This document shows, piece by piece, positions 1 through 64,000 of a stretch of 64,000 nt of DNA. The position numbers and the translations under genes were made by a program. The notes beneath the pieces were generated by a model. The model did not search any database. It was not told the origin of the DNA and saw only the letters and a program-made list of their open reading frames with translations. The DNA is from Granulosicoccus antarcticus IMCC3135 (lineage in GTDB: Bacteria > Pseudomonadota > Gammaproteobacteria > Granulosicoccales > Granulosicoccaceae), in NCBI RefSeq assembly GCF_002215215.1, contig NZ_CP018632.1, positions 6,754,501-6,818,500 of the forward strand, in the 5' to 3' direction. The first letter of the stretch is position 1; each line of letters opens with the position of its first letter.

Positions 1-1233
1 CATTGGGAAAGCCCTTTCGGACTCGATGACAGCTTCGCCTCGCGACGCTACGAGGCTCATTCTGCCGACGGTGGAACAGTCCGCTCACTGATAGATGCCT
101 CCTATCTGGTCGAACCCGAACCAGGCCTGTGGCTGTTGATGATCGATGCCAATGTTTTCGAGCCCCGTAATGGACAACGGGAAATCACTCGAAAAAAAGC
201 CTTTTTCGACAGCAGTGATGCCGGCTGGAATGCAGTCCTGCGTTGCAAGCCACATTTGATTACCTGGATCAGCGATGTCAGCAAACGTGCGCGCCAACTC
301 GGCAAAGCCCTGCTGAGTTTCTCCCACTATCCGGCCATGGATGCTTTTGATGATTGGAGTCTGAGCGAAAGCAGACTCTTCGGCCAGACAGAAACCTTGC
401 GTCGACGCCCAGACAAGCAAGTCGCCGAGACTTTACTGGAGGTGGGGCTCAGATTGCACCTGGGTGGTCATCTGCATATCAATGGTAAATCGACCTGCAA
501 TATCGGCAATCAACAGTTTACCGATATTGCAGTGCCTTCCCTGGCGGCTTTCCCACCGGCCTACAAGAGCCTTCACGCCACAGCTGAGCGATGCAGAGTC
601 GAGACCATTTCGCTCAATTCACTCGCCCTCGATCCGTGGCTGCTGGGTTGTTACCGAGCTGAAAACGATGCCTTGAAGCGTTCACAGGATCGTGCGCTGG
701 ATGCATTGAACTACGGTGATTTTCTGTACAAAAGGATGTATTCGCGTGTCGCGCAAAGCTATCTACCTAAAGAATGGCCGACAGACATTGCCGGCGAACT
801 GGAGGGCCGGAACGTGGCTGATCTGGCGAGCTTTCTGATCGCCCAACGCCGCGGCGCCCGACGCAACGGCGCCCGACAACTCGGCGCTCAACATGACGGC
901 ATTCCAGCTATCGATACCCAGTACGCCGCCGAGCTCAAATCCTTAAGTATCGCCCACTCGCTGGACATCGACGTATTTCAGGATTGCTCGATAATGGATC
1001 TGATTGTCGACTGGTACTGCCTGCGTCACGCAGGTCATCAGGCAGCCAGCTTTTCCCCTCTGCAGCGATTGAATCTCTATCGGTTTCTGGCACAGGAATT
1101 CGGCGATCTGCAATCAGTGGAAAATAATCCCACCGCTGCTTTCTTTCATGTTTTTCTAGGCGTCCTGCAGCAGTCCCTGCAGCGGCTTGAACCTGCAGGC
1201 TCGATGACTGATTTCATCGAACTGCGCCCTTGA
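1..1233 (+). CDS. Calcineurin-like metallophosphoesterase, 5'-truncated by window edge
   Basis: The frame is open from base 1 and runs to a stop at 1233, so the start and the first metal-binding motifs lie outside the window. The visible part contains SFSHYP, resembling the GNH/H block of the fold, and GGHLHINGKS, which matches the terminal GHxH metal-ligand motif of calcineurin-type phosphoesterases. The C-terminal 200 residues after that motif resemble no domain I recognise and include three copies of a GARxx-type pentapeptide (bases 853-897). Substrate unknown; phosphoesterase activity is inferred from the motif only. It is followed by a 116-bp gap and the convergent bolA gene. Confidence 0.75.
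   Translation, partial: HWESPFGLDDSFASRRYEAHSADGGTVRSLIDASYLVEPEPGLWLLMIDANVFEPRNGQREITRKKAFFDSSDAGWNAVLRCKPHLITWISDVSKRARQLGKALLSFSHYPAMDAFDDWSLSESRLFGQTETLRRRPDKQVAETLLEVGLRLHLGGHLHINGKSTCNIGNQQFTDIAVPSLAAFPPAYKSLHATAERCRVETISLNSLALDPWLLGCYRAENDALKRSQDRALDALNYGDFLYKRMYSRVAQSYLPKEWPTDIAGELEGRNVADLASFLIAQRRGARRNGARQLGAQHDGIPAIDTQYAAELKSLSIAHSLDIDVFQDCSIMDLIVDWYCLRHAGHQAASFSPLQRLNLYRFLAQEFGDLQSVENNPTAAFFHVFLGVLQQSLQRLEPAGSMTDFIELRP
853..897 (+). repeat. 15-bp tandem repeat, three copies, inside the phosphoesterase gene
   Basis: Units GGCGCCCGACGCAAC, GGCGCCCGACAACTC and GGCGCTCAACATGAC lie head to tail and in frame, encoding GARRN-GARQL-GAQHD. The first two units share their first 11 bases. 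The length is a multiple of three, so copy changes would keep the frame. Confidence 0.7.
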
Positions 1234-1308
1234 AGTCCTGCGTGGCTAGTAGTCCAACCATTGTGTTTCGCAAGTCTTCAGGGGATGCCAAGAGATAACC
1301 CGGACTAA

Positions 1309-1324
1309 GGGATCGTGAAATAAT
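1309..1324 (+). repeat. 16-bp relic of the palindromic element found at 8895-9051
   Basis: The bases GGGATCGTGAAATAAT are identical to the first 16 bases of the element at 8895. They are preceded by TAA and followed by CCCTAA, as if only the outer ends of an element remained. The site lies in the short gap between two convergent genes. Confidence 0.5.
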
Positions 1325-1349
1325 CCCTAAAGAACGACACCAGCATGTA

Positions 1350-1679
1350 TCAGTCACTATCAGCTTCATGTGCCTTGCCGCCCATGCAGGGAGGTGACTC
1401 AGGGACATCTCCGCCCCGCTCGCTCCATTCTGCAGAGGTATAGGTATGCATGGACAGTGCATGGATATCATTCTTCAACTGCTCTGCCAACAGTTTATTG
1501 ATGGTGCGATGACGACCGATCAGATTCTTGCCATCAAACTCATTACTCACAACCACCAGCTTGAAGTGACTTTCAGAGCCGGCAGGCACATTGTGCATAT
1601 GGCTTTCGTTGATAACGTCCAGCACGGTAGGTGCTAGAGCCTCCACCAGAATGTCATTGATTACGGTTGCTACTTTCAT
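1350..1679 (-). CDS. bolA: BolA family transcriptional regulator / Fe-S trafficking protein
   Basis: A 109-residue protein with the BolA hallmark segments ESHMHNVPAGSESHFK, then RHRTINKLLAEQL and HALSMHTYT, ending in a SPPC-type tail like that of E. coli BolA. The His in HALSMHTYT and the conserved RHR are typical of the group that binds [2Fe-2S] together with monothiol glutaredoxins. In the family BolA affects cell shape and stress gene expression. The extended C-terminal tail favours BolA over the shorter IbaG. It is transcribed alone, convergent with the phosphoesterase. Confidence 0.92.
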   Translation of the reverse strand: MKVATVINDILVEALAPTVLDVINESHMHNVPAGSESHFKLVVVSNEFDGKNLIGRHRTINKLLAEQLKNDIHALSMHTYTSAEWSERGGDVPESPPCMGGKAHEADSD

Positions 1680-1735
1680 TCGACAGATTCCTCATTTTAT
1701 CTGCCCATGATAACGCCTGACTTCAATCAGCGGTG

Positions 1736-1768
1736 CATGAGCGATAGGGTATGCAAAGCCTGCTCATG
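1736..1768. repeat. Inverted repeat upstream of bolA
   Basis: CATGAGC (1736-1742) and GCTCATG (1762-1768) form a perfect 7-bp inverted repeat separated by 19 bases. It lies between bolA and the divergent end of the MscS gene. No T-run follows on either strand, so a terminator role is uncertain. Confidence 0.3.
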
Positions 1769-1833
1769 ATGATTGCCGAAAATTACCTGACCCTCAAACA
1801 TGCAACCAGATTCCAGGCCTCAGACAGCCATTA

Positions 1834-3630
1834 TCAGATGGCAGGTGGAGGTGGAGCAGGAGGAGCACTCGCGGGCAACTGCTGAACAGTCATATGCGGG
1901 AACGGGATACCCCAGTTTTCCTCGGTACACACCTTCACACACGCCTGCTGAATCATCCGCTCTATCTTGAACAAGCCGGTGACGGCAGAGCTCTGCATAG
2001 TCACGTAAATCCAGAAATCCAGTGACGAGGCACCCGCCGCCTTGAACTCGACCTGAACCTGTTTGAGCGACTGCTTGTAGTCACTGTGCATAATGGCGTA
2101 TTCGATAGCCTCTCGTAAACGCGGGGCAACCGTGCTCAGGCTGATGTCCTGCAATTGATAGTCGATACCAAATACTGCAGGTATGGCATAAGTCTCCCCT
2201 CGGGACAGGTTTTCAAAGGTCCAGCGATAGAACTCATTCGAGGGTACGGAGGTGATGCTACCGCCGCCACTTTGCAATTCAATCACCTCGGGCGTCAAAC
2301 GCACGACCTGTCGAAACAAGCCGTTATCAAGCAGGAGATAGTCGTTCTTGCTGGCAGGAAACCATGGCTCCTTGCCTGCGGGTCGTGATACCAGCTCCCC
2401 CATCTGTTTGAGCGGTAGCCTTACGACGCCGGTAAGTTCTGGGTTACGCAGCACCGAATGCACATTGAGCGATACGACCTGCCAGGGCAGACCGTTGTAC
2501 ATGACGCGCTCATTCTCTCTGATACTGCCCAGATCCAGCAGTAATCGCGCCTCATGATAGAAACGCGGAACAGCCTGACGCAGGCCAAGAGCCAGCCCCA
2601 CCACGGCAATGATGGCAAGTCCCAACAGCAGCATGTCGCCACGCACGTAGAACACTGCCACCACCACCACTAGCACAATCATGAAGGAGACGGCACGAAA
2701 CACATATTGAGCCAGGCGTTTGCGAGTCCTGAAATCCGGGTGGTCGGCAAAGGCGCGCTTGGTCAGGATCAGGTTGAACAGGCCTCTGAGTCCATGCCAG
2801 ACAACGACGGCAAAACAGAATGCCAGAAACAGTGTCAGCCCGCGTCCCTTGATGAACTCAAGCAGGCCACTCTTCGCACTATTCCACCATTTCGTATCCG
2901 AATTTTGCAGCTCGTTAAGTTGTAGCTTGGCAAGCTTGGTTTTCTGATCGTTATCCGATAGTCGACGCTTCCATGATTTTCTGATCGAGCCAAGTGATGC
3001 CTGCAAATCGGGCTGCCCAATTGCCTCAAGCTCTGCATCAATATTCTCCATGGCCATCACGATTGCCTCTCGCTGCTTTGACAAGCGTTCAACCGAGGTC
3101 AGCAAACTACTGATCCGGCGAGGCTTTTCGGTCAGTGCCTTGAGATTGTCGACGATGGGCATGAGAATTTGCGACAACTCTACTTGCCAGTCAAATCCGG
3201 CTTCCTCTTCGTTGAACACAGAGGTGTCCACAGAACCGATGGCTGATTGCTCTAATGATTTGCGTAACTGCTTCAAATCAGCTGTCAGCTCATCCAGCTG
3301 TTGCTGGACACCACTCAGCGAGGAGGCATCAGCACTCTTGAACTCATTGCGAAGTTCCTGCTGGGCATCAAGGTTCGCCTGAATCAGTGCCTGGATGGTC
3401 TCAAGGCTACTAATTGCTTCCGGTGAAGCCACCAGAGGTGAATCAATACTGGGGGCCTCCTCTGCTGCGGCTAACACCGGTGGTGGCGCTTCGACAGCCT
3501 GGGAGAACACGACTGGGGACCACAGCTGGCAAAGCAGAAAAACAAGGCAGACAACCCAGGCAGGTCGAGTATTTCCTGTGTGCTGTCGACTCGATAACGG
3601 TGAACCCGCCGAAGTTACAATCGTCATCAT
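1834..3630 (-). CDS. MscS-family mechanosensitive channel with periplasmic coiled-coil domain
   Basis: About 598 residues. I start it at the ATG at 3630; a TTG five codons upstream is also possible. A cleavable signal peptide (hydrophobic WVVCLVFLLCQLWSPVVFSQA) is followed by a roughly 200-residue Gln/Leu-rich coiled-coil segment. A membrane block then has helices around LFLAFCFAVVVWHGL and FMIVLVVVVAVFYV and the pore-like helix GLALGLRQAVPRFYHEARLL. A C-terminal soluble beta domain follows, ending in a Pro/Ala-rich tail. This is the layout of larger MscS relatives, which release solutes on hypo-osmotic shock. The pore helix lacks the Gly/Ala pattern of E. coli MscS, so gating properties cannot be read. 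Monocistronic or co-transcribed with mtfA (gap about 66 bp). Confidence 0.82.
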   Translation of the reverse strand: MMTIVTSAGSPLSSRQHTGNTRPAWVVCLVFLLCQLWSPVVFSQAVEAPPPVLAAAEEAPSIDSPLVASPEAISSLETIQALIQANLDAQQELRNEFKSADASSLSGVQQQLDELTADLKQLRKSLEQSAIGSVDTSVFNEEEAGFDWQVELSQILMPIVDNLKALTEKPRRISSLLTSVERLSKQREAIVMAMENIDAELEAIGQPDLQASLGSIRKSWKRRLSDNDQKTKLAKLQLNELQNSDTKWWNSAKSGLLEFIKGRGLTLFLAFCFAVVVWHGLRGLFNLILTKRAFADHPDFRTRKRLAQYVFRAVSFMIVLVVVVAVFYVRGDMLLLGLAIIAVVGLALGLRQAVPRFYHEARLLLDLGSIRENERVMYNGLPWQVVSLNVHSVLRNPELTGVVRLPLKQMGELVSRPAGKEPWFPASKNDYLLLDNGLFRQVVRLTPEVIELQSGGGSITSVPSNEFYRWTFENLSRGETYAIPAVFGIDYQLQDISLSTVAPRLREAIEYAIMHSDYKQSLKQVQVEFKAAGASSLDFWIYVTMQSSAVTGLFKIERMIQQACVKVCTEENWGIPFPHMTVQQLPASAPPAPPPPAI

Positions 3631-3696
3631 TTTTGCCAAATACAATAAGACACAGACATTAGCATCACCTTCGGTTTTTCTTGTCGACTCATCATT

Positions 3697-4488
3697 TCAT
3701 GAATGCAGCCGCCATGCCGGCGCACTACCGGCGGAGTGATGCCGTAGAGTACGTTGCCCGAAGAATTGCTCCAGCTGCTCGTACACTTCAGGAAATACAG
3801 CATGAAGCTGGCCAGGAGCCTCAAAGAAGTACTCACTACAGACTGCAAAGAATTCCGCAGGACTTGTCGCGGCATAGGCATCAATGGCCGCAGGCAATCC
3901 CCTGTCAAGTTGCCAGTTCAAGGTATCGAAGGCACTCTGAAGATCTAGAGACCATTGCCGTGACGACAAGTTCGGCGGCATCGGCGGAAAGCCATTGACA
4001 ACGCCATTCACGCCATCAAGTTTATGTGCGAATTCGTGCAGGATGACATTACCGCCGGGCCGTGGTTGCAGCACATCTGACCACGCCAGAACCACAGGGC
4101 CGTTCAACCAGGCCTCACCGGCCAGAGTTCGCCCACCAGCATGAACGACACCAGCCTGATCAATATGCCGATGCGGCGAGAGAAAGGCATCCGGGTACAC
4201 GATAATCGAATGCAACGCCCGGTAATCCAGATGCGGCAGATCAAGCGTCAGCAGACAGGCATGCAAGGCAATCTGCAAACGTATGCCATCATCCAGCACC
4301 ATGCCCCGTGCCGCCTCAAATGATTTGGTCTGCAAAAAACGCTCGGCGGCCAGCTTCAGCCTTGCCAGCGCATCTCGGTCCAGATGGAGCACTGCCGGAC
4401 TGCGCGCCACTATCTGTTGCCAAAGCTGCTCCGTGACCGGAGGATCAACTACCCGACGGCCCCTGAAAAGATCTTTGTACCACGGCAT
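3697..4488 (-). CDS. mtfA: Zinc-dependent peptidase MtfA (M90 family)
   Basis: 263 residues, the usual MtfA length. The zinc site HEFAH is at residues 151-155, followed by KLDGVNG as in the family, and the conserved SPAEFFAVCSEYFF segment near 210 supplies the distal glutamate. In E. coli MtfA is a cytosolic aminopeptidase that also binds the repressor Mlc and so links to glucose PTS control. Whether an Mlc partner exists here is not visible. It lies just downstream of the transglycosylase gene on the same strand (gap about 18 bp), so co-transcription is likely. Confidence 0.93.
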   Translation of the reverse strand: MPWYKDLFRGRRVVDPPVTEQLWQQIVARSPAVLHLDRDALARLKLAAERFLQTKSFEAARGMVLDDGIRLQIALHACLLTLDLPHLDYRALHSIIVYPDAFLSPHRHIDQAGVVHAGGRTLAGEAWLNGPVVLAWSDVLQPRPGGNVILHEFAHKLDGVNGVVNGFPPMPPNLSSRQWSLDLQSAFDTLNWQLDRGLPAAIDAYAATSPAEFFAVCSEYFFEAPGQLHAVFPEVYEQLEQFFGQRTLRHHSAGSAPAWRLHS

Positions 4489-4506
4489 CTACTACACGAC
4501 TCTGGA

Positions 4507-6528
4507 TCAGACCCCGGATGCAGCTGCCGGTATGGGGCGTAGCTTTTCACTCAGGCGCTGGGCCGTCCCCCTCAGGTGGTAATCATAGATGGCAGCGTAG
4601 GCCAGCACTGCACGCACATAGCGCCTTGTTTCGGTAAACGGAATCGTGTCTATCCAGATATCCGCCTCGATACTGCTGTCCCGTAACCACTGATCAACTC
4701 GACTGGGTCCGGCGTTGTAACTGGCGGTCGCCAGCACCTGATGATCATTGAACTTGTTCATCACATGTCGCAGATAGTAGGTACCAAATCCGATATTGGT
4801 AGCGGAGTCAGTCAAATCGCCTTTCCAGTTTCTCTTGCCTTGCAGGCCGGCCACATATTTGGCCGTTGCCGGCATCAGCTGCATCAGCCCCACCGCACCA
4901 GCACCGGAACGTACATCCCGGATGTAGGCACTCTCACGACGCATTACACCGAATATCCAGGCAGGTTCGATACTGTGTTCCATTGATGCCCTGGCAACAT
5001 CACTGCGATAGAGCACCGGAAAGCGCAGTGCAATGGCTCGCGGGCTGTCACTCAAGCCGGCCGCATAGATTGCCCGATCATGCATACCCCAGCTACTCGC
5101 CAGAACGGCAGCCGTCGCCAGTTCCTCGCTGGTCTTGCCACGTAGCCAGTTATTCCATTCGCGACGACTTTCATTGGTCAGATCAACATGATGAAATTCT
5201 CGTGCACGTACCAAAGCGGGCTCTGCCGACAAACGAGCCAGCAAAGAGACACCCGGAATTATCGGTTCGTCATAGATCGAGTATTCAAGCTGCATTTTGT
5301 CCGCTGACAGAAAACCGTAGTACGACTGCAGATCAGCCAGTTTGGTATAGATGGCTTGCGCCTCTGAAACACGATCCAGTTGCCCTAAAGCACGGGCTTC
5401 CCAATAGGCCCAGTGATCCTCCTGGCGCTCCTCGGGAGGTAGCAATGCAATGCTGGCAAGTACAGCTGGCCAGTCCTGCGCAAGCAAAGAGGTTCGAATG
5501 CGCCATTCCATCAACTCAAGATCGTCTTCGCGAACCTCGAAGCTGCGCAACCAGGCAGCAGCCTCTGGCATACGTCGGTAGGCCGCCCGCATGGCCAGCG
5601 CACGATGGGTTTCGTAATAACCATCCGCTGTAAACGCGTATTTGTCCCGAATCTTCAACCAGTGCGTCATGGCAGCCAGCGTATCCTCGCGCGACCAGTC
5701 GACCAGTAGATCCAGCAAGATGATCCGGTTAAGCAGTGTGTCCTGATCCAGATCGCCGCTGAGCACGAAGGCCTGCGGCTTTTTGCCCGATTTGATCCAG
5801 CGCTCTACCTGTTTTCGATCAGTGGTGGCCAGATAGCCCAACATCGGTTTGGCAAACTCGGGCTTGTTGGCCTCCATGGCCTGGTAGATCTTCTCCCAGA
5901 TGGCAGCCACCGGCGGTGTGTTCGCCGCCTGCAGTTTGTCCAGTATTTCCTGGCAGTCTTTGTCGTGCTTGCGCGGTTTGACCCACAGCTCGATCACATC
6001 ATCATCAAAGCCATCCAGAGCCCCTGTCGCCTGCCTGGCCTGCAGCATCTCGCAACTCATGGCAGCCGCCAGCCGTGAATGGCTGAGTGCAAGAAAAGTG
6101 CGCCATTGTTCAGTGTCTGCAAAGCGCTTTTGCAGCGTGTGCGTCAGACGACGCGTCAAGGAGGCATCCCCCGTACGCTGCTCGAAATCATTGAGCTGAT
6201 CGATTTGTACCGCCCCCGGCGTCTCATCCCGCCAGTCTCTCTTCAACCGCTCGTATTCCAGATATTCCCGCAAGGGGTAGTCTGCCAGGGCCACCTCCAA
6301 CGCATCGAAACGAGACCGTTGTCCGGATTTCAGGGCATCGAGCGCCTGAGTGAACTGCTCGCGCTCAGCCGCATAAACGGCATCAACAGCCTCGACCGAG
6401 CCGGCAGTCTGAGCTGTCGCCTCACCACTTGCGGCAAGACTCACGGAAGCCAGCGCCAGCAGGCAGGCTGCCAGTCGCTGGGAAGTTACCGGCCTGAAGG
6501 CCATTTGTCGCTTGAAATCAAACATCAT
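4507..6528 (-). CDS. slt: Soluble lytic murein transglycosylase (Slt70-type)
   Basis: The signal peptide (RLAACLLALASVSLA, then an ATAQ cleavage region) is followed by a long alpha-superhelical region and a C-terminal lysozyme-like domain. The catalytic Glu is in the segment RRESAYIRDVRSGAGAVGLMQLMPAT, 141 residues from the C-terminus; GLMQLMP and ASYNAGP are the standard Slt motifs. The enzyme would cleave murein in the periplasm to give 1,6-anhydromuropeptides. Several in-frame starts exist (TTG 6579, ATG 6564, 6528, 6504). I chose 6528 because it gives a normal signal peptide, but no strong ribosome site decides it. It probably heads an operon with mtfA. Confidence 0.9.
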   Translation of the reverse strand: MMFDFKRQMAFRPVTSQRLAACLLALASVSLAASGEATAQTAGSVEAVDAVYAAEREQFTQALDALKSGQRSRFDALEVALADYPLREYLEYERLKRDWRDETPGAVQIDQLNDFEQRTGDASLTRRLTHTLQKRFADTEQWRTFLALSHSRLAAAMSCEMLQARQATGALDGFDDDVIELWVKPRKHDKDCQEILDKLQAANTPPVAAIWEKIYQAMEANKPEFAKPMLGYLATTDRKQVERWIKSGKKPQAFVLSGDLDQDTLLNRIILLDLLVDWSREDTLAAMTHWLKIRDKYAFTADGYYETHRALAMRAAYRRMPEAAAWLRSFEVREDDLELMEWRIRTSLLAQDWPAVLASIALLPPEERQEDHWAYWEARALGQLDRVSEAQAIYTKLADLQSYYGFLSADKMQLEYSIYDEPIIPGVSLLARLSAEPALVRAREFHHVDLTNESRREWNNWLRGKTSEELATAAVLASSWGMHDRAIYAAGLSDSPRAIALRFPVLYRSDVARASMEHSIEPAWIFGVMRRESAYIRDVRSGAGAVGLMQLMPATAKYVAGLQGKRNWKGDLTDSATNIGFGTYYLRHVMNKFNDHQVLATASYNAGPSRVDQWLRDSSIEADIWIDTIPFTETRRYVRAVLAYAAIYDYHLRGTAQRLSEKLRPIPAAASGV

Positions 6529-6628
6529 CACCACACCCGGATACGCTCTTGCCAACCGATTCATTACAGGTACGACCAAAGAAAGTTAGAATCGTCGTTT
6601 GAACCCGATAGTTGTACAAGGCTTAACC

Positions 6629-7504
6629 ATGCAAGCGAGCGACCAATTCACAGCAGACACCTCACCCGATACTACCGTCGGAACTGAGTACATTAACCTG
6701 TCAGGCTACCGATTCCTACCGTTGGATTACCTGCCGCTTCTGCAGGCTGATTTACACGCCTCTTTGGCTGAAACAGGTGTACTTGGCACGATTCTGTTAG
6801 CTGATGAAGGCATCAATGTCGCCCTGGCAGGCACAGCTGCGCAATGTCAGGCCGCCAGAACAGTATTCGACAATGATGAACGCTTCCGCGAGCTGTGGCT
6901 CAAGGAAAGTGTCTCAGAGCTTATTCCCTTCTCCAAACTGAAAGTACGCATTCGCCACGAAATCATCGCCTTTGATGGGCCCGAGGCCCGCACTCGACAG
7001 CTTGAGCGGCCTACAGCGCCCGCTCTGCCCCCTGAAGAGCTTGCCCAGTGGCTGGACTCAGGCAAGGATTTCACGTTGCTGGACACACGTAACACCTACG
7101 AGGTCGAATCCGGCACCTTCCAGCAGGCTGAACACCTGGATATAGCGCATTTTCGAGATTACCAGAAAGCCATAAAAACAGCGCTGGAGAGCGGCACGCT
7201 GGACCCCAAGAAGCCGATTGTCACCTTCTGTACCGGTGGTATACGCTGCGAGAAGGCGGCCCCCTGGATGATTGAACAGGGGTTCAAGGAGGTCTACCAG
7301 ATTGAAGGGGGCGTTCTCAACTACTTTGAAAAAACCGGCGGCAAGCACTGGGAAGGCGACTGTTTCGTCTTCGATGACCGGGTCGAAGTCGACAAGGCAT
7401 TACAACCTACCGGCGCCACCTGGTGTACCGAGTGCCAGCTGACCATCAGCCCCGGCAAGCAATGCAGTTGTCAGTCTTCACGCACAGCCATGGAAATGGT
7501 GTAG
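6629..7504 (+). CDS. trhO: tRNA uridine(34) hydroxylase TrhO (rhodanese family, YceA-like)
   Basis: About 291 residues from the ATG at 6629; an upstream TTG at 6599 would add 10 residues. It has an N-terminal UPF0176 domain (YRFLPLDYLP, LLADEGINVALAG) and a rhodanese domain with the active-site loop FCTGGIRC, the nucleophilic Cys being residue 201. A C-terminal Cys cluster (CTECQ...CSCQ) follows. TrhO makes 5-hydroxyuridine at position 34 of tRNA with molecular oxygen, the first step of cmo5U/mcmo5U modification. It is divergent from slt, and its 3' end overlaps the convergent methyltransferase gene by 34 bp. Confidence 0.92.
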   Translation: MQASDQFTADTSPDTTVGTEYINLSGYRFLPLDYLPLLQADLHASLAETGVLGTILLADEGINVALAGTAAQCQAARTVFDNDERFRELWLKESVSELIPFSKLKVRIRHEIIAFDGPEARTRQLERPTAPALPPEELAQWLDSGKDFTLLDTRNTYEVESGTFQQAEHLDIAHFRDYQKAIKTALESGTLDPKKPIVTFCTGGIRCEKAAPWMIEQGFKEVYQIEGGVLNYFEKTGGKHWEGDCFVFDDRVEVDKALQPTGATWCTECQLTISPGKQCSCQSSRTAMEMV

Positions 7505-8052
7505 CTCTTGCCCTGCTTGATCTTCTTGTAATTACCGAAGGTCTCGTTGAACGATCGCTTGATGAAATCACGCAGGCCGTTGATGGTGACCACTACGATA
7601 CGGGCGCCCGGAACCATGCGTTCACGGGCGTCGTGAAACATGATCTGGAAGAACTCGTTACCGACCTTGGCGGGAAGATTGGACACCACCAGAGTCAGCG
7701 GCAAATCGGCAGGAACATGACTGAAGCCATTGCTCAGGTAGCTTTGGGCGTTAGTCAGACCATTGCGCTGTGCATTGGCTTGTGTGTATTCGATGGCCAG
7801 AAAATCCTTGTCCACCAGATGCACCTGCCCATTGCGTGAGCGCTGAGCGATGGACAAACCCACGGGTCCGTAACCACAGCCCATGTCAAGTGTTACATCA
7901 TCGTCGCGAACGTCGAGATATTCCAGTAACAGTAACGTCCCTTCATCAATCGCGCGAGGCGAAAACAGGCCCCAAGTGGTGTGAAAGCACAAGGGCTGCC
8001 CCACCAGATTGGCGTTGATGATGAGATCTTTTCTTAGATGATCGATAGACAT
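7471..8052 (-). CDS. Class I SAM-dependent methyltransferase, RsmC/small-domain type
   Basis: 193 residues. The SAM-binding loop is LDMGCGYGPVGLSIA (motif I), followed by VHLVDKDFLAIEYTQ and the post-motif SNLPAKVG. In RNA and DNA N-methyltransferases this last position is usually NPPF/NPPY, so NLPA is a divergent version. The fold and the VGQPLCFHTTWGLFSPRAIDEGTLLLLE region resemble the C-terminal half of RsmC and RlmG, which methylate guanine in rRNA, but the N-terminal half of those proteins is missing. An rRNA methyltransferase is likely; the exact target is unknown. It is convergent and overlapping with trhO. Confidence 0.75.
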   Translation of the reverse strand: MSIDHLRKDLIINANLVGQPLCFHTTWGLFSPRAIDEGTLLLLEYLDVRDDDVTLDMGCGYGPVGLSIAQRSRNGQVHLVDKDFLAIEYTQANAQRNGLTNAQSYLSNGFSHVPADLPLTLVVSNLPAKVGNEFFQIMFHDARERMVPGARIVVVTINGLRDFIKRSFNETFGNYKKIKQGKSYTISMAVRED

Positions 8053-8145
8053 GTGTCTAAGTATGGCACTCAGTGATCAGTTTTCGTGCATTTTCATGTC
8101 TAATTCGCTACCCTGAACTGCGCAATAGTCATGAGGGGCACTTAA

Positions 8146-8820
<675 letters not shown>

Positions 8821-8829
8821 TTGATCTTT

Positions 8830-8886
8830 GCTGACCGGGAGCTGCTGTCTTGATGGACAAAACAGCGCAAGTACTTCCCGGTCAGC
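8830..8886 (+). terminator. Inverted repeat behind adk, possible terminator
   Basis: GCTGACCGGGA (8830-8840) pairs perfectly with TCCCGGTCAGC (8876-8886), an 11-bp stem starting 10 bases after the adk stop. The loop is 35 bases and no clear T-run follows, so it may be an RNA-stabilising hairpin rather than an intrinsic terminator. Confidence 0.45.
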
Positions 8887-8894
8887 AGTTCTTA

Positions 8895-9051
8895 GGGATC
8901 GTGAAATAATTAAGTATCAGTTTTCAGTTGGTCCTGCGCCTGTCCGGCAAGGCGTGAGAAGGGCGAATAGCTTGCTATTCAACCGCCGAACAACGCTGCA
9001 GGGCAGGATGCAGGGACGACTGAAAATGATAATTAATTGTTTCACGATCCC
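8895..9051. mobile_element. 157-bp palindromic element, MITE- or REP-like
   Basis: The two halves are inverted copies. Both ends begin GGGATCGTGAAA, continue nearly identically (AATTAA, TATCA, TTTTCAGT, then CCTGC blocks), and the exact centre is GAATAGC-TT-GCTATTC (8965-8980). The whole element could fold into one long imperfect hairpin. It is flanked on both sides by TTA, compatible with a 3-bp target duplication. It has no coding capacity. A 16-bp relic of the same end occurs at 1309. These traits fit a non-autonomous miniature element; the helper transposase is not in the window. Confidence 0.72.
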
Positions 9052-9098
9052 TTACTCTACGATTGAGTTTGTCGAACCTGACGATTGAGCCTGCTCAC

Positions 9099-9911
9099 TC
9101 ACGCCTGTAACGCGTGCTTGATGGCCTGCAGCGTCTGTTCTGGCTGCTCACTCATGATCATATGCCCACAGGTATCCAGAACAATCAGCTCGGCACCCAG
9201 ACCATCCACCAGGTTCCGGCTCATACGCATGGGCGTCATGCGATCAGCATCTCCGACTACCACCGTGGTCTTGCCTTTCGGGAAGACAGATGCCACCTGG
9301 TCCAGACCCGCATAGGCATTACACGCGAACAGATCCGCATGCAGAACACCCGGAGCACAACGTTCCAGCAAGGCTTTAGCACTGTTGAACGCACTGATTC
9401 CTGCAACCGGATTGTGGCCCAGCTGTGATTCATGGCAATGACTGTAAATGGCAATCATGTCGACCGCTGATTGCTGATTGGCATTAGCCGCATCCAGTAG
9501 TGGCTGAGCAACAGGCATTGGATAACCCGCTCCGACCAGCAGCAAATGTTCAACTTTATCGGCCCGTTGGCCGGCGGCCTCTGCAACAACCAGCGACCCC
9601 ATGCTATGACCACCAAGAATCACCGGGGTGTCCGGCAAGCCGTGTTCGGCCTGCAGATGATCCAGCAGTCGCCAGATGAAACTCGCCTGTGCATCAATGG
9701 AGCTCAGCGCCTCACCACCTGATGCACCGTGCCCTGGTAAATCCGGAGTGACGACATTGAACCCGTGGCGGGCAAAATAACGAGCCAGCAGCACCCAGAC
9801 GGTTCTGTCCATGCCCGCACCATGCTGTAACAGCAGGGTTCGCCGATTCTGCAGCCACTCAACACCACCCTGCCCGACAAAAACCGTTTCGCCATCCAGT
9901 TGCACTTTCAT
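9099..9911 (-). CDS. Alpha/beta-fold hydrolase
   Basis: 270 residues. The nucleophile elbow is GGHSMGS (Ser103), with an oxyanion segment LLQHGAGMDRTVW near residue 30. The acid is likely in VVGDADRMTPM and the base His in DTCGHMIMSEQPE near residue 248. Its start codon overlaps the metY stop by 4 bases (ATGA), indicating translational coupling. Coupled MetY and alpha/beta hydrolase genes suggest an accessory role in sulfur or homoserine-ester metabolism. The sequence is not a clear homoserine O-acetyltransferase, so that idea is only an inference from position. Confidence 0.85.
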   Translation of the reverse strand: MKVQLDGETVFVGQGGVEWLQNRRTLLLQHGAGMDRTVWVLLARYFARHGFNVVTPDLPGHGASGGEALSSIDAQASFIWRLLDHLQAEHGLPDTPVILGGHSMGSLVVAEAAGQRADKVEHLLLVGAGYPMPVAQPLLDAANANQQSAVDMIAIYSHCHESQLGHNPVAGISAFNSAKALLERCAPGVLHADLFACNAYAGLDQVASVFPKGKTTVVVGDADRMTPMRMSRNLVDGLGAELIVLDTCGHMIMSEQPEQTLQAIKHALQA

Positions 9912-11254
9912 GATGCTGACCCCGCGTTAGCCTGGGAAGTCTTGGCAGCGTGATTGGCGGCGGCTTTCTCAGCTCGTCGCAGTGCCTGGGCCAGATCAGC
10001 CAGCAAGTCATCCAGATCTTCCAGGCCCACTGACAATCGCACCAGTCCTGGAGAGATGCCCGCAGCAATCAGATCAGCATCGTCCATGCGCGAATGCGTG
10101 GTACTGGCAGGATGGATCACCAGTGACTTGGCATCACCGACATTCGCCAGGTGTGAGAACAACTGCAGACTCTCGATGAATGCACTGCCCGCCGGCCGTC
10201 CGCCTGCGAGTTCAAAACTGAAGACCGCACCTGCGCCCTTGGGAAGCAGCGTCTTGGCCAGCTCATGATCGGCATGCTCCGGCCTGTCCGGATGATGGAC
10301 GATGGACACCGCAGCCTGCTCGGCCAGATATTTAACGATGGCTGAGGTATTGCTCACATGCCGATCCATGCGCATGGGCAGCGTTTCCAGTCCCTGCAGC
10401 AAGTGAAAAGCATTGCCTGGTGACAGGCTGGCCCCGAAGTCTCGCAATCCTTCCTTACGAGCGCGCATGATGTAGGCTGCAGGCCCGAACTCTTCAACGA
10501 AATCCATGCCATGGAAACCGGCGTAAGGCTCACTCAGCTCGGGAAAGCGTCCGGATGCTTCCCAATCGAAGCGCCCGCCGTCCACCAGCACCCCACCCAG
10601 AGCAACACCGTGTCCACCCATGAATTTGGTCAGGGAATGCATGACGATATCAGCCCCCAGACGTAACACCTGCATCAGATAAGGTGTGGTCAGAGTAGCG
10701 TCAATCATCAGCGGCACACCGGCGGCATGCGCGATGGCCGAGACCTTGGGAATATCCAGCACCTCACAACGCGGATTAGCGACGGTCTCTGCAAAAATCA
10801 CACGCGTTTCCGGGCGTATGGCAGCGGCAAAGGCTTCAGGATCCTGCGGATCAACAAAAGTTGTCTCGATACCGAACCTGGGCAGGGTATAACTCAACAG
10901 ATTATGCGTACCGCCGTAGAGCGCGCGCGAAGCCACAATGTGTCCGCCGGCGCCGGTGATGGTCGTCAGTCCCAGATGAATGGCTGCCATGCCACTGGCC
11001 GTACAAACCGCGCCGACACCACCCTCCAAAGCGGCAACACGTTCTTCGAGCACAGCAACGGTCGGATTCGAGATACGTGAATAGACATGTCCGGCACGCG
11101 CGACATCGAACAGCGACGAGGCCTTGTCACTGTCATCAAACACGAAGGAGGTGGTTTGGTAGATTGGCGTTGCCCGGGCACCGGTCTCACGGTCCGGTTG
11201 CTGGCCAGCATGCAGGGCCAGGGTATCAAAGCCCAGAAACTTGGGACCGCTCAT
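9908..11254 (-). CDS. metY: O-acetylhomoserine aminocarboxypropyltransferase (sulfhydrylase), PLP enzyme
   Basis: 448 residues, the length of MetY enzymes rather than the roughly 390 of MetB/MetC. PLP fold-type I landmarks are [11 protein letters not shown], the Asp of [10 protein letters not shown] and the Schiff-base lysine in [11 protein letters not shown] (Lys210). It uses O-acetylhomoserine and sulfide to make homocysteine, which MetH (elsewhere in this window) would methylate to methionine. The unusual TLTT after the PLP-binding Asp, in place of NTFA/NTFT, is noted but is not at a catalytic position. It is first of a two-gene unit with the hydrolase. Confidence 0.92.
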
Positions 11255-11356
11255 TGTTTTGCCTCAAAGACACTTGGAAGCACCAGTGTACTGGATGCCA
11301 TGCGCTTGCGTGAATGCTTGAAAGCGACCCGTTCGCATGCCCTGCCCGGGCAAATG

Positions 11357-13099
11357 TCAGGTGATACCGAACTCCTCCTCACGAGCGCGCTTGATCACAT
11401 CATAGTGTTCAGTCAGCAGATCGTTCTTGGTAACCACACCCAGCAGCATCGGAGCCTTCGGATTGTCGCGATTGACGACGGGCAGATAATCCTGATTCTG
11501 CTCTGCCATGCTCTGCACCGCGGTGACGATATTGGTCAAGGAGTTGATGGTGTAGTCGGCATCCAGAGCGCCTTCAATAGCCAGTGAATCCATCCCTTTT
11601 TCGATACCGTGAGTAATCAGCAAGGACAGGCTTGTACTACCTTTGAAGACGCCGTCTGCATCCACGAAGATGGCGATCAGCTGACGCTCCTGCCCCATCT
11701 TTGATGACAACTGACCGGTCGTCACCTCGGGGGTGATCGACAGGAAATTCTTGTGTATCAGATCTTCCACGCGATGCGTCATGAGCAGGCTGATATCCCG
11801 GTCACCGGACAGATTGATGTTGCGCCGAATTAGCTGCCAGCGGAAAAAAGATCCATGTTTCCCGGTTTGCATGACGGTACTGGCTATGGCAGCCGTGGTC
11901 ATGACCCCCAGAGTGACACCGTAGTCGCGTGTCAGCTCGAATACGATCAACACAGTGGAGATAGGGGCACCTAACAAGGCTGAACCCATGGCTGCCAGGC
12001 CGATGGTGGCATAGACGCTTTGCTGGCTCAATGGCAAGCCCGTCATACTCAGCACAACCCAGAAAAGGCTGCCCAGCATGGTTCCCATGAAAACGGCGGG
12101 GCCGAATATTCCTCCGGCAAAGCCGGTACTGATTGCCAGACAGACGATCAGAAATTTGGCAGCCAGCAACGACAGAATAAGATCGCTTTCCAGCGCACCG
12201 CGCAGAGCCAGCAATGATCCTTCATAACCCAAGCCCATTACCTGTGGCAAAAACAGAGCGATGACACCCATGATCGCTCCTGCCATTGCCGGCTGGGACC
12301 AGCGAGGAATACCCGATCGTTTCCAGAGCTGTTCAAATTGTCCAATGGTGGCCAGCATTGCCTTGGCCAATAGCGCACCGAGAACGCCCAGAAGGGCGAA
12401 CAGCAGCAGCTCCCAGTTGGACTCGATGGCATTAGGTAACACCGGAAAAGCAGGTTGACTGCCTAGGAAATACTCACGTACCAGCATCGCCAGCATGGCG
12501 GCAATGACGATAGGTGCGAAGACGCGCAAGGTGAAATAACCAACAATGACCTCCAGCGCAAAAATGACAGCGGCTATCGGGGTACTGAATGAGACGGCGA
12601 CGGCTGCCGCTGCGCCACAACCGAGCAAGGCCAGTGACTGCTTGTGTGGCAAGCCCAGCTTTTCTGCCAACCAGGCGCTGATAGAGGCCCCGATATGGAC
12701 GGCAGGTCCTTCACGCCCCAGAGGTGCTCCGACTCCCAACGAGACCGCAGCGGCAAGCCCGGCACCCACCCCTGAACGCACTGGCATGCGTGCGCTGTTC
12801 AGGGCGCAGGCTTCCATGACATCAGCGATACCGTGATATCGCCTACCAGGTAGAAACCTCATGACGATACCCAGCAACAGCCCACCAGCGGCCGGTACCA
12901 GAATGACCTGCCAGGCGGGACGTGCGGCAAGGATCTGGGTGTAGCGTATCTCGGAGGCTTCGCCGTAACCCAACCACTGGAACATCAGCACCAGCTTGAG
13001 AAATGCAAGTGTGGATAGCCCGACAACGACTCCGATCAGGGCCGCCAGAAGGTAGAACACCAGACGTTGACCCAGCGGCGAGTCCAGCTGTTTACGCAA
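11357..13099 (-). CDS. ClC-type chloride channel / H+-Cl- antiporter with C-terminal CBS domains
   Basis: 580 residues with about ten membrane helices and a cytoplasmic tail of two CBS-like repeats (MTHRVEDLIHKNFLSI... and IEGALDADYTINSLTNIV...). The gating glutamate is present in PLGREGPAVH (Glu130) and the GGIFGP filter segment is present. The first filter motif GSGIP is replaced by HGIADVMEA, so halide selectivity may be altered. CBS domains commonly sense adenine nucleotides. The only plausible start is a TTG 6 bases behind the ubiH stop, implying coupling to the pepP-ubiH operon. Confidence 0.87.
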   Translation of the reverse strand: MRKQLDSPLGQRLVFYLLAALIGVVVGLSTLAFLKLVLMFQWLGYGEASEIRYTQILAARPAWQVILVPAAGGLLLGIVMRFLPGRRYHGIADVMEACALNSARMPVRSGVGAGLAAAVSLGVGAPLGREGPAVHIGASISAWLAEKLGLPHKQSLALLGCGAAAAVAVSFSTPIAAVIFALEVIVGYFTLRVFAPIVIAAMLAMLVREYFLGSQPAFPVLPNAIESNWELLLFALLGVLGALLAKAMLATIGQFEQLWKRSGIPRWSQPAMAGAIMGVIALFLPQVMGLGYEGSLLALRGALESDLILSLLAAKFLIVCLAISTGFAGGIFGPAVFMGTMLGSLFWVVLSMTGLPLSQQSVYATIGLAAMGSALLGAPISTVLIVFELTRDYGVTLGVMTTAAIASTVMQTGKHGSFFRWQLIRRNINLSGDRDISLLMTHRVEDLIHKNFLSITPEVTTGQLSSKMGQERQLIAIFVDADGVFKGSTSLSLLITHGIEKGMDSLAIEGALDADYTINSLTNIVTAVQSMAEQNQDYLPVVNRDNPKAPMLLGVVTKNDLLTEHYDVIKRAREEEFGIT

Positions 13100-13104
13100 A
13101 AAAC

Positions 13105-14352
13105 TCAGCGGCCCAATCCCATGGTGCGACGAGCAAAGGTCTTGCGCAAGGGCGTGATCGCGTCCAGCCCCAGCAAGGCGGCAGAGCGTATATGGCCAGC
13201 CACCGCCGAATGGCCGCGAAAGCTGCGCGCCAGCGTATCGGTGAAACGCACAACCTGACGCTGGTCGGACTGACGGGCAGCAACAAACTCCGACAACAGT
13301 TGTGCATCACCCGGATCAGCATCGGACGACGCCTGCTTGTGCCCGGTAATCTTGTTGACGAGCCGTTCAGCGAGCTCTTCCACATCGCGCATGGCCAGGT
13401 TATAGCCCTGCCCCCCGACAGGATGCAACAGCCGTGCAGAATTACCCAGCAGTACCGTACGTGCAGCAACCTGGCTAGTGGCCTCGATACGCACCAGTGG
13501 CACGATCAGGCGTGGTCCGACCTCCGTGAAACGTCCGGCCCGAAAACCGAATCGGCTCTGCAGGCGTGCCAGATAAGCAGCATCATCCAGCTCACCCACC
13601 GCCGCCTGCTCCGAAGGCTCGATGCAATCAACCACATTCATGCAGGACCCCGTGCGTGGCAACAAAGCCAGCGGTCCACTGTCGGTGAATCTTTCATAGG
13701 CCACATTTTGATGGTGCTGCGCCAGACGCACCATCGTCAGCACAGCGGCCTGGTCATAGTCCACTTGCGTAGTGCCGATACCCAGCGACTCCCGAACGAC
13801 CGAACCCACACCATCGGCGGCAATCAGCAAGCGTGCCCGAACAGAGCTGCCATCAGCCACAGCGACCTCGACATGATCTTGATGGTGTGCCACCGATACC
13901 ACTCTTGCCCCTCGGCGATGATCTACCGTTGTCGTGGCCAATCGCGCCAGAATGCCATTGGCCAGGTGGGTATTATTCACCACATAACCAACCGCATCAG
14001 CGTTCAATTCATGCGCATGCAGTCGAGTCGCACCGAAGTATCCCTTGTGCGATACAGAGACCTGGAAAATAGGTGCCGCATCACCCGCTATCGCCGACCA
14101 TAAACCGTGTCGATCGAACCAGCGCTGCGTCCCCAGACTCAATGCGGTACATCGCTGCTGCAGAGCCGAGGCATCGTCCCACTGTTCCGCCATTTCCAAT
14201 TCTGCACCCGAAGGAACAGGGGCAATCTCACCGGTCTCCGCGTCGAGCAGAACGACCTGCCAACCTTGGGATGCCAGGACCAGCGCCAGAGGAGCCCCCA
14301 CCAGGCTGGCACCCACAATGACAATATCTGCAACTGGAGCGGAATCGTTCAT
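13105..14352 (-). CDS. ubiH: FAD-dependent ubiquinone hydroxylase, UbiH family
   Basis: About 415 residues, starting at the ATG that overlaps the pepP stop (TGATG); a GTG five codons upstream is also possible. The ADP-binding motif is IVGASLVGAPLALVLA, in which the second Gly of GxGxxG is Ser. The DG motif is LIAADGVGSVVRE. The second FAD motif is GNSARLLHPVGGQGYNLAMRDV, close to the UbiH consensus. It hydroxylates an octaprenyl ring intermediate of ubiquinone at the inner membrane. The ygfB-pepP-ubiH order is the classic gammaproteobacterial one, in which a second paralogue (ubiI) usually follows. Here a ClC gene takes that place. Confidence 0.88.
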   Translation of the reverse strand: MNDSAPVADIVIVGASLVGAPLALVLASQGWQVVLLDAETGEIAPVPSGAELEMAEQWDDASALQQRCTALSLGTQRWFDRHGLWSAIAGDAAPIFQVSVSHKGYFGATRLHAHELNADAVGYVVNNTHLANGILARLATTTVDHRRGARVVSVAHHQDHVEVAVADGSSVRARLLIAADGVGSVVRESLGIGTTQVDYDQAAVLTMVRLAQHHQNVAYERFTDSGPLALLPRTGSCMNVVDCIEPSEQAAVGELDDAAYLARLQSRFGFRAGRFTEVGPRLIVPLVRIEATSQVAARTVLLGNSARLLHPVGGQGYNLAMRDVEELAERLVNKITGHKQASSDADPGDAQLLSEFVAARQSDQRQVVRFTDTLARSFRGHSAVAGHIRSAALLGLDAITPLRKTFARRTMGLGR

Positions 14353-15698
14353 CAATCGTGGCTGCACATGAAGGCTTCGATATCGGCCACTGTCTTAGGC
14401 ACCCCGCCGGTCAGTACTTCATGGCCATCCTGGGTAACAGCGATATCATCCTCAATACGGATTCCGATATTGCGATAGGCCTTGGGTATCTTGCGTGCAT
14501 CGCCAAGATACAAGCCTGGCTCCACCGTGAGCACCATGCCGGGCTCCAGTTCACGCCAGTCCCCATTGATCTTGTATTCACCGACATCATGCACATCCAT
14601 GCCCAGCCAATGACCGGTGCGATGCATATAGTACGGCTTGTAGGCTTCCTCCTTGATCAGCGTGGGCAGCTTGCCCTTGAGAACACCAATGTCACGCAGT
14701 CCTCGGGTCAGCACCTTGACGGCAGCCTCGTGCGGCTCGTTCCAGTGGTTGCCCGGCTTGATGGCATCGATGGCCGCCAATTGCGCTTCCAGAACGATGT
14801 TGTAAACCGTTTTCTGAGCTTCGGTAAAGACGCCATTGACAGGAAAGGTCCGGGTTATATCACCCGCATAGCCTGCCAGTTCCGCACCTGAATCAATCAG
14901 AACCAGCTCGTCATTTTCCAGCACATCCTTGTTTTCGGTGTAATGCAGAATGCAGCCGTTCTCACCGCCACCAACGATCGGCAGGAAAGAATGATCGGCA
15001 TGGTGCGCCCGATACTCGGCAATCAGCTCCGCTTCCAACTGATACTCATACATGCCAGGCTTGGCAGCCCGCATGGCCCTTGCATGTGCGGATGCACTGA
15101 GTTTGGCCGCTGCTCGCAAGCTGGTCAGTTCGGTGCGACTCTTGATGACGCGCATCTCGTCCAGATGAAAGTCCAGCGAAATGAACGAATCGGGATCACC
15201 GCCTGCGCGACGACGACTGGAACGAGCCTGATTCAACCAGCCCAACAACTGCGCATCGAAGGCCAGATCTTTACCCAGGGTATGAAAGACGGACGCCTTG
15301 TTCTCCAATAGTCCGGGCAGGATGTCGTCCAGATCGGTAATCGGAAAGGCATCATCGGCACCCAGAGCTTCAGGGGCATCCTCGACACCGAGAAGACGCC
15401 CGTGCCAGGTTTCCTTTTCCGCATCCCGCTCACGACAGAACATCAGATACTGTCCGGCACGCCGACCGGGGATCAGCACCATCAGCGCATCCGGCTCGTC
15501 AAAACCACTCAGATACAGCATATTGCTGTCTGCACGATAGGGATACTCAGTATCGCGACTACGTGTGCAGCTGCGCGCAGCGGGAATCACTGCAATCGAA
15601 TTTTCCCCCATGATGCGCATCAGTGCGCGACGACGACGTTTGAGTTCGGCGCCCTGTGACTTGGTAAAGCGCTGTGTTCGACTGAGGCCTTTTTTCAT
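14352..15698 (-). CDS. pepP: Xaa-Pro aminopeptidase P
   Basis: 448 residues with an N-terminal creatinase-like domain and a C-terminal pita-bread metallopeptidase domain. The dinuclear metal ligands can all be found: Asp in VLIDSGAELAGYAGDITRTFP (two), His in MHRTGHWLGMDVHD, Glu in LTVEPGLYL and Glu in IGIRIEDDIAVTQDG. It removes N-terminal residues preceding proline in the cytosol. The start codon overlaps the ygfB stop, and its stop overlaps the ubiH start, so the three genes are translationally coupled. Confidence 0.95.
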   Translation of the reverse strand: MKKGLSRTQRFTKSQGAELKRRRRALMRIMGENSIAVIPAARSCTRSRDTEYPYRADSNMLYLSGFDEPDALMVLIPGRRAGQYLMFCRERDAEKETWHGRLLGVEDAPEALGADDAFPITDLDDILPGLLENKASVFHTLGKDLAFDAQLLGWLNQARSSRRRAGGDPDSFISLDFHLDEMRVIKSRTELTSLRAAAKLSASAHARAMRAAKPGMYEYQLEAELIAEYRAHHADHSFLPIVGGGENGCILHYTENKDVLENDELVLIDSGAELAGYAGDITRTFPVNGVFTEAQKTVYNIVLEAQLAAIDAIKPGNHWNEPHEAAVKVLTRGLRDIGVLKGKLPTLIKEEAYKPYYMHRTGHWLGMDVHDVGEYKINGDWRELEPGMVLTVEPGLYLGDARKIPKAYRNIGIRIEDDIAVTQDGHEVLTGGVPKTVADIEAFMCSHD

Positions 15699-16258
15699 GA
15701 TGGTTTTAGTTGAGTAACAGGCGTTATGGGACGTAGTTCTTCCAGAATCAGCAACACACCGACCCGCACATATTCGAGCAATTCGGTAAAAACCACCTCG
15801 TCGGTAGAGGAATCATCGACATCAGCGGCTTCGATCGCCTGGAAGTCTTCAATGATTTCACGGGTATCCGCTGGTAATGGCTTGTGGCCGCGCTGACTCA
15901 GGGCAATACCGATGCCGTAGGTATAACCACCACAGAAATCACCCAGTGCCCGCGTGCGCACCTGCACCGAAACATCGTCATCTGGCAAGGCGGGTGAGAA
16001 ATCCATATCGGCATCATTCAGCGTGCCCAGCGTCTGGCCGAACCATTCATCCAGAGTTTTCAATTCCCCCGCTTTCGAGGCTACCGCCTCAGGAGACAGA
16101 GAAGCGGCATCCAGAAGCTCGGTAAACCAGCGTGTCTTGGCTGCGGTACTCGACATGGAGCACAACAAGCCGCAACACAAGCCGTGAACTTCAGCCAGAG
16201 GCAGTGGCATGTCTAGCCGCTCAAGAGCGTTCGATACAGTCTGATTGGTCAAAGTCAC
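15695..16258 (-). CDS. ygfB: UPF0149 family protein YgfB
   Basis: 187 residues matching the UPF0149/YgfB family: EVHGLCCGLLCS near the N-terminus, ALGDFCGGYTYGIG in the middle and a short acidic helical C-terminus. The protein has no known enzyme activity; in other gammaproteobacteria it sits just upstream of pepP as it does here. It is divergent from the zapB-like and zapA genes, with only 42-75 bp between starts, so both promoters must be packed into that gap. Confidence 0.9.
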   Translation of the reverse strand: MTLTNQTVSNALERLDMPLPLAEVHGLCCGLLCSMSSTAAKTRWFTELLDAASLSPEAVASKAGELKTLDEWFGQTLGTLNDADMDFSPALPDDDVSVQVRTRALGDFCGGYTYGIGIALSQRGHKPLPADTREIIEDFQAIEAADVDDSSTDEVVFTELLEYVRVGVLLILEELRPITPVTQLKPS

Positions 16259-16333
16259 AAGTAACTAGGCATTCCCAGCAAAACAATCTTCAAGTATACA
16301 ATGAGCGTCAATCAACCTGACGAGGCCGTAGGT

Positions 16334-16555
16334 ATGAGTCGCTCCATAGTAGATGTGCAATTTGACGCGCTCGAAGCGCGCATGACCACATTAATCACAC
16401 TTTGCACCCGGCTAAAGCAGGAAAATCAATCTCTCAGGGAGCAGCAGCACTCACTGGTTGAAGAGCGTGCACGTCTGATCGAAAAAAACGAGACAGCGCG
16501 CAGCAAGGTGGAACAGATGATCGTACGGTTAAAGTCACTGGAACTCAACCAATGA
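16334..16555 (+). CDS. Small coiled-coil ZapB-like protein (TIGR02449 type)
   Basis: 73 residues from the ATG at 16334, which has GAGG eight bases upstream. A start at 16301 would add 11 residues but has no ribosome site. Almost the whole chain is heptad-like coiled coil (QFDALEARMTTLITLCTRLKQ...). Proteins of this size beside zapA are annotated as ZapB-like cell division factors, which stabilise the FtsZ ring through ZapA. Its stop overlaps the zapA start (ATGA), indicating coupled translation. Confidence 0.82.
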   Translation: MSRSIVDVQFDALEARMTTLITLCTRLKQENQSLREQQHSLVEERARLIEKNETARSKVEQMIVRLKSLELNQ

Positions 16556-16968
16556 ACAACAGACACAAAGATCGCAAAGCGGATCCCGGTGGCAATCGTC
16601 CAGCCAAACTACGCATTCTGGACAAGGAAGTACAGATTGCCTGTAAACCGGGCGAAGAAGATGACCTGCTGCAGGCGGCCGCTTACATCGACAAGTCCAT
16701 GCGTGAGCTACGAAACCGTAATACGACCTCCAGCATTGAAAAAATTGCCATCGTGACGGCCATCAACACGGCAAACGCCCTACTCAAGTCACGTTCTCTG
16801 GAAAGCAGCCATGCACGTGAACAGGCAGGCACCGCAGACGAGGCGGATATCACAGAGCGTCTGTCTGTACTCAATAGCAAGCTGGATGAACTACTCGAGA
16901 TCGATGTCGACACTCAGGATGCCGACACTCAAGACGATGTCGCAAATCAGACAAAGGAGCCAGAGTAA
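16552..16968 (+). CDS. zapA: Cell division protein ZapA
   Basis: 138 residues. The N-terminal globular domain shows LRILDKEVQIACKPGEEDDLLQAA, then AAYIDKSMRELR and a long helix typical of ZapA dimers and tetramers. The acidic C-terminal tail (DVDTQDADTQDDVANQTKEPE) is longer than in E. coli. It cross-links FtsZ filaments at midcell. It is placed between the ZapB-like gene and 6S RNA, as in many gammaproteobacteria. Confidence 0.92.
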   Translation: MNNRHKDRKADPGGNRPAKLRILDKEVQIACKPGEEDDLLQAAAYIDKSMRELRNRNTTSSIEKIAIVTAINTANALLKSRSLESSHAREQAGTADEADITERLSVLNSKLDELLEIDVDTQDADTQDDVANQTKEPE

Positions 16969-16980
16969 CCAAGCATTGAT

Positions 16981-17009
16981 TTCACGTCCTTACAAGTTCG
17001 TGCTAGTCT
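16981..17009 (+). promoter_or_regulatory. Possible sigma-70 promoter of 6S RNA
   Basis: TTCACG (16981-16986) and TAGTCT (17004-17009) are separated by 17 bases and end 8 bases before the predicted 5' end of 6S RNA. Both hexamers are weak matches, so the call rests mainly on position. Confidence 0.35.
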
Positions 17010-17016
17010 GTAAGTC

Positions 17017-17203
17017 GTATCTTCTGCGGTGTTTGTTATTCGGCTGGGTATATCCCTTGAGCCTAATTTCTCACCCCGGGGATGGTTCGGTCACTGTTGT
17101 TGTGCATGTCCGCTACGGCGGAAAGCCTGATACGGTTCCGGCCGTCCCCACCTGAACCGCTTGGTTCAAGGTAGCACACCAAAAACGGCACCGTGGTTGA
17201 TAC
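17017..17203 (+). ncRNA. ssrS: 6S RNA
   Basis: A 187-nt region between zapA and ygfA, the canonical 6S RNA location. The ends pair: GTATC-TT-CTGCGGTG (17017-17031) with CACCGTGG-TT-GATAC (17189-17203), including G-U pairs. The left side of the central bubble reads CCTTGAGCC followed by a pyrimidine-rich stretch, like CCCUGAGCC in E. coli. The right side contains the small hairpin GAACC-gctt-GGTTC, like the GAACCAAGGGUUC hairpin of E. coli. 6S RNA mimics an open promoter and binds sigma-70 RNA polymerase in stationary phase. Confidence 0.88.
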
Positions 17204-17212
17204 ACTTTTCCA

Positions 17213-17866
17213 ATGACACCCGACAACACTGCGCCACCGGCCACTGCCGACAAGAATTCTGAACGCGATGACACGCGTCAGCAGCTGCAGCAACTGCGAA
17301 AACTGATGGATCCGGCCATGATAGCCGTGCACTCCAGCACCATCGCCGCCAACATCCTCACTCTGTCGGGCAATGCCTTGAAAATCGGTGCCTATCTGGC
17401 ATTCGGCCACGAGGTGAACGTCGATGAATTCATGGCGCAATGCCGAGATCAGGGCCAATCCACTTATGTGCCGCTCATCCAGAGCGATAACACACTGATA
17501 TTTGCCTCACTCACCGATGACACACCCATCATTCTGAACAAATATGCCATTCGCGAACCGGTGACAGATCAGAAAACCTGCCTGCCTGCGACATCTCTGG
17601 ATATCGTGATCGTGCCGTTACTCGGCTTCGACGCTCAGTGTCAACGCATGGGCATGGGCGGTGGCTACTACGACCGGACTTTCGCCTATAAACGTCAGGC
17701 ATTACAAGACAACTCGATAAACCCGGCCCCCTTGCTGATTGGCGTTGCCTTCGAATCGCAATGTGTCGACAGCGTCTTTCCAGACTGGTGGGATGTGACG
17801 CTGGATCACGTCGTGACCGAGAAGAATATCTATTCTCGCAACGGACCGGTCACACCGATCCGCTGA
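17213..17866 (+). CDS. ygfA: 5-formyltetrahydrofolate cyclo-ligase
   Basis: 217 residues. The ATP- and substrate-binding motif MGMGGGYYDR is near residue 145 and the DIVIVPLLGFD strand precedes it, both typical of the family. It converts 5-formyl-THF plus ATP to 5,10-methenyl-THF. The gene begins only 9 bases behind the 6S RNA, so both are probably on one transcript, as in E. coli. The N-terminal 20 residues are poorly conserved in type and a later start is possible. Confidence 0.92.
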   Translation: MTPDNTAPPATADKNSERDDTRQQLQQLRKLMDPAMIAVHSSTIAANILTLSGNALKIGAYLAFGHEVNVDEFMAQCRDQGQSTYVPLIQSDNTLIFASLTDDTPIILNKYAIREPVTDQKTCLPATSLDIVIVPLLGFDAQCQRMGMGGGYYDRTFAYKRQALQDNSINPAPLLIGVAFESQCVDSVFPDWWDVTLDHVVTEKNIYSRNGPVTPIR

Positions 17867-17876
17867 TCAGAAGCTC

Positions 17877-19397
17877 CTAGCGCAGAAACAGAGAGTAGGC
17901 CTCGTTATCTGATTCATCTTCGGCCTTGTAGCCCAGCTCATCAATGAACTGTTTCAGGCTTTCCTCATCCCCTTCCGGCAATGCCAGACCCACCAGCACC
18001 CGTCCGTAAGCTGCACCGTGATTGCGATAATGAAACAGCGTGATGTTCCAACGCTCGCCCATGGCAGTCAGAAAATGCAACAAAGCCCCCGGACGCTCTG
18101 GAAAGACGAACCGGAAAAGCTTTTCGGAAGCAATATCGGCATGCCCACCGATCATGTGCCGCAAATGTAGCTTGGCAGTATCGTTACGACTCATATCAAG
18201 CACATCGTAATCGCTCTGTCGCAACGTCTGCATGAGACTTTCGCGCTCCTCAGAACCACCCGGTAGCTCGACACCAGCAAAGACATGCGCTGTTCCGGCA
18301 TCAGCATACCGGTAGTTGAACTCGGTAATGCCACGTTTGCCCAGCGCTTTGCAGAAGGCCAGAAAACTACCCGGCTTTTCAGGAATGGTCACCGCCAGCA
18401 GAGCTTCACGACTGTCGCCCAGCTCGACGCGCTCCGCCACGTGCCGGATACGGTCAAAGTTGATATTGGCACCACTGTTGATGGCAATCAGGGTCTGACC
18501 GCTGACATTACGCTCCTTCACGTATCGCTTCATGCCGGCGACTGCAAGCGCACCTGCAGGCTCTGTCAGGGTTCGTGTTTCGTTGAAGATATCCTTGATG
18601 GCTGCAGCCATCTCGTCGACTGTGACCAGAATGACTTCGTCCAGAAATTCGCGACAAACCTCAAAACAGTGCTCTCCGACCTGCTTGACGGCGACGCCAT
18701 CGGCAAACAGGCCAACCTGAGGAAGAGTGATGCGTTCGTCGGCCGCCAGCGAATCGTGCATAGAGGCCGCATCGACAGGCTCCACACCAATGATGCGAAC
18801 TTCAGGTCGCAAATATTTCATGTACACACTGATGCCTGCTGCCAGACCGCCGCCACCGATCGGGACAAACACGGCATCCAGTGATTCGGGATGTTGCCGA
18901 CACAGTTCCACCGCCACGGTGCCCTGCCCTGCAATGGTGTTCGGGTCATCAAAGGGATGGATGAACGGAAAGCCTCGTTCTTCACCCAGCTTCAGGGCAA
19001 AACTCAGTGCAGTATCAAAATCATCACCGTGCAGAATGGCTTCAGCCCCCAGGGCGCGAACGGCGTCAACCTTGATGCCAGGCGTTGTCTGCGGCATGAC
19101 GATGACCGCATCGATGCCCAGCTTTTGAGCTGCCAGTGCCACACCTTGAGCATGGTTGCCTGCTGAGGCCGCAATCACACCACTGGCCGGAGTTTGCTCA
19201 AGCAATTTGAAGATCCGGTTGAAAGCACCGCGGCACTTGAAGGAGAACACCGGTTGCTCGTCTTCTCGCTTCAACAAGACCTGATTGTTCAAGCGACGCG
19301 ACAGCTGTGGTGCCTCATGCAAACGAGTCTGTGTCGAGACATCATAGACACGGGCGGACAGGATGCGTTTGATATACTCGTCTTGTAGCTGCGTCAT
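17877..19397 (-). CDS. ilvA: Threonine ammonia-lyase, biosynthetic
   Basis: About 506 residues from the ATG at 19397 (a TTG just upstream is possible). The PLP lysine is in PVFSFKCRGAFNR (residue 54), the phosphate-binding loop is IGGGGLAAG, and two ACT-like regulatory domains occupy the last 180 residues (LLAVTIPEKPGSFLAFCKAL and LFRFVFPERPGALLHFLTAM). The length and double ACT domain mark the isoleucine-sensitive biosynthetic enzyme rather than the short catabolic one. It makes 2-oxobutanoate for isoleucine. Convergent with ygfA (10-bp gap) and divergent from rpiA, a common gammaproteobacterial arrangement. Confidence 0.95.
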   Translation of the reverse strand: MTQLQDEYIKRILSARVYDVSTQTRLHEAPQLSRRLNNQVLLKREDEQPVFSFKCRGAFNRIFKLLEQTPASGVIAASAGNHAQGVALAAQKLGIDAVIVMPQTTPGIKVDAVRALGAEAILHGDDFDTALSFALKLGEERGFPFIHPFDDPNTIAGQGTVAVELCRQHPESLDAVFVPIGGGGLAAGISVYMKYLRPEVRIIGVEPVDAASMHDSLAADERITLPQVGLFADGVAVKQVGEHCFEVCREFLDEVILVTVDEMAAAIKDIFNETRTLTEPAGALAVAGMKRYVKERNVSGQTLIAINSGANINFDRIRHVAERVELGDSREALLAVTIPEKPGSFLAFCKALGKRGITEFNYRYADAGTAHVFAGVELPGGSEERESLMQTLRQSDYDVLDMSRNDTAKLHLRHMIGGHADIASEKLFRFVFPERPGALLHFLTAMGERWNITLFHYRNHGAAYGRVLVGLALPEGDEESLKQFIDELGYKAEDESDNEAYSLFLR

Positions 19398-19415
19398 CAA
19401 CGGGCCGTGTTCGGC

Positions 19416-19433
19416 TGGGTTCGAATGAACCCA
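19416..19433. promoter_or_regulatory. Palindrome in the ilvA-rpiA intergenic region
   Basis: TGGGTTC-GAAT-GAACCCA is a perfect 7-bp inverted repeat 16 bases upstream of the ilvA start codon. It could be an operator or a leader hairpin; no family consensus is recognised. Confidence 0.35.
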
Positions 19434-19511
19434 CGAATGTACTCGGTTTCAACGTGATGAACCAGCACCACCGGCTTATTCCACACACTTATACCTCAGG
19501 TTTTACAATCC

Positions 19512-20174
19512 ATGGCGCACCCCGGAAAACAGGCAGCGGCACTTGCAGCGCTCGAATACGTCGAAAACGATGCCCTGCTGGGCGTGGGAACTGGCTCGAC
19601 CGTCAATGTCTTCATCGATGCACTGGCAGCCTCAGGGCGTCGCATCTCGGGTGCTGTGGCCAGCTCCGAAGCCACGGCCGAGCGCCTGAAGTCCCATGGC
19701 ATCGAAGTCCTGGACCTGAACATCACGGGTCAACTGGAGCTTTATATCGATGGCGCCGACGAATCAAATCCTGCCCTGCAACTCATCAAGGGCGGCGGTG
19801 GCGCACTAACCCGCGAGAAAATCATCGCATCAGCCAGCCGTCAGTTCATCTGCATTGTTGACCAGAGCAAGCGGGTCGACATTCTGGGCGAATTCCCCCT
19901 ACCGATTGAAGTCCTGCCAATGGCACGCAGCTTTGTGGCCCGTGAAATTGTCCGTATGGGTGCTGATCCGGAATTCCGTGAAGCAGCCCGCACTGACAAC
20001 GGCAACATCATTCTCGATTGTTACGGCTTTTCGATTACCGATCCTATCGCGCTGGAAGCGGCCATCAATGCCATCCCTGGTGTTCTCACCAATGGTCTGT
20101 TCGCTGCCCGTGCTGCCGACCTGCTCCTGGTAGGACATGATGATGGGCAAGTCGACACCGTCAAGCCTGCCTGA
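19512..20174 (+). CDS. rpiA: Ribose-5-phosphate isomerase A
   Basis: 220 residues, the exact family length. It has the motifs [15 protein letters not shown] (phosphate loop), [27 protein letters not shown] (catalytic Asp, Lys and Glu residues) and VLPMARSFV. It interconverts ribose-5-phosphate and ribulose-5-phosphate in the pentose phosphate pathway. Divergent from ilvA and convergent with the CHASE2 kinase gene. Confidence 0.97.
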
Positions 20175-20205
20175 TGATAATCACGCCATCCTGAAGCGAC
20201 TCGGA

Positions 20206-20231
20206 CCCGCCAGCTGATAACCGTTGGCGGG
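20206..20231. terminator. Hairpin between convergent rpiA and sensor kinase genes
   Basis: CCCGCCA (20206-20212) and TGGCGGG (20225-20231) form a 7-bp G+C-rich stem in the 100-bp gap between two convergent genes. There is no strong T-run on either side; a bidirectional terminator is plausible by position. Confidence 0.4.
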
Positions 20232-20274
20232 GCTACCTGACAAGCCAGCCTGGCCGTCAGTGATATTGCATACG

Positions 20275-22848
20275 CTATTCTGCTTCAGGCGCTTCGACTT
20301 CCAGCGGTAGTTCAAGCGTAATACGAGTGCCTTCATCGGTATTGCTGGCGGCAACCTTGCCGTTGTGCAGAGACACCACACGGGTAACCAGCGCCAGACC
20401 CAGACCGATGCCTTTGAACTGAGTGGCGATCTTGGCATCTCGCCGAAATCGGGTAAACAACTGTCCCAGCATGTCAGGGTCTATCCCGACGCCCTGATCC
20501 TCGATGATCAACACCGCCTGCTCACCCTCCTGGAACAGACGTACACGCACCGTTGTGTCCTCCGGAGAGTATTTGATGGCATTGCTCAGGATGTTTGCAA
20601 TGGCACGCTCGAGTGAAGCAGCATCCCCCTTCACCCACAGATCCACTTCTTCATCGGACTCTATATCGAACTGAATCCGTTTATTGAGTGCCTGCGGCAA
20701 CATCTGATCCAGCGAATTATCCAGCACTCCGTTGAAGTACACCGATGTGAATTTAACCTCTGAGAGGCTATCGGCACGAGCAACATGTAGCAGATCGTCC
20801 ATCATGGCCAGACTGGTCTTGATGTTCTGTTCGACTCGCGGATCACTGTTTGGCTCCAGCAAGTAGAGTGCAGAGATCAACGGCGAACGCAGATCGTGCG
20901 ACAGGTAATCCACCATCTCCGAGCGTGCGCGTTCGGCCGAGCGGATATCCGTCACATCCAGCACGCTGACACAAATCAGGCGATCCGCCAGTGTGTCTCC
21001 CACCGCACTGAAATTGATGACCAGCTCCCGCTCATCGGCGCTGTAGATGATCTGCCAGGGTTCGCGCTCCAGTATCAATTTATCGAACCGTTCGCGACCT
21101 TCTCTGGAGGTCAGCGGTTCACCGATACAGGCAAGAAAATCAACAAATTGCGCGCGCTCCTGAAAAGCCGGAACACTGCTATACAGTAGCCGGCTGGAAC
21201 GCAGGCATTCACCTGCGGCACTCCAGACTGCAAATCCGACAGGGCTGCCGTCCAGCACCGTATCGGCAAATATCTTGACGCTACGCAACCACTCCATCTG
21301 TTCGCTCAATTTCAGAGCATTGGACTGCAGGCGCTCAATCGAACCGCTGAGGCGGGTGACATCACCTCGAGCTCGAACACGTGCCAGGTTATTCACAAAT
21401 TGCATGATGCCGTGGCGGTACTGTGAATCGTTGAACACGATTTCGATGTTCAATGAACGCTTACCGGGATACTGACGTGAATGCACGCCATCCACTGCAT
21501 TCCAGCGCCCCTGCATCCCGACTATACGAGTGTCAGGCAAGCCGGTGCCGCCCATGAACATCTGCCCACCCGCGCTGATTCTCCAACCCTGTATCGGTAG
21601 ATGGCGCTCCGCTGAACGAAAAAAACTGGCCAGTGGCTCGTTGTTCTCGGCATTGACCGCGGGCATGAAAGGCTCCAGCTTGCCACGCTCCCGTGCAAGA
21701 AAACGATTGACATACTCAAGCCGGTGCCAACTCCACAGCAGGTAGCTTCCCAACAATGGCAAGGCTGCCGATAGTGGTGCATACCAAAGTCGTGCATAGA
21801 CATATAAAAGGAAACTGAGCAGGATCGGCAGCCCTACGCCCATCACGGCCCCTAGCAATGCCCAGCGTGGTGTTGCCCGGGAATACGAATACAGTAAAGC
21901 CGGCAGAAGGATCAGCGCCACCAGCATATTGAGGTAGCCATTGATCTGAACCACGGTGCTCTCATCACGCAAGGCGGCAAAAACGTTAGCGTGAATTTCT
22001 ACACCCGGCATGGACTGATTCAGTGCCGATACCGGAGTTGGAACGACATCGCCGAGTCCCGTGGTGGTCATGCCGACAAACACCACCTTGTCCTTCAGTT
22101 GACCGTTGGGCAAGTTGCCTTCGATCAGATCGACGGCAGAAACGCGCCGAAATGTACCGTTGGGACCATAAAAGGGAATCAGAATTTCATTGTTCTCCAC
22201 CCACTCCCCTTCAATGCCCTGCGCCTCCCTGAGCAGTCCGGGCAAGGGCTCCGGCGCTTCGCCAAGAGCACCCAGTGCCGCCAGCGACAAGGAGGGCCAA
22301 TGCGAATGGTTGATACCGGCCTTGAGGTACTGACGACGAACAATGCCATCGTCATCAATGGGTAGAAACACATGCCCCAAGTCCGTGACATGGCGAAGGA
22401 TGGAGGGCGTGGGTACCAGCTCACTCGCGGCAGAACCTCGCCCACCTTCCGTAAGCACGGGCAAAATCGATACAGGCAGGGAGGCAATTGCGCGCGCCAG
22501 TCGTGCGTCTTGCTCGGGCAGATCAGAGGGTTCTACATAGAGCAGATCCAGCACACCAGCTTTCACGCCCTGCAGCTGTAATTGCTCCACCAGGCGGGCC
22601 TGCAGTTCGCGCGACCAGGGCCAGCGGCCCAATTTTGCCAGACTACGTGAATCAATCGCCACGATGACGACATCCTCAGGCACGGCACGCTGGGAGGCAC
22701 GCACCCAGTTGTCGTGCAGCAATCTGTCAACCTTGCGGGTAGCATCAGACCACTGCAGCACCCACACCATGGCCAGCATCGTGCACAGAAACATCACCAG
22801 CCCAGTCAGGGTAATCCTGCGCTGCGCTGCAATGACGACTCTCTTCAT
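20275..22848 (-). CDS. CHASE2-domain hybrid-free sensor histidine kinase
   Basis: 857 residues. A first membrane helix (LTGLVMFLCTMLAMVWVLQW) precedes a large extracytoplasmic CHASE2 domain (VPEDVVIVAIDSRSLAKLGRWPWSRELQARLVEQL). Three membrane helices follow around residues 310-370, then a PAS-like region, a dimerisation domain with the phospho-acceptor in DYLSHDLRSPL, and an ATPase domain with NILSNAIKYSP (N box), EDQGVGID and GIGLGLALV (G boxes). There is no receiver domain. It lies directly downstream of the OmpR-type regulator gene (gap 30 bp), so the two form a two-component pair. The CHASE2 ligand is unknown in general. Confidence 0.9.
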   Translation of the reverse strand: MKRVVIAAQRRITLTGLVMFLCTMLAMVWVLQWSDATRKVDRLLHDNWVRASQRAVPEDVVIVAIDSRSLAKLGRWPWSRELQARLVEQLQLQGVKAGVLDLLYVEPSDLPEQDARLARAIASLPVSILPVLTEGGRGSAASELVPTPSILRHVTDLGHVFLPIDDDGIVRRQYLKAGINHSHWPSLSLAALGALGEAPEPLPGLLREAQGIEGEWVENNEILIPFYGPNGTFRRVSAVDLIEGNLPNGQLKDKVVFVGMTTTGLGDVVPTPVSALNQSMPGVEIHANVFAALRDESTVVQINGYLNMLVALILLPALLYSYSRATPRWALLGAVMGVGLPILLSFLLYVYARLWYAPLSAALPLLGSYLLWSWHRLEYVNRFLARERGKLEPFMPAVNAENNEPLASFFRSAERHLPIQGWRISAGGQMFMGGTGLPDTRIVGMQGRWNAVDGVHSRQYPGKRSLNIEIVFNDSQYRHGIMQFVNNLARVRARGDVTRLSGSIERLQSNALKLSEQMEWLRSVKIFADTVLDGSPVGFAVWSAAGECLRSSRLLYSSVPAFQERAQFVDFLACIGEPLTSREGRERFDKLILEREPWQIIYSADERELVINFSAVGDTLADRLICVSVLDVTDIRSAERARSEMVDYLSHDLRSPLISALYLLEPNSDPRVEQNIKTSLAMMDDLLHVARADSLSEVKFTSVYFNGVLDNSLDQMLPQALNKRIQFDIESDEEVDLWVKGDAASLERAIANILSNAIKYSPEDTTVRVRLFQEGEQAVLIIEDQGVGIDPDMLGQLFTRFRRDAKIATQFKGIGLGLALVTRVVSLHNGKVAASNTDEGTRITLELPLEVEAPEAE

Positions 22849-22878
22849 GTCTTGGCACGATGCACGCGACGCGGCATC

Positions 22879-23586
22879 CTACAGACTGCCGGTATGCTCT
22901 TCCAGACGGTAGCCATGCTGATAGATAGAGGTCAGCTTCCAACGCTCGGAGGCCAGCAATTTCAGCTTCTTGCGCAGACGGCTTGCATGGGTGTCAACGG
23001 TCCGTGTATTCAGTTCTGCCGAGGTTCCCCAGACGGAGGTCAGCAAATGCTGCCGGGACAGTACTCGTCCGCGGTTACGAAACATGAACAGTGCCAGCTC
23101 GTATTCCTTTTCGGTCAGCTTGATAACTTCATCGTTAAGTCTGACCTGGCGGTTGGACGTATCGAATATATAGGGTGGACATTCGAGTATTTCGACTTCC
23201 GGCTGGGCGCGACGCGCCAACGCATACAGACGAGCCAACAGCTCATGCTGACGGACCGGCTTTGCCAGGTAGTCATCGGCTCCTGCACGCAGGGCTGTGA
23301 CAATGTCCTCCTCAGCCTGACGCGCAGTTGCGAATATCACCGGGATATCGCTGGTAAGCGTCTTTCTGATCCAGTGCAGCACTTCCAGCCCGGAACTGCC
23401 ACTTTGCAGAGTCCAGTCAAGAACAACCACATCGTATGAGGTTTTACGGAATGCGCGCTGGAAAGCCTCAGCAGTGTTGTACACACCACAGTAGTAACCT
23501 TTGCTTTCTATCCACCCACTTACACGGGCGGCCTGCTCGCTGTTGTCCTCCAATAGGGCAATACGCAAGTTCTGCCTGTCACTCAT
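22879..23586 (-). CDS. OmpR-family response regulator
   Basis: About 235 residues from the ATG at 23586, preceded by AAGGACGAG as ribosome site; the open frame extends 60 codons further but that part looks non-coding. The receiver domain has acidic residues LLEDN (13-14), phospho-acceptor Asp57 in VVVLDWTL and the conserved Lys in AKPVRQ. The C-terminal winged helix contains LTEKEYELALFMFRNRGRVLSRQHLL and ends with the usual wing (LTSIYQHGYRLE). It would be phosphorylated by the CHASE2 kinase encoded just downstream. Targets are not visible. Confidence 0.92.
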   Translation of the reverse strand: MSDRQNLRIALLEDNSEQAARVSGWIESKGYYCGVYNTAEAFQRAFRKTSYDVVVLDWTLQSGSSGLEVLHWIRKTLTSDIPVIFATARQAEEDIVTALRAGADDYLAKPVRQHELLARLYALARRAQPEVEILECPPYIFDTSNRQVRLNDEVIKLTEKEYELALFMFRNRGRVLSRQHLLTSVWGTSAELNTRTVDTHASRLRKKLKLLASERWKLTSIYQHGYRLEEHTGSL

Positions 23587-23802
23587 GACATTTCTCGTCC
23601 TTTCAATAGTGAGAATTTTCACCCAATATGCAATCAACTGCAAACATTGCGGTGTGTGCCGATACCGGAGCATACTCGGGTTACGACAATTTGACCGTGT
23701 CAGTGCACGGTTAGTGTCCATTCGCTGGCCAGAATGGGGCTCGGATAACGGTTTGAACCCGTCCATCCGCCTCCTGACCTGCCCTCTTGACGCCTGAAAA
23801 AC

Positions 23803-24438
23803 CTAGCTCAGGGCAAGTGGGTTAAAAAAGTGTCGTCCCCCTTCGAATTCGCGAATTCGACTGACAAGACGGCTCACCTCGCCTGGCTCATCGGCCAGAT
23901 TGATCTCAGCTGTATTGACAATCAATAGCGGCGTTTCGGTGTAATCAAGAAAGAAACGTTCGTAAAGCGCACTCAATTGTCGCAGATAATTGCTATCGAT
24001 GCGCTGCTCATGAGCACTACCCCGACGTTCAATACGCTCAATCAGCTTCTCTAGCGGTGCTTGCAGATAGATCACCAGGTCAGGTCGCGGCACTGCATTG
24101 ACCTGTTGATCATAAAGGTGTGAATACATCCACCATTCAGTATGGTCCAGCGTCAACTCGGCAAACAGCCGGTCCTTGTCCAGCATGAAATCCGCAACGA
24201 TGGGCTGTGCCGGATTGACCACCGCCGGGTTTCTCAGGACATCCAGTCGAGACAACAGGAAATGTACCTGGGCGTGAAACGCAACCGTTTTCGGATCTTT
24301 ATAGAAATCCTTCAGATAAGGATTGATGGTATCTACATCAGACAGCAAACTGGCTTTGAAGTGCTGGGCCAATTGCCTGGCAAGCGTGGACTTGCCGACT
24401 CCGATGGGACCTTCGATGGCTATGAACTGATATTTCAT
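23803..24438 (-). CDS. Deoxynucleoside kinase family protein
   Basis: About 211 residues from the ATG at 24438 (upstream open frame disregarded). The P-loop is EGPIGVGKSTLARQLA; further family features are the DRLFAELTL segment and the arginine-rich LID ERIERRGSAHEQRID. This matches the deoxyadenosine/deoxyguanosine kinase-type family that phosphorylates deoxynucleosides for salvage. In some gammaproteobacteria such a gene is found next to folK, as here (gap 60 bp, same strand). Substrate preference cannot be read from the sequence. Confidence 0.88.
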   Translation of the reverse strand: MKYQFIAIEGPIGVGKSTLARQLAQHFKASLLSDVDTINPYLKDFYKDPKTVAFHAQVHFLLSRLDVLRNPAVVNPAQPIVADFMLDKDRLFAELTLDHTEWWMYSHLYDQQVNAVPRPDLVIYLQAPLEKLIERIERRGSAHEQRIDSNYLRQLSALYERFFLDYTETPLLIVNTAEINLADEPGEVSRLVSRIREFEGGRHFFNPLALS

Positions 24439-24498
24439 ATAGTAATTGTAGCCGCAGAACCCTCGACCGTGACACGACAATCCGCAATGTTCAGGTAA

Positions 24499-25005
24499 TT
24501 ACCCCTGCTCATGACGTTTGATGCCAAATTGCTGACACCCCTGCTGCAAATCCTGCACAGATCCCATACCCGGCACCACAAGTGTCGGAGCCAACTCCAT
24601 CAGCGGCCATAGAACAAAGGATCGCTCAGGCAGTCCGATATGCGGAATGATCAGGTCAACATCATCAATCCGCTCTTCTCCGAAAAGCAGAATATCCAGA
24701 TCCAGCGGGCGTGCCCCCCAGCGCTGACCACCATATTGCCGGCCATGCTGACGTTCAATCTCTTGCAGTTGCGCCATCAGCAAGCGCGCCTGGCCATCGT
24801 AATCAAAGCCGCAGACAGCATTCAGATAATCGGGCTGATCCTGCGGCCCCATCGGCTCTGTTTCATACAACGAAGAAGCCTGCGGAGCACTGACACCGGG
24901 CAAATCTGCGATGCCATCAAAAGCTGCCTGAATGTGCAGTTCACGCTGCCCCAGGTTACTACCCAGTGCAACGTAAACCTTCACCTGCGACGACTGACTC
25001 AGCAT
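24499..25005 (-). CDS. folK: 2-amino-4-hydroxy-6-hydroxymethyldihydropteridine diphosphokinase
   Basis: 168 residues. It shows the HPPK motifs VALGSNLGQRE, YETEPMGPQDQPDYLNAV and RWGARPLDLDILLFG, which carries the two Mg-binding Asp residues, then IPHIGLPERSFVLWPL. It transfers pyrophosphate from ATP to the pterin in folate synthesis. The start is 3 bases behind the pcnB stop, the usual pcnB-folK operon. Confidence 0.96.
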   Translation of the reverse strand: MLSQSSQVKVYVALGSNLGQRELHIQAAFDGIADLPGVSAPQASSLYETEPMGPQDQPDYLNAVCGFDYDGQARLLMAQLQEIERQHGRQYGGQRWGARPLDLDILLFGEERIDDVDLIIPHIGLPERSFVLWPLMELAPTLVVPGMGSVQDLQQGCQQFGIKRHEQG

Positions 25006-25008
25006 TGC

Positions 25009-26682
25009 TCAGCTAGCAGGTGGTGAAGATGACCCTGCCGAACCCTTGTCACCACCTGGCTTGCGACGACGACGACGTCGCTTGCGGGGTGGCTTCTTTG
25101 CCGCATTTCCAGCAGCATCCTTGCTTGTTGCAGCCGCCTCTATCGATTTGCCCGGCGTGCCGCCGTCAATTTCAAGATCCTCGTCAGCATCTTCGGCCGA
25201 ACGCGCTCCCTGACCCCGTTTATCGGGCCAGATTCCGTCAGCCACAGGGCGATTGGCCGCCGCATCGATCCGCTGCTCTTCGCTCAGCGTCTGTACCCGG
25301 GTCCACCATTTGGCACTGGCCTTGAGACGCTCATCGACGTTCGAACGCAGACACAAGAAGTCATAGGCGGCCCGAAAGCGACGATCTTCCATCAATTTCA
25401 GGGCACGTCCACCGGTCAGTCTCTCCAACCGGGGCTGCATTTGCCAGATCTCCTTCATGGGACCTGAAAATCGCCTTGGAATGGAGATCACACGCAGTTG
25501 CGTGGACAACACAGAATCTGCAGCAGTGAACAAAGCATCATTGATACGCATACCCGCTTCGCAATCACGCCCTGCCTGTTCTTGCACATCCGGCCAGAGC
25601 ATGAAGGCCAACAGATAGGCCGGTGTAATAGGCTTACCCTGCGCGACACGACGATCAGTATTGGTCAGTGCTGCATCCAGCATGCTGACCAGGTTCTCAT
25701 CGCCCGCCTTGAGACGTTCATCCAGCATCGGAAACAGATAGCGCAGTAAATCGTGCTCTCGAACCGAATGAAAACTGCGCAAGGCATAGCCGCCCTGGAA
25801 CAGCTTCAGAACTTCTTCGAACAGGCGCGGAGGCGGTGTTGATTTCAGCTCGGTCCGAACCTGCTTCATTGCCGCCAGAGTGGGCTCGTCAATTGAGAAT
25901 TTCAGTTTGGCGGCCAGACGTACGGCACGCAGCACTCTGACAGGATCTTCCTTGCAACGCGTTACCGGCTCACCAATCAGTTTGAAGACACCCGCCTTCA
26001 GATCAGCCAGACCACCGACGTAATCCACAACAGAGCCATCTGCGATGTTGTAGTAGAGAGCATTGACAGAAAAATCACGCCGGTAGGCATCCTCTTCAAT
26101 CGAGCCGAACACATTGTCACGCACGATGCGACCTGCCTTGCCTATCTCACCACCATCGCCCTTGCTGTGAGCAGCCCGGAAGGTGGCCACTTCGATGATT
26201 TCACGCCCGTACACCACATGCACCAGGCGAAAACGCCGACCGATGATCCGCGAGTTACGAAACAAGGCCCGGATGGTCTCAGGACTGGCATCGGTAGCGA
26301 TATCGAAGTCTTTCGGCTTCAACCCTACCAAGGCATCACGCACACCTCCACCGACCAGATAGGCCGAGTGGCCTGCCTCGTGCAGCTTGTCCAGCACCTT
26401 CAGTGCCGAGCGTCCGATGGATTTACGGGTAACAGAATGCTCGCCAGCGGGCACGATCAAAGGGCCGCTGTGCTTGCCTGAACGCGCCTTACCCCGCTTG
26501 CGTGGTTTGCTAGCCGGTTCTGCGGCTATTGCCGAGCTAGCCTCAGCTTGCGCTGCTGGCTGTGGCTGTGCTCCGAGTAACTCGCGAGTCTTGTTCAATG
26601 CCGAGCGTGATAGCCCGGTCAGTCGTTTAAGCAATCGTTTCTCCGTCTGCGTCTGCATCCGAGTCTTGATCGGATGTATCAT
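25009..26682 (-). CDS. pcnB: Poly(A) polymerase I
   Basis: 557 residues. The nucleotidyltransferase head has AYLVGGGVRDALVGLKPKDFDIATDA (two catalytic Asp) and RRFRLVHVVYGREIIEVATFR. A neck and body (RRDFSVNALYYNI, EDPVRVLRAVRLAAKLKFSI) follow, and then a highly basic C-terminal tail (RKRRRRRRKPGG) typical of PcnB rather than CCA-adding enzyme. It adds poly(A) to RNA 3' ends and promotes decay. The start overlaps the end of hslR by about 56 bases; a start at 26658 would still overlap. Confidence 0.93.
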   Translation of the reverse strand: MIHPIKTRMQTQTEKRLLKRLTGLSRSALNKTRELLGAQPQPAAQAEASSAIAAEPASKPRKRGKARSGKHSGPLIVPAGEHSVTRKSIGRSALKVLDKLHEAGHSAYLVGGGVRDALVGLKPKDFDIATDASPETIRALFRNSRIIGRRFRLVHVVYGREIIEVATFRAAHSKGDGGEIGKAGRIVRDNVFGSIEEDAYRRDFSVNALYYNIADGSVVDYVGGLADLKAGVFKLIGEPVTRCKEDPVRVLRAVRLAAKLKFSIDEPTLAAMKQVRTELKSTPPPRLFEEVLKLFQGGYALRSFHSVREHDLLRYLFPMLDERLKAGDENLVSMLDAALTNTDRRVAQGKPITPAYLLAFMLWPDVQEQAGRDCEAGMRINDALFTAADSVLSTQLRVISIPRRFSGPMKEIWQMQPRLERLTGGRALKLMEDRRFRAAYDFLCLRSNVDERLKASAKWWTRVQTLSEEQRIDAAANRPVADGIWPDKRGQGARSAEDADEDLEIDGGTPGKSIEAAATSKDAAGNAAKKPPRKRRRRRRKPGGDKGSAGSSSPPAS

Positions 26683-27067
26683 TCTGGTTCTGGAACCGAA
26701 TTATCTGACGCCGTTGTTTTTTGGATGGCCGGCCTTCTCCAGCCAATCCCCTGTGCGCCATTCGATCACTCTTCAGGCGTTCTCCAAGGGTCTGTCTGGC
26801 CAGCAGGCTTTCTGCCGTTTCTTCGTACAGCGCCTGCGCCTCTGTGGCGGGTCGTCGCTGATCATTCAATGCCAACACCGTCACGACGAACTCGTAAGGT
26901 ATCTTTTCTATCTGAATTACATCACCCACAAGTACCTGGCGAGATGCCTTGATACGCTGACCGCCAATACGCACGCGGTTACGGGAAATTGCTTCGCTTG
27001 CCAGGCTACGCGTCTTGAAGAAGCGCGCAGCCCACAACCATTTGTCTATTCGCACCCGATCTACCAT
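26627..27067 (-). CDS. hslR: Heat shock protein 15-type S4 RNA-binding protein
   Basis: 146 residues. The N-terminal S4 domain reads VRIDKWLWAARFFKTRSLASEAI...VRIGGQRIKASRQVLVGDVIQI. The rest is a charged tail including KQRRQIIRFQNQ, as in Hsp15. The family binds stalled 50S subunits carrying nascent chain and recycles them. It lies upstream of and overlaps pcnB, and is divergent from ycgL with only 18 bp between the two start codons. Confidence 0.9.
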   Translation of the reverse strand: MVDRVRIDKWLWAARFFKTRSLASEAISRNRVRIGGQRIKASRQVLVGDVIQIEKIPYEFVVTVLALNDQRRPATEAQALYEETAESLLARQTLGERLKSDRMAHRGLAGEGRPSKKQRRQIIRFQNQNDTSDQDSDADADGETIA

Positions 27068-27085
27068 TGAACCAAGGTTAACCTC

Positions 27086-27385
27086 ATGCAGTGCTACATT
27101 TATCGCAGCTCGATCAAGGATGGCTTGTACGTCTATCTAGCCGACGAAGACGGACTCGAACGCTTGCCAGAACCTCTCAGAAAACAACTGGGAATACCAG
27201 AGCTCTCTATGACTCTGGATCTGCAGCCTGACCGTAAATTGGGCCAGGAGAATACGCAGCTCGTTCTGGAGAATCTCGAATCCCAGGGCTTTCACGTACA
27301 AATGCCTCGAGATGTCGAACAACTACTGGAACAGATCGCCCGGAATGCTCAAAACAAGCATCAGGGCAACACTGGAAAAGACTGA
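27086..27385 (+). CDS. ycgL: YcgL domain protein
   Basis: 99 residues beginning MQCYIYRSSIKDGLYVYL, followed by LPEPLRKQLGIPELSMTLDL and LGFHVQMP-like text (QGFHVQMPRD), the signature of the small YcgL family. Function unknown; the family is conserved across gammaproteobacteria. It is divergent from hslR, and a hairpin at 27467 may end its transcript. Confidence 0.9.
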   Translation: MQCYIYRSSIKDGLYVYLADEDGLERLPEPLRKQLGIPELSMTLDLQPDRKLGQENTQLVLENLESQGFHVQMPRDVEQLLEQIARNAQNKHQGNTGKD

Positions 27386-27466
27386 ATTCGGACAAACCCG
27401 TGTTTGCCCGTCTCAACTACTGCCAATCTGAAAAACCGTCACACTGACAGTATGGCCTTTTATGTT

Positions 27467-27494
27467 GAGCAGCTGTCTTCATGAACAGCTGCTC
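27467..27494. terminator. Strong hairpin between convergent ycgL and cytochrome c genes
   Basis: GAGCAGCTGT-CTTCATGA-ACAGCTGCTC has a perfect 10-bp stem and an 8-base loop. It stands between two convergent genes, and a bidirectional terminator is the simplest reading. The lack of a T-run on both sides lowers confidence. Confidence 0.55.
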
Positions 27495-27511
27495 ATCATG
27501 CAAGTAGATCT

Positions 27512-27868
27512 TTAAGGACGATCTGCGGTGCGCAGTGGCCCTGGAAGAGATGAAAAGTATGCAGCCAGATCAGCGATATCCTGATCGGACAATGCACCTG
27601 CAAAGCCTGCCATGATGGCATTCTCACGAGTACCGTCACGATAGCTCTGCAGCGCATGTACCAGGTAGCTGGAATACTGCCCAGCCAGAATCGGATAAGT
27701 GACTATTTCGGATATTCCGTTAGCACCGTGGCAGGCTGCACACGTGGTCGCCTTTTCGGCACCCGCAGCAGCATCACCGGCCGCTTGCGCAGCCCCAGCG
27801 AACACGCCAGCAATCAGCAACGTTGCTGCAGCGATACGGAGGCTCTTGATGAATTTGAGCATGATCAT
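27512..27868 (-). CDS. Small class I cytochrome c, periplasmic
   Basis: 118 residues: signal peptide ([21 protein letters not shown]), haem motif CAACHG and a distal part with [47 protein letters not shown]. The likely distal Met ligand is in that region. The last 50 residues match the next gene closely, so the pair are tandem paralogues resembling the two halves of dihaem c4. The start directly abuts the stop of the upstream cytochrome gene. A possible partner is a terminal oxidase such as the cbb3 enzyme in this window; this is inference. Confidence 0.88.
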
Positions 27869-28234
27869 TTATTTAGCACCCTGAGCGGAAAACCAGGCTG
27901 CGATATCCTCGATGTCCTGATCTGAAAGCGCACTTGCGTTTGCCTGCATGGTTGGATGGGATCTTGTCTTGCCACGATACGCTTGCAGTGCGGCGATCAG
28001 GTATTCCTGATTCTGGCCAGCAATTCTTGGCACATGGTAAGTGGGGTAAGTATTAACGTAATGCTTGACGCCATGACAACCGAGGCAGGTATAGGCTTTT
28101 TCCAGGCCCAGAGCCGGATCACCTTCTGCCAGAGCTGCAGCACCGGGGAACAAAACGCTTGCTGCGAGTGTCAACAATGCTGCTCGGCACAGACGACTGC
28201 TACCTTGAAAAGCTTTCAGAGCCATGCCCCGCAT
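27869..28234 (-). CDS. Small class I cytochrome c, tandem paralogue
   Basis: About 121 residues from ATG 28234 (an in-frame start at 28321 is possible but adds a poor leader). Signal peptide AALLTLAASVLFPGAAALA, haem motif CLGCHG, then RIAGQNQEYLIAALQAYRGKTRSHPTMQANASALSDQDIEDIAAWFSAQ. It differs from its neighbour by a longer insert (VKHYVNTYPTYHVP) between haem motif and the AGQ segment. The two genes are almost certainly one transcript and probably electron carriers in the periplasm. Confidence 0.87.
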   Translation of the reverse strand: MRGMALKAFQGSSRLCRAALLTLAASVLFPGAAALAEGDPALGLEKAYTCLGCHGVKHYVNTYPTYHVPRIAGQNQEYLIAALQAYRGKTRSHPTMQANASALSDQDIEDIAAWFSAQGAK

Positions 28235-28547
28235 CGTTAATACTCCAGTAGGAAGCTGGGCCATAGACTGACCGATGCTCGCCCAGGCTGTGTCACACGT
28301 GGATTTCATTGATCGATTCACACCTGGTTCTTGAATAATTAGTGGCTAGCCTCCCGCTTGGGAAGACCTCAGACACCCAATTCTAGCCGTTGATGCGCTT
28401 AGCGCCAACTCCAGATTGAGATATTTTACAAGACAACGCCTTTTCGGGCATTTCCATGCCCCTTATCGAGACTGACTGTGCCCGGACAAAGCTTGCCCGG
28501 GCACAGCATACGCCATATAGCGCGGTCGACAAAGTACCGCAGTTGGC

Positions 28548-30542
28548 TCAAGCCTTCAAGGCAAGAAACATATCATTCATGCGTTTGACAAAACCCGCAC
28601 TGTCTTCCAACTGCCCGCCATCTGCCAACAGAGCCTGATCCAGCAACAAATGGGACCAGTCCTTGAAACGCTCATCGTCCTGTTCATTGTCCATCAGATC
28701 CAGAATCGGATGTGTAGGGTTAACTTCCAGAACCGGCTTGCTACTAGGCAGATCATGACCCGCCTGCTTCAGCAGTTGTTGCATATGCAGTGCCATGTCG
28801 TGCTGACCCATGACGATACAGGCAGGCGAAGAGGTCAATCGAGTCGAGGCACGAACATCACTGGTGGTATCACCCAGAACCGCTTTGATGCGCTCGATGG
28901 TGGGCGCGATATCAACAGCCTTCTTCTCTTTTTCGGCCTTGACTTCGTCTGATTCCTGCTCGACACCTTCGATTGAGCCCAGATCCAGGTCACCTTTGGC
29001 GATAGAGACGAACGACTTGGAATCGTACTCGTTCAGGTAAGACATCATCCACTCGTCTACCCGATCGTGCATCAACAAGACTTCGATACCCTTGTCACGG
29101 AAAATTTCCAGATGCGGGCTGTTCTTGGCAGCCTGATAGCTATCAGCAGTGATGTAATACAGCTTGTCCTGACCAACCTTCATGCGTGCAATGTAGTCGT
29201 CAAGACTCGTCAGCTCACCAACCTTGTCATTGTTCGTGGTATCAAAACGATACAGCTTCGCCACTTGCTCCTTATTGGCAAAATCTTCACCAGGAGCCTC
29301 TTTCAGACAGGCACCAAACTCAGTCCAGAATCCTGCGTAGTCTTCCGGCTGCTTGTCAGCCAGCTTTTCCAGCATGCCCAGAACACGCTTGATCGATGCA
29401 TTGCGAATCGCATCAATGGTCTTGTTGTCCTGCAGAATTTCCCGCGACACATTCAGCGGCAGATCGTTGCTGTCCACCAGACCGCGAACAAAGCGCAGGT
29501 AACGTGGCATGAGCTTTTCAGCCTCATCCATGATGAAGACACGCTGTACAAACAACTTGATGCCGTTACGCTGGTGATTACCATCGTAGAGATCAAACGG
29601 GGCTTTTTTCGGGACGTAAAGCAGCGAGGTATATTCCTGATTACCTTCCACCTTGTTGTGAGACCAGATCAGCGCATCTTCGTAGTCATTGCAGACTTGC
29701 TTGTAGAAATTCTGGTATTCCTCATCCTTGATCGTGGATTTGGGACGAGTCCAGAGCGCCGATGCATCATTGACCTGCTCAAGCTGAGCTACCTGCGGCT
29801 CCTCTACCACAGCTTCTTCGCCTTCTTCAGGCTCCGGAGCGGGTGGCACTTCTCCCAACATCATGATCGGGAAAGTAATGTGATCAGAGTACTTCTTGAT
29901 GACACCACGCAAACGGTAGTCGTTCAGGAATTCCTTGCTTTCTTCTTTCAGCTTCAGCGTGATTTCAGTACCTCTAACAGGCTTGTCCACGGCTGACAGA
30001 GTGTATCCGCCACTGGCATCGCTTTCCCAACGCACGCCTGTATCGCCATTCTCGCCCGCTTTGCGCGTTACAAGAACGACTGAATCTGCAACTACAAAGG
30101 CTGAATAGAAACCCACGCCAAACTGACCAATCAGCTTCGCATCGGCTTTTTGATCACCTGACAGGGATTCAAGGAACTGTTTGGTACCAGACTTTGCGAT
30201 GGTGCCGATATTGGCTATCACTTCATCGCGATTCATGCCGATACCGTTATCACTGACAGTTACAGTACCTGCTTCCTCGTCAACACTGACAACAACACGA
30301 AGTTCCGGATCACTCTCCAACAATGAAGCATTCTCGATGGACTCGAAACGCAACTTGTCGCAGGCATCAGAACTGTTGGAAATCAGCTCTCGCAGGAAAA
30401 TTTCCTGATTGCTATACAGCGAATGGATCATCAACTGGAGTAGCTGATTGACCTCGGCCTGAAAGACCATTTTTTCGCCATCAACAGGCGCCTGACCTTC
30501 GGTCGGCGCAGAATCGATATTAGCTTCGGTTTTCTCACTCAT
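28548..30542 (-). CDS. htpG: Chaperone HtpG (Hsp90)
   Basis: 664 residues from ATG 30542, which has GGAG 12 bases upstream; the open frame upstream of it is non-coding. The N-terminal GHKL ATPase domain has NSSDACDKLRFE, DNGIGMNRDE and GQFGVGFYSAFVV. The middle domain includes SREILQDNK and the dimerisation domain follows. An acidic linker rich in Glu/Pro (PPAPEPEEGEEAVVEEPQ) is longer than in E. coli. It is an ATP-dependent folding chaperone in the cytosol. A sigma-32-like promoter lies 53-81 bases upstream. Confidence 0.97.
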   Translation of the reverse strand: MSEKTEANIDSAPTEGQAPVDGEKMVFQAEVNQLLQLMIHSLYSNQEIFLRELISNSSDACDKLRFESIENASLLESDPELRVVVSVDEEAGTVTVSDNGIGMNRDEVIANIGTIAKSGTKQFLESLSGDQKADAKLIGQFGVGFYSAFVVADSVVLVTRKAGENGDTGVRWESDASGGYTLSAVDKPVRGTEITLKLKEESKEFLNDYRLRGVIKKYSDHITFPIMMLGEVPPAPEPEEGEEAVVEEPQVAQLEQVNDASALWTRPKSTIKDEEYQNFYKQVCNDYEDALIWSHNKVEGNQEYTSLLYVPKKAPFDLYDGNHQRNGIKLFVQRVFIMDEAEKLMPRYLRFVRGLVDSNDLPLNVSREILQDNKTIDAIRNASIKRVLGMLEKLADKQPEDYAGFWTEFGACLKEAPGEDFANKEQVAKLYRFDTTNNDKVGELTSLDDYIARMKVGQDKLYYITADSYQAAKNSPHLEIFRDKGIEVLLMHDRVDEWMMSYLNEYDSKSFVSIAKGDLDLGSIEGVEQESDEVKAEKEKKAVDIAPTIERIKAVLGDTTSDVRASTRLTSSPACIVMGQHDMALHMQQLLKQAGHDLPSSKPVLEVNPTHPILDLMDNEQDDERFKDWSHLLLDQALLADGGQLEDSAGFVKRMNDMFLALKA

Positions 30543-30594
30543 ACAGCAGGTCTCCGGTGGATCACGGACGATTAGGATAGATAAAGTGTCGAGA

Positions 30595-30623
30595 AGATCG
30601 GGCTTCTGCGACCAGAAATCAAG
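30595..30623 (-). promoter_or_regulatory. Sigma-32 (heat-shock) type promoter of htpG
   Basis: On the minus strand CTTGATT is followed after 14 bases by CCCGATCT. This compares with the sigma-32 consensus CTTGAAA, 13-15 bases, CCCCATnT, with one mismatch in the -10 box. It would give a leader of about 46 bases before the htpG start codon. Heat-shock control of htpG is known in gammaproteobacteria, which supports the call. Confidence 0.65.
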
Positions 30624-30689
30624 CCTGTACAAGCCCGTGAGCGGACAGAGACAGGTAATTCCTGTAAACCCTGTCGCGGGTATTGCTGA

Positions 30690-30935
30690 CGTTAAGAGTG
30701 GGCAACAGCCCACTGGCAACCTTGAGGAGTCAGGCTCCAACGCGTCTCGAGAAGTGTTCGAGAGACCCGTACAGGCGCAATCAGATACAAATCAGACAGC
30801 CCCGGACATTTTCCAGGAAAGATACATTACAGACTTTACCTGGCAATGCAGGCAGTCGGCTGTCAGGTGCAAACCCGAAGTAATACTTCGGGATTTGCGC
30901 CGGAGTATCCGCTCGCTTTGATAGCGAGCAGACTT
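30690..30935 (-). other. Hairpin-rich non-coding trailer behind rplS
   Basis: The 400-base gap between rplS and htpG holds no gene. It contains several hairpins: GCTCGCT-TTGAT-AGCGAGC (30911-30929), GCAAA/CCCGAAG with CTTCGGG/TTTGC (30869-30898, one bulge), TCTCGA...TCGAGA near 30757-30775, and AGTGGGC-AACA-GCCCACT (30697-30714). No strong T-run follows any of them. The region may be a structured 3' untranslated region, an sRNA, or processing and terminator elements for the ribosomal operon. Confidence 0.45.
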
Positions 30936-30954
30936 TCCGGGAAAAAGCTCAGAC

Positions 30955-31299
30955 TTACAGCTTTTCCTTGATACGAGCAGCACGACCAGTCAGGCCACGC
31001 AGGTAGTACAACTTGGCACGTCGGACATCACCGCGACGCTTCACTTCGATATCAGCAACCAGCGGGCTGTAAGTCTGGAACACACGCTCGACACCTTCGC
31101 CGTGAGATATCTTGCGAACAGTGAATGCCGAGTGCAGGCCACGATTACGCTTGGCGATACACACACCTTCGAACGCCTGCAGACGCTCACGGTCTCCTTC
31201 TTTAACACGAACCTGTACAACAACCGTGTCACCGGCGGCGAACGTGGGCAATTCTTTGCCCATTTGCTCGGCGTTGATTTCGTCGATGATATTGCTCAT
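30955..31299 (-). CDS. rplS: 50S ribosomal protein L19
   Basis: 114 residues, with the L19 signatures [35 protein letters not shown] and [27 protein letters not shown]. It sits at the 30S-50S interface. Last gene of the rpsP-rimM-trmD-rplS operon, 2 bases behind trmD. Confidence 0.98.
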
Positions 31300-31301
31300 T
31301 A

Positions 31302-32066
31302 CTATTGCTCTTCGATGGTAGCGCCGGAGTTACCGTCTGACGGTCCGAGGCTGGTTAGAAATACTTTGTCTTCCTTAGTCAGGTCTGCTTTTTCAAGCAG
31401 CTCCGGACGTCGGTCCCTTGTTCTTGCCAATGACTGCTGGCGACGCCAGCGGGCAATGGCTTTGTGATCTCCCGACATCAGCACGGCAGGCACCGTCTGG
31501 TTTTCGTAAACCTCGGGCCGCGTGTAATGCGGACAATCCAGCAAACCCTCAATACCGAAAGAATCCTCTTCCGCTGATAAGGGATCACCCAAAACACCCG
31601 GCTCCAGTCGCGTTACCGCATCGATAATCGCCAGAGCCGCAAACTCACCACCACTGAGCACAAAATCACCCAGCGATACTTCCTCATCAACGAGACGGTC
31701 AATAACCCGCTCATCGATACCTTCATAACGACCGGCCACCAGAATCACGCTACCGTGAGCCTGCCAGGCACGAGCCATCGCCTGATCAAACGGGCGACCT
31801 TGCGGAGACAAGTAAACCACCGGAGCTTCAGGCATTGCTTCCTTGAGGGAAACAATAGCTGCGCTCAACGGTGCCGGCGTCATGACCATCCCGGGACCAC
31901 CGCCAAAGGGCCGGTCATCCACAGTACGATGCTTGTCAGCGGTCAGGTCCCTTGGATTGGATAATTCCAACTCCAACTGACCCTTTGTTCTTGCCCGCCC
32001 GATCACCCCGTGCTCAAGCGCCCCATCCATCAATTCGGGAAACAGCGTAATGACGCCAACTTTCAC
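31302..32066 (-). CDS. trmD: tRNA (guanine-N1-)-methyltransferase
   Basis: 254 residues with SPOUT-fold motifs [28 protein letters not shown] and [18 protein letters not shown], all diagnostic of TrmD. It methylates G37 next to the anticodon and prevents frameshifting. Its GTG start is within two bases of the rimM stop, so translation is likely coupled. Confidence 0.97.
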
Positions 32067-32067
32067 G

Positions 32068-32619
32068 TCAGAAATCCGGATCCCAATCGATCGTTACCAC
32101 TCTATCCTTCACATTCACATCCGTGATGACATCCGGCACCAGCCATGGCACCAGTACTTCACGCGGCCCTTCCACCTCTTCACGCTCGTCAGAGACCACG
32201 ACGACATCATTGGCACCTGTTTCGAACAGACGCACAACAGCACCGACATCAACACCTTCGACCGTTCTGACATGCATTCCGATCAGATCAGCCCAATAAT
32301 ACTCGCCCTTTGCCGGTTCAGGCATGGCAATGCGACTGATGGCGATACTTGCACCAATCAGCGTACCCGCCTCTTCAGGAGTTTCGAATCCTTCCAGCTG
32401 CGCCACGATGGTTTTACCCTGCGGCCTACCCTGAAGCACTCGCACCTCTTTCCAGTTACCACCCTGCTCCATCCACCATGACTTGTAGGTCACGATGTTG
32501 TCGCGCGGGTTGGTGTCTGAATGAACCTTGACCCAGCCTTTCAGACCGTAGATGCCAGTGATATGACCCAGCAGCACGCGATCGGCAGGCACAGCATTAC
32601 TCGTTACAACGGAAGACAC
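32068..32619 (-). CDS. rimM: Ribosome maturation factor RimM
   Basis: 183 residues. The N-terminal domain has LLGHITGIYGLKGWVKVHSDT, and the PRC-barrel domain has GEYYWADLIGMHV and VLVPWLVPDVI...DRVVTIDWDPDF. It assists 30S head assembly and binds S19. It appears to start with GTG 7 bases behind rpsP. Confidence 0.96.
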   Translation of the reverse strand: MSSVVTSNAVPADRVLLGHITGIYGLKGWVKVHSDTNPRDNIVTYKSWWMEQGGNWKEVRVLQGRPQGKTIVAQLEGFETPEEAGTLIGASIAISRIAMPEPAKGEYYWADLIGMHVRTVEGVDVGAVVRLFETGANDVVVVSDEREEVEGPREVLVPWLVPDVITDVNVKDRVVTIDWDPDF

Positions 32620-32626
32620 AACAGCC

Positions 32627-32884
32627 TCAGGCTGCTGCGCTTACCTTGCGGTGATCTTTAACGATCTTGGATACGCGGTCACTCATTTGAGCGCCAACAC
32701 CGATCCAGTAATCAACACGTTCCATGTCGAGACGAACTTCAGTGGCATCACCACGAGCAACAGGATTGTAGTAACCCAGTCTTTCAATGTAACGACCATC
32801 ACGACGTGCACGACTGTCAGTAGCAACCACATGATAGAAAGGTTGCTTCTTAGCGCCACCGCGAGATAAGCGGATTGTGACCAT
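32627..32884 (-). CDS. rpsP: 30S ribosomal protein S16
   Basis: 85 residues: [41 protein letters not shown] is the S16 signature, used here only in part. First gene of the four-gene ribosomal operon. The 280-bp upstream gap to metH carries a plausible promoter. Confidence 0.98.
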
Positions 32885-32952
32885 GAGCCTTTAATTCCTA
32901 AAAAAATACTAAAACGAGGCCACACAACAGTGCCGCCGGAAGGGAACTCCCA

Positions 32953-32981
32953 ATGATACGCAATTTCGCGCCCCACGCCAA
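32953..32981 (-). promoter_or_regulatory. Putative sigma-70 promoter of the rpsP operon
   Basis: On the minus strand TTGGCG (32976-32981) and TATCAT (32953-32958) are 17 bases apart, matching the consensus at 4 and 5 of 6 positions. It would give a leader of about 60 bases. Confidence 0.45.
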
Positions 32982-33005
32982 CAACCGACCCAAAAAATTC
33001 CCCAC

Positions 33006-33022
33006 CATTGGGTCGGACCACC
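33006..33022. repeat. 17-bp motif, copy 1, inverted relative to copy at 37246
   Basis: CATTGGGTCGGACCACC is the exact reverse complement of 37246-37262. It contains the odd palindrome GGTC-G-GACC, the core of many GntR/FadR-type operators (TGGTCnGACCA). Here it lies about 30 bases upstream of the -35 box of the putative rpsP promoter. Confidence 0.5.
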
Positions 33023-33164
33023 ACAAGCTCTTGATATTTCGAAAATTCCAGAACCAAGATGACGCTTTTTCACGCTTAAATCGCCCGATCAACCCGCAAT
33101 AACGGCCGTTAAGGGCTTCATCCTTAACGTAAATGAGCAAATGTTCACACTTACAGGTATCAAA

Positions 33165-36100
33165 TCAGTAAGCCAGAGAACTGGCTAACCAACGCTCTGA
33201 CTCAGCCAATGGCTCATCACGTCGCTCTACGTAATCAACGAGCTGACTCTTGGTCAACTTGCCCAAACCGAAATATCGGCTCTGCGGATTGGCAAAATAG
33301 AACCCACTGACCGACGAGGCCGGCATCATGGCCAAACTCTCGGTAATGCTGATTCCCGCATTGCCCAGAGGATCGATCATGCGCCATATCACCTCTTTCT
33401 GACGATGATCCGGATTGGCAGGGTAACCCGGCGCTGGCCGGATACCTTCATAGCGCTCCTTGATCAGCTCATCGCTCTCCAGCGCCTCAGCCGGTGCGTA
33501 ACCCCACAACTGCTTGCGTACTTCCAGGTGCAGGTATTCGGCAAAGGCTTCGGCCAGTCGATCAGCAATCGCCTTGACCATGATGCTGTTGTAAACATCA
33601 TTATCCTTATCGTATTCGGCCACGACCTCATCCAGCCCGAGACCCGCGGTCACCGCGAACATGCCAATGTAATCCTCGATTCCCAGATCAGATGGTGCAA
33701 TAAAATCAGATAACGACAGATTGGGCCTGCCATCCGGAAATCGACGCTGCTGACGCAGACAATGAATGACATCGACCGGCTCCTGACGCGACTCGTCCGC
33801 ATACACCGCAATATCATCCACATTGATCGAATTGGCGGGAAAGATCCCGACCACACCTTTTGCCGTCACCGTGCCGGATTCGATAAATTTTGCCAACATC
33901 TCCTGCGCGTCCTTGAACAGCGTAGTGGCTTCCTGACCTACCGTCGGATCCTTGAGAATTCGGGGATATTTTCCACGCAGCTCCCATGTATGGAAAAACG
34001 GCGTCCAGTCAATGAATTCCGCCAGCGTTGCGAGCGAGACATCGTCGATCACCTTCACCCCGGTAAACGCAGGCTTCGAGATGGGCGATTCCTGCCAGTC
34101 GATCTGCAGGCCATTGCTTCTGGCAGCCTCGATATCCATCAGATCAAGCTGACTGTTCTTGTCGGCAAAACGCTTGCGATAACGCTCGTAGTCCTCCTCC
34201 AGATCCTGTTCGAATAACGGCCGATGCGTATCACTCATCAAAGAGCTTGCCACCTGTACACAGCGCGATGCATCCATGACATGGACAACCGGCTGGTGAT
34301 AATGCTCACTGATCTTGACCGCAGTATGCATCCGCGAGGTGGTCGCCCCGCCAATCAGTAACGGCAGGGCAAACTCTTCTCGCTGCAGCTCCTGCGCCAC
34401 GTGCACCATCTCTTCGAGCGAAGGCGTAATCAGACCGGACAATCCGATCATGTCCACCTTGTGCGTACGTGCCTCTTCCAGAATTCGACTGGATGACACC
34501 ATAACCCCAAGGTCGATGACCTCATACCCGTTGCACTGCAGAACCACGCCAACGATGTTCTTGCCGATATCATGCACATCACCCTTGACGGTTGCCATCA
34601 ACACTTTGCCGGCACTGCGCTGCCCACTATCATCGTCTTCCATATAGGGCAACAAGTGCGCAACCGCCTTCTTCATGACGCGCGCCGACTTCACCACTTG
34701 AGGCAGAAACATCTTGCCCGCACCAAACAGATCACCCACTCGATTCATGCCGTCCATCAGCGGACCTTCAATAACATCGAGTGGCTTGTCCATGGCGAGC
34801 CGCGCCTCTTCCACATCCGTCTCTATATGCGCATCCAGGCCCTTTACCAGTGCATGCTCGATACGCTCGCGCAAAGGCAACTCGCGCCAGGCGTCGGTCT
34901 GCTTTTCCACCTGCTGATTGTCACCGCGATATTTTTCAGCGATGTCAATAAGACGATCGGTGGCATCCTCGCGCCGTGCAAGCACCGCATCTTCGACGGC
35001 CTCTACCAATTCTTTTGGCAATTCTTCCAACACAGCCAACTGGCCGGCATTCACGATGCCCATGCTCAAACCCGCCCTGATGGCGTGGTACAAGAACACC
35101 GCGTGTATCGCCTCTCTGACAGTATTATTGCCACGAAATGAGAAGGATACGTTGGAGACACCACCACTGACCATGACACCTGGCATGTTCTGGCGAATCT
35201 GCCGAACAGCTTCTATAAAGGCGACGCCGTAGCCATTATGCTCTTCTATACCAGTAGCAATGGCGAAAATGTTGGGGTCGAAAATAATATCGCAGGGGTC
35301 AAAATCCAACTCGCTGACCAACAGATCATGCGCTCGTTGACAGATATTGACCTTGCGCTCGATCGTATCGGCCTGACCTTCTTCGTCGAAAGCCATTACT
35401 ACAACTGCAGCCCCATAGCGTTGAGCCAGCTTGGCCTGCCGAAGAAATTCCTCTTCACCTTCTTTCATACTGATCGAATTGATGACGCATTTACCTTGCA
35501 AACACTGCAAGCCTGCTTCTATCACTGACCATTTTGACGAATCAATCATCACGGGAATGCGTGAAATATCAGGCTCAGATGCAATCAGATGAAGAAAACG
35601 CACCATGACGGCCTTCGAATCCAGCAAGCCTTCATCCATATTGACATCGATAATCTGCGCACCGTCGTCGACCTGTTGCCGAGCGACATCCAGCGCCTCT
35701 TCATACTGTGCATTCTTGACGAGTCGCAGGAACTTTGCAGAGCCGGTCACATTGGTACGCTCACCGACATTGACGAACAGGCTGTCTTCGCGCAAATTGC
35801 AGGCCTCAAGCCCTGACAGGCGACAGGACAGATCCAGCGTGGGTATTACACGTGGAGATTCATCCCTGACGGCATCGTAAATTGCAGCAATATGCTCTGG
35901 CGTCGTACCGCAGCACCCACCCACCATGTTGATATAACCGGCGCGCACCCACTCGGCGATCTCTTCCGCCATCTGACGAGGTGTTTCATCGTAACCGCCA
36001 AAGGCATTCGGCAGACCGGCATTGGGATGCACACTCACATGAGTGTCTGCAATACGAGACAGCTCCTGCACGTGCTCACGTAGCTGGGATGGGCCCAATG

Positions 36101-36857
36101 CGCAGTTCAAACCGATGAACAAAGGTTTGGCGTGCCGCACCGAGTTCCAGAAGGCTTCTGGAGTTTGTCCCGAAAGCGTGCGTCCGGAAGCATCGGTAAT
36201 GGTTCCGGAGATGGCGATCGGCAGACGAACACCGCGATCGTCAAAGACTCGATTGACGGCAAAGATGGCCGCCTTGGCGTTGAGCGTATCGAAGATGGTT
36301 TCAATCAGAATGAAATCAACACCTCCGTCCATCAACGCATCAGTCGCCTCGTAATAATTCTTGTCCAAGTCGGCGAAAGTGATATTGCGATAACCCGGGT
36401 CTTCCACCTTGGGTGACAGCGAAGCCGTGCGATTGGTGGGCCCAAGCACCCCTGCGACAAATCGGGGTTTATCAGGGTTTTGCGCGGTCGCCGCATCGGC
36501 ACAATCGCGCGCCAGCTTCGCACTGACCAGATTCAACTCTCGCACCTGTTCCTGCATGTTGTAATCTGCCATCGAGACAGAATTGGCATTGAAGGTGTTG
36601 GTCTCGATGACATCGGCACCGGCAGCCAGGAAGGCATTATGGATATCCGTAATGATCTGCGGCTGCGTGATCGAAAGCAGGTCATTGTTGCCACGAAGAT
36701 CACTCTGCCAATCAGCGAAGCGCTCGCCTCGAAAGTCCTCTTCCGTCAGCTTGTGCTTCTGAATCATGGTGCCCATGGCACCATCCAGCATCAGGATCCG
36801 TTCCGCGAGTATCTGTTTCAGGTCAAGCGCTGCACCTGTATCTACTTGATCGCCCAT
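33165..36857 (-). CDS. metH: Cobalamin-dependent methionine synthase
   Basis: 1230 residues with the four MetH modules in order. The homocysteine-binding barrel has zinc ligands in IGLNCALG and [12 protein letters not shown]. The pterin (methyl-THF) barrel has [15 protein letters not shown]. The B12 domain has [17 protein letters not shown], whose His is the lower cobalt ligand. The C-terminal reactivation domain has [12 protein letters not shown] and the [15 protein letters not shown] segment. It methylates homocysteine using methyl-THF. Homocysteine could be supplied by metY in this window. A monocistronic gene with a long upstream region. Confidence 0.97.
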
Positions 36858-37245
36858 TATCTCGTCAGAAACCCGTAAGTATTGAAGAAAATAGTATAAA
36901 CATAAAGAAATGCTTATATCCTTATTTGGTGATTGTATACGTATTGTGATGTTGGCGCCGGTGCAGTTTTGAGACCACCTCGTGCAGATGAACCATCATA
37001 AAGGGTCGCCTATTCCGATAAGCGCTCCGCTAACTTCACAATCCGTATGGTTTCGCACATGGGCATGGATTGTTCAACAGCTCGTGCTTTGGATATTTTC
37101 AACCACGATCCAGCGTTTTAGCGATCATTTGCGTTATTTAGCCGTATTTTGAGGCTTAAATGGGCTTAATTCACACTAAATCGGGCAGTTAGGGGGCTTT
37201 ATGGGCATTGATATGCGGGTATTTATTTATTATTCAATTACTTAC
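36858..37245. other. Non-coding gap between divergent metH and DUF3293 gene
   Basis: About 390 A+T-rich bases with no convincing gene. Near metH there is an imperfect palindrome (36900-36919). No cobalamin, SAM or SAH riboswitch pattern was recognised on the metH strand. The rest must hold promoters for the two divergent genes. Confidence 0.5.
36900..36919 (-). promoter_or_regulatory. A+T-rich imperfect palindrome upstream of metH, possible SahR-like site
   Basis: ACATAAAGAAATGCTTATAT matches its own reverse complement at 6 of 10 paired positions and lies 43 bases upstream of the metH start. Sites of the type ATATAAAG...CTTTATAT upstream of metH are bound by the ArsR-family regulator SahR in several proteobacteria. 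The match is weak and no regulator gene is seen here. Confidence 0.25.
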
Positions 37246-37262
37246 GGTGGTCCGACCCAATG
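37246..37262. repeat. 17-bp motif, copy 2, overlapping a start codon
   Basis: GGTGGTCCGACCCAATG, the reverse complement of 33006-33022. Its last three bases are the ATG of the DUF3293 gene, so a protein bound here would block initiation of that gene. Confidence 0.5.
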
Positions 37263-37712
37263 AGTTTGGAGGGGGTGTATCGGGGGGCGAGATATTGTGT
37301 GGAGGGGGATGAGCCATTTGTGATGCGTGTGGGGCAATTTTCTGACGCGCTACAACGGGTGTATCAGTCCCATCGGTGTCAGTCGGCGGCTTTTTTGACG
37401 GCGGCAAACCCGGGAGGCGTCAAAATTTCGGACACCGACAATCTGCAGGCTGAAGCAAAACTTCAGCGGGACATAACATCGATGAGATATACCGCATTCC
37501 CCGGCATTGGCCTCGATGGTGATGAAAAGTCGGACTGGCCAGGTGAGCGCAGCTTACTGGTGCTGGGTATCGTATATCAGGAAGCGATCCGCATAGGTAC
37601 CTCATTTGATCAACTGGCAATCATCTGGTGTGACAAAGATGCGGTACCTCAGCTGCTGATGCTGAATACAGACACAGATCTGCCGAACACGAATAACGAA
37701 GCTGTAATGTAA
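37260..37712 (+). CDS. DUF3293 family protein
   Basis: 150 residues. The pattern AAFLTAANPGG, then two helices, PGIGLDGDEKSDWPGERSLLVLGIVYQEAIRIGTSFDQLAIIW and a final DAVPQL segment, matches the DUF3293 domain as I know it. Function unknown. The start is uncertain because no clear Shine-Dalgarno precedes 37260; the ATG lies in the 17-bp repeated motif. Single gene, divergent from metH, same strand as the GGDEF-EAL gene after a 240-bp gap. Confidence 0.75.
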   Translation: MSLEGVYRGARYCVEGDEPFVMRVGQFSDALQRVYQSHRCQSAAFLTAANPGGVKISDTDNLQAEAKLQRDITSMRYTAFPGIGLDGDEKSDWPGERSLLVLGIVYQEAIRIGTSFDQLAIIWCDKDAVPQLLMLNTDTDLPNTNNEAVM

Positions 37713-37953
37713 CAGGGTAATTCGCCCGCAATTATCTGAAAAACAAGCCTAAACACTGAGGCAATCACCCTTCTGAAAATATCCAAATATTAATGTTTAT
37801 GCCACATTTGATACTTGTGGCTAACTTTGTCTTCAAACGTTCACCAGTTCACCTTATCCGGCATGAATTCTGCGACACAGTTTTTTACGTTTCTCGCTCA
37901 TCTAACGTTTGAGCTGGAATATCGATTTCGAAGTACGTCAAGGAAACAATGCC

Positions 37954-40443
37954 ATGGGAATACGCGCAAAGCTCGTTCTCTGTCTGTTGGCAGTATTGCT
38001 ACCGATAGTTGCCGTCAGTCTCGTCACAATCAATCTGCTGGAAAACCAACTGGTCGAGCGCACAGAATCGTCGTTGTCTAATACGCAACGTCTGGAAGCG
38101 GCTCGCATCAACGAAATTCTGACTACATATGCCCAAGACGCCAGAAATCTGGCCTCTGACACGCATGTCAAAGAATTCGTCGATGCATCCAATGAATTCC
38201 GTCAGGCCCGACTCGCTGGCCATGACACGAGCACACTGTTGAATACCAGCATTGGTGGCATTGACGGCATAGCGATCATTGACCTTGCCAGCGATTGGCC
38301 ACTCCAGCAACTCGCTCTGGCACTGCAGAGAAAAGCAGGTATCGTCGGTTCCAATATCGTTGAGTTGAGAATTGTCGACATAACGGGCAAGACGCTGGGC
38401 GAAACCATGGGATATACCTGGGAGCCTATCGACTCTGATTTGCTAACGCGATCCATCAACACGGTAAAGACCTCTTTCGGCGAGGCATTTCTCAGCGTGA
38501 GCGATCAAACAAGACTGGGAATCGTATCGCCTATCATCGCTAATAGTGGTGAAGTGGTTGGCGCACTGATGCTGGAAACCCGGCTCAACCCCATTGTCGA
38601 TCTGATTTCAAAACACGAACAGGTCAGCAAGAGCAGCGAAGCCCATATCGCGCAGCCCATGCTAAACGGCGATGCTCAGTTCCTGACGGAGCTACGATTC
38701 GACCGTACTTCAGCATTCAGCAAGATCATTCCCAAGTCTAAAAACCTGCCCATCAATCAGGCCTTGGATGCGCCACGTGGACGTATCTTGCATGCTCGGG
38801 ATTATCGCGGCGTAGACAGTATCCTGGCCATAGAAACCATACCGGCTACCGGCTGGGGCCTGGTTGTCAAAGTTGACACCTCCGAAGCCTTTGGTCCGGT
38901 CAACGAACTACGCCACGTGCTGATGATCACGACTTTCTCCTCCATCGCCTTTGTACTGGTGTGCTACATGTTTTGCCTGGTGCCCATTGCCCAGCGGCTC
39001 AAACGCACGGCGGCAGCCGCACACAAGATAATGAGTGGTGATCTCACTACGCGTGTCAACGATTTCGCACAGGATGAAATCGGCAATCTGGCCAGAACCA
39101 TCGATACCCTGGCAAGGGATCTGGAGTCTGACCAGCAAATTCGCACGGAAGTGGAAGCTCGATTACGACATCAGGCATTGCACGATGAACTCACCGGCCT
39201 GCTTAATCGCAAGTACGCCAACAATGTGATCGAGCAGCTTAATAACGATAGACAGAGCCAGCACTCAGTCATGTTTCTGGACCTGAATGGCTTCAAGGAT
39301 GTCAACGATCTGTATGGACATGCTGCGGGCGATGAAGTACTGATCACCGTTTCACAGAGACTTTCAGATCAGATCGGCGACGGTGTCACTCTGGCACGCT
39401 GGGGTGGAGACGAATTTGTGGTGATTCTGCCCGGCTGCGGCGAAGCTGCTGCCACCGAGACTGCCTTGTCACTGCATTGCGCTTTCGACGAAGCCATCAC
39501 TACCAGCAAGGGCTTGCACCAGCTCAGTTGCAGCATCGGTCTTGCGACATCCAGTGAAACAAAGTCTCTGGACGATGTACTGATGGAGGCTGACATCCTG
39601 ATGTACGAACAAAAGAAGGCAAAGCAGAACGCACGCTCCAGAGGCAGCATGGCGACAAGAACCGTGGAGCGCGCCCTCAAGGAAGATCGACTGGAGATCT
39701 GGTTTCAGCCCATCGTCTCGTTCAAGCGCCCTGGAACCTATGCACTGGCTGGAGCAGAAGCATTCGTTCGTATCCGCTCTCGCGATGGCGGCATCGTGCT
39801 GCCACAGGATTTCATGAACGATGTCGAGTCTATTGAATTGGGGACAGAGCTGGACAGGCGGGTACTTACTCGAGCTCTGAGCTCCCTGGCCCGCTGGCGC
39901 GCATCAGGTGTTGTCGGTGAAGACTTCCGTCTGTCGCTCAACCTTACCGCCCATTCATTGAATGAGCCTGAGTTCAGCGCCACACTGCAAAATCAGTTAA
40001 AGGCCTCCGCTGTCAAACCCGAGCAGGTGATTATCGAACTGCCGCCCAACGCAGCCGTTGACCCACTGCTTCTGGCGCACCTGCGCATGCTGGGTGTCGC
40101 TGTCGCACTCGACAAGCTGGGCACTGACCCCATGAACCTGGGACACACTGCAAGGCTACAGCCGGATATCGCGAAAATTGATCGACGCCTGCTCAGTGAC
40201 GCCATTGTTGCACCGCATGTCGTGTCCATCTGTGAGGAGCGCAGACTTGACATCATCGTCGAGGGAGTTGAGACCCGCGAGCAGATGGCAGCACTGCACA
40301 ACCTGGGCGTCACCTACTTTCAGGGGTATCTTTTCGACAGACCACAACGTGGCGTGGATTTTATAACCCGCTGGGGAAAGTCTTCATCCCCCAGTGTTGG
40401 TGAGCGATTGAATCGGGATGTATCGCTACGACTCGCCGGATGA
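37954..40443 (+). CDS. Membrane sensor with HAMP, GGDEF and degenerate EAL domains
   Basis: 829 residues from ATG 37954, with AGGA 9 bases upstream. Helix 1 is LVLCLLAVLLPIVAVSLVTI, followed by a 300-residue periplasmic Cache-like sensor, helix 2 (MITTFSSIAFVLVCYMFCLV) and HAMP to about 390. The GGDEF domain has an intact GGDEF at 484-488 and no RxxD inhibitory site (QIGD in its place). The EAL domain has EAF at 602-604, NLT, IELPP, LDKLG at 719-723 instead of LDDFG, KID at 741 and EGVE at 770. Diguanylate cyclase activity is likely. c-di-GMP hydrolysis is unlikely because the second Asp of DDFG is Lys; the EAL part may bind c-di-GMP instead. Its 3' end overlaps the convergent ABC permease gene by 18 bases. 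Confidence 0.9.
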   Translation: MGIRAKLVLCLLAVLLPIVAVSLVTINLLENQLVERTESSLSNTQRLEAARINEILTTYAQDARNLASDTHVKEFVDASNEFRQARLAGHDTSTLLNTSIGGIDGIAIIDLASDWPLQQLALALQRKAGIVGSNIVELRIVDITGKTLGETMGYTWEPIDSDLLTRSINTVKTSFGEAFLSVSDQTRLGIVSPIIANSGEVVGALMLETRLNPIVDLISKHEQVSKSSEAHIAQPMLNGDAQFLTELRFDRTSAFSKIIPKSKNLPINQALDAPRGRILHARDYRGVDSILAIETIPATGWGLVVKVDTSEAFGPVNELRHVLMITTFSSIAFVLVCYMFCLVPIAQRLKRTAAAAHKIMSGDLTTRVNDFAQDEIGNLARTIDTLARDLESDQQIRTEVEARLRHQALHDELTGLLNRKYANNVIEQLNNDRQSQHSVMFLDLNGFKDVNDLYGHAAGDEVLITVSQRLSDQIGDGVTLARWGGDEFVVILPGCGEAAATETALSLHCAFDEAITTSKGLHQLSCSIGLATSSETKSLDDVLMEADILMYEQKKAKQNARSRGSMATRTVERALKEDRLEIWFQPIVSFKRPGTYALAGAEAFVRIRSRDGGIVLPQDFMNDVESIELGTELDRRVLTRALSSLARWRASGVVGEDFRLSLNLTAHSLNEPEFSATLQNQLKASAVKPEQVIIELPPNAAVDPLLLAHLRMLGVAVALDKLGTDPMNLGHTARLQPDIAKIDRRLLSDAIVAPHVVSICEERRLDIIVEGVETREQMAALHNLGVTYFQGYLFDRPQRGVDFITRWGKSSSPSVGERLNRDVSLRLAG

Positions 40444-42417
40444 TTCTGGCATAACGCTGCTGGCGGCGCTTCCACGCCGCCAGCTTTCGTAGTAGTAGCG
40501 AGCATCAGCAGAAGGCGTAAAACCCAACTGGAAGCGGAATCGATCGCCAGCGATGGCGTAGTCTGGTATCAGAAATTCGACTCTCTGATCACCCTGCTCA
40601 CCTGTCATCTGCCCTTTGAAAACCGGATCGACCCCACCTGCCAACTGTGTTGAAATGCCTCCGATACGCACGATAAATCGCGCAGGAGATATCAGCTCTT
40701 CCGGTTTGGAGCCAGCCTCCCCCTCGTCATTATCAGCGTCGTTCACAGCTGCATTTTCCGCTTGCGATTCTGCGGGCTTGAGCCGGGCTGTCAATCTGAC
40801 CTGCCGGGTGTCTGGATCACGCTGGATAACGACATCCGAAAACTCTGGATAATGTCGCCCGTCCACTTCTTGATACAGCTCACTCATCTGCTGGCGCCAC
40901 GTTGCATTGACTGTATCCAGATCACAGCCGATTGCGCGAGTTGTATCTCTCCAGAAGATAGCTGCTGGCAAATCGCGAACCGCACCTTCTCTGGAGCTTG
41001 CACGCAGAAAGTCACCCAATGATGACAAGCCGCAAGTATCAACCATGGCACGAGTCCATAAATCACCCAGACTATAATGCAACTCTGCATCAAACTTCTG
41101 TGCAAACCCTGCCGAATCTATCAGATCGTCGAAGCGAATCTTCTGCCGCTGCCAGGCAACGCTGGCCAGCTCCCAGTTGCTACGCCGACGCTCGTTTTCC
41201 GGCACAACTTCGAAAGAGGTATATTGCGCCATACCTTCAATGAAAAATTTGGCAGCCGCGTAATTTTCAGCCAACGCCCGTTCGGATTCCACCGCCTGCA
41301 AAACGTGTGCAGTCTCGTGACTGAGCACTCGACGTTGTGAGACATCTTCACTAAATGCATCCAGGTCCATCTGGATCTTTTTCCACTTGGCAAGCCCTGC
41401 CGCATGCTCACTGCTGGCAGACAGATCAACACGAATCTTCGGAAGATTGCTCACCCCCAGAATCTCACCCAGAGCCTGCAGATCATCCTCGGCATGCTCG
41501 GCTATATACCCCACTACTTGCTCACGTTTGACGTCATAGACAAAGCGATAATGCTCCGTCGCTGTGACAGTCAGACTTTCACCTTCGGCCTTGCCCGTGT
41601 CGACACCGATCCGATAAGCCAGCATCAGTCCCAGCCCCAGAAACCCGACGATACTGAACAGGACATTCACCACCCGCATGCCCCGTGACGAGCTGGGTTT
41701 GCCAGACGTACTGGAGTCGGTACGATTCCACAGTCGATAGGCGATCAGCAGCATGAGAAGTGCAATGCCGGTATGAATTGCCAGAGCATCTTTGTTGACG
41801 ATCAGCGAGGAGCCCTGATATTCATTAGACAGGAGACTGAAGATGCTCCAGTTACCGGATGTACCCAGTGCGCTTTCAGCCCACATCAACCCGACCAGGT
41901 AAAGTCCGTAGATAACCAGTCCAAGCGTGCGGAACCAGGACAGCAGCACGCCGTGAGACAGAATGATGAACATGAACAGGCAATCACGCCAAAGCAGAGT
42001 TGCCCACACCTGCGTGTAGAACAACCCGCCTATGGATTCCGGATTACTTGTCAGCAACGCCCAGTCGATTCCATAGCTCAGTATGTTGATAAGACACAGC
42101 AGTATCCAGGCAGCGGCAACCTTGGCAATGAATACAGCCTTGCGTGACACCGGCAAGGCACGCAGAAAGTCAATCGTCGCATCATCATGCTCCCGAGGGA
42201 ACAGGCTATAGGCTGTCACCAATGCCAGCAGGACCAGAAACACAGCCACAGCAGCATTACTGCTGTATTCACAATAACCTTCGCACCAGCCCCCGAACGT
42301 TTTCTCATCCGCACGCTCGGTAAAGAACTGCATGGCGTACCCAAGCACCAGTACCGCCAGCCACAAGTAGGCAATGGGTAGTAATTGTCTCAGTTCTTTG
42401 GCTATCAAGCGGATCAT
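40426..42417 (-). CDS. ABC-2 type permease fused to a gluzincin-like peptidase domain (intact HExxH)
   Basis: 663 residues. Six membrane helices fill residues 10-270 (for example LLPIAYLWLAVLVLGYAM and VLFSIVGFLGLGLMLAYRIG). A soluble domain then has HETAH at 367-371 and a third possible zinc ligand at Glu394 in FFIEGMAQYTSFE, the spacing of peptidase-MA/gluzincin domains. A beta-rich C-terminal region (residues 510-650) is interrupted by an acidic, low-complexity linker. The start overlaps the stop of its paralogue by 4 bases. It probably pairs with the ATPase and the second permease as an exporter that may process its substrate outside the membrane. Substrate unknown. Confidence 0.8.
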   Translation of the reverse strand: MIRLIAKELRQLLPIAYLWLAVLVLGYAMQFFTERADEKTFGGWCEGYCEYSSNAAVAVFLVLLALVTAYSLFPREHDDATIDFLRALPVSRKAVFIAKVAAAWILLCLINILSYGIDWALLTSNPESIGGLFYTQVWATLLWRDCLFMFIILSHGVLLSWFRTLGLVIYGLYLVGLMWAESALGTSGNWSIFSLLSNEYQGSSLIVNKDALAIHTGIALLMLLIAYRLWNRTDSSTSGKPSSSRGMRVVNVLFSIVGFLGLGLMLAYRIGVDTGKAEGESLTVTATEHYRFVYDVKREQVVGYIAEHAEDDLQALGEILGVSNLPKIRVDLSASSEHAAGLAKWKKIQMDLDAFSEDVSQRRVLSHETAHVLQAVESERALAENYAAAKFFIEGMAQYTSFEVVPENERRRSNWELASVAWQRQKIRFDDLIDSAGFAQKFDAELHYSLGDLWTRAMVDTCGLSSLGDFLRASSREGAVRDLPAAIFWRDTTRAIGCDLDTVNATWRQQMSELYQEVDGRHYPEFSDVVIQRDPDTRQVRLTARLKPAESQAENAAVNDADNDEGEAGSKPEELISPARFIVRIGGISTQLAGGVDPVFKGQMTGEQGDQRVEFLIPDYAIAGDRFRFQLGFTPSADARYYYESWRRGSAASSVMPESSGES

Positions 42418-44342
42418 TGGATCGTCAAACGTTCAGCATGCAACCGTATTGGCTGATGAAATACAGGGCCTTCGTAATCCAGTGCAAAGTAGACTCGATC
42501 ACCTGGTGAGTAGTAGCTGTCCAACACATGCGCCTTCATGTCAGTCCGACACGCGGCAATATCTTCGTATTCATCGCTGACTTCCAGCTCTGTATCGAAG
42601 GGACCAATGTAGTCGTGTTTCATGATGCATTTCCCGCTCAGCCGCGACAGATCTGTCTGCAGGTTCAAGGTGCTGGTTGCTGGCTCATACCAGGCCTCGA
42701 CCTGCTGCGCCCCTTCGGCCGTACGCCCCATACTCAAACGTCCTGTCAGCGCAGGAATGGAGGACAGATAGCGCTGCACCGATTCATCATCGCGCTGCGC
42801 AAGCAGCCAGGCCTGCCAGGCTGTCTGAAACGATTCTATCGGCATGCCCAGCACCTTCTCCAGTCGCAAGCCAACTTTCACACGCCGGTCCTTAAGGCTA
42901 CCGATAGTATTGCCGGCAACCGGACGAACCAGAAATTCATTAGCCAGGGCCAGTACCTTTTCACGTCCCTGACTCTGCTCCAGATACATCATTGCCGCCC
43001 ATGCCAGACTCTCCGCACTGGGGTACGAAAATCTATCGGCGCTCAGCTGCCAGCGTGTGATCAGCTGTGCGGCCGCAGGCTCTGTCTCCAGTACCCATAG
43101 AGCACGTGCTACAAGCTCAGCCTGATGCTCAGGGTTGAGGCCATCTGCTCCATGCTCTACCCACCAGCGAGTAAACCCATCAAGCACCCAATGATAGGGT
43201 TCGAACATTGCACGCCCACCGGTCTGAGCACTGAGCACTCCATGCAGGATGACGGAGTCCAGAATGGCGTCATCGTAGCTATCATGCTGCAACCAGTTAG
43301 CCGTAATGAAGACCCCATCGGCGGTCGCATAGTCGAATTCATGCGGCTTGCGTTCCGGAGCCAGCGCCAGTTTGACATCAGGCATCTGCGCTATTCCCAA
43401 TGATGCCTGCAGCGAACTCAGCGACTTGCTCAAGCGCTGCGCCAGTCTCTGGGCCGAAGCCTCATAGTCATCTTCCAGATACAACACCGACACGGCAGGA
43501 TCGCTCATCCGCACCACGTATTCACTGGAAAACTCCACCGGCTCACGGCTGTTCTTTTCCAGCAGACTTGTCCAGATTGCCAGCCCCGACGCCGCCAGTA
43601 CTCCCAGTGCCACATAGTCGCGTCGCGTCATGGGTTTGGCAAGACGTTCAACCACTGAGCCTTCGCCTACGCGTGTCAGGATAAAACCTGCGAGGGTGAA
43701 CATCAGTGCCATGAAGATCGTACCCAGCATGTCACACCAGGGCACAAGGTCTCGTTCGAAGACAAACAATTGATCATCCATCAACCCGAACGGTGCAACA
43801 CGTCCCGAGTCAATACCCGGATACCAGGCAATCAATGCAATCAAGGCTGCACTGACCAGATACAAGGCAATACGCAAGTGACCACACAGAGAAAAACAGA
43901 AGACAACACTCCAGTAGAGTGAGGTCATGATCAGTGTCTTGCCGATGATCAGCAGTACGTAATCCTGCGTGACATCATCTGCAATGCCAGCCTCATGAGC
44001 TGCCATCAACACCATGACTACTGCCAGTGTGGCCAGGTAGAACCACCCCAGCAAAAATTTGAGTAACAGTGGCAGGGTCGGACCGACGGGCAATGCCTCG
44101 ACAAACAGTCGTGTGCCACTCAGATATTCGCGCACAATCAGGCGATTACCGACGATCAGAGCGATAAGCGGCAAAAAGCTCATCAGAGCAAATCGCACTA
44201 TCTCGAACGGACTCATGCTGTAGGGAGCTTCGCTATTCCAGGCGAGCAACAACAACACCATGGCCAATGCACCGCCACCGAGAAACACAGCCGCCAGGCG
44301 GTGTTCGCGAATATCCTTGCCTAACAGGGAGCTGAGCGCCAT
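42414..44342 (-). CDS. ABC-2 type permease fused to a pseudo-peptidase domain
   Basis: 642 residues with the same layout as the downstream paralogue: helices in residues 15-265, then a soluble domain and a C-terminal beta-rich part ending EGPVFHQPIRLHAERLTIQ. The position equivalent to HExxH reads HGVLS (367-371) and the third ligand Glu is Asp388 in HWVLDGFTRWWVEHG. The first His is kept but the catalytic Glu and second His are lost, so it should be inactive as a peptidase. It may act as a structural or substrate-binding partner. It lies 8 bases behind the ATPase gene. Confidence 0.78.
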   Translation of the reverse strand: MALSSLLGKDIREHRLAAVFLGGGALAMVLLLLAWNSEAPYSMSPFEIVRFALMSFLPLIALIVGNRLIVREYLSGTRLFVEALPVGPTLPLLLKFLLGWFYLATLAVVMVLMAAHEAGIADDVTQDYVLLIIGKTLIMTSLYWSVVFCFSLCGHLRIALYLVSAALIALIAWYPGIDSGRVAPFGLMDDQLFVFERDLVPWCDMLGTIFMALMFTLAGFILTRVGEGSVVERLAKPMTRRDYVALGVLAASGLAIWTSLLEKNSREPVEFSSEYVVRMSDPAVSVLYLEDDYEASAQRLAQRLSKSLSSLQASLGIAQMPDVKLALAPERKPHEFDYATADGVFITANWLQHDSYDDAILDSVILHGVLSAQTGGRAMFEPYHWVLDGFTRWWVEHGADGLNPEHQAELVARALWVLETEPAAAQLITRWQLSADRFSYPSAESLAWAAMMYLEQSQGREKVLALANEFLVRPVAGNTIGSLKDRRVKVGLRLEKVLGMPIESFQTAWQAWLLAQRDDESVQRYLSSIPALTGRLSMGRTAEGAQQVEAWYEPATSTLNLQTDLSRLSGKCIMKHDYIGPFDTELEVSDEYEDIAACRTDMKAHVLDSYYSPGDRVYFALDYEGPVFHQPIRLHAERLTIQ

Positions 44343-44350
44343 GAGTATCG

Positions 44351-45301
44351 CTACGCGTTAGCTACAACAGCGATAAAGACGTCTTCCAGCGACATGGAGT
44401 CGTGTCGCCAGCCCGGAGCCAGAAGAATTTCATGCGATGCCAGAACCTCTTGTGAGAATTGCAGACTGACCACCCAACGCCCCTGTCGCTCACCTTCCTT
44501 GAGCACACGCAGTCTTTGCCGGGAGAACTCACCGGGCATGGAACCTGGGATGTAATCCTGCATGGCAATGGACCATGTTCCGATACTGTTGCGTAGAGGA
44601 TCCAGCTCACCATCGTAGACAGTTCGACCGGACTCAACGATACCGATGCGATCTGCCACCGCTTCGATTTCATCAATCAGATGAGTGGAGAAGAAAGTGG
44701 TCGCACCATCCTGCATGGTTTGCTCTCTGACCAGGTCAAGAAACTCACGACGTGCAACCGGATCCATACCCGCCGTAGGCTCATCCAGTATCAGCAACTG
44801 AGGTCGCGTGGACAAAGCCAGGGTCAGGGCCAGTTTGGCTTTCATGCCCCCGGAGAATGTGCCGATGCGACGACCAGGTGGTAATTCGAAATCTGTCATC
44901 AGCTTCTGATAACGCTTTTCATCCCAACGCGGATAGAAGCCACGTACGAAGCGCGACAACACCTTGGGTGTCATCCACGGATACATATTCTGTTCCTGAG
45001 CCACGTAGCCGATTCGCTGCCGGATGCCGACAACATCAGAATGCAAACTCTTGCCGAACACATTGATATGGCCAGCATCGCAACGAAGAATACCCATGAG
45101 TATTCGGATTGCCGTAGACTTTCCAGCACCATTACGGCCCAGAAACCCAAATACTTCCCCTGGATAGACGGCCAGAGACAAGCCATCCAGCACCGTCAGG
45201 GAACCGAAAGACTTGCGCACATCCTGCAGGGCCAGTACGGGAGTACCTGCCGTGCGGTGATTGATATTTAACGAGGGCTCATCAGCCAGATCGATCATCA
45301 T
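44351..45301 (-). CDS. ABC transporter ATP-binding subunit
   Basis: About 316 residues from ATG 45301 (the frame is open to 45382 but the upstream part overlaps the divergent gene). Walker A is GRNGAGKST, the Q loop YVAQEQNMYPW, the signature FSGGMKAKLALTLAL, Walker B LLILDEPTAGMDP and the switch His in FFSTHLIDEIE. The C-terminal extension suits drug/lipid exporters of the ABC-2 (CcmA/YadG) type. It heads the three-gene operon with the two peptidase-like permeases. Confidence 0.9.
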   Translation of the reverse strand: MMIDLADEPSLNINHRTAGTPVLALQDVRKSFGSLTVLDGLSLAVYPGEVFGFLGRNGAGKSTAIRILMGILRCDAGHINVFGKSLHSDVVGIRQRIGYVAQEQNMYPWMTPKVLSRFVRGFYPRWDEKRYQKLMTDFELPPGRRIGTFSGGMKAKLALTLALSTRPQLLILDEPTAGMDPVARREFLDLVREQTMQDGATTFFSTHLIDEIEAVADRIGIVESGRTVYDGELDPLRNSIGTWSIAMQDYIPGSMPGEFSRQRLRVLKEGERQGRWVVSLQFSQEVLASHEILLAPGWRHDSMSLEDVFIAVVANA

Positions 45302-45365
45302 GCATGCCATCAGATGCGAATGTTTATAATAGTACGCCAAAGCAGACCTGCCGGAGCTCCTAGCA

Positions 45366-45983
45366 ATGCCCAACACGTTCAACTTCTCGTGCCAGTGCCG
45401 AACTTTAAAAGGTACGGTTGAGCTGCCTGATATGCGATCTCTGACACGCCTCGTCTGTTACTGCGAGGACTGTCAAGCCTACGCACGACACCTGAAGCCC
45501 AGCGAACCGGTACTCGGACCGCACGGTGGCACTGATTTTGTGCAGGTGTCACCCGCTCATTTTCACATCAAACGTGGCATGGAAAAACTGGGTAACCTGC
45601 GTCTGAGCGAGTCGGGCCTCTACCGCTGGCATGCCACCTGTTGTAATACACCACTTTGTAATACACCCCCGAACCCATCCATGCCCTTCGTCGGTTTGAT
45701 CACCAACAATCTGGTGTGTAACCAGAGCACGCTGGCCAACAAGGTTGGCCCTGTCAGACTGGGTGTCTGCGCCGGCTCCCAATACCCTATCAGTGCTGAT
45801 TGGCCGGTCGCCAGGAACTTCGGTTTCAAAGCCCTGACCCGCACGCTGCTCAATATCGGACGCTGGCGCATTGCCGGTGATCACACCCGTTCAACTCTGA
45901 TTGACGCCGAGACCGGCAAGCCGGTGATTGAACCCTATACGCTCAATGAGACAGAGCGCAAAGAGCTTTACACCACAGCCTGA
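45366..45983 (+). CDS. GFA/CENP-V-like zinc-binding protein (DUF6151 type)
   Basis: 205 residues. The N-terminal CQC (10-12), CYCEDC and a later CCNTPLCNTPP cluster fit the glutathione-dependent formaldehyde-activating (GFA/Mss4-like) zinc fold; TPPNPSMPFVGL is typical of the DUF6151 branch. The second Cys in CNTPLCNTPP is at a place where many homologues have Gly; two copies of TGTAATACACC (45642 and 45657) encode it. Enzyme activity is not established for this group. Divergent from the ABC operon (64-bp gap). Confidence 0.7.
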   Translation: MPNTFNFSCQCRTLKGTVELPDMRSLTRLVCYCEDCQAYARHLKPSEPVLGPHGGTDFVQVSPAHFHIKRGMEKLGNLRLSESGLYRWHATCCNTPLCNTPPNPSMPFVGLITNNLVCNQSTLANKVGPVRLGVCAGSQYPISADWPVARNFGFKALTRTLLNIGRWRIAGDHTRSTLIDAETGKPVIEPYTLNETERKELYTTA

Positions 45984-46030
45984 CTTCGCAGACAGCAGCT
46001 GAGCTGCCAAAATGACAGCTGCCAAGCCCC

Positions 46031-47068
46031 TCAACGGTCGTTAAAGCCACTGACCTTGCGAATGATATAACCGCCTGAGCGATCATCCAGTTCCATGCTC
46101 AGATACCCTCTGGATTGTGCTTCTTCGAGCATCTTGCCGAATGAATCAAAACCATAGTAGCTTTCGTTGAATCCGGGGCGGCGTCGCTTCAGAGTCTGCT
46201 TGATCATCGAGCCCCAGAGCTTGTCGTTGCCATCGCGATCAATACTCAGTGCAAGGGCGGTTTCCACCACCAGCTCGAGCCCTTCGAGCATCAGCTCTTC
46301 GCCGCCATCACTATCATCGGCAGCGCCAGTATCGTCAGCGGCATCGTCAGTTCCCGCATCTACGGGTACTTCAGCCACTACCACCTCAACGGCTTTGCCT
46401 CGCTTGCGACGTCCCTTGGGCGGCGTCTCAGTCGCAGCGACAGCAACCTCCTTGAGCTGGGCGACATCAACGTCCATCTCCTGAGTCGCATCAGCGGCCT
46501 CATTAGCAGTCGTGGACTCATCCTTGCTCTTGGTGGCTCGCACAGCACGCTTCTTGGCGCGCTTGCGTGTCGGTTGCTTGCGCTCCAACTCGCGCACCAG
46601 ATCATCGTAGTATATAAACTCATCGCAGTTATTGATCAGCAGGTCTGATGTGGAGTTCTTGACCCCGACACCAATAACTGTTTTGGCATTCTCGCGCAGT
46701 TTGGAAACCAGCGGCGAAAAGTCAGAATCACCACTGATAATGACAAATGTATCAACGTGGGACTTGGTGTAACACAGGTCCAGTGCGTCCACCACCATGC
46801 GGATATCGGCTGAATTCTTGCCCGACTGCCGTACATGCGGGATATCGATCAGCTCGAAGGATGCCTCATGCATGGGCACCTTGAAATCCTTGTAACGATT
46901 CCAGTCGCAGTAGGCCTTCTTGACCACAATACTGCCCTTCACCAATAGTTTTTCAAGAATGAAGCTGATATCGAACTTCTGATACTTTGCGTCCCTGACA
47001 CCAAGAGCGATATTTTCGAAATCGCAGAACAGGGCAAGTTTTTTGTTATCGTCAGACGAACCTGTCAT
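46031..47068 (-). CDS. NYN-domain ribonuclease-like protein with C-terminal OST-HTH/LOTUS-like domain
   Basis: 345 residues. The N-terminal NYN/PIN-like domain (9-165) keeps the acidic residues in LFCDFENIA (Asp16), NSADIRMVVDALD (Asp88, Asp94) and ISGDSDFSPL (Asp114, Asp116). A 100-residue low-complexity linker, first Lys/Arg-rich then acidic (residues 165-270), leads to a C-terminal LOTUS-like domain (LWGSMIKQTLKRRRPGFNESYYGFDSFGKMLEEAQSRGYLSM). The family is a predicted metal-dependent RNase with an RNA-binding module; the RNA target is unknown. Single gene. Confidence 0.85.
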   Translation of the reverse strand: MTGSSDDNKKLALFCDFENIALGVRDAKYQKFDISFILEKLLVKGSIVVKKAYCDWNRYKDFKVPMHEASFELIDIPHVRQSGKNSADIRMVVDALDLCYTKSHVDTFVIISGDSDFSPLVSKLRENAKTVIGVGVKNSTSDLLINNCDEFIYYDDLVRELERKQPTRKRAKKRAVRATKSKDESTTANEAADATQEMDVDVAQLKEVAVAATETPPKGRRKRGKAVEVVVAEVPVDAGTDDAADDTGAADDSDGGEELMLEGLELVVETALALSIDRDGNDKLWGSMIKQTLKRRRPGFNESYYGFDSFGKMLEEAQSRGYLSMELDDRSGGYIIRKVSGFNDR

Positions 47069-47175
47069 AAAAGATAAACCGTAATGCTCTCAGAAGACCT
47101 GAGGTCTTTCATGATACCTGAGGCCAACTGACAGCCTCGCCTACTTACACAAATACCGTGTTACCCGACCTCCAT

Positions 47176-49074
47176 TCACTCCTTGACAACCGTGTTGCCT
47201 GGCGGCCTCCAGCCCTCTTCCGGATGCTCATGACTGACTGGAAACTTGCCGCTGAGCATGGCCGTATCCATTCGCGCCTTGATCTCAAGTGCAAGCTTTA
47301 CATAACGAGGATTTTGCGCAACCGGTATATCCGGATCGTAGACTTCAGCCAGTTGCCGAATCCCCTTCAACTCCTCATTAACGTACAGCGTTGCTGCCCG
47401 CTCAGCATCAACCGGGTGCATGCCCAGCGCTTGCAGAGCATATCGCCCCGCACGCAATGCACTATCAGCAGTTTCTCTGACAATATCGTTGGTTCCAGAC
47501 TGGTATAACTGATAGACGTTCCTGCGATCATAAGCTCTGGCGATGATATGCAAGTCGGGTCGTTCACGACGGGCATGATCAATCAGGGTCAGAGCCGCTG
47601 CCTGGTCATCAATAGCGACTACCAGCAGATCCGCCTCATGCAAACCGGCAGCATGTAGCAAATCCGGGCGGGACGCATCACCATAAAAACTCTTGACTTC
47701 AAAAACACGCATGCTTTCTACCAGATCCGCATGCAGATCCAGCACCACCGTCTTGTAACCATTGGCCAATAACAGGCGATTGACAACCTGACCGAATCGC
47801 CCATGCCCTGCAATAACAACGGTTCCCTGCTCGGTAATCTCGTCACTCTCGCGCGTCTGTTTGCGCACCATTCGGGGCTGAATGATTTTCTCGAAGAAAA
47901 TGAACAAGGCTGGTGTCAACAACATGGATAGGGCAACAACCAGTAACAGTATTCGGGATAACTCAACAGGCAGAGCAGCTGATTGCAGGCAGAAGGAGAT
48001 CAGTACGAAACCGAACTCACCCGCCTGAGCCAATCCCAGAAACAACAGCCACCGATCACTGCCCTTGATGCCAAACACCACTGCCAGAAAGAACAACACC
48101 AACGCCTTGATAGCCATCACACCGGCCGTTACAGCAAGCACGACCCCTAAATTTTCCATCAACACACCAAAATCAACACCCGCCCCGACGGTAATAAAGA
48201 ACAGGCCCAGCAACAGGCCTTTGAACGGCTCAATATCACTTTCCAGTTCATGACGGTATTCACTGGTCGCCAGGACTACGCCGGCCAGAAAAGTGCCCAG
48301 CGCCGGCGATAACCCCACCATCGACATCAGCAAGGCAATCCCGATAACCAATAGCAACGCAACGGCGGTAAACATTTCCGGCAGTTTCGAGCGGGCAATG
48401 TAGCGAAAGACAGGCCGCGACAAGTAATGTCCGGCAATGATGACAAAGGCAACCGCGCCGATAGTCAGCAACGTCTGCTGCCATCCCGCCAGCCCTGCCA
48501 CCAGGTTTATGCCGCCCTCAACATCACCACCTGAATGTTCGCCACCCTCACCGGACAAGCCGGGCATGGCAAGCAAGGGGATGATCGCCAGCATCGGTAT
48601 GACGGCAATATCCTGGAACAGCAGCACCGAAAAGCTGGAGGCACCACCTTCACTTTTCATCAGATTTTTTTCGTTGAGTGTCTGTAACACAATGGCTGTG
48701 GAGGACAGGGAGAACACCATGCCGACAGCAATCGCGACCTGCCAGGCAAGTCCCAGCAGTACGCCACCACCTGCAATCAGCAGCACACTCAACACCACCT
48801 GCAGACCGCCGAGCCCCAGAAGCTTGTGTCGCATCGCCCACAATGATTGCGGCTCCAGCTCAAGCCCGACGATAAACAGCATCATCACCACACCAAACTC
48901 TGCGAAGTGCTGCAAGTCACTGGTCTCACTACCGACCAGACCGATGACCGGGCCGATAATGACGCCGGCAATCAGATATCCCAACACCGACCCAAGCCCC
49001 AGGCGACTGGCGATGGGCACAGCAACCACGGCAGCCGTCAGATAGATAACGGCCTGCAACAAGACGCTATCCAT
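47176..49074 (-). CDS. kefB: Kef-type glutathione-gated K+/H+ antiporter with TrkA-N domain
   Basis: 632 residues from ATG 49074. About twelve membrane helices of the CPA2 type (VLGYLIAGVIIGPVIG and VVMMLFIVGLELEPQSLW at the start), then an NAD-binding RCK domain with VVIAGHGRFGQVVNRLL and a following helical tail. The CPA2 repeat-helix and the ELEP segment are kept. Kef proteins are held closed by glutathione and opened by its adducts, protecting against electrophiles. It overlaps the upstream KefF/G-like oxidoreductase gene by 8 bases, which strongly supports a Kef system; KefB versus KefC cannot be told apart. Confidence 0.88.
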   Translation of the reverse strand: MDSVLLQAVIYLTAAVVAVPIASRLGLGSVLGYLIAGVIIGPVIGLVGSETSDLQHFAEFGVVMMLFIVGLELEPQSLWAMRHKLLGLGGLQVVLSVLLIAGGGVLLGLAWQVAIAVGMVFSLSSTAIVLQTLNEKNLMKSEGGASSFSVLLFQDIAVIPMLAIIPLLAMPGLSGEGGEHSGGDVEGGINLVAGLAGWQQTLLTIGAVAFVIIAGHYLSRPVFRYIARSKLPEMFTAVALLLVIGIALLMSMVGLSPALGTFLAGVVLATSEYRHELESDIEPFKGLLLGLFFITVGAGVDFGVLMENLGVVLAVTAGVMAIKALVLFFLAVVFGIKGSDRWLLFLGLAQAGEFGFVLISFCLQSAALPVELSRILLLVVALSMLLTPALFIFFEKIIQPRMVRKQTRESDEITEQGTVVIAGHGRFGQVVNRLLLANGYKTVVLDLHADLVESMRVFEVKSFYGDASRPDLLHAAGLHEADLLVVAIDDQAAALTLIDHARRERPDLHIIARAYDRRNVYQLYQSGTNDIVRETADSALRAGRYALQALGMHPVDAERAATLYVNEELKGIRQLAEVYDPDIPVAQNPRYVKLALEIKARMDTAMLSGKFPVSHEHPEEGWRPPGNTVVKE

Positions 49075-49702
49075 GAGATTGACCTCCGGTATCACCCTTG
49101 CCCGACAACAGCGGAATCATCGGCATGCCGAGCAAATTCTGTTCAAACACCTTTGGCAGATCAAGCTGATCATCCCGCAAGGCCTCCAGCACCTGTTTGT
49201 ATTTTGCGACATGCTGCTCCGCCCGCGCATCCTTGGCGGCCACATGTGAGGAGAACAGCACCAGTGGCGGCAGAAATTTCATCTGACACAAACCGGCCAT
49301 CTGCTCCAGTGGTGACAACAAGGTTCTTATCGGAAACCGATTGGCCCCGTCAGCGCAATAGGCCAACTCCGCCCCGCCGGCCGTGATGGCCAGCAGACAC
49401 AGCTTGTTGGCAAGATAACTGCCACCATCACCGTAGGCAAACCCGTACTCCAGCACCAGGTCTTGCCATTCTTTTAGCAAGGCCGGTGTGGAGTACCAGT
49501 AAACGGGAAACTGGAACACGATAACATCGTGCTCTTTCAGTCGCTGCTGCTCGAGTCCGACATCAATCTTGAAGCTCGGATACAGCGCATATAAATCAAC
49601 CACAGTGACACCCGAAAGGCTGGTCGCCATGGCGCTCAATCGCTGATTGATACGGGAATACCCGGGATTGGGATGAGCCGTCAGAATCAGAACTCGTGTC
49701 AC
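49067..49702 (-). CDS. kefF: KefF/KefG-like NAD(P)H-dependent oxidoreductase
   Basis: About 211 residues; I start at GTG 49702, which has GAGG at the right distance. Flavodoxin-like fold: RVLILTAHPNPGYSRIN (FMN phosphate loop), VFQFPVYWYSTPALLKEWQDLVLEYGFAYG and ITAGG. The family binds the Kef antiporter as an activating subunit. The 4-base-type overlap with kefB indicates coupled translation. MdaB-like quinone reductases are similar in sequence, so the name rests on context. Confidence 0.85.
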   Translation of the reverse strand: MTRVLILTAHPNPGYSRINQRLSAMATSLSGVTVVDLYALYPSFKIDVGLEQQRLKEHDVIVFQFPVYWYSTPALLKEWQDLVLEYGFAYGDGGSYLANKLCLLAITAGGAELAYCADGANRFPIRTLLSPLEQMAGLCQMKFLPPLVLFSSHVAAKDARAEQHVAKYKQVLEALRDDQLDLPKVFEQNLLGMPMIPLLSGKGDTGGQSHG

Positions 49703-49728
49703 AGGCACCTCATGCAAATGGCTTTGCT

Positions 49729-50874
49729 CTATAGACAGGCTTCGAGCAAAGCTCGGGTATTGATGGCATTCATGATCACCGGATTGCCACCTGTACTCGG
49801 ATCCGCCAGAGCAGACACCGTCAATGCATCAAGATCGGGATTCACGACACCCAGCTCGGTCAGGTTGGCCGGTATGCCAAACAGGCGATTCAACTCGCCC
49901 ACTCTGGCATGCAACCCTTCAAAACCACCCGCAATACCCAAATAGCTGGCAGCCTGATCCAGACGACTTTCAACCGCACCACGGTTGAACATCAGTACCT
50001 GCTGCATGACGACAGCATTGGTCGTGCCATGATGCGTGTTGTATACAGCACCGATCGGATGCGACAAGGCATGAATGGCACCGAGCCCTTTCTGGAACGC
50101 TGTGGCCCCCATGGCTGCTGCACTCATCATATGAGCGCGTGCTTCAATATCAGATCCATCTTCATAAGCTCGTGGCAGAAACTCATTAACCAGCCGCATG
50201 CCTTCCAGCGCAATACCCTGACTCATGGGGTGATAATGTGGCGAGCAGAATGCCTCAAGACAATGGGCAAAAGCATCCATCCCCGTACCCGCGGTTATGG
50301 ACGGTGGCATACCAACGGTCAGTTCCGGATCACAGATGACCAGTGCGGGCAGGATCTTCGGATGAAAGATGATCTTCTTTTCGTGAGTCTGAGCGTTCGT
50401 CAGTACTGAGGCACGCCCTACCTCGGAGCCGGTACCGGCTGTAGTGGGTACGGCCACGATCGGATCGATGCCATCCGGATCAGCGCGCGTCCACCAGTCA
50501 CCGATGTCCTCGAAGTCCCATAGCGGTCTTGTCTGACGTGACATGAAAGCCAGAGCCTTGCCCAGATCCAGCGCCGAACCGCCGCCGAAAGCCACCACAC
50601 CATCATGCCCACCTGCGCGGTAGACAGCCAGGCCGGCATCGACGTTTTCACCCGATGGGTTCATGTCGACATCGGCAAACATCGCTCGGCCCAGGCCTGC
50701 CGCTTCCAGCAAATCCAGGGCCGATTGCGTTATGGGCAGATCCTTCAAACCTCGGTCTGTGACGAGCAGGGGTTTGCTGATTCCGACAGCCTGACAGGCG
50801 TCGGCGATTTCCTTGATACGTCCGGCACCAAATCGAATCGGTGTCGGGTAGTTCCAATTGCCACTAAGTTGCAT
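49729..50874 (-). CDS. Iron-containing alcohol dehydrogenase
   Basis: 381 residues from ATG 50874; the open frame upstream overlaps the broken aldehyde dehydrogenase and is not part of the enzyme. The NAD-binding segment is FGGGSALDLGKALAF, and the metal ligands lie in TGMDAFAHCLEAFCSPHYHPMSQ and AIHALSHPIGAVYNTHHGTTNA. It would oxidise an alcohol to the aldehyde or do the reverse. It is last in the run TRAP transporter, glutamine-synthetase-like ligase, aldehyde dehydrogenase remnant. Substrate unknown. Confidence 0.93.
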   Translation of the reverse strand: MQLSGNWNYPTPIRFGAGRIKEIADACQAVGISKPLLVTDRGLKDLPITQSALDLLEAAGLGRAMFADVDMNPSGENVDAGLAVYRAGGHDGVVAFGGGSALDLGKALAFMSRQTRPLWDFEDIGDWWTRADPDGIDPIVAVPTTAGTGSEVGRASVLTNAQTHEKKIIFHPKILPALVICDPELTVGMPPSITAGTGMDAFAHCLEAFCSPHYHPMSQGIALEGMRLVNEFLPRAYEDGSDIEARAHMMSAAAMGATAFQKGLGAIHALSHPIGAVYNTHHGTTNAVVMQQVLMFNRGAVESRLDQAASYLGIAGGFEGLHARVGELNRLFGIPANLTELGVVNPDLDALTVSALADPSTGGNPVIMNAINTRALLEACL

Positions 50875-50914
50875 AGGGGTCGCTCTGCTCGTTTCCAGTA
50901 AAGATTCAGTCGCT

Positions 50915-51201
50915 TCAGGACTGTTTTTTGAAATGGTAGGATTTGGGTCGCGTGACACTGTGATATCCCAGCTCGGACAAACCGGCACCACGCCCGGTGT
51001 CCTTGCAACCCGTCCAGCACAGCGAGGGGTCGAGGTAGTCACAGCGATTCATGAAGACGGTGCCTGTTGCGCCCATTCACGTTGCGCCTGGGTAGCCGCA
51101 CTCAGCTTTACAGCCGCCTCTTCACGTGTCATGACGGCACGCGAAGCATAGACGCTACCGTCTATCGGGGAAATACACTCCAGAGTCTTGCGAGTACTCA
51201 T
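50915..51201 (-). pseudogene. Aldehyde dehydrogenase remnant (internal deletion, both ends kept)
   Basis: Translation from ATG 51201, which overlaps the stop of the preceding gene (ATGA), gives 50 residues starting MSTRKTLECISPIDGSVYAS, a typical aldehyde dehydrogenase N-terminus, and stops at 51049. In another frame the sequence just before that stop reads TGTVFMNRCDYLDPSLCWTG and goes on KDTGRGAGLSELGYHSVTRPKSYHF to a stop at 50915, the typical C-terminus. About 350 residues including the catalytic Cys and Glu are missing and the join is out of frame, near 51067. The gene must once have been intact between the ligase and the alcohol dehydrogenase. Confidence 0.85.
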
Positions 51202-52592
51202 GAACGTTCAAAACCTCTTCGAATTTCGTATTCAGTCACAATGCGATCGAACTCTTCCTGTTCCCAACGTGCTGCGCGCACGTAGTGATCCACCACCTCA
51301 TCGCCCAGCGCGGAGCGTAGCATTGACGAGCCATCAAGGGCTGCCGTGGCATCACGTAAATTATTGGGAATTTCGGTTGTCTGCGTATCACCATAGGCGT
51401 CCCCGTTATAGACAGGCGGCAGACTCAGAGATTGTTCGATGCCGGCAATACCGGCTGCTATCTGCGAGGCCAGAGCCAGATAGGGGTTCATGTCCGAACC
51501 GCCGATACGACATTCGATTCGTACATTGTCGCTATCGGGTGCCACGATACGAAAACCTGCGGTGCGGTTGTCGATTGACCAGATGATGCGCGTCGGTGCA
51601 AAAGTACCCTTGGCAAAGCGTTTATAGGAATTGATATAGGGAGCCAGAAACACGGTAGAGTCAGACGCGTAAGTCAGCAATCCTGCCAGATACTGCCGCA
51701 TGAGAGTCGACATGCCGTGCGGTGCGTCCGCATCAAAAAATGCCGGTTTGCCCTCATCGCTGCGCAGTGATTGGTGTATATGGCTGGAGGAGCCCACCAG
51801 ATCTTCATGTGGCTTGGCGACAAAGCTGACACTGCAACCCGTATTCCAGGCAATTTCCTTGGTGGCATGCTTGGCCAGACTGTGGGTATCAGCCATGTCC
51901 AGAGCATCCGAATAGCGCAGATTCAGCTCCGCCTGCCCCGCTTCTGCTTCCCCTTTGGTACCTTCCACCGGTACGCCAGCTGCATAAAGCTGGTTGCGCA
52001 GCGGCCGCATGAAACCTTCTTCACGAGCTGTCTGCAGGATGTGGTAATCCTCGTTATAGGCACTGATAGGTGTCAGATCACGATACTGCTTTTCACGGGC
52101 CTGCTCATAGGTTTCCCGATAGACAAAGAATTCCAGCTCGGTCGCTGCGATGCAATTCAGGCCCAGGGCCTTCAGTCGTTCTATCTGTCGTTTGAGCATG
52201 GCACGCGGTGAGTGCGGCACCTCTGCATGCGTTTTATGATCCAGCACATCACACAACACCATAGCCGCCCCTTCAGCCCAGGGAGTCCGGCGCAAAGTGC
52301 TCATGTCTGGCTTCATGATGTAATCGCCGTAGCCCGCCGACCAGCTGGTGGAGGCATAACCATCCGGCGTGGCCATCTCAAAATCAGTTGCCAGCAGATA
52401 ATTGCAGCAATGAGTTTCCTTGTAGGCGGTTTCCAGAAAGTTACTGACATGGAAACGCTTGCCGAGCAAACGCCCCTGCATGTCTACCATGGCGACAACA
52501 ACTGTATCGATCGTGCCATCGTCCGCTGCACTCTTCAGTGCATCAAGGGTCAAGTTTCCGGGCATGTTTTTACCGTTGAATGAGAAACGCAC
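51198..52592 (-). CDS. Glutamine synthetase family protein (gamma-glutamyl-amine ligase type)
   Basis: 464 residues from a GTG at 52592 (ATG 52565 is an alternative; neither has a strong ribosome site). Glutamine synthetase fold motifs: ATELEFFVYRE, GEAEAGQAELNL, SSSHIHQSL and RIIWSIDNRTAGFRIVAP, with NVRIECRIGGSDMNPYLA near the end. The lack of the adenylylation-site loop of GlnA and the neighbourhood (TRAP transporter, aldehyde and alcohol dehydrogenases) point to a gamma-glutamyl ligase that activates an amine for catabolism, like PuuA or IpuC. The exact amine is not known. Confidence 0.88.
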   Translation of the reverse strand: MRFSFNGKNMPGNLTLDALKSAADDGTIDTVVVAMVDMQGRLLGKRFHVSNFLETAYKETHCCNYLLATDFEMATPDGYASTSWSAGYGDYIMKPDMSTLRRTPWAEGAAMVLCDVLDHKTHAEVPHSPRAMLKRQIERLKALGLNCIAATELEFFVYRETYEQAREKQYRDLTPISAYNEDYHILQTAREEGFMRPLRNQLYAAGVPVEGTKGEAEAGQAELNLRYSDALDMADTHSLAKHATKEIAWNTGCSVSFVAKPHEDLVGSSSHIHQSLRSDEGKPAFFDADAPHGMSTLMRQYLAGLLTYASDSTVFLAPYINSYKRFAKGTFAPTRIIWSIDNRTAGFRIVAPDSDNVRIECRIGGSDMNPYLALASQIAAGIAGIEQSLSLPPVYNGDAYGDTQTTEIPNNLRDATAALDGSSMLRSALGDEVVDHYVRAARWEQEEFDRIVTEYEIRRGFERS

Positions 52593-52658
52593 CTGAGGGT
52601 TGTCAGGTGCGCAAGTGGAACAAAATCAAATCCGTAGGACTACGGGCTCTTCACCTGA

Positions 52659-53708
52659 TCAGCTATAGCGATAAGGTCGACCGGCTTTTTCCATGACCGC
52701 ATTGTATTGCTTGAATATCTCAACCACCTTGGCTTTGGTTTCCGACTCAGCGGCAATTTCGTCCCAGAACTTGATAGCTGCGGTTTCAACCGTTGCCCAT
52801 TCCTCATCGGGAATCGTGGTCAGCTCCATATCCGGACCGTTGACACGCAGATCTGCCTCACCGCCCCAATACCACCACTGGCGATAATAGTGCGAGCTAT
52901 CCATGGTCAGCTTGAGCAGCTCCTGCAGATGCGGTGGCAGCTCCTGATACTTGTCCATATTGGCGTAGAAAGAGCCAGCCCAGGCACCGGAGATATTGTT
53001 GGTCAGAAAATAATTGGTGACATCAGACCAGCCCACCGTGTAATCCTCAGTGATACCTGACCAGGCGACACCATCCAGCTCACCGGTTTGCACCGCGACT
53101 TCGATATCTTCCCAAGGCAGAGTGACGGGTACAACACCGAACTGATTCAGGAAACGTCCCGCGGTCGGGAAGGTAAATACCCGCTTGCCCTTCAGGTCTT
53201 CCAGGCTGCGAATCGGATCTTTGGTTGCAAAATGGCAGGGATCCCAGGCACCTGCAGAGAGCCATTTGACACCGACTTTTTCATATTCTTCCTCCCAGAT
53301 CTTGCCCAGTCCGTACTGATTGAACAGTACCGGCACATCCAGTGAATAGCGACTGGCAAACGGGAAATAACCACCGAATACCGTTACTTCAGTCGGCGAG
53401 GCCATGGAGTCATCGTCGGATTGAACCGCATCGATCGTGCCCTTCTGCAAGGCACGGAACAGTTCGCCGGTGGGCACCAGCTGATCGGCGAAATACAACT
53501 CGATCTCCATTTCATCGCCCGCAATCTTGTTGAACGAATCAATCGCCGGCTTGATGACATGTTCAGCCAATGCAGGGCCTGCATAGGTCTGCATACGCCA
53601 CTTGATCTTTGATTGAGCATGGATAGCAGGTGCACCGAGAATGGTCCCGGTACCGACAGCAGCCGTACCGGCTGCAGCTTTTGACAAGAACTTGCGACGT
53701 GTACTCAT
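52659..53708 (-). CDS. dctP: TRAP transporter substrate-binding protein (DctP)
   Basis: 349 residues from ATG 53708, with GAGGAG seven bases upstream. The N-terminus STRRKFLSKAAAGTAAVGTG... carries a twin-Arg-like signal, and the mature DctP fold has KRVFTFPTAGRFLNQFGVVPVTLPWEDIEVAVQTGELDGVAWSG, a hinge segment of the family. It binds the substrate in the periplasm and hands it to DctQM. Aromatic residues are abundant around 270-290 (HYYRQWWYWGG). The ligand is not readable; the cluster suggests an organic acid or a small amine/alcohol metabolite. Confidence 0.92.
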   Translation of the reverse strand: MSTRRKFLSKAAAGTAAVGTGTILGAPAIHAQSKIKWRMQTYAGPALAEHVIKPAIDSFNKIAGDEMEIELYFADQLVPTGELFRALQKGTIDAVQSDDDSMASPTEVTVFGGYFPFASRYSLDVPVLFNQYGLGKIWEEEYEKVGVKWLSAGAWDPCHFATKDPIRSLEDLKGKRVFTFPTAGRFLNQFGVVPVTLPWEDIEVAVQTGELDGVAWSGITEDYTVGWSDVTNYFLTNNISGAWAGSFYANMDKYQELPPHLQELLKLTMDSSHYYRQWWYWGGEADLRVNGPDMELTTIPDEEWATVETAAIKFWDEIAAESETKAKVVEIFKQYNAVMEKAGRPYRYS

Positions 53709-53785
53709 GTTCACTCTCCTCAGTCTTGGTTTCAGTTAAGTCTGTTCAGACATGCCTAGGCATGCGCTATCAAATCACAATCTAT

Positions 53786-55108
53786 CTACTTTCCATAAAC
53801 CGTATGCGGCAACCACAGTGCAATATCCGGGAAGCGCATGACAATGGCCAAACCGACAACCATGACCAGTACAAACGGCACAATGGATCGGTAGATATCC
53901 TTCAAAGTGATTTCCGGAGGCGCCATCGCCCGCATCAGAAACAGGTTGTATCCGAATGGCGGCGTCATATAGGCGATCTGTGTGGTCATGGTGTACAGCA
54001 CACCGTACCAGATAAGATCGAACCCCAATGACTGTACCAGCGGTACATAGAGCGGTGCAACGATGACCAGCATGGCGGTGTCATCCAGAAAGGTCCCCAT
54101 CAGGATGAACGACAACTGCATCAGAATAAGTATGGTCCACGGACTAAGACCCAGACGTTCGGTGAACAGATCCTCGATGGCTCGTACCGCGCCCAGACCA
54201 TCAAACACCGCACCAAAACACAGCGCCGCCAGAATGATCCACATGAACATGCAACTGATGGCCAGCGTCTGTCGCACCGAGGTTTCAAACACGACTTTTG
54301 ACATCCGGCCTTTCACTATTGCAGCCAGAAGGGCTGTCATGGCACCAATAGCCGAACTTTCCACCAGACTGGTCCAGCCATTGACGAACGGCACCATCAT
54401 GGCGGCGAATATCAATAACGGCAGAGCTCCTGCACCCAGCAGACGAATTTTTTCGCGACGTGGAACGTTACGCTCTTCGAGTGGCAGTGCAGGCCCCAGA
54501 TGCGGCTGGAACTTGCAACGCACCACGATGTAGATCACGAACAAGGCAGCCATCATGAGTCCCGGCATCACGCCTGCCAGCCAGAGCTGTCCGACGGGTT
54601 GACGCGCAATCATGGCGTACAGCACCAGCACCACTGATGGCGGCACAAGAATCCCCAGGGAAGAACCAGCCTGCACCACACCTGTCACCAGCTGTTTGTC
54701 GTAACCGCGTCGCAGCAATTCGGGCAAGGCAATGGTGGCACCAATAGCCATGCCTGCCACTGACAGACCGTTCATGGCAGAGACCAGCACCATCAGGCCA
54801 ATGGTACCGATGGCCAGTCCCCCACTAAGCGAGCCCATCCAGACATGAAACATGCGGTACAGATCATTCGCCAGACCGGACTCCGATAATATATAGCCCA
54901 TGAAGATGAACATCGGCAAGGTCAGCAGCGGATACCATTTCATCAGCTTCATGGCGGCTGTAAAGCCAAAGTCGGAACCGCCGGTGCCATACAACAGAAC
55001 AGCGGCAATGACCCCGACTGAACCAATGGCTGCGAACACGCGCTGACCCGTCATCAGCATCAGCATCATTGACGAGAACATCAGGATGGCGATGAGTTCG
55101 TAAGACAT
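53786..55108 (-). CDS. dctM: TRAP transporter large permease (DctM)
   Basis: 440 residues with about twelve hydrophobic helices and the DctM marks PLLTLPMFIFMGYILSESGL, AGSSLGILVPPSVVLVLYA, LMGTFLDDTAMLVIVAPLY and MTPPFGYNLFLMRAM. It uses a sodium gradient to move the substrate delivered by DctP. Between dctQ and dctP in a leftward operon. Confidence 0.93.
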   Translation of the reverse strand: MSYELIAILMFSSMMLMLMTGQRVFAAIGSVGVIAAVLLYGTGGSDFGFTAAMKLMKWYPLLTLPMFIFMGYILSESGLANDLYRMFHVWMGSLSGGLAIGTIGLMVLVSAMNGLSVAGMAIGATIALPELLRRGYDKQLVTGVVQAGSSLGILVPPSVVLVLYAMIARQPVGQLWLAGVMPGLMMAALFVIYIVVRCKFQPHLGPALPLEERNVPRREKIRLLGAGALPLLIFAAMMVPFVNGWTSLVESSAIGAMTALLAAIVKGRMSKVVFETSVRQTLAISCMFMWIILAALCFGAVFDGLGAVRAIEDLFTERLGLSPWTILILMQLSFILMGTFLDDTAMLVIVAPLYVPLVQSLGFDLIWYGVLYTMTTQIAYMTPPFGYNLFLMRAMAPPEITLKDIYRSIVPFVLVMVVGLAIVMRFPDIALWLPHTVYGK

Positions 55109-55176
55109 CTAGAGAAAGTTACTCGCTGCGTCGAGCATCACCACAATCGGGTGATGCGGGTGAACCGGGGTAGCCA

Positions 55177-55686
55177 TCACGACAAGGCAACCCCACGGAT
55201 GCGGGCAATATCCCGGATAAATTCTGCCAGCGCCTGCAACAGCATCAAAAAGATGCCCAGACACATGACACTCTTGATGGGCCACATTTCCGGGCGCCAG
55301 GCAGTGGGACTACGTTCCCCGTATTCGAGCGCATAAGCCAGACTCTCAATTCCCCCGTAGAGCAGAACGCCCAGATAGAAGATCAGAAAGAAGACCGTAA
55401 ATGCATCCATCCATGCCTTGCCGCGTGGACCCCAGCTGCCATAGAGCAGATCCATTCTTACATGTGAATCCAGCTGCATCGCATAGGGGCCGCCCAGAAT
55501 GAAATAGGCCACCATGACAAACTGCGCCATCTCCAGCGTCCACAGAGAAGGCAGAAAAAATGTCTTGGAAATCGAGGACCACAACAGAATACCGATCATC
55601 ACGAAGATCAGATACATGGCCATGCGGCCGAGCCTGTAGTTGACAGCATCCACGAATCGGATGAACTTCAATGCAAACGTTGGCAT
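55177..55686 (-). CDS. dctQ: TRAP transporter small permease (DctQ)
   Basis: 169 residues with four helices (AMYLIFVMIGILLWSSISK, MAQFVMVAYFILGG, FTVFFLIFYLGVLLYGGIESL and MCLGIFLMLLQALAEF) and the HVRMDLLYGSWGPRGKAWMDAF loop typical of DctQ. It forms the transmembrane complex with DctM. First gene of the catabolic cluster; a promoter-like sequence lies 40-65 bp upstream. Confidence 0.9.
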   Translation of the reverse strand: MPTFALKFIRFVDAVNYRLGRMAMYLIFVMIGILLWSSISKTFFLPSLWTLEMAQFVMVAYFILGGPYAMQLDSHVRMDLLYGSWGPRGKAWMDAFTVFFLIFYLGVLLYGGIESLAYALEYGERSPTAWRPEMWPIKSVMCLGIFLMLLQALAEFIRDIARIRGVALS

Positions 55687-55722
55687 TGCTCAGGCATTGT
55701 GGTCAGTAAATGTCATGGGAGG

Positions 55723-55751
55723 ATACTGTGCCGAGACAAGGCCTGTGTCAA
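55723..55751 (-). promoter_or_regulatory. Putative sigma-70 promoter of the TRAP/catabolic cluster
   Basis: On the minus strand a perfect -35 box TTGACA (55746-55751) is followed after 17 bases by CAGTAT (55723-55728), a weak -10 box. The distance to the dctQ start codon is about 37 bases. Confidence 0.45.
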
Positions 55752-55838
55752 GTCTTAGACGCTCAGGGCCCGTAATATGGCTAAGTTATTGTTTTACGAG
55801 CACTCAAGCTCCATTTCGGAGCAGTTGCACCCATAGGA

Positions 55839-56468
55839 CTACATGGGCCGCGACAGATAGAACTCGTCGTCAAACAACAGCACGGCTTGGGGAAAATACA
55901 CAACCAGGATGGTGATGATCATGCCCTCCAGAGTGGCCTCGCCACTTGCCAGCAGCAAGTGCAAACCGGTTCGTTCTGAAAACAGGGTGGACAGAATAGG
56001 TGTATCCACCGACACAGACCAGACGGCAAGCCCGACACACTGCTGCACCGCGTACACCGTAAACAAGCCAATAAAGCTGCAACCCAACAGAAAGATAAAC
56101 GGATTGGCAGGCAAGTACCGACGGCTTAGATTTACCACGAATATCATCAGCCAGATAGGCAACAGGGCATCCACCAACAGAACCACCCCTGCATTGGCCC
56201 AGGGCTGCGTAATCAGCAGCAACAGAGTCATGGATAACAGCGCTCGCGAGTACCCCAGGGTCAGAGCCATGAAGGCTGCACCTGAATATTTCAGAGTCAC
56301 CCCTTCGGGCAAGTCTCGAGTGCACAGCAAGATACCGAAGATCAAGCCCGTCAACCCTATCCAGATGAAAAGATCGTCCCGTGACATCTTTTCGATTCCC
56401 GAACGACGCACGGCGTCCAGCAAGCAAGGAAGCAGTATCAGCAGGCAGGCATATTGGAGAGCGATCAC
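55839..56468 (-). CDS. CbiM/ECF-permease-like membrane protein of the cbb3 locus (COG3235 type)
   Basis: 209 residues, probable GTG start, about six helices. The last part, LLLASGEATLEGMIITILVVYFPQAVLLFDDEFYL, is characteristic of the COG3235 relatives of ECF/CbiM permeases often found beside cbb3 oxidase genes. A role in metal (copper or cobalt) supply is possible but not shown. Placed after the cco genes on the same strand. Confidence 0.65.
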   Translation of the reverse strand: MIALQYACLLILLPCLLDAVRRSGIEKMSRDDLFIWIGLTGLIFGILLCTRDLPEGVTLKYSGAAFMALTLGYSRALLSMTLLLLITQPWANAGVVLLVDALLPIWLMIFVVNLSRRYLPANPFIFLLGCSFIGLFTVYAVQQCVGLAVWSVSVDTPILSTLFSERTGLHLLLASGEATLEGMIITILVVYFPQAVLLFDDEFYLSRPM

Positions 56469-56492
56469 AAGGGCTAATCGATGAAATTTTTT

Positions 56493-56822
56493 CTAATCGC
56501 GCAGACTTCGACCTATTCGGCCTTTGGGAGTTTCGGTGGCAGCCAGATACCAGGTCATGCCGCAGCTAATCGCAAATAGTGCCCAAAAGACGAGAAAACC
56601 CAAGGTATAGGCCGCAGGACGACTGTCTTCAAGATGCACCTGCACCCACTCTATCTGCAAAGGGTCAATCACCGAAAACAACAAGCCGACGGCTATTGCC
56701 GCGCCAATGAAAGCGGGCCATAGCACCTGCATGAGACCACGTACCAGAAGGCCCTTGCCCGGATCAGGATTTGAGCCCTGTGAGGCTAATGGTATATCGG
56801 TAGACACCTTTGATTCCAACAT
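56493..56822 (-). CDS. Small two-helix membrane protein of the cbb3 locus
   Basis: 109 residues from ATG 56822. The helices are VLWPAFIGAAIAVGLLFSVI and LGFLVFWALFAISCGMTWYLA. It has no recognised domain. Position between fixH and the CbiM-like gene, on the same strand, suggests a role in oxidase assembly or membrane placement. Confidence 0.7.
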   Translation of the reverse strand: MLESKVSTDIPLASQGSNPDPGKGLLVRGLMQVLWPAFIGAAIAVGLLFSVIDPLQIEWVQVHLEDSRPAAYTLGFLVFWALFAISCGMTWYLAATETPKGRIGRSLRD

Positions 56823-56862
56823 GGGCAGAACACTCCGACGGGTCGAAACAACAAATGCGAGT

Positions 56863-57483
56863 CTACTTGAACTCAGAATGATTAAAAACTTCTTCCGGCA
56901 GCTTCGCCGCCATGGATAAGTTCGCGCGGTCTCCTACTTCGATCAGCTGACTGACCAATCGCCAGGGAGCATTGTCGATGGGTTGCAAGTGTATGCGAAA
57001 TTTTCCTTTTTCCGGCAAGCTCACGCCTGCTGCCAGGAATCTATCGCCACCAATGGATTGCAGCACCACCTCACCATCACGCTCAGCCTGTGTAACATGG
57101 ACCCACCGCATTTGCATCGCGGTTGGCCAGTGGAAACCAGCCTCCATGGTCATCGCCTCAGCCGACAACTGCTCGGGCAATGCAGGCATCTTGCGCGACA
57201 GATCCAGTACCAACCCTTCCTCGGTACGGGTCACTGTTGCCGCCAGCCCCAGCAATGAGGCCGATCGATCACGCTCGATGCGCTGATTGATACCCTTGCC
57301 TTCCGCGTAATAGTCATCGACCACCAGTGAATTATTGGTAGTCAGTGCCAGGTACACCATCATGATGCCCAGTAACACGGAGATCAGAGGGAAGCTGATC
57401 AGAAACCATGGCCAGCCGTAGCGATACCACGGCTTGGTCTGGCGGTCCGAATCATCGATTGGAGTATTGATGGCAGTGCTCAT
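56863..57483 (-). CDS. fixH: FixH family protein
   Basis: About 206 residues from ATG 57483. An N-terminal helix WFLISFPLISVLLGIMMVYLAL is followed by a periplasmic domain beginning NNSLVVDDYYAEGKGINQRIERD, the FixH family feature. FixH is implicated in copper supply to cbb3 oxidase or its CcoI. It sits between ccoG (13 bp upstream) and the small membrane gene. Confidence 0.9.
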   Translation of the reverse strand: MSTAINTPIDDSDRQTKPWYRYGWPWFLISFPLISVLLGIMMVYLALTTNNSLVVDDYYAEGKGINQRIERDRSASLLGLAATVTRTEEGLVLDLSRKMPALPEQLSAEAMTMEAGFHWPTAMQMRWVHVTQAERDGEVVLQSIGGDRFLAAGVSLPEKGKFRIHLQPIDNAPWRLVSQLIEVGDRANLSMAAKLPEEVFNHSEFK

Positions 57484-57496
57484 GGTTAAAAAAAAT

Positions 57497-58909
57497 CTAC
57501 TCAAACATTTCTGGTAGAAAAAAGGAAGTCTTGGAGGTTTGAACAACGGAGCTGTCATCAACCGCCTCGACAGCGATCATGATCAGATTACTGCCCGCAT
57601 CACCCGCATCCGGTTCAGCACGCACACGTAACGCAATCGTACGGTTGGAGGCAGAAGCTACCTCAATCGTATCGACCGTATCTATATGCAATGTTGGCAG
57701 GCCTGTGACAGACACCTTGAATGTGCGATCAAACTCGGCACTGTTGATGAGATTGAGACGGTAGACATTTTCGATCACGCCGTTCTTGACCTCTCTGGAC
57801 AACGCCCCACGGTCACGCATGACATCCAGCATGACCGGCACACGGGTAGCGATGTGTCCAATCAGCACTCCGGTCACTGTCAGCAGAATCACACTGTAAA
57901 TGAGTATCCGAGGTCGAAAGACGCGCCGCCACAACTGGGCACGCGTCCAGCCGTTTTCCATACCATTGAGCGTGTCATAGCGGATCAAACCTTTGGGACT
58001 GCCTACTTTTTCCATGACCTGATCACAGGCATCGATACAAGCTGCACAGCCAATGCATTCGTACTGCTGGCCATCTCGAATATCGATGCCGGTAGGACAC
58101 ACCTGCACACACAGGCTGCAATCCACACAGTCACCACGCCCTTCGACGCTGGATTTTTTAGAGCGCGCACCGCGCGGCTCGCCACGGCCAGGATCGTAGG
58201 TGATAACCCAGGTATCGTTGTCGAACATGACGCCCTGAAAACGTGCATAGGGGCACATGTACTTGCACACCTGCTCGCGCAGAAAGCCAGCGTTACCGTA
58301 AGTGGCAAAACCGTAAAACACGATCCAGAACATCTGCCAGGAACCCAGTGACAAAGTGACAAATTGCCCCAGCATGTCGCGTATAGGTGTGAAATAACCA
58401 ACGAAGGTGATTCCTGTCCATAGAGCGAAGGCGATCCAGGCACCGTGTTTGGCAATTTTCAAGCGCAGCTTGTGCGCCGAAAAAGCCGAGGCATCCAGTT
58501 TCATGCGACGGGCACGATCGCCTTCGATCTTGCGCTCTATCCACATGAATATTTCGGTATAAACCGTTTGCGGGCAGGCAAAACCACACCACACCCGACC
58601 AGCAACCGCCGTAAACAGAAACAGCGACATTGCCGAGATAATGAGAAGGGCTGCCAGATAAATGAAATCCTGTGGGTACAGGATGAGCCCGAAAATATGG
58701 AACTTGCGGGCAGCCAGATCAAACAAGACAGCCTGACGGTCGTTCCATGACAACCATGGCAGACCGTAGAACAGCACCTGCGTCAACCAGACAAAAATCC
58801 AACGCCACTTGGCAAAAAGACCTGTCACAGAGCGCATGTACACCTTGCGGCTCACTTCCAGCAGCAATTGCTCTTGTCGCTTGCTGCCGGGCGAAGTAGA
58901 TGTAGACAT
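57497..58909 (-). CDS. ccoG: Cytochrome c oxidase accessory protein CcoG (polyferredoxin)
   Basis: 470 residues. Five or so membrane helices and two cysteine clusters: CGFACPQTVYTE and CVDCSLCVQVCPTGIDIRDG...CIGCAACIDACDQVM, the latter binding two [4Fe-4S]. A C-terminal Ig-like domain follows. CcoG is a cupric reductase that helps supply Cu(I) to the CuB centre of CcoN. It belongs to the ccoNOQP-G-H order on the minus strand. Confidence 0.93.
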   Translation of the reverse strand: MSTSTSPGSKRQEQLLLEVSRKVYMRSVTGLFAKWRWIFVWLTQVLFYGLPWLSWNDRQAVLFDLAARKFHIFGLILYPQDFIYLAALLIISAMSLFLFTAVAGRVWCGFACPQTVYTEIFMWIERKIEGDRARRMKLDASAFSAHKLRLKIAKHGAWIAFALWTGITFVGYFTPIRDMLGQFVTLSLGSWQMFWIVFYGFATYGNAGFLREQVCKYMCPYARFQGVMFDNDTWVITYDPGRGEPRGARSKKSSVEGRGDCVDCSLCVQVCPTGIDIRDGQQYECIGCAACIDACDQVMEKVGSPKGLIRYDTLNGMENGWTRAQLWRRVFRPRILIYSVILLTVTGVLIGHIATRVPVMLDVMRDRGALSREVKNGVIENVYRLNLINSAEFDRTFKVSVTGLPTLHIDTVDTIEVASASNRTIALRVRAEPDAGDAGSNLIMIAVEAVDDSSVVQTSKTSFFLPEMFE

Positions 58910-58975
58910 TGGTTGACCGTTCAGTTTAGTGGATGGCTACGCGGTGGCACGCGCAGCCATCACAGGGGTCACAAA

Positions 58976-59911
58976 CTAGTTGGTTTGTGTTGTGCTCTCA
59001 TCAGAATTTGACAAGCTCCAGATATAGGCTGCCAGTACATGCGCCTTGCCCTCATCCAGTAGATTTCCGAAAGATGGCATGCGATTGTTAAAACCATTAC
59101 TGATCGCATCTTCAATCGATTTGCGTGAACCGCCATACAGCCAGGTGTCATCCGTCAGATTGGGAGCACCTACCGCCGCGACACCTTTCCCATCTGCGCC
59201 ATGACAAGCTGCACAAACAGCAAATTTAGGCTTGGCTTTCGCCGCCAGGATGGCATCATGCCGGCTGTCGGATAATGACAGTACATAGTTGGCCATCGCT
59301 TCCACATCAGCGGGTGTATTACCGATGGCCGCAGCCATTGCCGGCATCACCGCGTTACGACCGTTAAGTACCGTGTGCTTGATGTATTCCGGATCACCGG
59401 CTCCCAGCCAGTCATTGTCGGACAGATTGGGAAACGAGCGACTGCCGCGCGCATCGGAACCATGACACTGACTGCAATAGGTCAGAAACAGACGTTCCCC
59501 CATGGCTTGTGCCTCGGGATCTTTTGCCACTTCTGCAATATCCTGAGCCATATAGCCGGCAAACAACGGCGCCGTCACCTCATCCATCTTGGCCACTTCG
59601 TCATCGTACTGCCCGTTTTGCGTCCAATTCAGTGTGCCTTTGAACGTACCCAGTCCCGGATACAGAATCAGGTAGCCAACCCCGAAAACACACGTGATGT
59701 AGAACAGATACAACCACCAGCGAGGCAAGGGATTGTTCAGCTCACGCAGATTTTCATCCCATACATGTCCGGTGGACTCGACCACGCCATCAACTGCAGG
59801 TGGCACTTTCGCCCGGGATGTCACCCATGCCAGCAGAAAGCAGGCAAGAATGGAAATGATGGTTATAGCGGATACATAGTGACTCCAGAAACTACTTACA
59901 AAATCAGACAT
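58976..59911 (-). CDS. ccoP: cbb3 oxidase subunit III, dihaem cytochrome CcoP
   Basis: 311 residues from ATG 59911, which overlaps the ccoQ stop by 8 bases. One N-terminal helix (AITIISILACFLLAWVTS) and a second near RWWLYLFYITCVFGVGYLIL, then two c-type haem motifs CSQCHGSDARG and CAACHGADGKG. The distal Met ligands lie in the PAMAAA and MPSFG-type segments. It passes electrons to CcoO. Confidence 0.95.
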   Translation of the reverse strand: MSDFVSSFWSHYVSAITIISILACFLLAWVTSRAKVPPAVDGVVESTGHVWDENLRELNNPLPRWWLYLFYITCVFGVGYLILYPGLGTFKGTLNWTQNGQYDDEVAKMDEVTAPLFAGYMAQDIAEVAKDPEAQAMGERLFLTYCSQCHGSDARGSRSFPNLSDNDWLGAGDPEYIKHTVLNGRNAVMPAMAAAIGNTPADVEAMANYVLSLSDSRHDAILAAKAKPKFAVCAACHGADGKGVAAVGAPNLTDDTWLYGGSRKSIEDAISNGFNNRMPSFGNLLDEGKAHVLAAYIWSLSNSDESTTQTN

Positions 59912-60161
59912 GCCGCACCTCCTGTTCTGCTGTTGCACGGGCCGCTGACTGGTCGGCGGATTTGATGCTGGATGAATTCCTTCTGTTTTCAGCCAGCTGT
60001 TCTTCGACAGTTCGCTCTTGCATGTCATCGTCAGCAAACGGCAGATTGGCCGCTTCATCAAAACGTTGTTTCTGACGTCCGCTGTAAGCCCACCATACGA
60101 TCAATAGAAATACGACAAAGCTGACGACGGTGATTACCACCCTCATGTCCATGATTTCCAC
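59904..60161 (-). CDS. ccoQ: cbb3 oxidase subunit CcoQ
   Basis: 85 residues with one helix (VVITVVSFVVFLLIVWWAYS) and the short RQKQRFDEAANLPFADDD tail of CcoQ/FixQ. It stabilises the core complex. The start is GTG 60161, or ATG 60152, which has GGA close by. Confidence 0.9.
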   Translation of the reverse strand: MEIMDMRVVITVVSFVVFLLIVWWAYSGRQKQRFDEAANLPFADDDMQERTVEEQLAENRRNSSSIKSADQSAARATAEQEVRHV

Positions 60162-60775
60162 TACTGCACCCCATTGCCGGCAGTACCCATCACTTGCAGA
60201 TAGGCGATCAGAGCATCAAGCTCATTCTTGCCTTCCAGCATGCTCGGACCTGCAGCTATCTGTTCATCGGTATAAGGATGGCCCAACATGCGCAGCACGT
60301 TCATCTTCTTCGTGACACCTTCTGGATCCAATGGAGACTTTGCGAGCCAAGGGTAAGCCGGCATGACTGATTCAGGCACCAGATCACGAGGGTTATTCAT
60401 GTGAACACGGTGCCATTCATCGGTATAACGTCCACCTACACGATGCAGGTCTGGCCCCGTGCGTTTGCTGCCCCACTGGAACGGTCGGTCGTAAACGAAT
60501 TCACCGGCCACCGAGTAAGGTCCATACCGTTCTGTCTCGGCACGAAAGGGACGAATCATCTGCGAGTGGCAGTTGTAGCAGCCTTCACGCACATAGACAT
60601 CGCGTCCGGTCAGTTGCAAGGCATCGTAGGGCTCAAGCCCTGCAACCGGTTCAGTCGTGGACTTCTGGTAGAACAATGGCACGATCTCCACCAGTCCTCC
60701 TACCGATACGACTAATACGATCAGAATAGCCATCAGACCGATGTTTTTCTCGATCAGCTCGTGTGTCAATTTCAT
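60161..60775 (-). CDS. ccoO: cbb3 oxidase subunit II, monohaem cytochrome CcoO
   Basis: 204 residues from ATG 60775. One helix ([21 protein letters not shown]) and one haem motif [12 protein letters not shown]. The [14 protein letters not shown] segment contains the distal Met. Between ccoN and ccoQ, the standard order. Confidence 0.95.
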
Positions 60776-60800
60776 CTTGTAATCTCTATCGCTTGCCTGA

Positions 60801-62330
60801 TCAGGAATGCGCTGCTGAAGCGACTGCCGGGGCCTTACCACCACCTGCATGTCCATGATTGACAGCAGGAATGGCTGCAACCGCGTTCTTGCCCTGACGA
60901 ATGGTCATGATCATGTTGAACAGCATCAGCAACATACCGCTGAGATACAGCAAACCACCGAAAAATCGCATCATGAAGTACGGATGGGTTGCTTTGACCG
61001 CTTCGATGAAAGCATAGACAAGCGTTCCATCGGGGTTGGTTGCACGCCACATCAGGCCCTGCATGACACCTGCAATCCACATAGAGGCGATGTACAGAAC
61101 GATACCCAGAGTCGAGACCCAGAAATGCACTTCAATCAGTTTGACGCTGTACATCTGATTACGACCAAACAGGCGCGGAATGAGGTAGTAGATTGAACCC
61201 ATGGTGATCATGCCGACCCAACCGAGCGCACCGGAATGCACATGGCCAATGGTCCAGTCAGTGTAGTGAGACAGCGCGTTGACTGTCTTGATGGCCATCA
61301 TCGGACCTTCGAACGTCGACATGCCATAGAACGACAGCGAGACGATCAGAAACTTCAGGATGGGATCGGTACGCAGTTTGTGCCAGGCACCTGACAAGGT
61401 CATGATGCCGTTGATCATGCCACCCCAGCTGGGTGCCAGCAGGATCAGTGAAAACACCATACCCACGGACTGAGTCCAGTCTGGCAAAGCGGTGTAATGC
61501 AAATGGTGCGGACCGGCCCACATGTACGTGAAAATCAATCCCCAGAAATGCACGATGGACAAGCGATAAGAGTAGATCGGGCGCCCTGCCTGCTTGGGAA
61601 TGAAGTAGTACATCATGCCGAGGAATCCGGCAGTCAGAAAGAAGCCCACGGCGTTATGACCGTACCACCACTGGATCATGGCATCCTGTACACCAGCGTA
61701 GGCAGAGTAGGACTTTCCAAGCGTGACGGGAACGGCAGCGCTGTTGACAATATGCAGTATGGCAACCGTCAGAATATAGGCACCGTAGAACCAGTTGGCC
61801 ACATAGATATGAGGAGTCTTGCGCTTCACTATTGTGCCGAAGAACACCAGCGCAAACGCAATCCAGACCACTGCAATCAGGATATCGATGGGCCATTCCA
61901 GTTCAGCATATTCCTTGGACTGAGTAATACCCATTGGCAGCGTGATGGCCGCCAGCACGATGACTGTCTGCCAGCCCCAGAAAGTAAATGGCACCAGCCA
62001 CCCGCCCCAGAGTCGAGCCTGACAAGTTCGCTGCACGACGTAATAACCGGTGGCAAACAGCGCGCTTCCGCCGAAGGCAAAGATCACGGCATTGGTATGC
62101 AAAGGTCGCAGACGACCAAAACTGAACCAGGAGATACCCAGATTGAACTCAGGCCATGTCAACTGGGCTGCAATGATGACACCAACCAGCATGCCGACAA
62201 CGCCCCACACAACAGTCATCACGGCAAACTGCCGAACCACTTTGTAGTTGTAGGTGTCTTTACTCTCAACCTGCAAGTCGTCGTGCTCAGCAGCTGCCAA
62301 CCCCGCCGTCTCGTTCATGGTAGTACTCAT
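60801..62330 (-). CDS. ccoN: cbb3-type cytochrome c oxidase subunit I CcoN
   Basis: 509 residues from ATG 62330, with GAGGG about 10 bases upstream; an upstream TTG at 62339 is less likely. About twelve helices. Haem and copper ligands are in [36 protein letters not shown] (CuB His), [12 protein letters not shown] and [11 protein letters not shown]. This is the catalytic core of the high-affinity oxidase for microaerobic respiration. An FNR-type promoter lies upstream. Confidence 0.96.
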
Positions 62331-62453
62331 CAATCGCAACCCTCGGCGTGAAATCTATATGGCATTACAGCAACGTCCAGTCCTTAGTACAACTGAAAGA
62401 TGCATTTTCTGCAGGCGAAAATACGTATCGACATAGCGCCTGTCGATCTGCAG

Positions 62454-62495
62454 ATGTTACGCAATAGAACACGGCAACTTCTTGACATAGGTCAA
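62454..62495 (-). promoter_or_regulatory. FNR/ANR box and class II promoter of the ccoNOQP operon
   Basis: TTGACATAGGTCAA (62482-62495) is a symmetric FNR-type site. On the minus strand TAACAT (62454-62459) is at the -10 position exactly matching a start site 41.5 bases from the centre of the FNR box (predicted start near 62447), the class II activation geometry. The leader to ccoN would be about 117 bases. Confidence 0.72.
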
Positions 62496-62618
62496 GCCGA
62501 GGAGGATAGAGCTGCCAGCTGACTGATAAAGCAGGAGAAACACCTGTGAACAACAATCGTCACAAGCAGCGAAACCCTCAACCTCTAACCGCTGCCAGTA
62601 CCTGAACCTGCGTGATGA

Positions 62619-62864
62619 TCAGTGACTTTCAGGAGGCGTCTCATTCTCGCTTACCCCTATCTTGTCACCCGTCTCGTTCAATTTCTCTGCCTTCTTCTCA
62701 GTACTGTTCTTAGCCTGGACGGGCCGGTCATCATCAAGCAATATGCTCCATGCAGGCCCTTGGTCATCGTCGAACTGGCCGCTCTTGTTCATCCAGAAAA
62801 AGACCAGAACAGCCACCACCACCGCCATGACCGACAGTGGTATCAGAAGATATAGCGATTCCAC
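62619..62864 (-). CDS. ccoS: cbb3 oxidase assembly protein CcoS
   Basis: 81 residues from a GTG at 62864. A single N-terminal helix (SLYLLIPLSVMAVVVAVLVFFW) is followed by NKSGQFDDDQGPAWSILLDDD, the conserved CcoS segment. It overlaps the end of ccoI by 22 bases, so the two are coupled. CcoS helps insert haem and copper into CcoN. Confidence 0.88.
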   Translation of the reverse strand: MESLYLLIPLSVMAVVVAVLVFFWMNKSGQFDDDQGPAWSILLDDDRPVQAKNSTEKKAEKLNETGDKIGVSENETPPESH

Positions 62865-64000
62865 AGGCGGGACCTCGGTTGACGAACAGAATCGACCGGC
62901 ACAGATCCGGGACGCGACCATAATCGTTGAGCGTTACTGACGACCAGCAGCGAGCTGGCCGCCATACCAATGGCGGCAGCCCAAGGTGGCACATAACCCA
63001 AGGCCGCTAGCGGAATGGCCGTGACATTGTAAATGGCTGCCCATGCCAGATTCTGACGTACGATTTTCATGGTCTGGACAGACTTGGCAAGCAACGGCTC
63101 CAATCCCTCAAGCCCGGGTAGTAGAGAAATGACATCAGCGGCGGTGCGTGCCAGCGCTGTCGCCTCACCCGCGGCCAGAGAGACATCGGCACTCGCCAGC
63201 ACCGGGGCATCATTGATGCCATCACCCACCATCAAAACAGTCGCGCCACCAGCTTGCAACTTAGCGACATAAGCCTGTTTTTCAGTCGGTGTAACACCTG
63301 CCGTGTATTGAGCAATACCCAGTGACTGAGCTGCGACTTGTACCGCAGGCAGCCGATCACCGGACAATAGATGAACCGTCAACCCATCTTGAATCAAGCC
63401 CCTGACCAAAGACAAGGCTTCATCACGCAACGAATCACTGATGAGAAAACGTGCCAGTACGACCGGCGCTCCAGGCTCAAGCCCCCCACCTGATTCCATC
63501 AGCGAACGTTGTGCCAGAAAGACCTCACTGGCAGCTCGTGCCTGCTCGTCATCGGCGGCCTGCCATGAGTGCGCAGTCTCTGGCGTCACGCCACACCAGT
63601 TGGCAGACCCCACATAGAAGGCAAATCTTGCGCTATCGGTCGGTTCGATACTGGCCGCCAGACCATGGCCTGCACAATGTTCCAGATCGACAGCGACATA
63701 CCCCAGGTGTACCAGCTCGGCAATAGCGTCAGCACCTGTCGGTTCTACGCTGGACGCCTGTCGCAAGGCATGCGCGTAGGGATGTGTGGAGCCCATTTCC
63801 AGAGCTGTAGCCAACTGCAAAACCTGACTACGCTCCCATCCCTGAGCCAGCTGAATACCACTGACAGTGGGAGCGCCGGTGGTCAGCGTGCCGGTCTTGT
63901 CGAACACGACATCTGTCACTCGGGCCAGAGTTTCCAGAGCGTGGCCGCGGGTGATCAGCAAACGGCTACGTAACAGATCACCGGTGGCTGCAGCCAGCGC
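62843..64000 (-). CDS. ccoI: Copper-transporting P-type ATPase CcoI, N-terminus beyond window
   Basis: The C-terminal 385 or so residues are seen, and the frame is open to the window edge. The phosphorylation motif DKTGTLT and the hinge MVGDGINDAPVLASADVSLA are present, as is a final pair of helices (LAWAAIYNVTAIPLAALGYVPPWAA). CPx and metal-binding domains should lie beyond 64000. The location upstream of ccoS marks it as CcoI, the exporter that supplies copper for cbb3 assembly. Confidence 0.9.
   Translation of the reverse strand, partial: ALAAATGDLLRSRLLITRGHALETLARVTDVVFDKTGTLTTGAPTVSGIQLAQGWERSQVLQLATALEMGSTHPYAHALRQASSVEPTGADAIAELVHLGYVAVDLEHCAGHGLAASIEPTDSARFAFYVGSANWCGVTPETAHSWQAADDEQARAASEVFLAQRSLMESGGGLEPGAPVVLARFLISDSLRDEALSLVRGLIQDGLTVHLLSGDRLPAVQVAAQSLGIAQYTAGVTPTEKQAYVAKLQAGGATVLMVGDGINDAPVLASADVSLAAGEATALARTAADVISLLPGLEGLEPLLAKSVQTMKIVRQNLAWAAIYNVTAIPLAALGYVPPWAAAIGMAASSLLVVSNAQRLWSRPGSVPVDSVRQPRSRLWNRYIF

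Follow-up and report, generated by a model that had tools for sequence, protein, structure and literature searches.

A putative type V ABC transporter of Granulosicoccus with an intact and a degenerate gluzincin-like outer domain

Introduction

NosDFY, a type V ABC system, passes the energy of ATP to a periplasmic partner. Its permease NosY, of 248-275 residues in the chains listed, ends after the membrane part and has no peptidase domain, whereas the permease permB described here has a putative one, although the membrane parts of the two share a similar fold in a low-confidence model. According to PMC8277102, PCAT exporters carry a C39 peptidase and HlyB an inactive C39-like domain, i.e., ABC exporters work there with a peptidase or with a retained dead one, as we propose below. 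However, the C39 cysteine peptidase of PCATs is N-terminal on type IV transporters, whereas the zinc-type domains of permB and its partner permA are C-terminal on ABC-2 permeases, and the C39 family was absent from the Pfam matches of permA, permB and their ATPase (E up to 1). AlbE and AlbF are linked to a transporter operon. In M16 two-part peptidases such as AlbF/AlbE, the active site typically resides in one half while both halves are needed (PMC12731061); the locus would work alike, but M16 enzymes have the inverted motif HXXEH and another fold.

Single-chain fusions of an ABC-2 permease and an M1 peptidase (for example L123:5341-8979 in genome G312) resemble the locus in that an ABC-2 membrane part is directly joined to an outer HExxH peptidase, with an ATPase gene adjacent. 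Their product name is 'ABC transporter permease/M1 family aminopeptidase', and no function for them turned up in the literature searches. Among all 10 matches of one literature search and the 15 listed of 6,527 in another, judged from titles and the beginnings of abstracts, no description of a paired active and dead system of the present kind was found; PMC10354927, judged from two passages, is unrelated.

Here, we describe a three-gene locus whose anatomy is, with good probability, that of a type V ABC trio with one predicted active and one degenerate outer domain. Such a pair hints at a pump that, on the outer side of the inner membrane, may handle or cut a peptide or protein.

Organization and Distribution of the Locus

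The window, i.e., the whole stretch of 64,000 nucleotides that was analyzed, stems from a Granulosicoccus-like genome and carries on its minus strand an operon in the order ATPase-permA-permB (Table 1). As read earlier from the letters alone, both permeases have the same layout, and the sequence bears out the coordinates. The layout comprises a membrane part, a peptidase-like domain and a C-terminal part. The top NCBIfam model of the ATPase, PmtA, stays below cut-off (184 vs. 350 bits), as does the DrrA model.

Table 1. Features of the three-gene locus in the window.
Feature	Position	Strand	Evidence
ABC ATPase, 316 aa	44351..45301	(-)	PF00005 3.8e-29; Walker A, signature, Walker B, H-loop present
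permA, 642 aa, permease + degenerate peptidase-like domain	42414..44342	(-)	permB's partner in 32/32 genomes
permA residues 1-262, membrane part, seven predicted helices	43557..44342	(-)	hydropathy, model helices, 95.0% in hhalign with the permB membrane part
permA residues 265-525, peptidase-like domain	42768..43550	(-)	low-confidence model; top 13 Z rows gluzincins
permA residues 360-396, pseudo-active-site stretch	43155..43265	(-)	conservation across 31 rows
permA HGVLS, residues 367-371	43230..43244	(-)	sequence
permA Asp388	43179..43181	(-)	31/31 rows; opposite permB Glu394 in MAFFT alignment
permA residues 526-642, predicted beta-sandwich (FN3-like)	42417..42767	(-)	structure-match rows at 528-641; Cys572/Cys598 kept 32/32
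permB, 663 aa, permease + intact peptidase signature	40426..42417	(-)	start 4 bases within permA
permB residues 1-268, ABC-2 membrane part, seven predicted helices	41614..42417	(-)	PF12730 3.7e-8 and PF12679 3.6e-7, both above cut-off; NosY Z 14.4
permB residues 270-525, gluzincin-like peptidase domain	40843..41610	(-)	invariant motifs; hhalign to fusion catalytic domain
permB HETAH, residues 367-371	41305..41319	(-)	HE..H in 31/31 rows
permB Glu394, presumed third zinc ligand	41236..41238	(-)	31/31 rows; aligned with Glu of Peptidase_MA_2 and M1-fusion proteins
permB residues 526-663, C-terminal part	40429..40842	(-)	beta-rich in poor model

The genome survey suggested along with the original prediction revealed both permeases in 32 of the 48 genomes of the host family, which groups marine bacteria, and a single permease in none. 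The proposed association of one ATPase gene with both permeases proved strict in pairing and order, as all 28 loci with the three genes read ATPase-permA-permB, and permA and permB overlap by 4 bases in 23 of them. This gap count excludes L042, L045, L059 and L060, where a gene is missing at a contig end, and includes L034 and L041, where one gene is cut; five loci present twice in the search sets (L002-L006) were counted once. Beyond the family, only weak matches confined to the membrane part were found, in 13/369 genomes of the class and 14/398 genomes of the phylum (E 1e-5 to 7e-4; overlapping samples, at most three candidates scored per genome). Other phyla were covered by one contig scan, which detects close relatives. 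A match in G120 (1/274, E 2.2e-4, residues 320-397) was judged to be chance, with no HE..H in the frames of L008 longer than 280 aa. Plasmid-borne spread was rejected, as neither permease matched in 72,556 plasmid records, and the trio is strictly vertical-looking.

Intact and Lost Peptidase Signatures

HETAH and Glu394 in permB, as well as HGVLS and Asp388 in permA, can be read directly in the sequence, as had been noticed at the outset. His367, Glu368, His371 and Glu394 of permB are invariant in 31/31 aligned rows with a constant HExxH-x22-E spacing, and a chance occurrence of HExxH is ruled out because of this invariance. The 32nd copy, which is very divergent, reads HETVH...IEGMA, so that HExxH and the downstream Glu are present in 32/32; conservation among homologues, named beforehand as one point on which the prediction could fall, thus brought no refutation. 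By these residues, we infer that the permB domain is of the gluzincin type (clan MA(E)), with putative zinc binding.

A comparison with peptidase-MA and M1 profiles had also been proposed, and its outcome is divided. The motifs align with those of Peptidase_MA_2 (PF13485) proteins from the same genomes (HETAHVLQ...IEGMAQY in permB vs. HEIAHVF...SEGLSVY), with an hhalign probability of 26.5% (E 7e-4, 49 columns, limited to the motif region) that none of 100 shuffles reached, but PF13485 lists neither permB nor permA. Membership in family M1, whose exopeptidase motif is GxMEN, is ruled out for permB: PF01433 gave no match at E up to 1 and is not among the 20 families listed for the 31 members at 0.1, G.[MS]EN occurs in 0/31 rows, and hhalign with PepN-type M1 enzymes yielded 1.3% over eight aligned columns.

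In permA, no HE..H is present at the site in any of the 31 rows that cover it (L059 and L060 do not), and none shows the HExxH plus Glu of an active gluzincin. The stretch is nevertheless conserved, with Arg377, Glu381, Trp385, Asp388 and Gly389 in 31/31 rows and His367 and His384 in 30/31, and this dead site accounts for five of the six residues that are invariant in the domain. The claim that one copy kept and the other lost the gluzincin signature hence stands, with 32/32 permB against 0/31 permA. A doubled outer domain of which one copy is non-catalytic yet conserved would constitute a natural experiment separating binding or gating from cutting. Conserved cysteine pairs are also present in the outer domains. 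An HE..H string does occur in one permA (L038), but at residue 470 and hence away from the site.

Relationship to Single-Chain Fusions

Fusions of ABC-2 permeases with M1 peptidases, initially thought of as known from other phyla, also occur within the phylum of the host, in 23 of 349 sampled genomes, and one genome of the same genus has both a fusion and the trio. hhalign relates permB to the second half of the fusion over 271 columns (95.4%, E 1.9e-8), and its domain to the catalytic domain of the fusion on the motifs (38.3%, E 3.3e-4; 0/100 shuffles as high), the motifs HExAH and E.[ML]AQY being common to both. Given this homology, the trio is, by profile comparison, a split variant of the ABC-2/M1 fusion kind to which a second, degenerate peptidase domain is added, and within the samples examined this variant is confined to the host family. 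The fusion is one chain of ~1,160-1,330 aa comprising two membrane halves and a single peptidase, whose HExxH is kept in 24/24, whereas the trio has two chains encoded by two genes and two outer domains, one of them dead; permB also lacks ~260 residues found in the fusion between the linker and HExxH. In the comparison with the fusion half that gives 95.4% for permB, permA reaches 18.8% (E 0.0012). The membrane part of permA against the fusions lies above 100/100 shuffles, but at 8.3%, and its domain compared with the fusion catalytic domain is not above shuffles (1/100 higher).

Proposed Mechanism and Alternative Readings

We tentatively favor, at a little under even chances, a heterodimeric type V (ABC-2, NosY-like) machine whose periplasmic zinc peptidase is accompanied by an inactive partner with a regulatory or substrate-holding role. 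An ATPase homodimer would combine with a permA/permB heterodimer, and in each permease a seventh helix following the six ABC-2 helices would place the C-terminal domain in the periplasm. There, the permB domain would be a gluzincin-type zinc metallopeptidase and that of permA a degenerate copy kept as its partner. ATP-driven movement of the membrane halves may bring the outer domains together. A peptide or protein would then be held or positioned by the permA domain, which might instead sense a ligand, and would be cut by permB during its extrusion or presentation on the outer side of the inner membrane. The heterodimer and its topology, zinc binding, proteolysis, the coupling and the substrate are all inferred, and the sequence of holding or positioning and cutting is possible but distinctly uncertain. 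If this holds, PCATs and other peptidase-bearing exporters would have in the trio a counterpart that uses a periplasmic metalloprotease. An elaboration that we deem rather doubtful is a metallopeptidase-bearing exporter of the inner membrane with an ATP-gated, two-part periplasmic chamber, to which an active gluzincin and its conserved pseudo-gluzincin partner would each contribute a part, the dead half being reused as a substrate or metal sensor through His367, Glu381, His384 and Asp388.

The structure models of both permeases are poor (mean pLDDT 48.5 for permA and 47.0 for permB, and below 30 at the putative zinc site of permB), and no Foldseek match had E < 0.001 (0.04 or worse for permA). 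The peptidase rows of the permB model (PepN/collagenase, Z 5.2-5.8) lie amid unrelated ones. In its low-confidence model, the permB membrane part best matches NosY (Z 14.4, 220 residues, rmsd 4.6), LptF and CcmB being also among the matches. Sequence searches of solved structures with the single proteins found no relative. The permB profile returned CcmB (E 0.99) along with a kinase that is unrelated, neither of which was retained; the 33 rows obtained with the permA profile (E 0.15-3.1) were judged to be chance, except possibly NosY (E 3.1). The resemblance to NosY is in keeping with an ATP-driven switch acting by mechanotransmission, in which nothing is exported, the membrane halves toggle the permB peptidase, permA is the regulatory half and the substrates are already periplasmic. 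The neighborhood is likewise compatible with it, since the trio has no linked cargo gene: precursor peptides had been expected nearby, but no neighbor gene is common to all clades (frames of at least 60 codons), and therefore none was found beside the trio. Against such a switch, the peptide and lipid exporters PmtCD, ABCG, ABCA and WzmWzt are also among the fold matches, and the top ATPase model, although below cut-off, is that of the peptide exporter PmtA. We consider the switch unlikely.

The membrane parts of permA and permB are homologous by profile comparison (hhalign 95.0%, E 3.5e-8), even though the permA part of the window is below the Pfam cut-off (13.9 vs. 27 bits) and PF12730 is listed for 19/31 permA as opposed to 31/31 permB members (E up to 0.1). 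The outer domains are probably homologous: their score on a colinear stretch is 26.7, whereas none of 150 column shuffles exceeds 21.2, although the hhalign probabilities are 6.7% and, in the other direction, 1.3%. The duplication of a permease-peptidase advanced in the original prediction is thus firm for the membrane parts and probable for the outer domains. The numbering of both motifs as residues 367-371 is correct, but its identity is partly a coincidence, since hhalign sets permA His367 beside permB Ser366 whereas MAFFT sets it opposite His371. This inconsistent register, together with the low domain-level probability and the weak or lacking match of permA to the fusions, would suit an unrelated helical domain that never was a peptidase, with an accidental resemblance of HGVLS and Asp388. 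We find this improbable, considering that the domain score exceeds 150/150 shuffles, that membrane part, domain and C-terminal sandwich follow in the same order in both permeases, and that the permA model, although low-confidence and devoid of any HExxH, lists gluzincins in its top 13 rows (Z 7.8-8.6; the search tool cautions that models lacking a clear match typically reach a best Z of 7-8).

A role in self-protection, whereby the pump would expel or detach membrane-active peptides or toxins for permB to destroy outside, would agree with PmtA and DrrA, although below cut-off, being the models closest to the ATPase and with PmtCD among the permB fold matches, but the clades share no bacteriocin, sensor kinase or regulator gene linked with the trio, and the vertical-looking inheritance and absence from plasmids make it very improbable. 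Equally remote is the view that the permB HExxH is structural or binds metal otherwise, both domains being substrate-binding only: no Pfam peptidase family is reached at cut-off, sub-threshold matches are mixed (DUF6055 26/31, eCIS_core 11, Peptidase_M48 3), and the model is useless at the site, but the two motifs align with those of real gluzincins, and the motif residues and 22-residue spacing of permB are constant across copies down to 31% identity.

Organization and distribution of the trio

The ATPase, permA (642 aa) and permB (663 aa) genes are tightly packed in the window, which is part of a 7.78-Mb single-contig genome, with a gap of 8 bases between the first two and an overlap of 4 bases between the permeases. 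The original observation of an intact HExxH-Glu signature in permB and a degenerate counterpart in permA proved correct in the sequence for every residue stated.

Features of the window considered here, with coordinates in nucleotides
Feature	Position	Strand	Motifs or residues
ATPase	44351-45301	minus	standard motifs present
permA	42414-44342	minus	HGVLS 367-371, Asp388
permB	40426-42417	minus	HETAH 367-371, Glu394
permB CxxxC pair	42271-42285	minus	Cys45-Cys49
DUF6151/GFA-like gene	45366-45983	plus	
NYN-domain protein	46031-47068	minus	

Five related loci, found by a contig scan for close relatives, belong to Granulosicoccus. Searches of 48 genomes of the Granulosicoccaceae, by tblastn and profile for permA and by profile for permB, recovered both permeases in the same 32 genomes and a single permease in none; the 33rd genome in the permB tally (G277) owes its place to a 257-residue frame whose match is confined to profile positions 62-116 (2.2e-4). 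All three genes are present in 28 of 32 loci drawn from 31 family genomes other than that of the window, two of the 28 being truncated by the edge of a contig. In each of the 28 the ATPase gene comes first, followed by permA and then permB, and the 4-base overlap recurs in 23. Profile searches covered 369 genomes of the class and 398 of the phylum, two samples that overlap, with at most three candidates scored per genome. In them full-length permB was confined to the family; outside it, 13 class and 14 phylum genomes gave short matches to the membrane part. Neither permease matched any of the plasmid records searched, and phyla other than Pseudomonadota were covered solely by the contig scan suited to close relatives. 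The literature searches made found no published description of such a system. The trio is real and conserved, and is a variant of ABC-2/metallopeptidase systems, not a separate kind.

Two conserved sites, one of them degenerate

In permB, His367, Glu368, His371, Gln374 and Glu394 are present in all 31 aligned copies, and the 22-residue HExxH-Glu spacing is constant at identities down to 31%; the last copy, beyond these 31, reads HETVH...IEGMA. HE..H occurs at the permA site in none of the 31 copies that cover it, where R377, E381, W385, D388 and G389 are invariant and H367 and H384 are each kept in 30. The permA domain of 256 residues has six invariant positions, and five of them fall within this 37-residue stretch, encoded at 43155-43265 on the minus strand (p 2.7e-4 by a simple draw, for a stretch picked post hoc). 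As judged from these alignments, the permA site is conserved, which is more than mere decay. The most divergent permA, at locus L045, is the sole copy devoid of H367; it also lacks H384 and retains E381 and D388, as if both histidines perhaps belonged to one site, on this single instance of joint loss.

The full permA and permB profiles align over 530 columns (hhalign 97.5%, E 6.8e-12), a signal that comes mainly from the membrane parts (alone, 95.0%, E 3.5e-8). The outer domains alone reach 6.7% (E 0.005) in one direction and 1.3% (E 0.04) in reverse, in a single colinear stretch (permA 294-332, permB 299-337) and with a score of 26.7 against at most 21.2 among 150 column shuffles. MAFFT places permA Asp388 opposite permB Glu394, and two alignment methods give different answers as to which permB histidine corresponds to permA His367. 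Homology of the outer domains is probable, with a register that differs between methods.

A single-chain fusion as the nearest known counterpart

A weak M1 match in a 1,216-residue frame, among 19 genomes searched (12 of the genus), led to genome G312, which encodes a complete single-chain ABC-2/M1 fusion, P0004, with an adjoining ATPase (L123:5341-9858), as well as the trio. P0004 passes no Pfam cut-off (M1, 21.1 versus 27.7 bits). With P0004 as tblastn query, 33 of 349 phylum genomes matched, 26 matches in 23 genomes spanning most of it, and HExxH with its Glu is found in all 24 fusions (23 loci read plus P0004).

The second membrane half and linker of the fusion align with permB over 271 columns (95.4%, E 1.9e-8), and its catalytic domain aligns with the permB domain on HExAH and E.[ML]AQY (38.3%, E 3.3e-4; none of 100 shuffles as high), whereas permA matches the fusion half more weakly (18.8%, E 0.0012) and its domain does not rise above shuffles. 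Unlike P0004, permB is devoid of the approximately 260 residues found between linker and HExxH; GxMEN is absent from all 31 permB copies, and permB has no Pfam M1 match. Given these matches and absences, the trio appears to work like a split ABC-2/peptidase system, and permB does not, on these criteria, qualify as an M1 aminopeptidase.

Predicted folds and possible function

Each permease model was built from six close sequences and is of poor confidence (mean pLDDT 48.5 for permA and 47.0 for permB, below 30 around the permB motif). In these low-confidence models, the permB membrane part resembles NosY (Z 14.4, 220 residues; Foldseek E 0.02) and permA residues 528-641 resemble FN3-type beta sandwiches. 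The permA model lacks HExxH, and its first 13 matches by Z (7.8-8.6) are gluzincins, including collagenases G, H and T, a cold M1 aminopeptidase and IRAP, although models that have no real relative commonly reach a best Z of 7-8. Foldseek places IRAP, an M61 peptidase and PepN within its top four rows at non-significant E-values (0.04-0.1). Cysteine pairs kept in the outer parts (permA C572/C598, 32/32; permB C462/C498, 31/31), together with an excess of basic over acidic residues in the loop preceding helix 7, the last helix predicted in each membrane part, suggest that the outer parts are periplasmic. The first outer loop predicted for permB contains the CxxxC pair, a candidate disulfide or metal site; Cys45 and Cys49 are each kept in 29 of 31 copies.

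The best-supported reading is that the trio would form a heterodimeric ABC-2 machine in which one outer domain would be an active putative zinc peptidase and its partner inactive, yet conserved. PMC8277102 offers a precedent for a retained dead peptidase in the inactive C39-like domain of HlyB, and PMC12731061 describes M16 peptidases as typically having their active site in one half and needing both. Among candidate roles for such a machine, we place export combined with cleavage at the top, followed by a role limited to switching the peptidase on and off; defence against peptides is the other candidate.

Gene neighbourhood

The neighbours of the trio differ from clade to clade. Closer relatives encode upstream an NYN-domain protein (six loci) and a cation antiporter (five loci). 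In four genomes (L040:1-2932, L041, L042 and L044), genes for a rhomboid protease (PF01694, 3.6e-17 in L041) and two proteins without Pfam family immediately precede the ATPase gene and share its orientation, perhaps as one operon. A mechanosensitive-channel-like protein lies downstream in four genomes and a DUF4159 protein upstream in three. Since no neighbour is common to every clade among the loci compared, the three genes appear to form a unit of their own, and the gene for the substrate probably lies at another locus.

In the window, the DUF6151/GFA-like gene lies between the ATPase and NYN genes; in L002 these are separated by about 100 bases, and it is therefore absent there. The NYN-domain protein of the window (6.9e-36) has a C-terminal sub-threshold match to OST-HTH/LOTUS (E 0.11).
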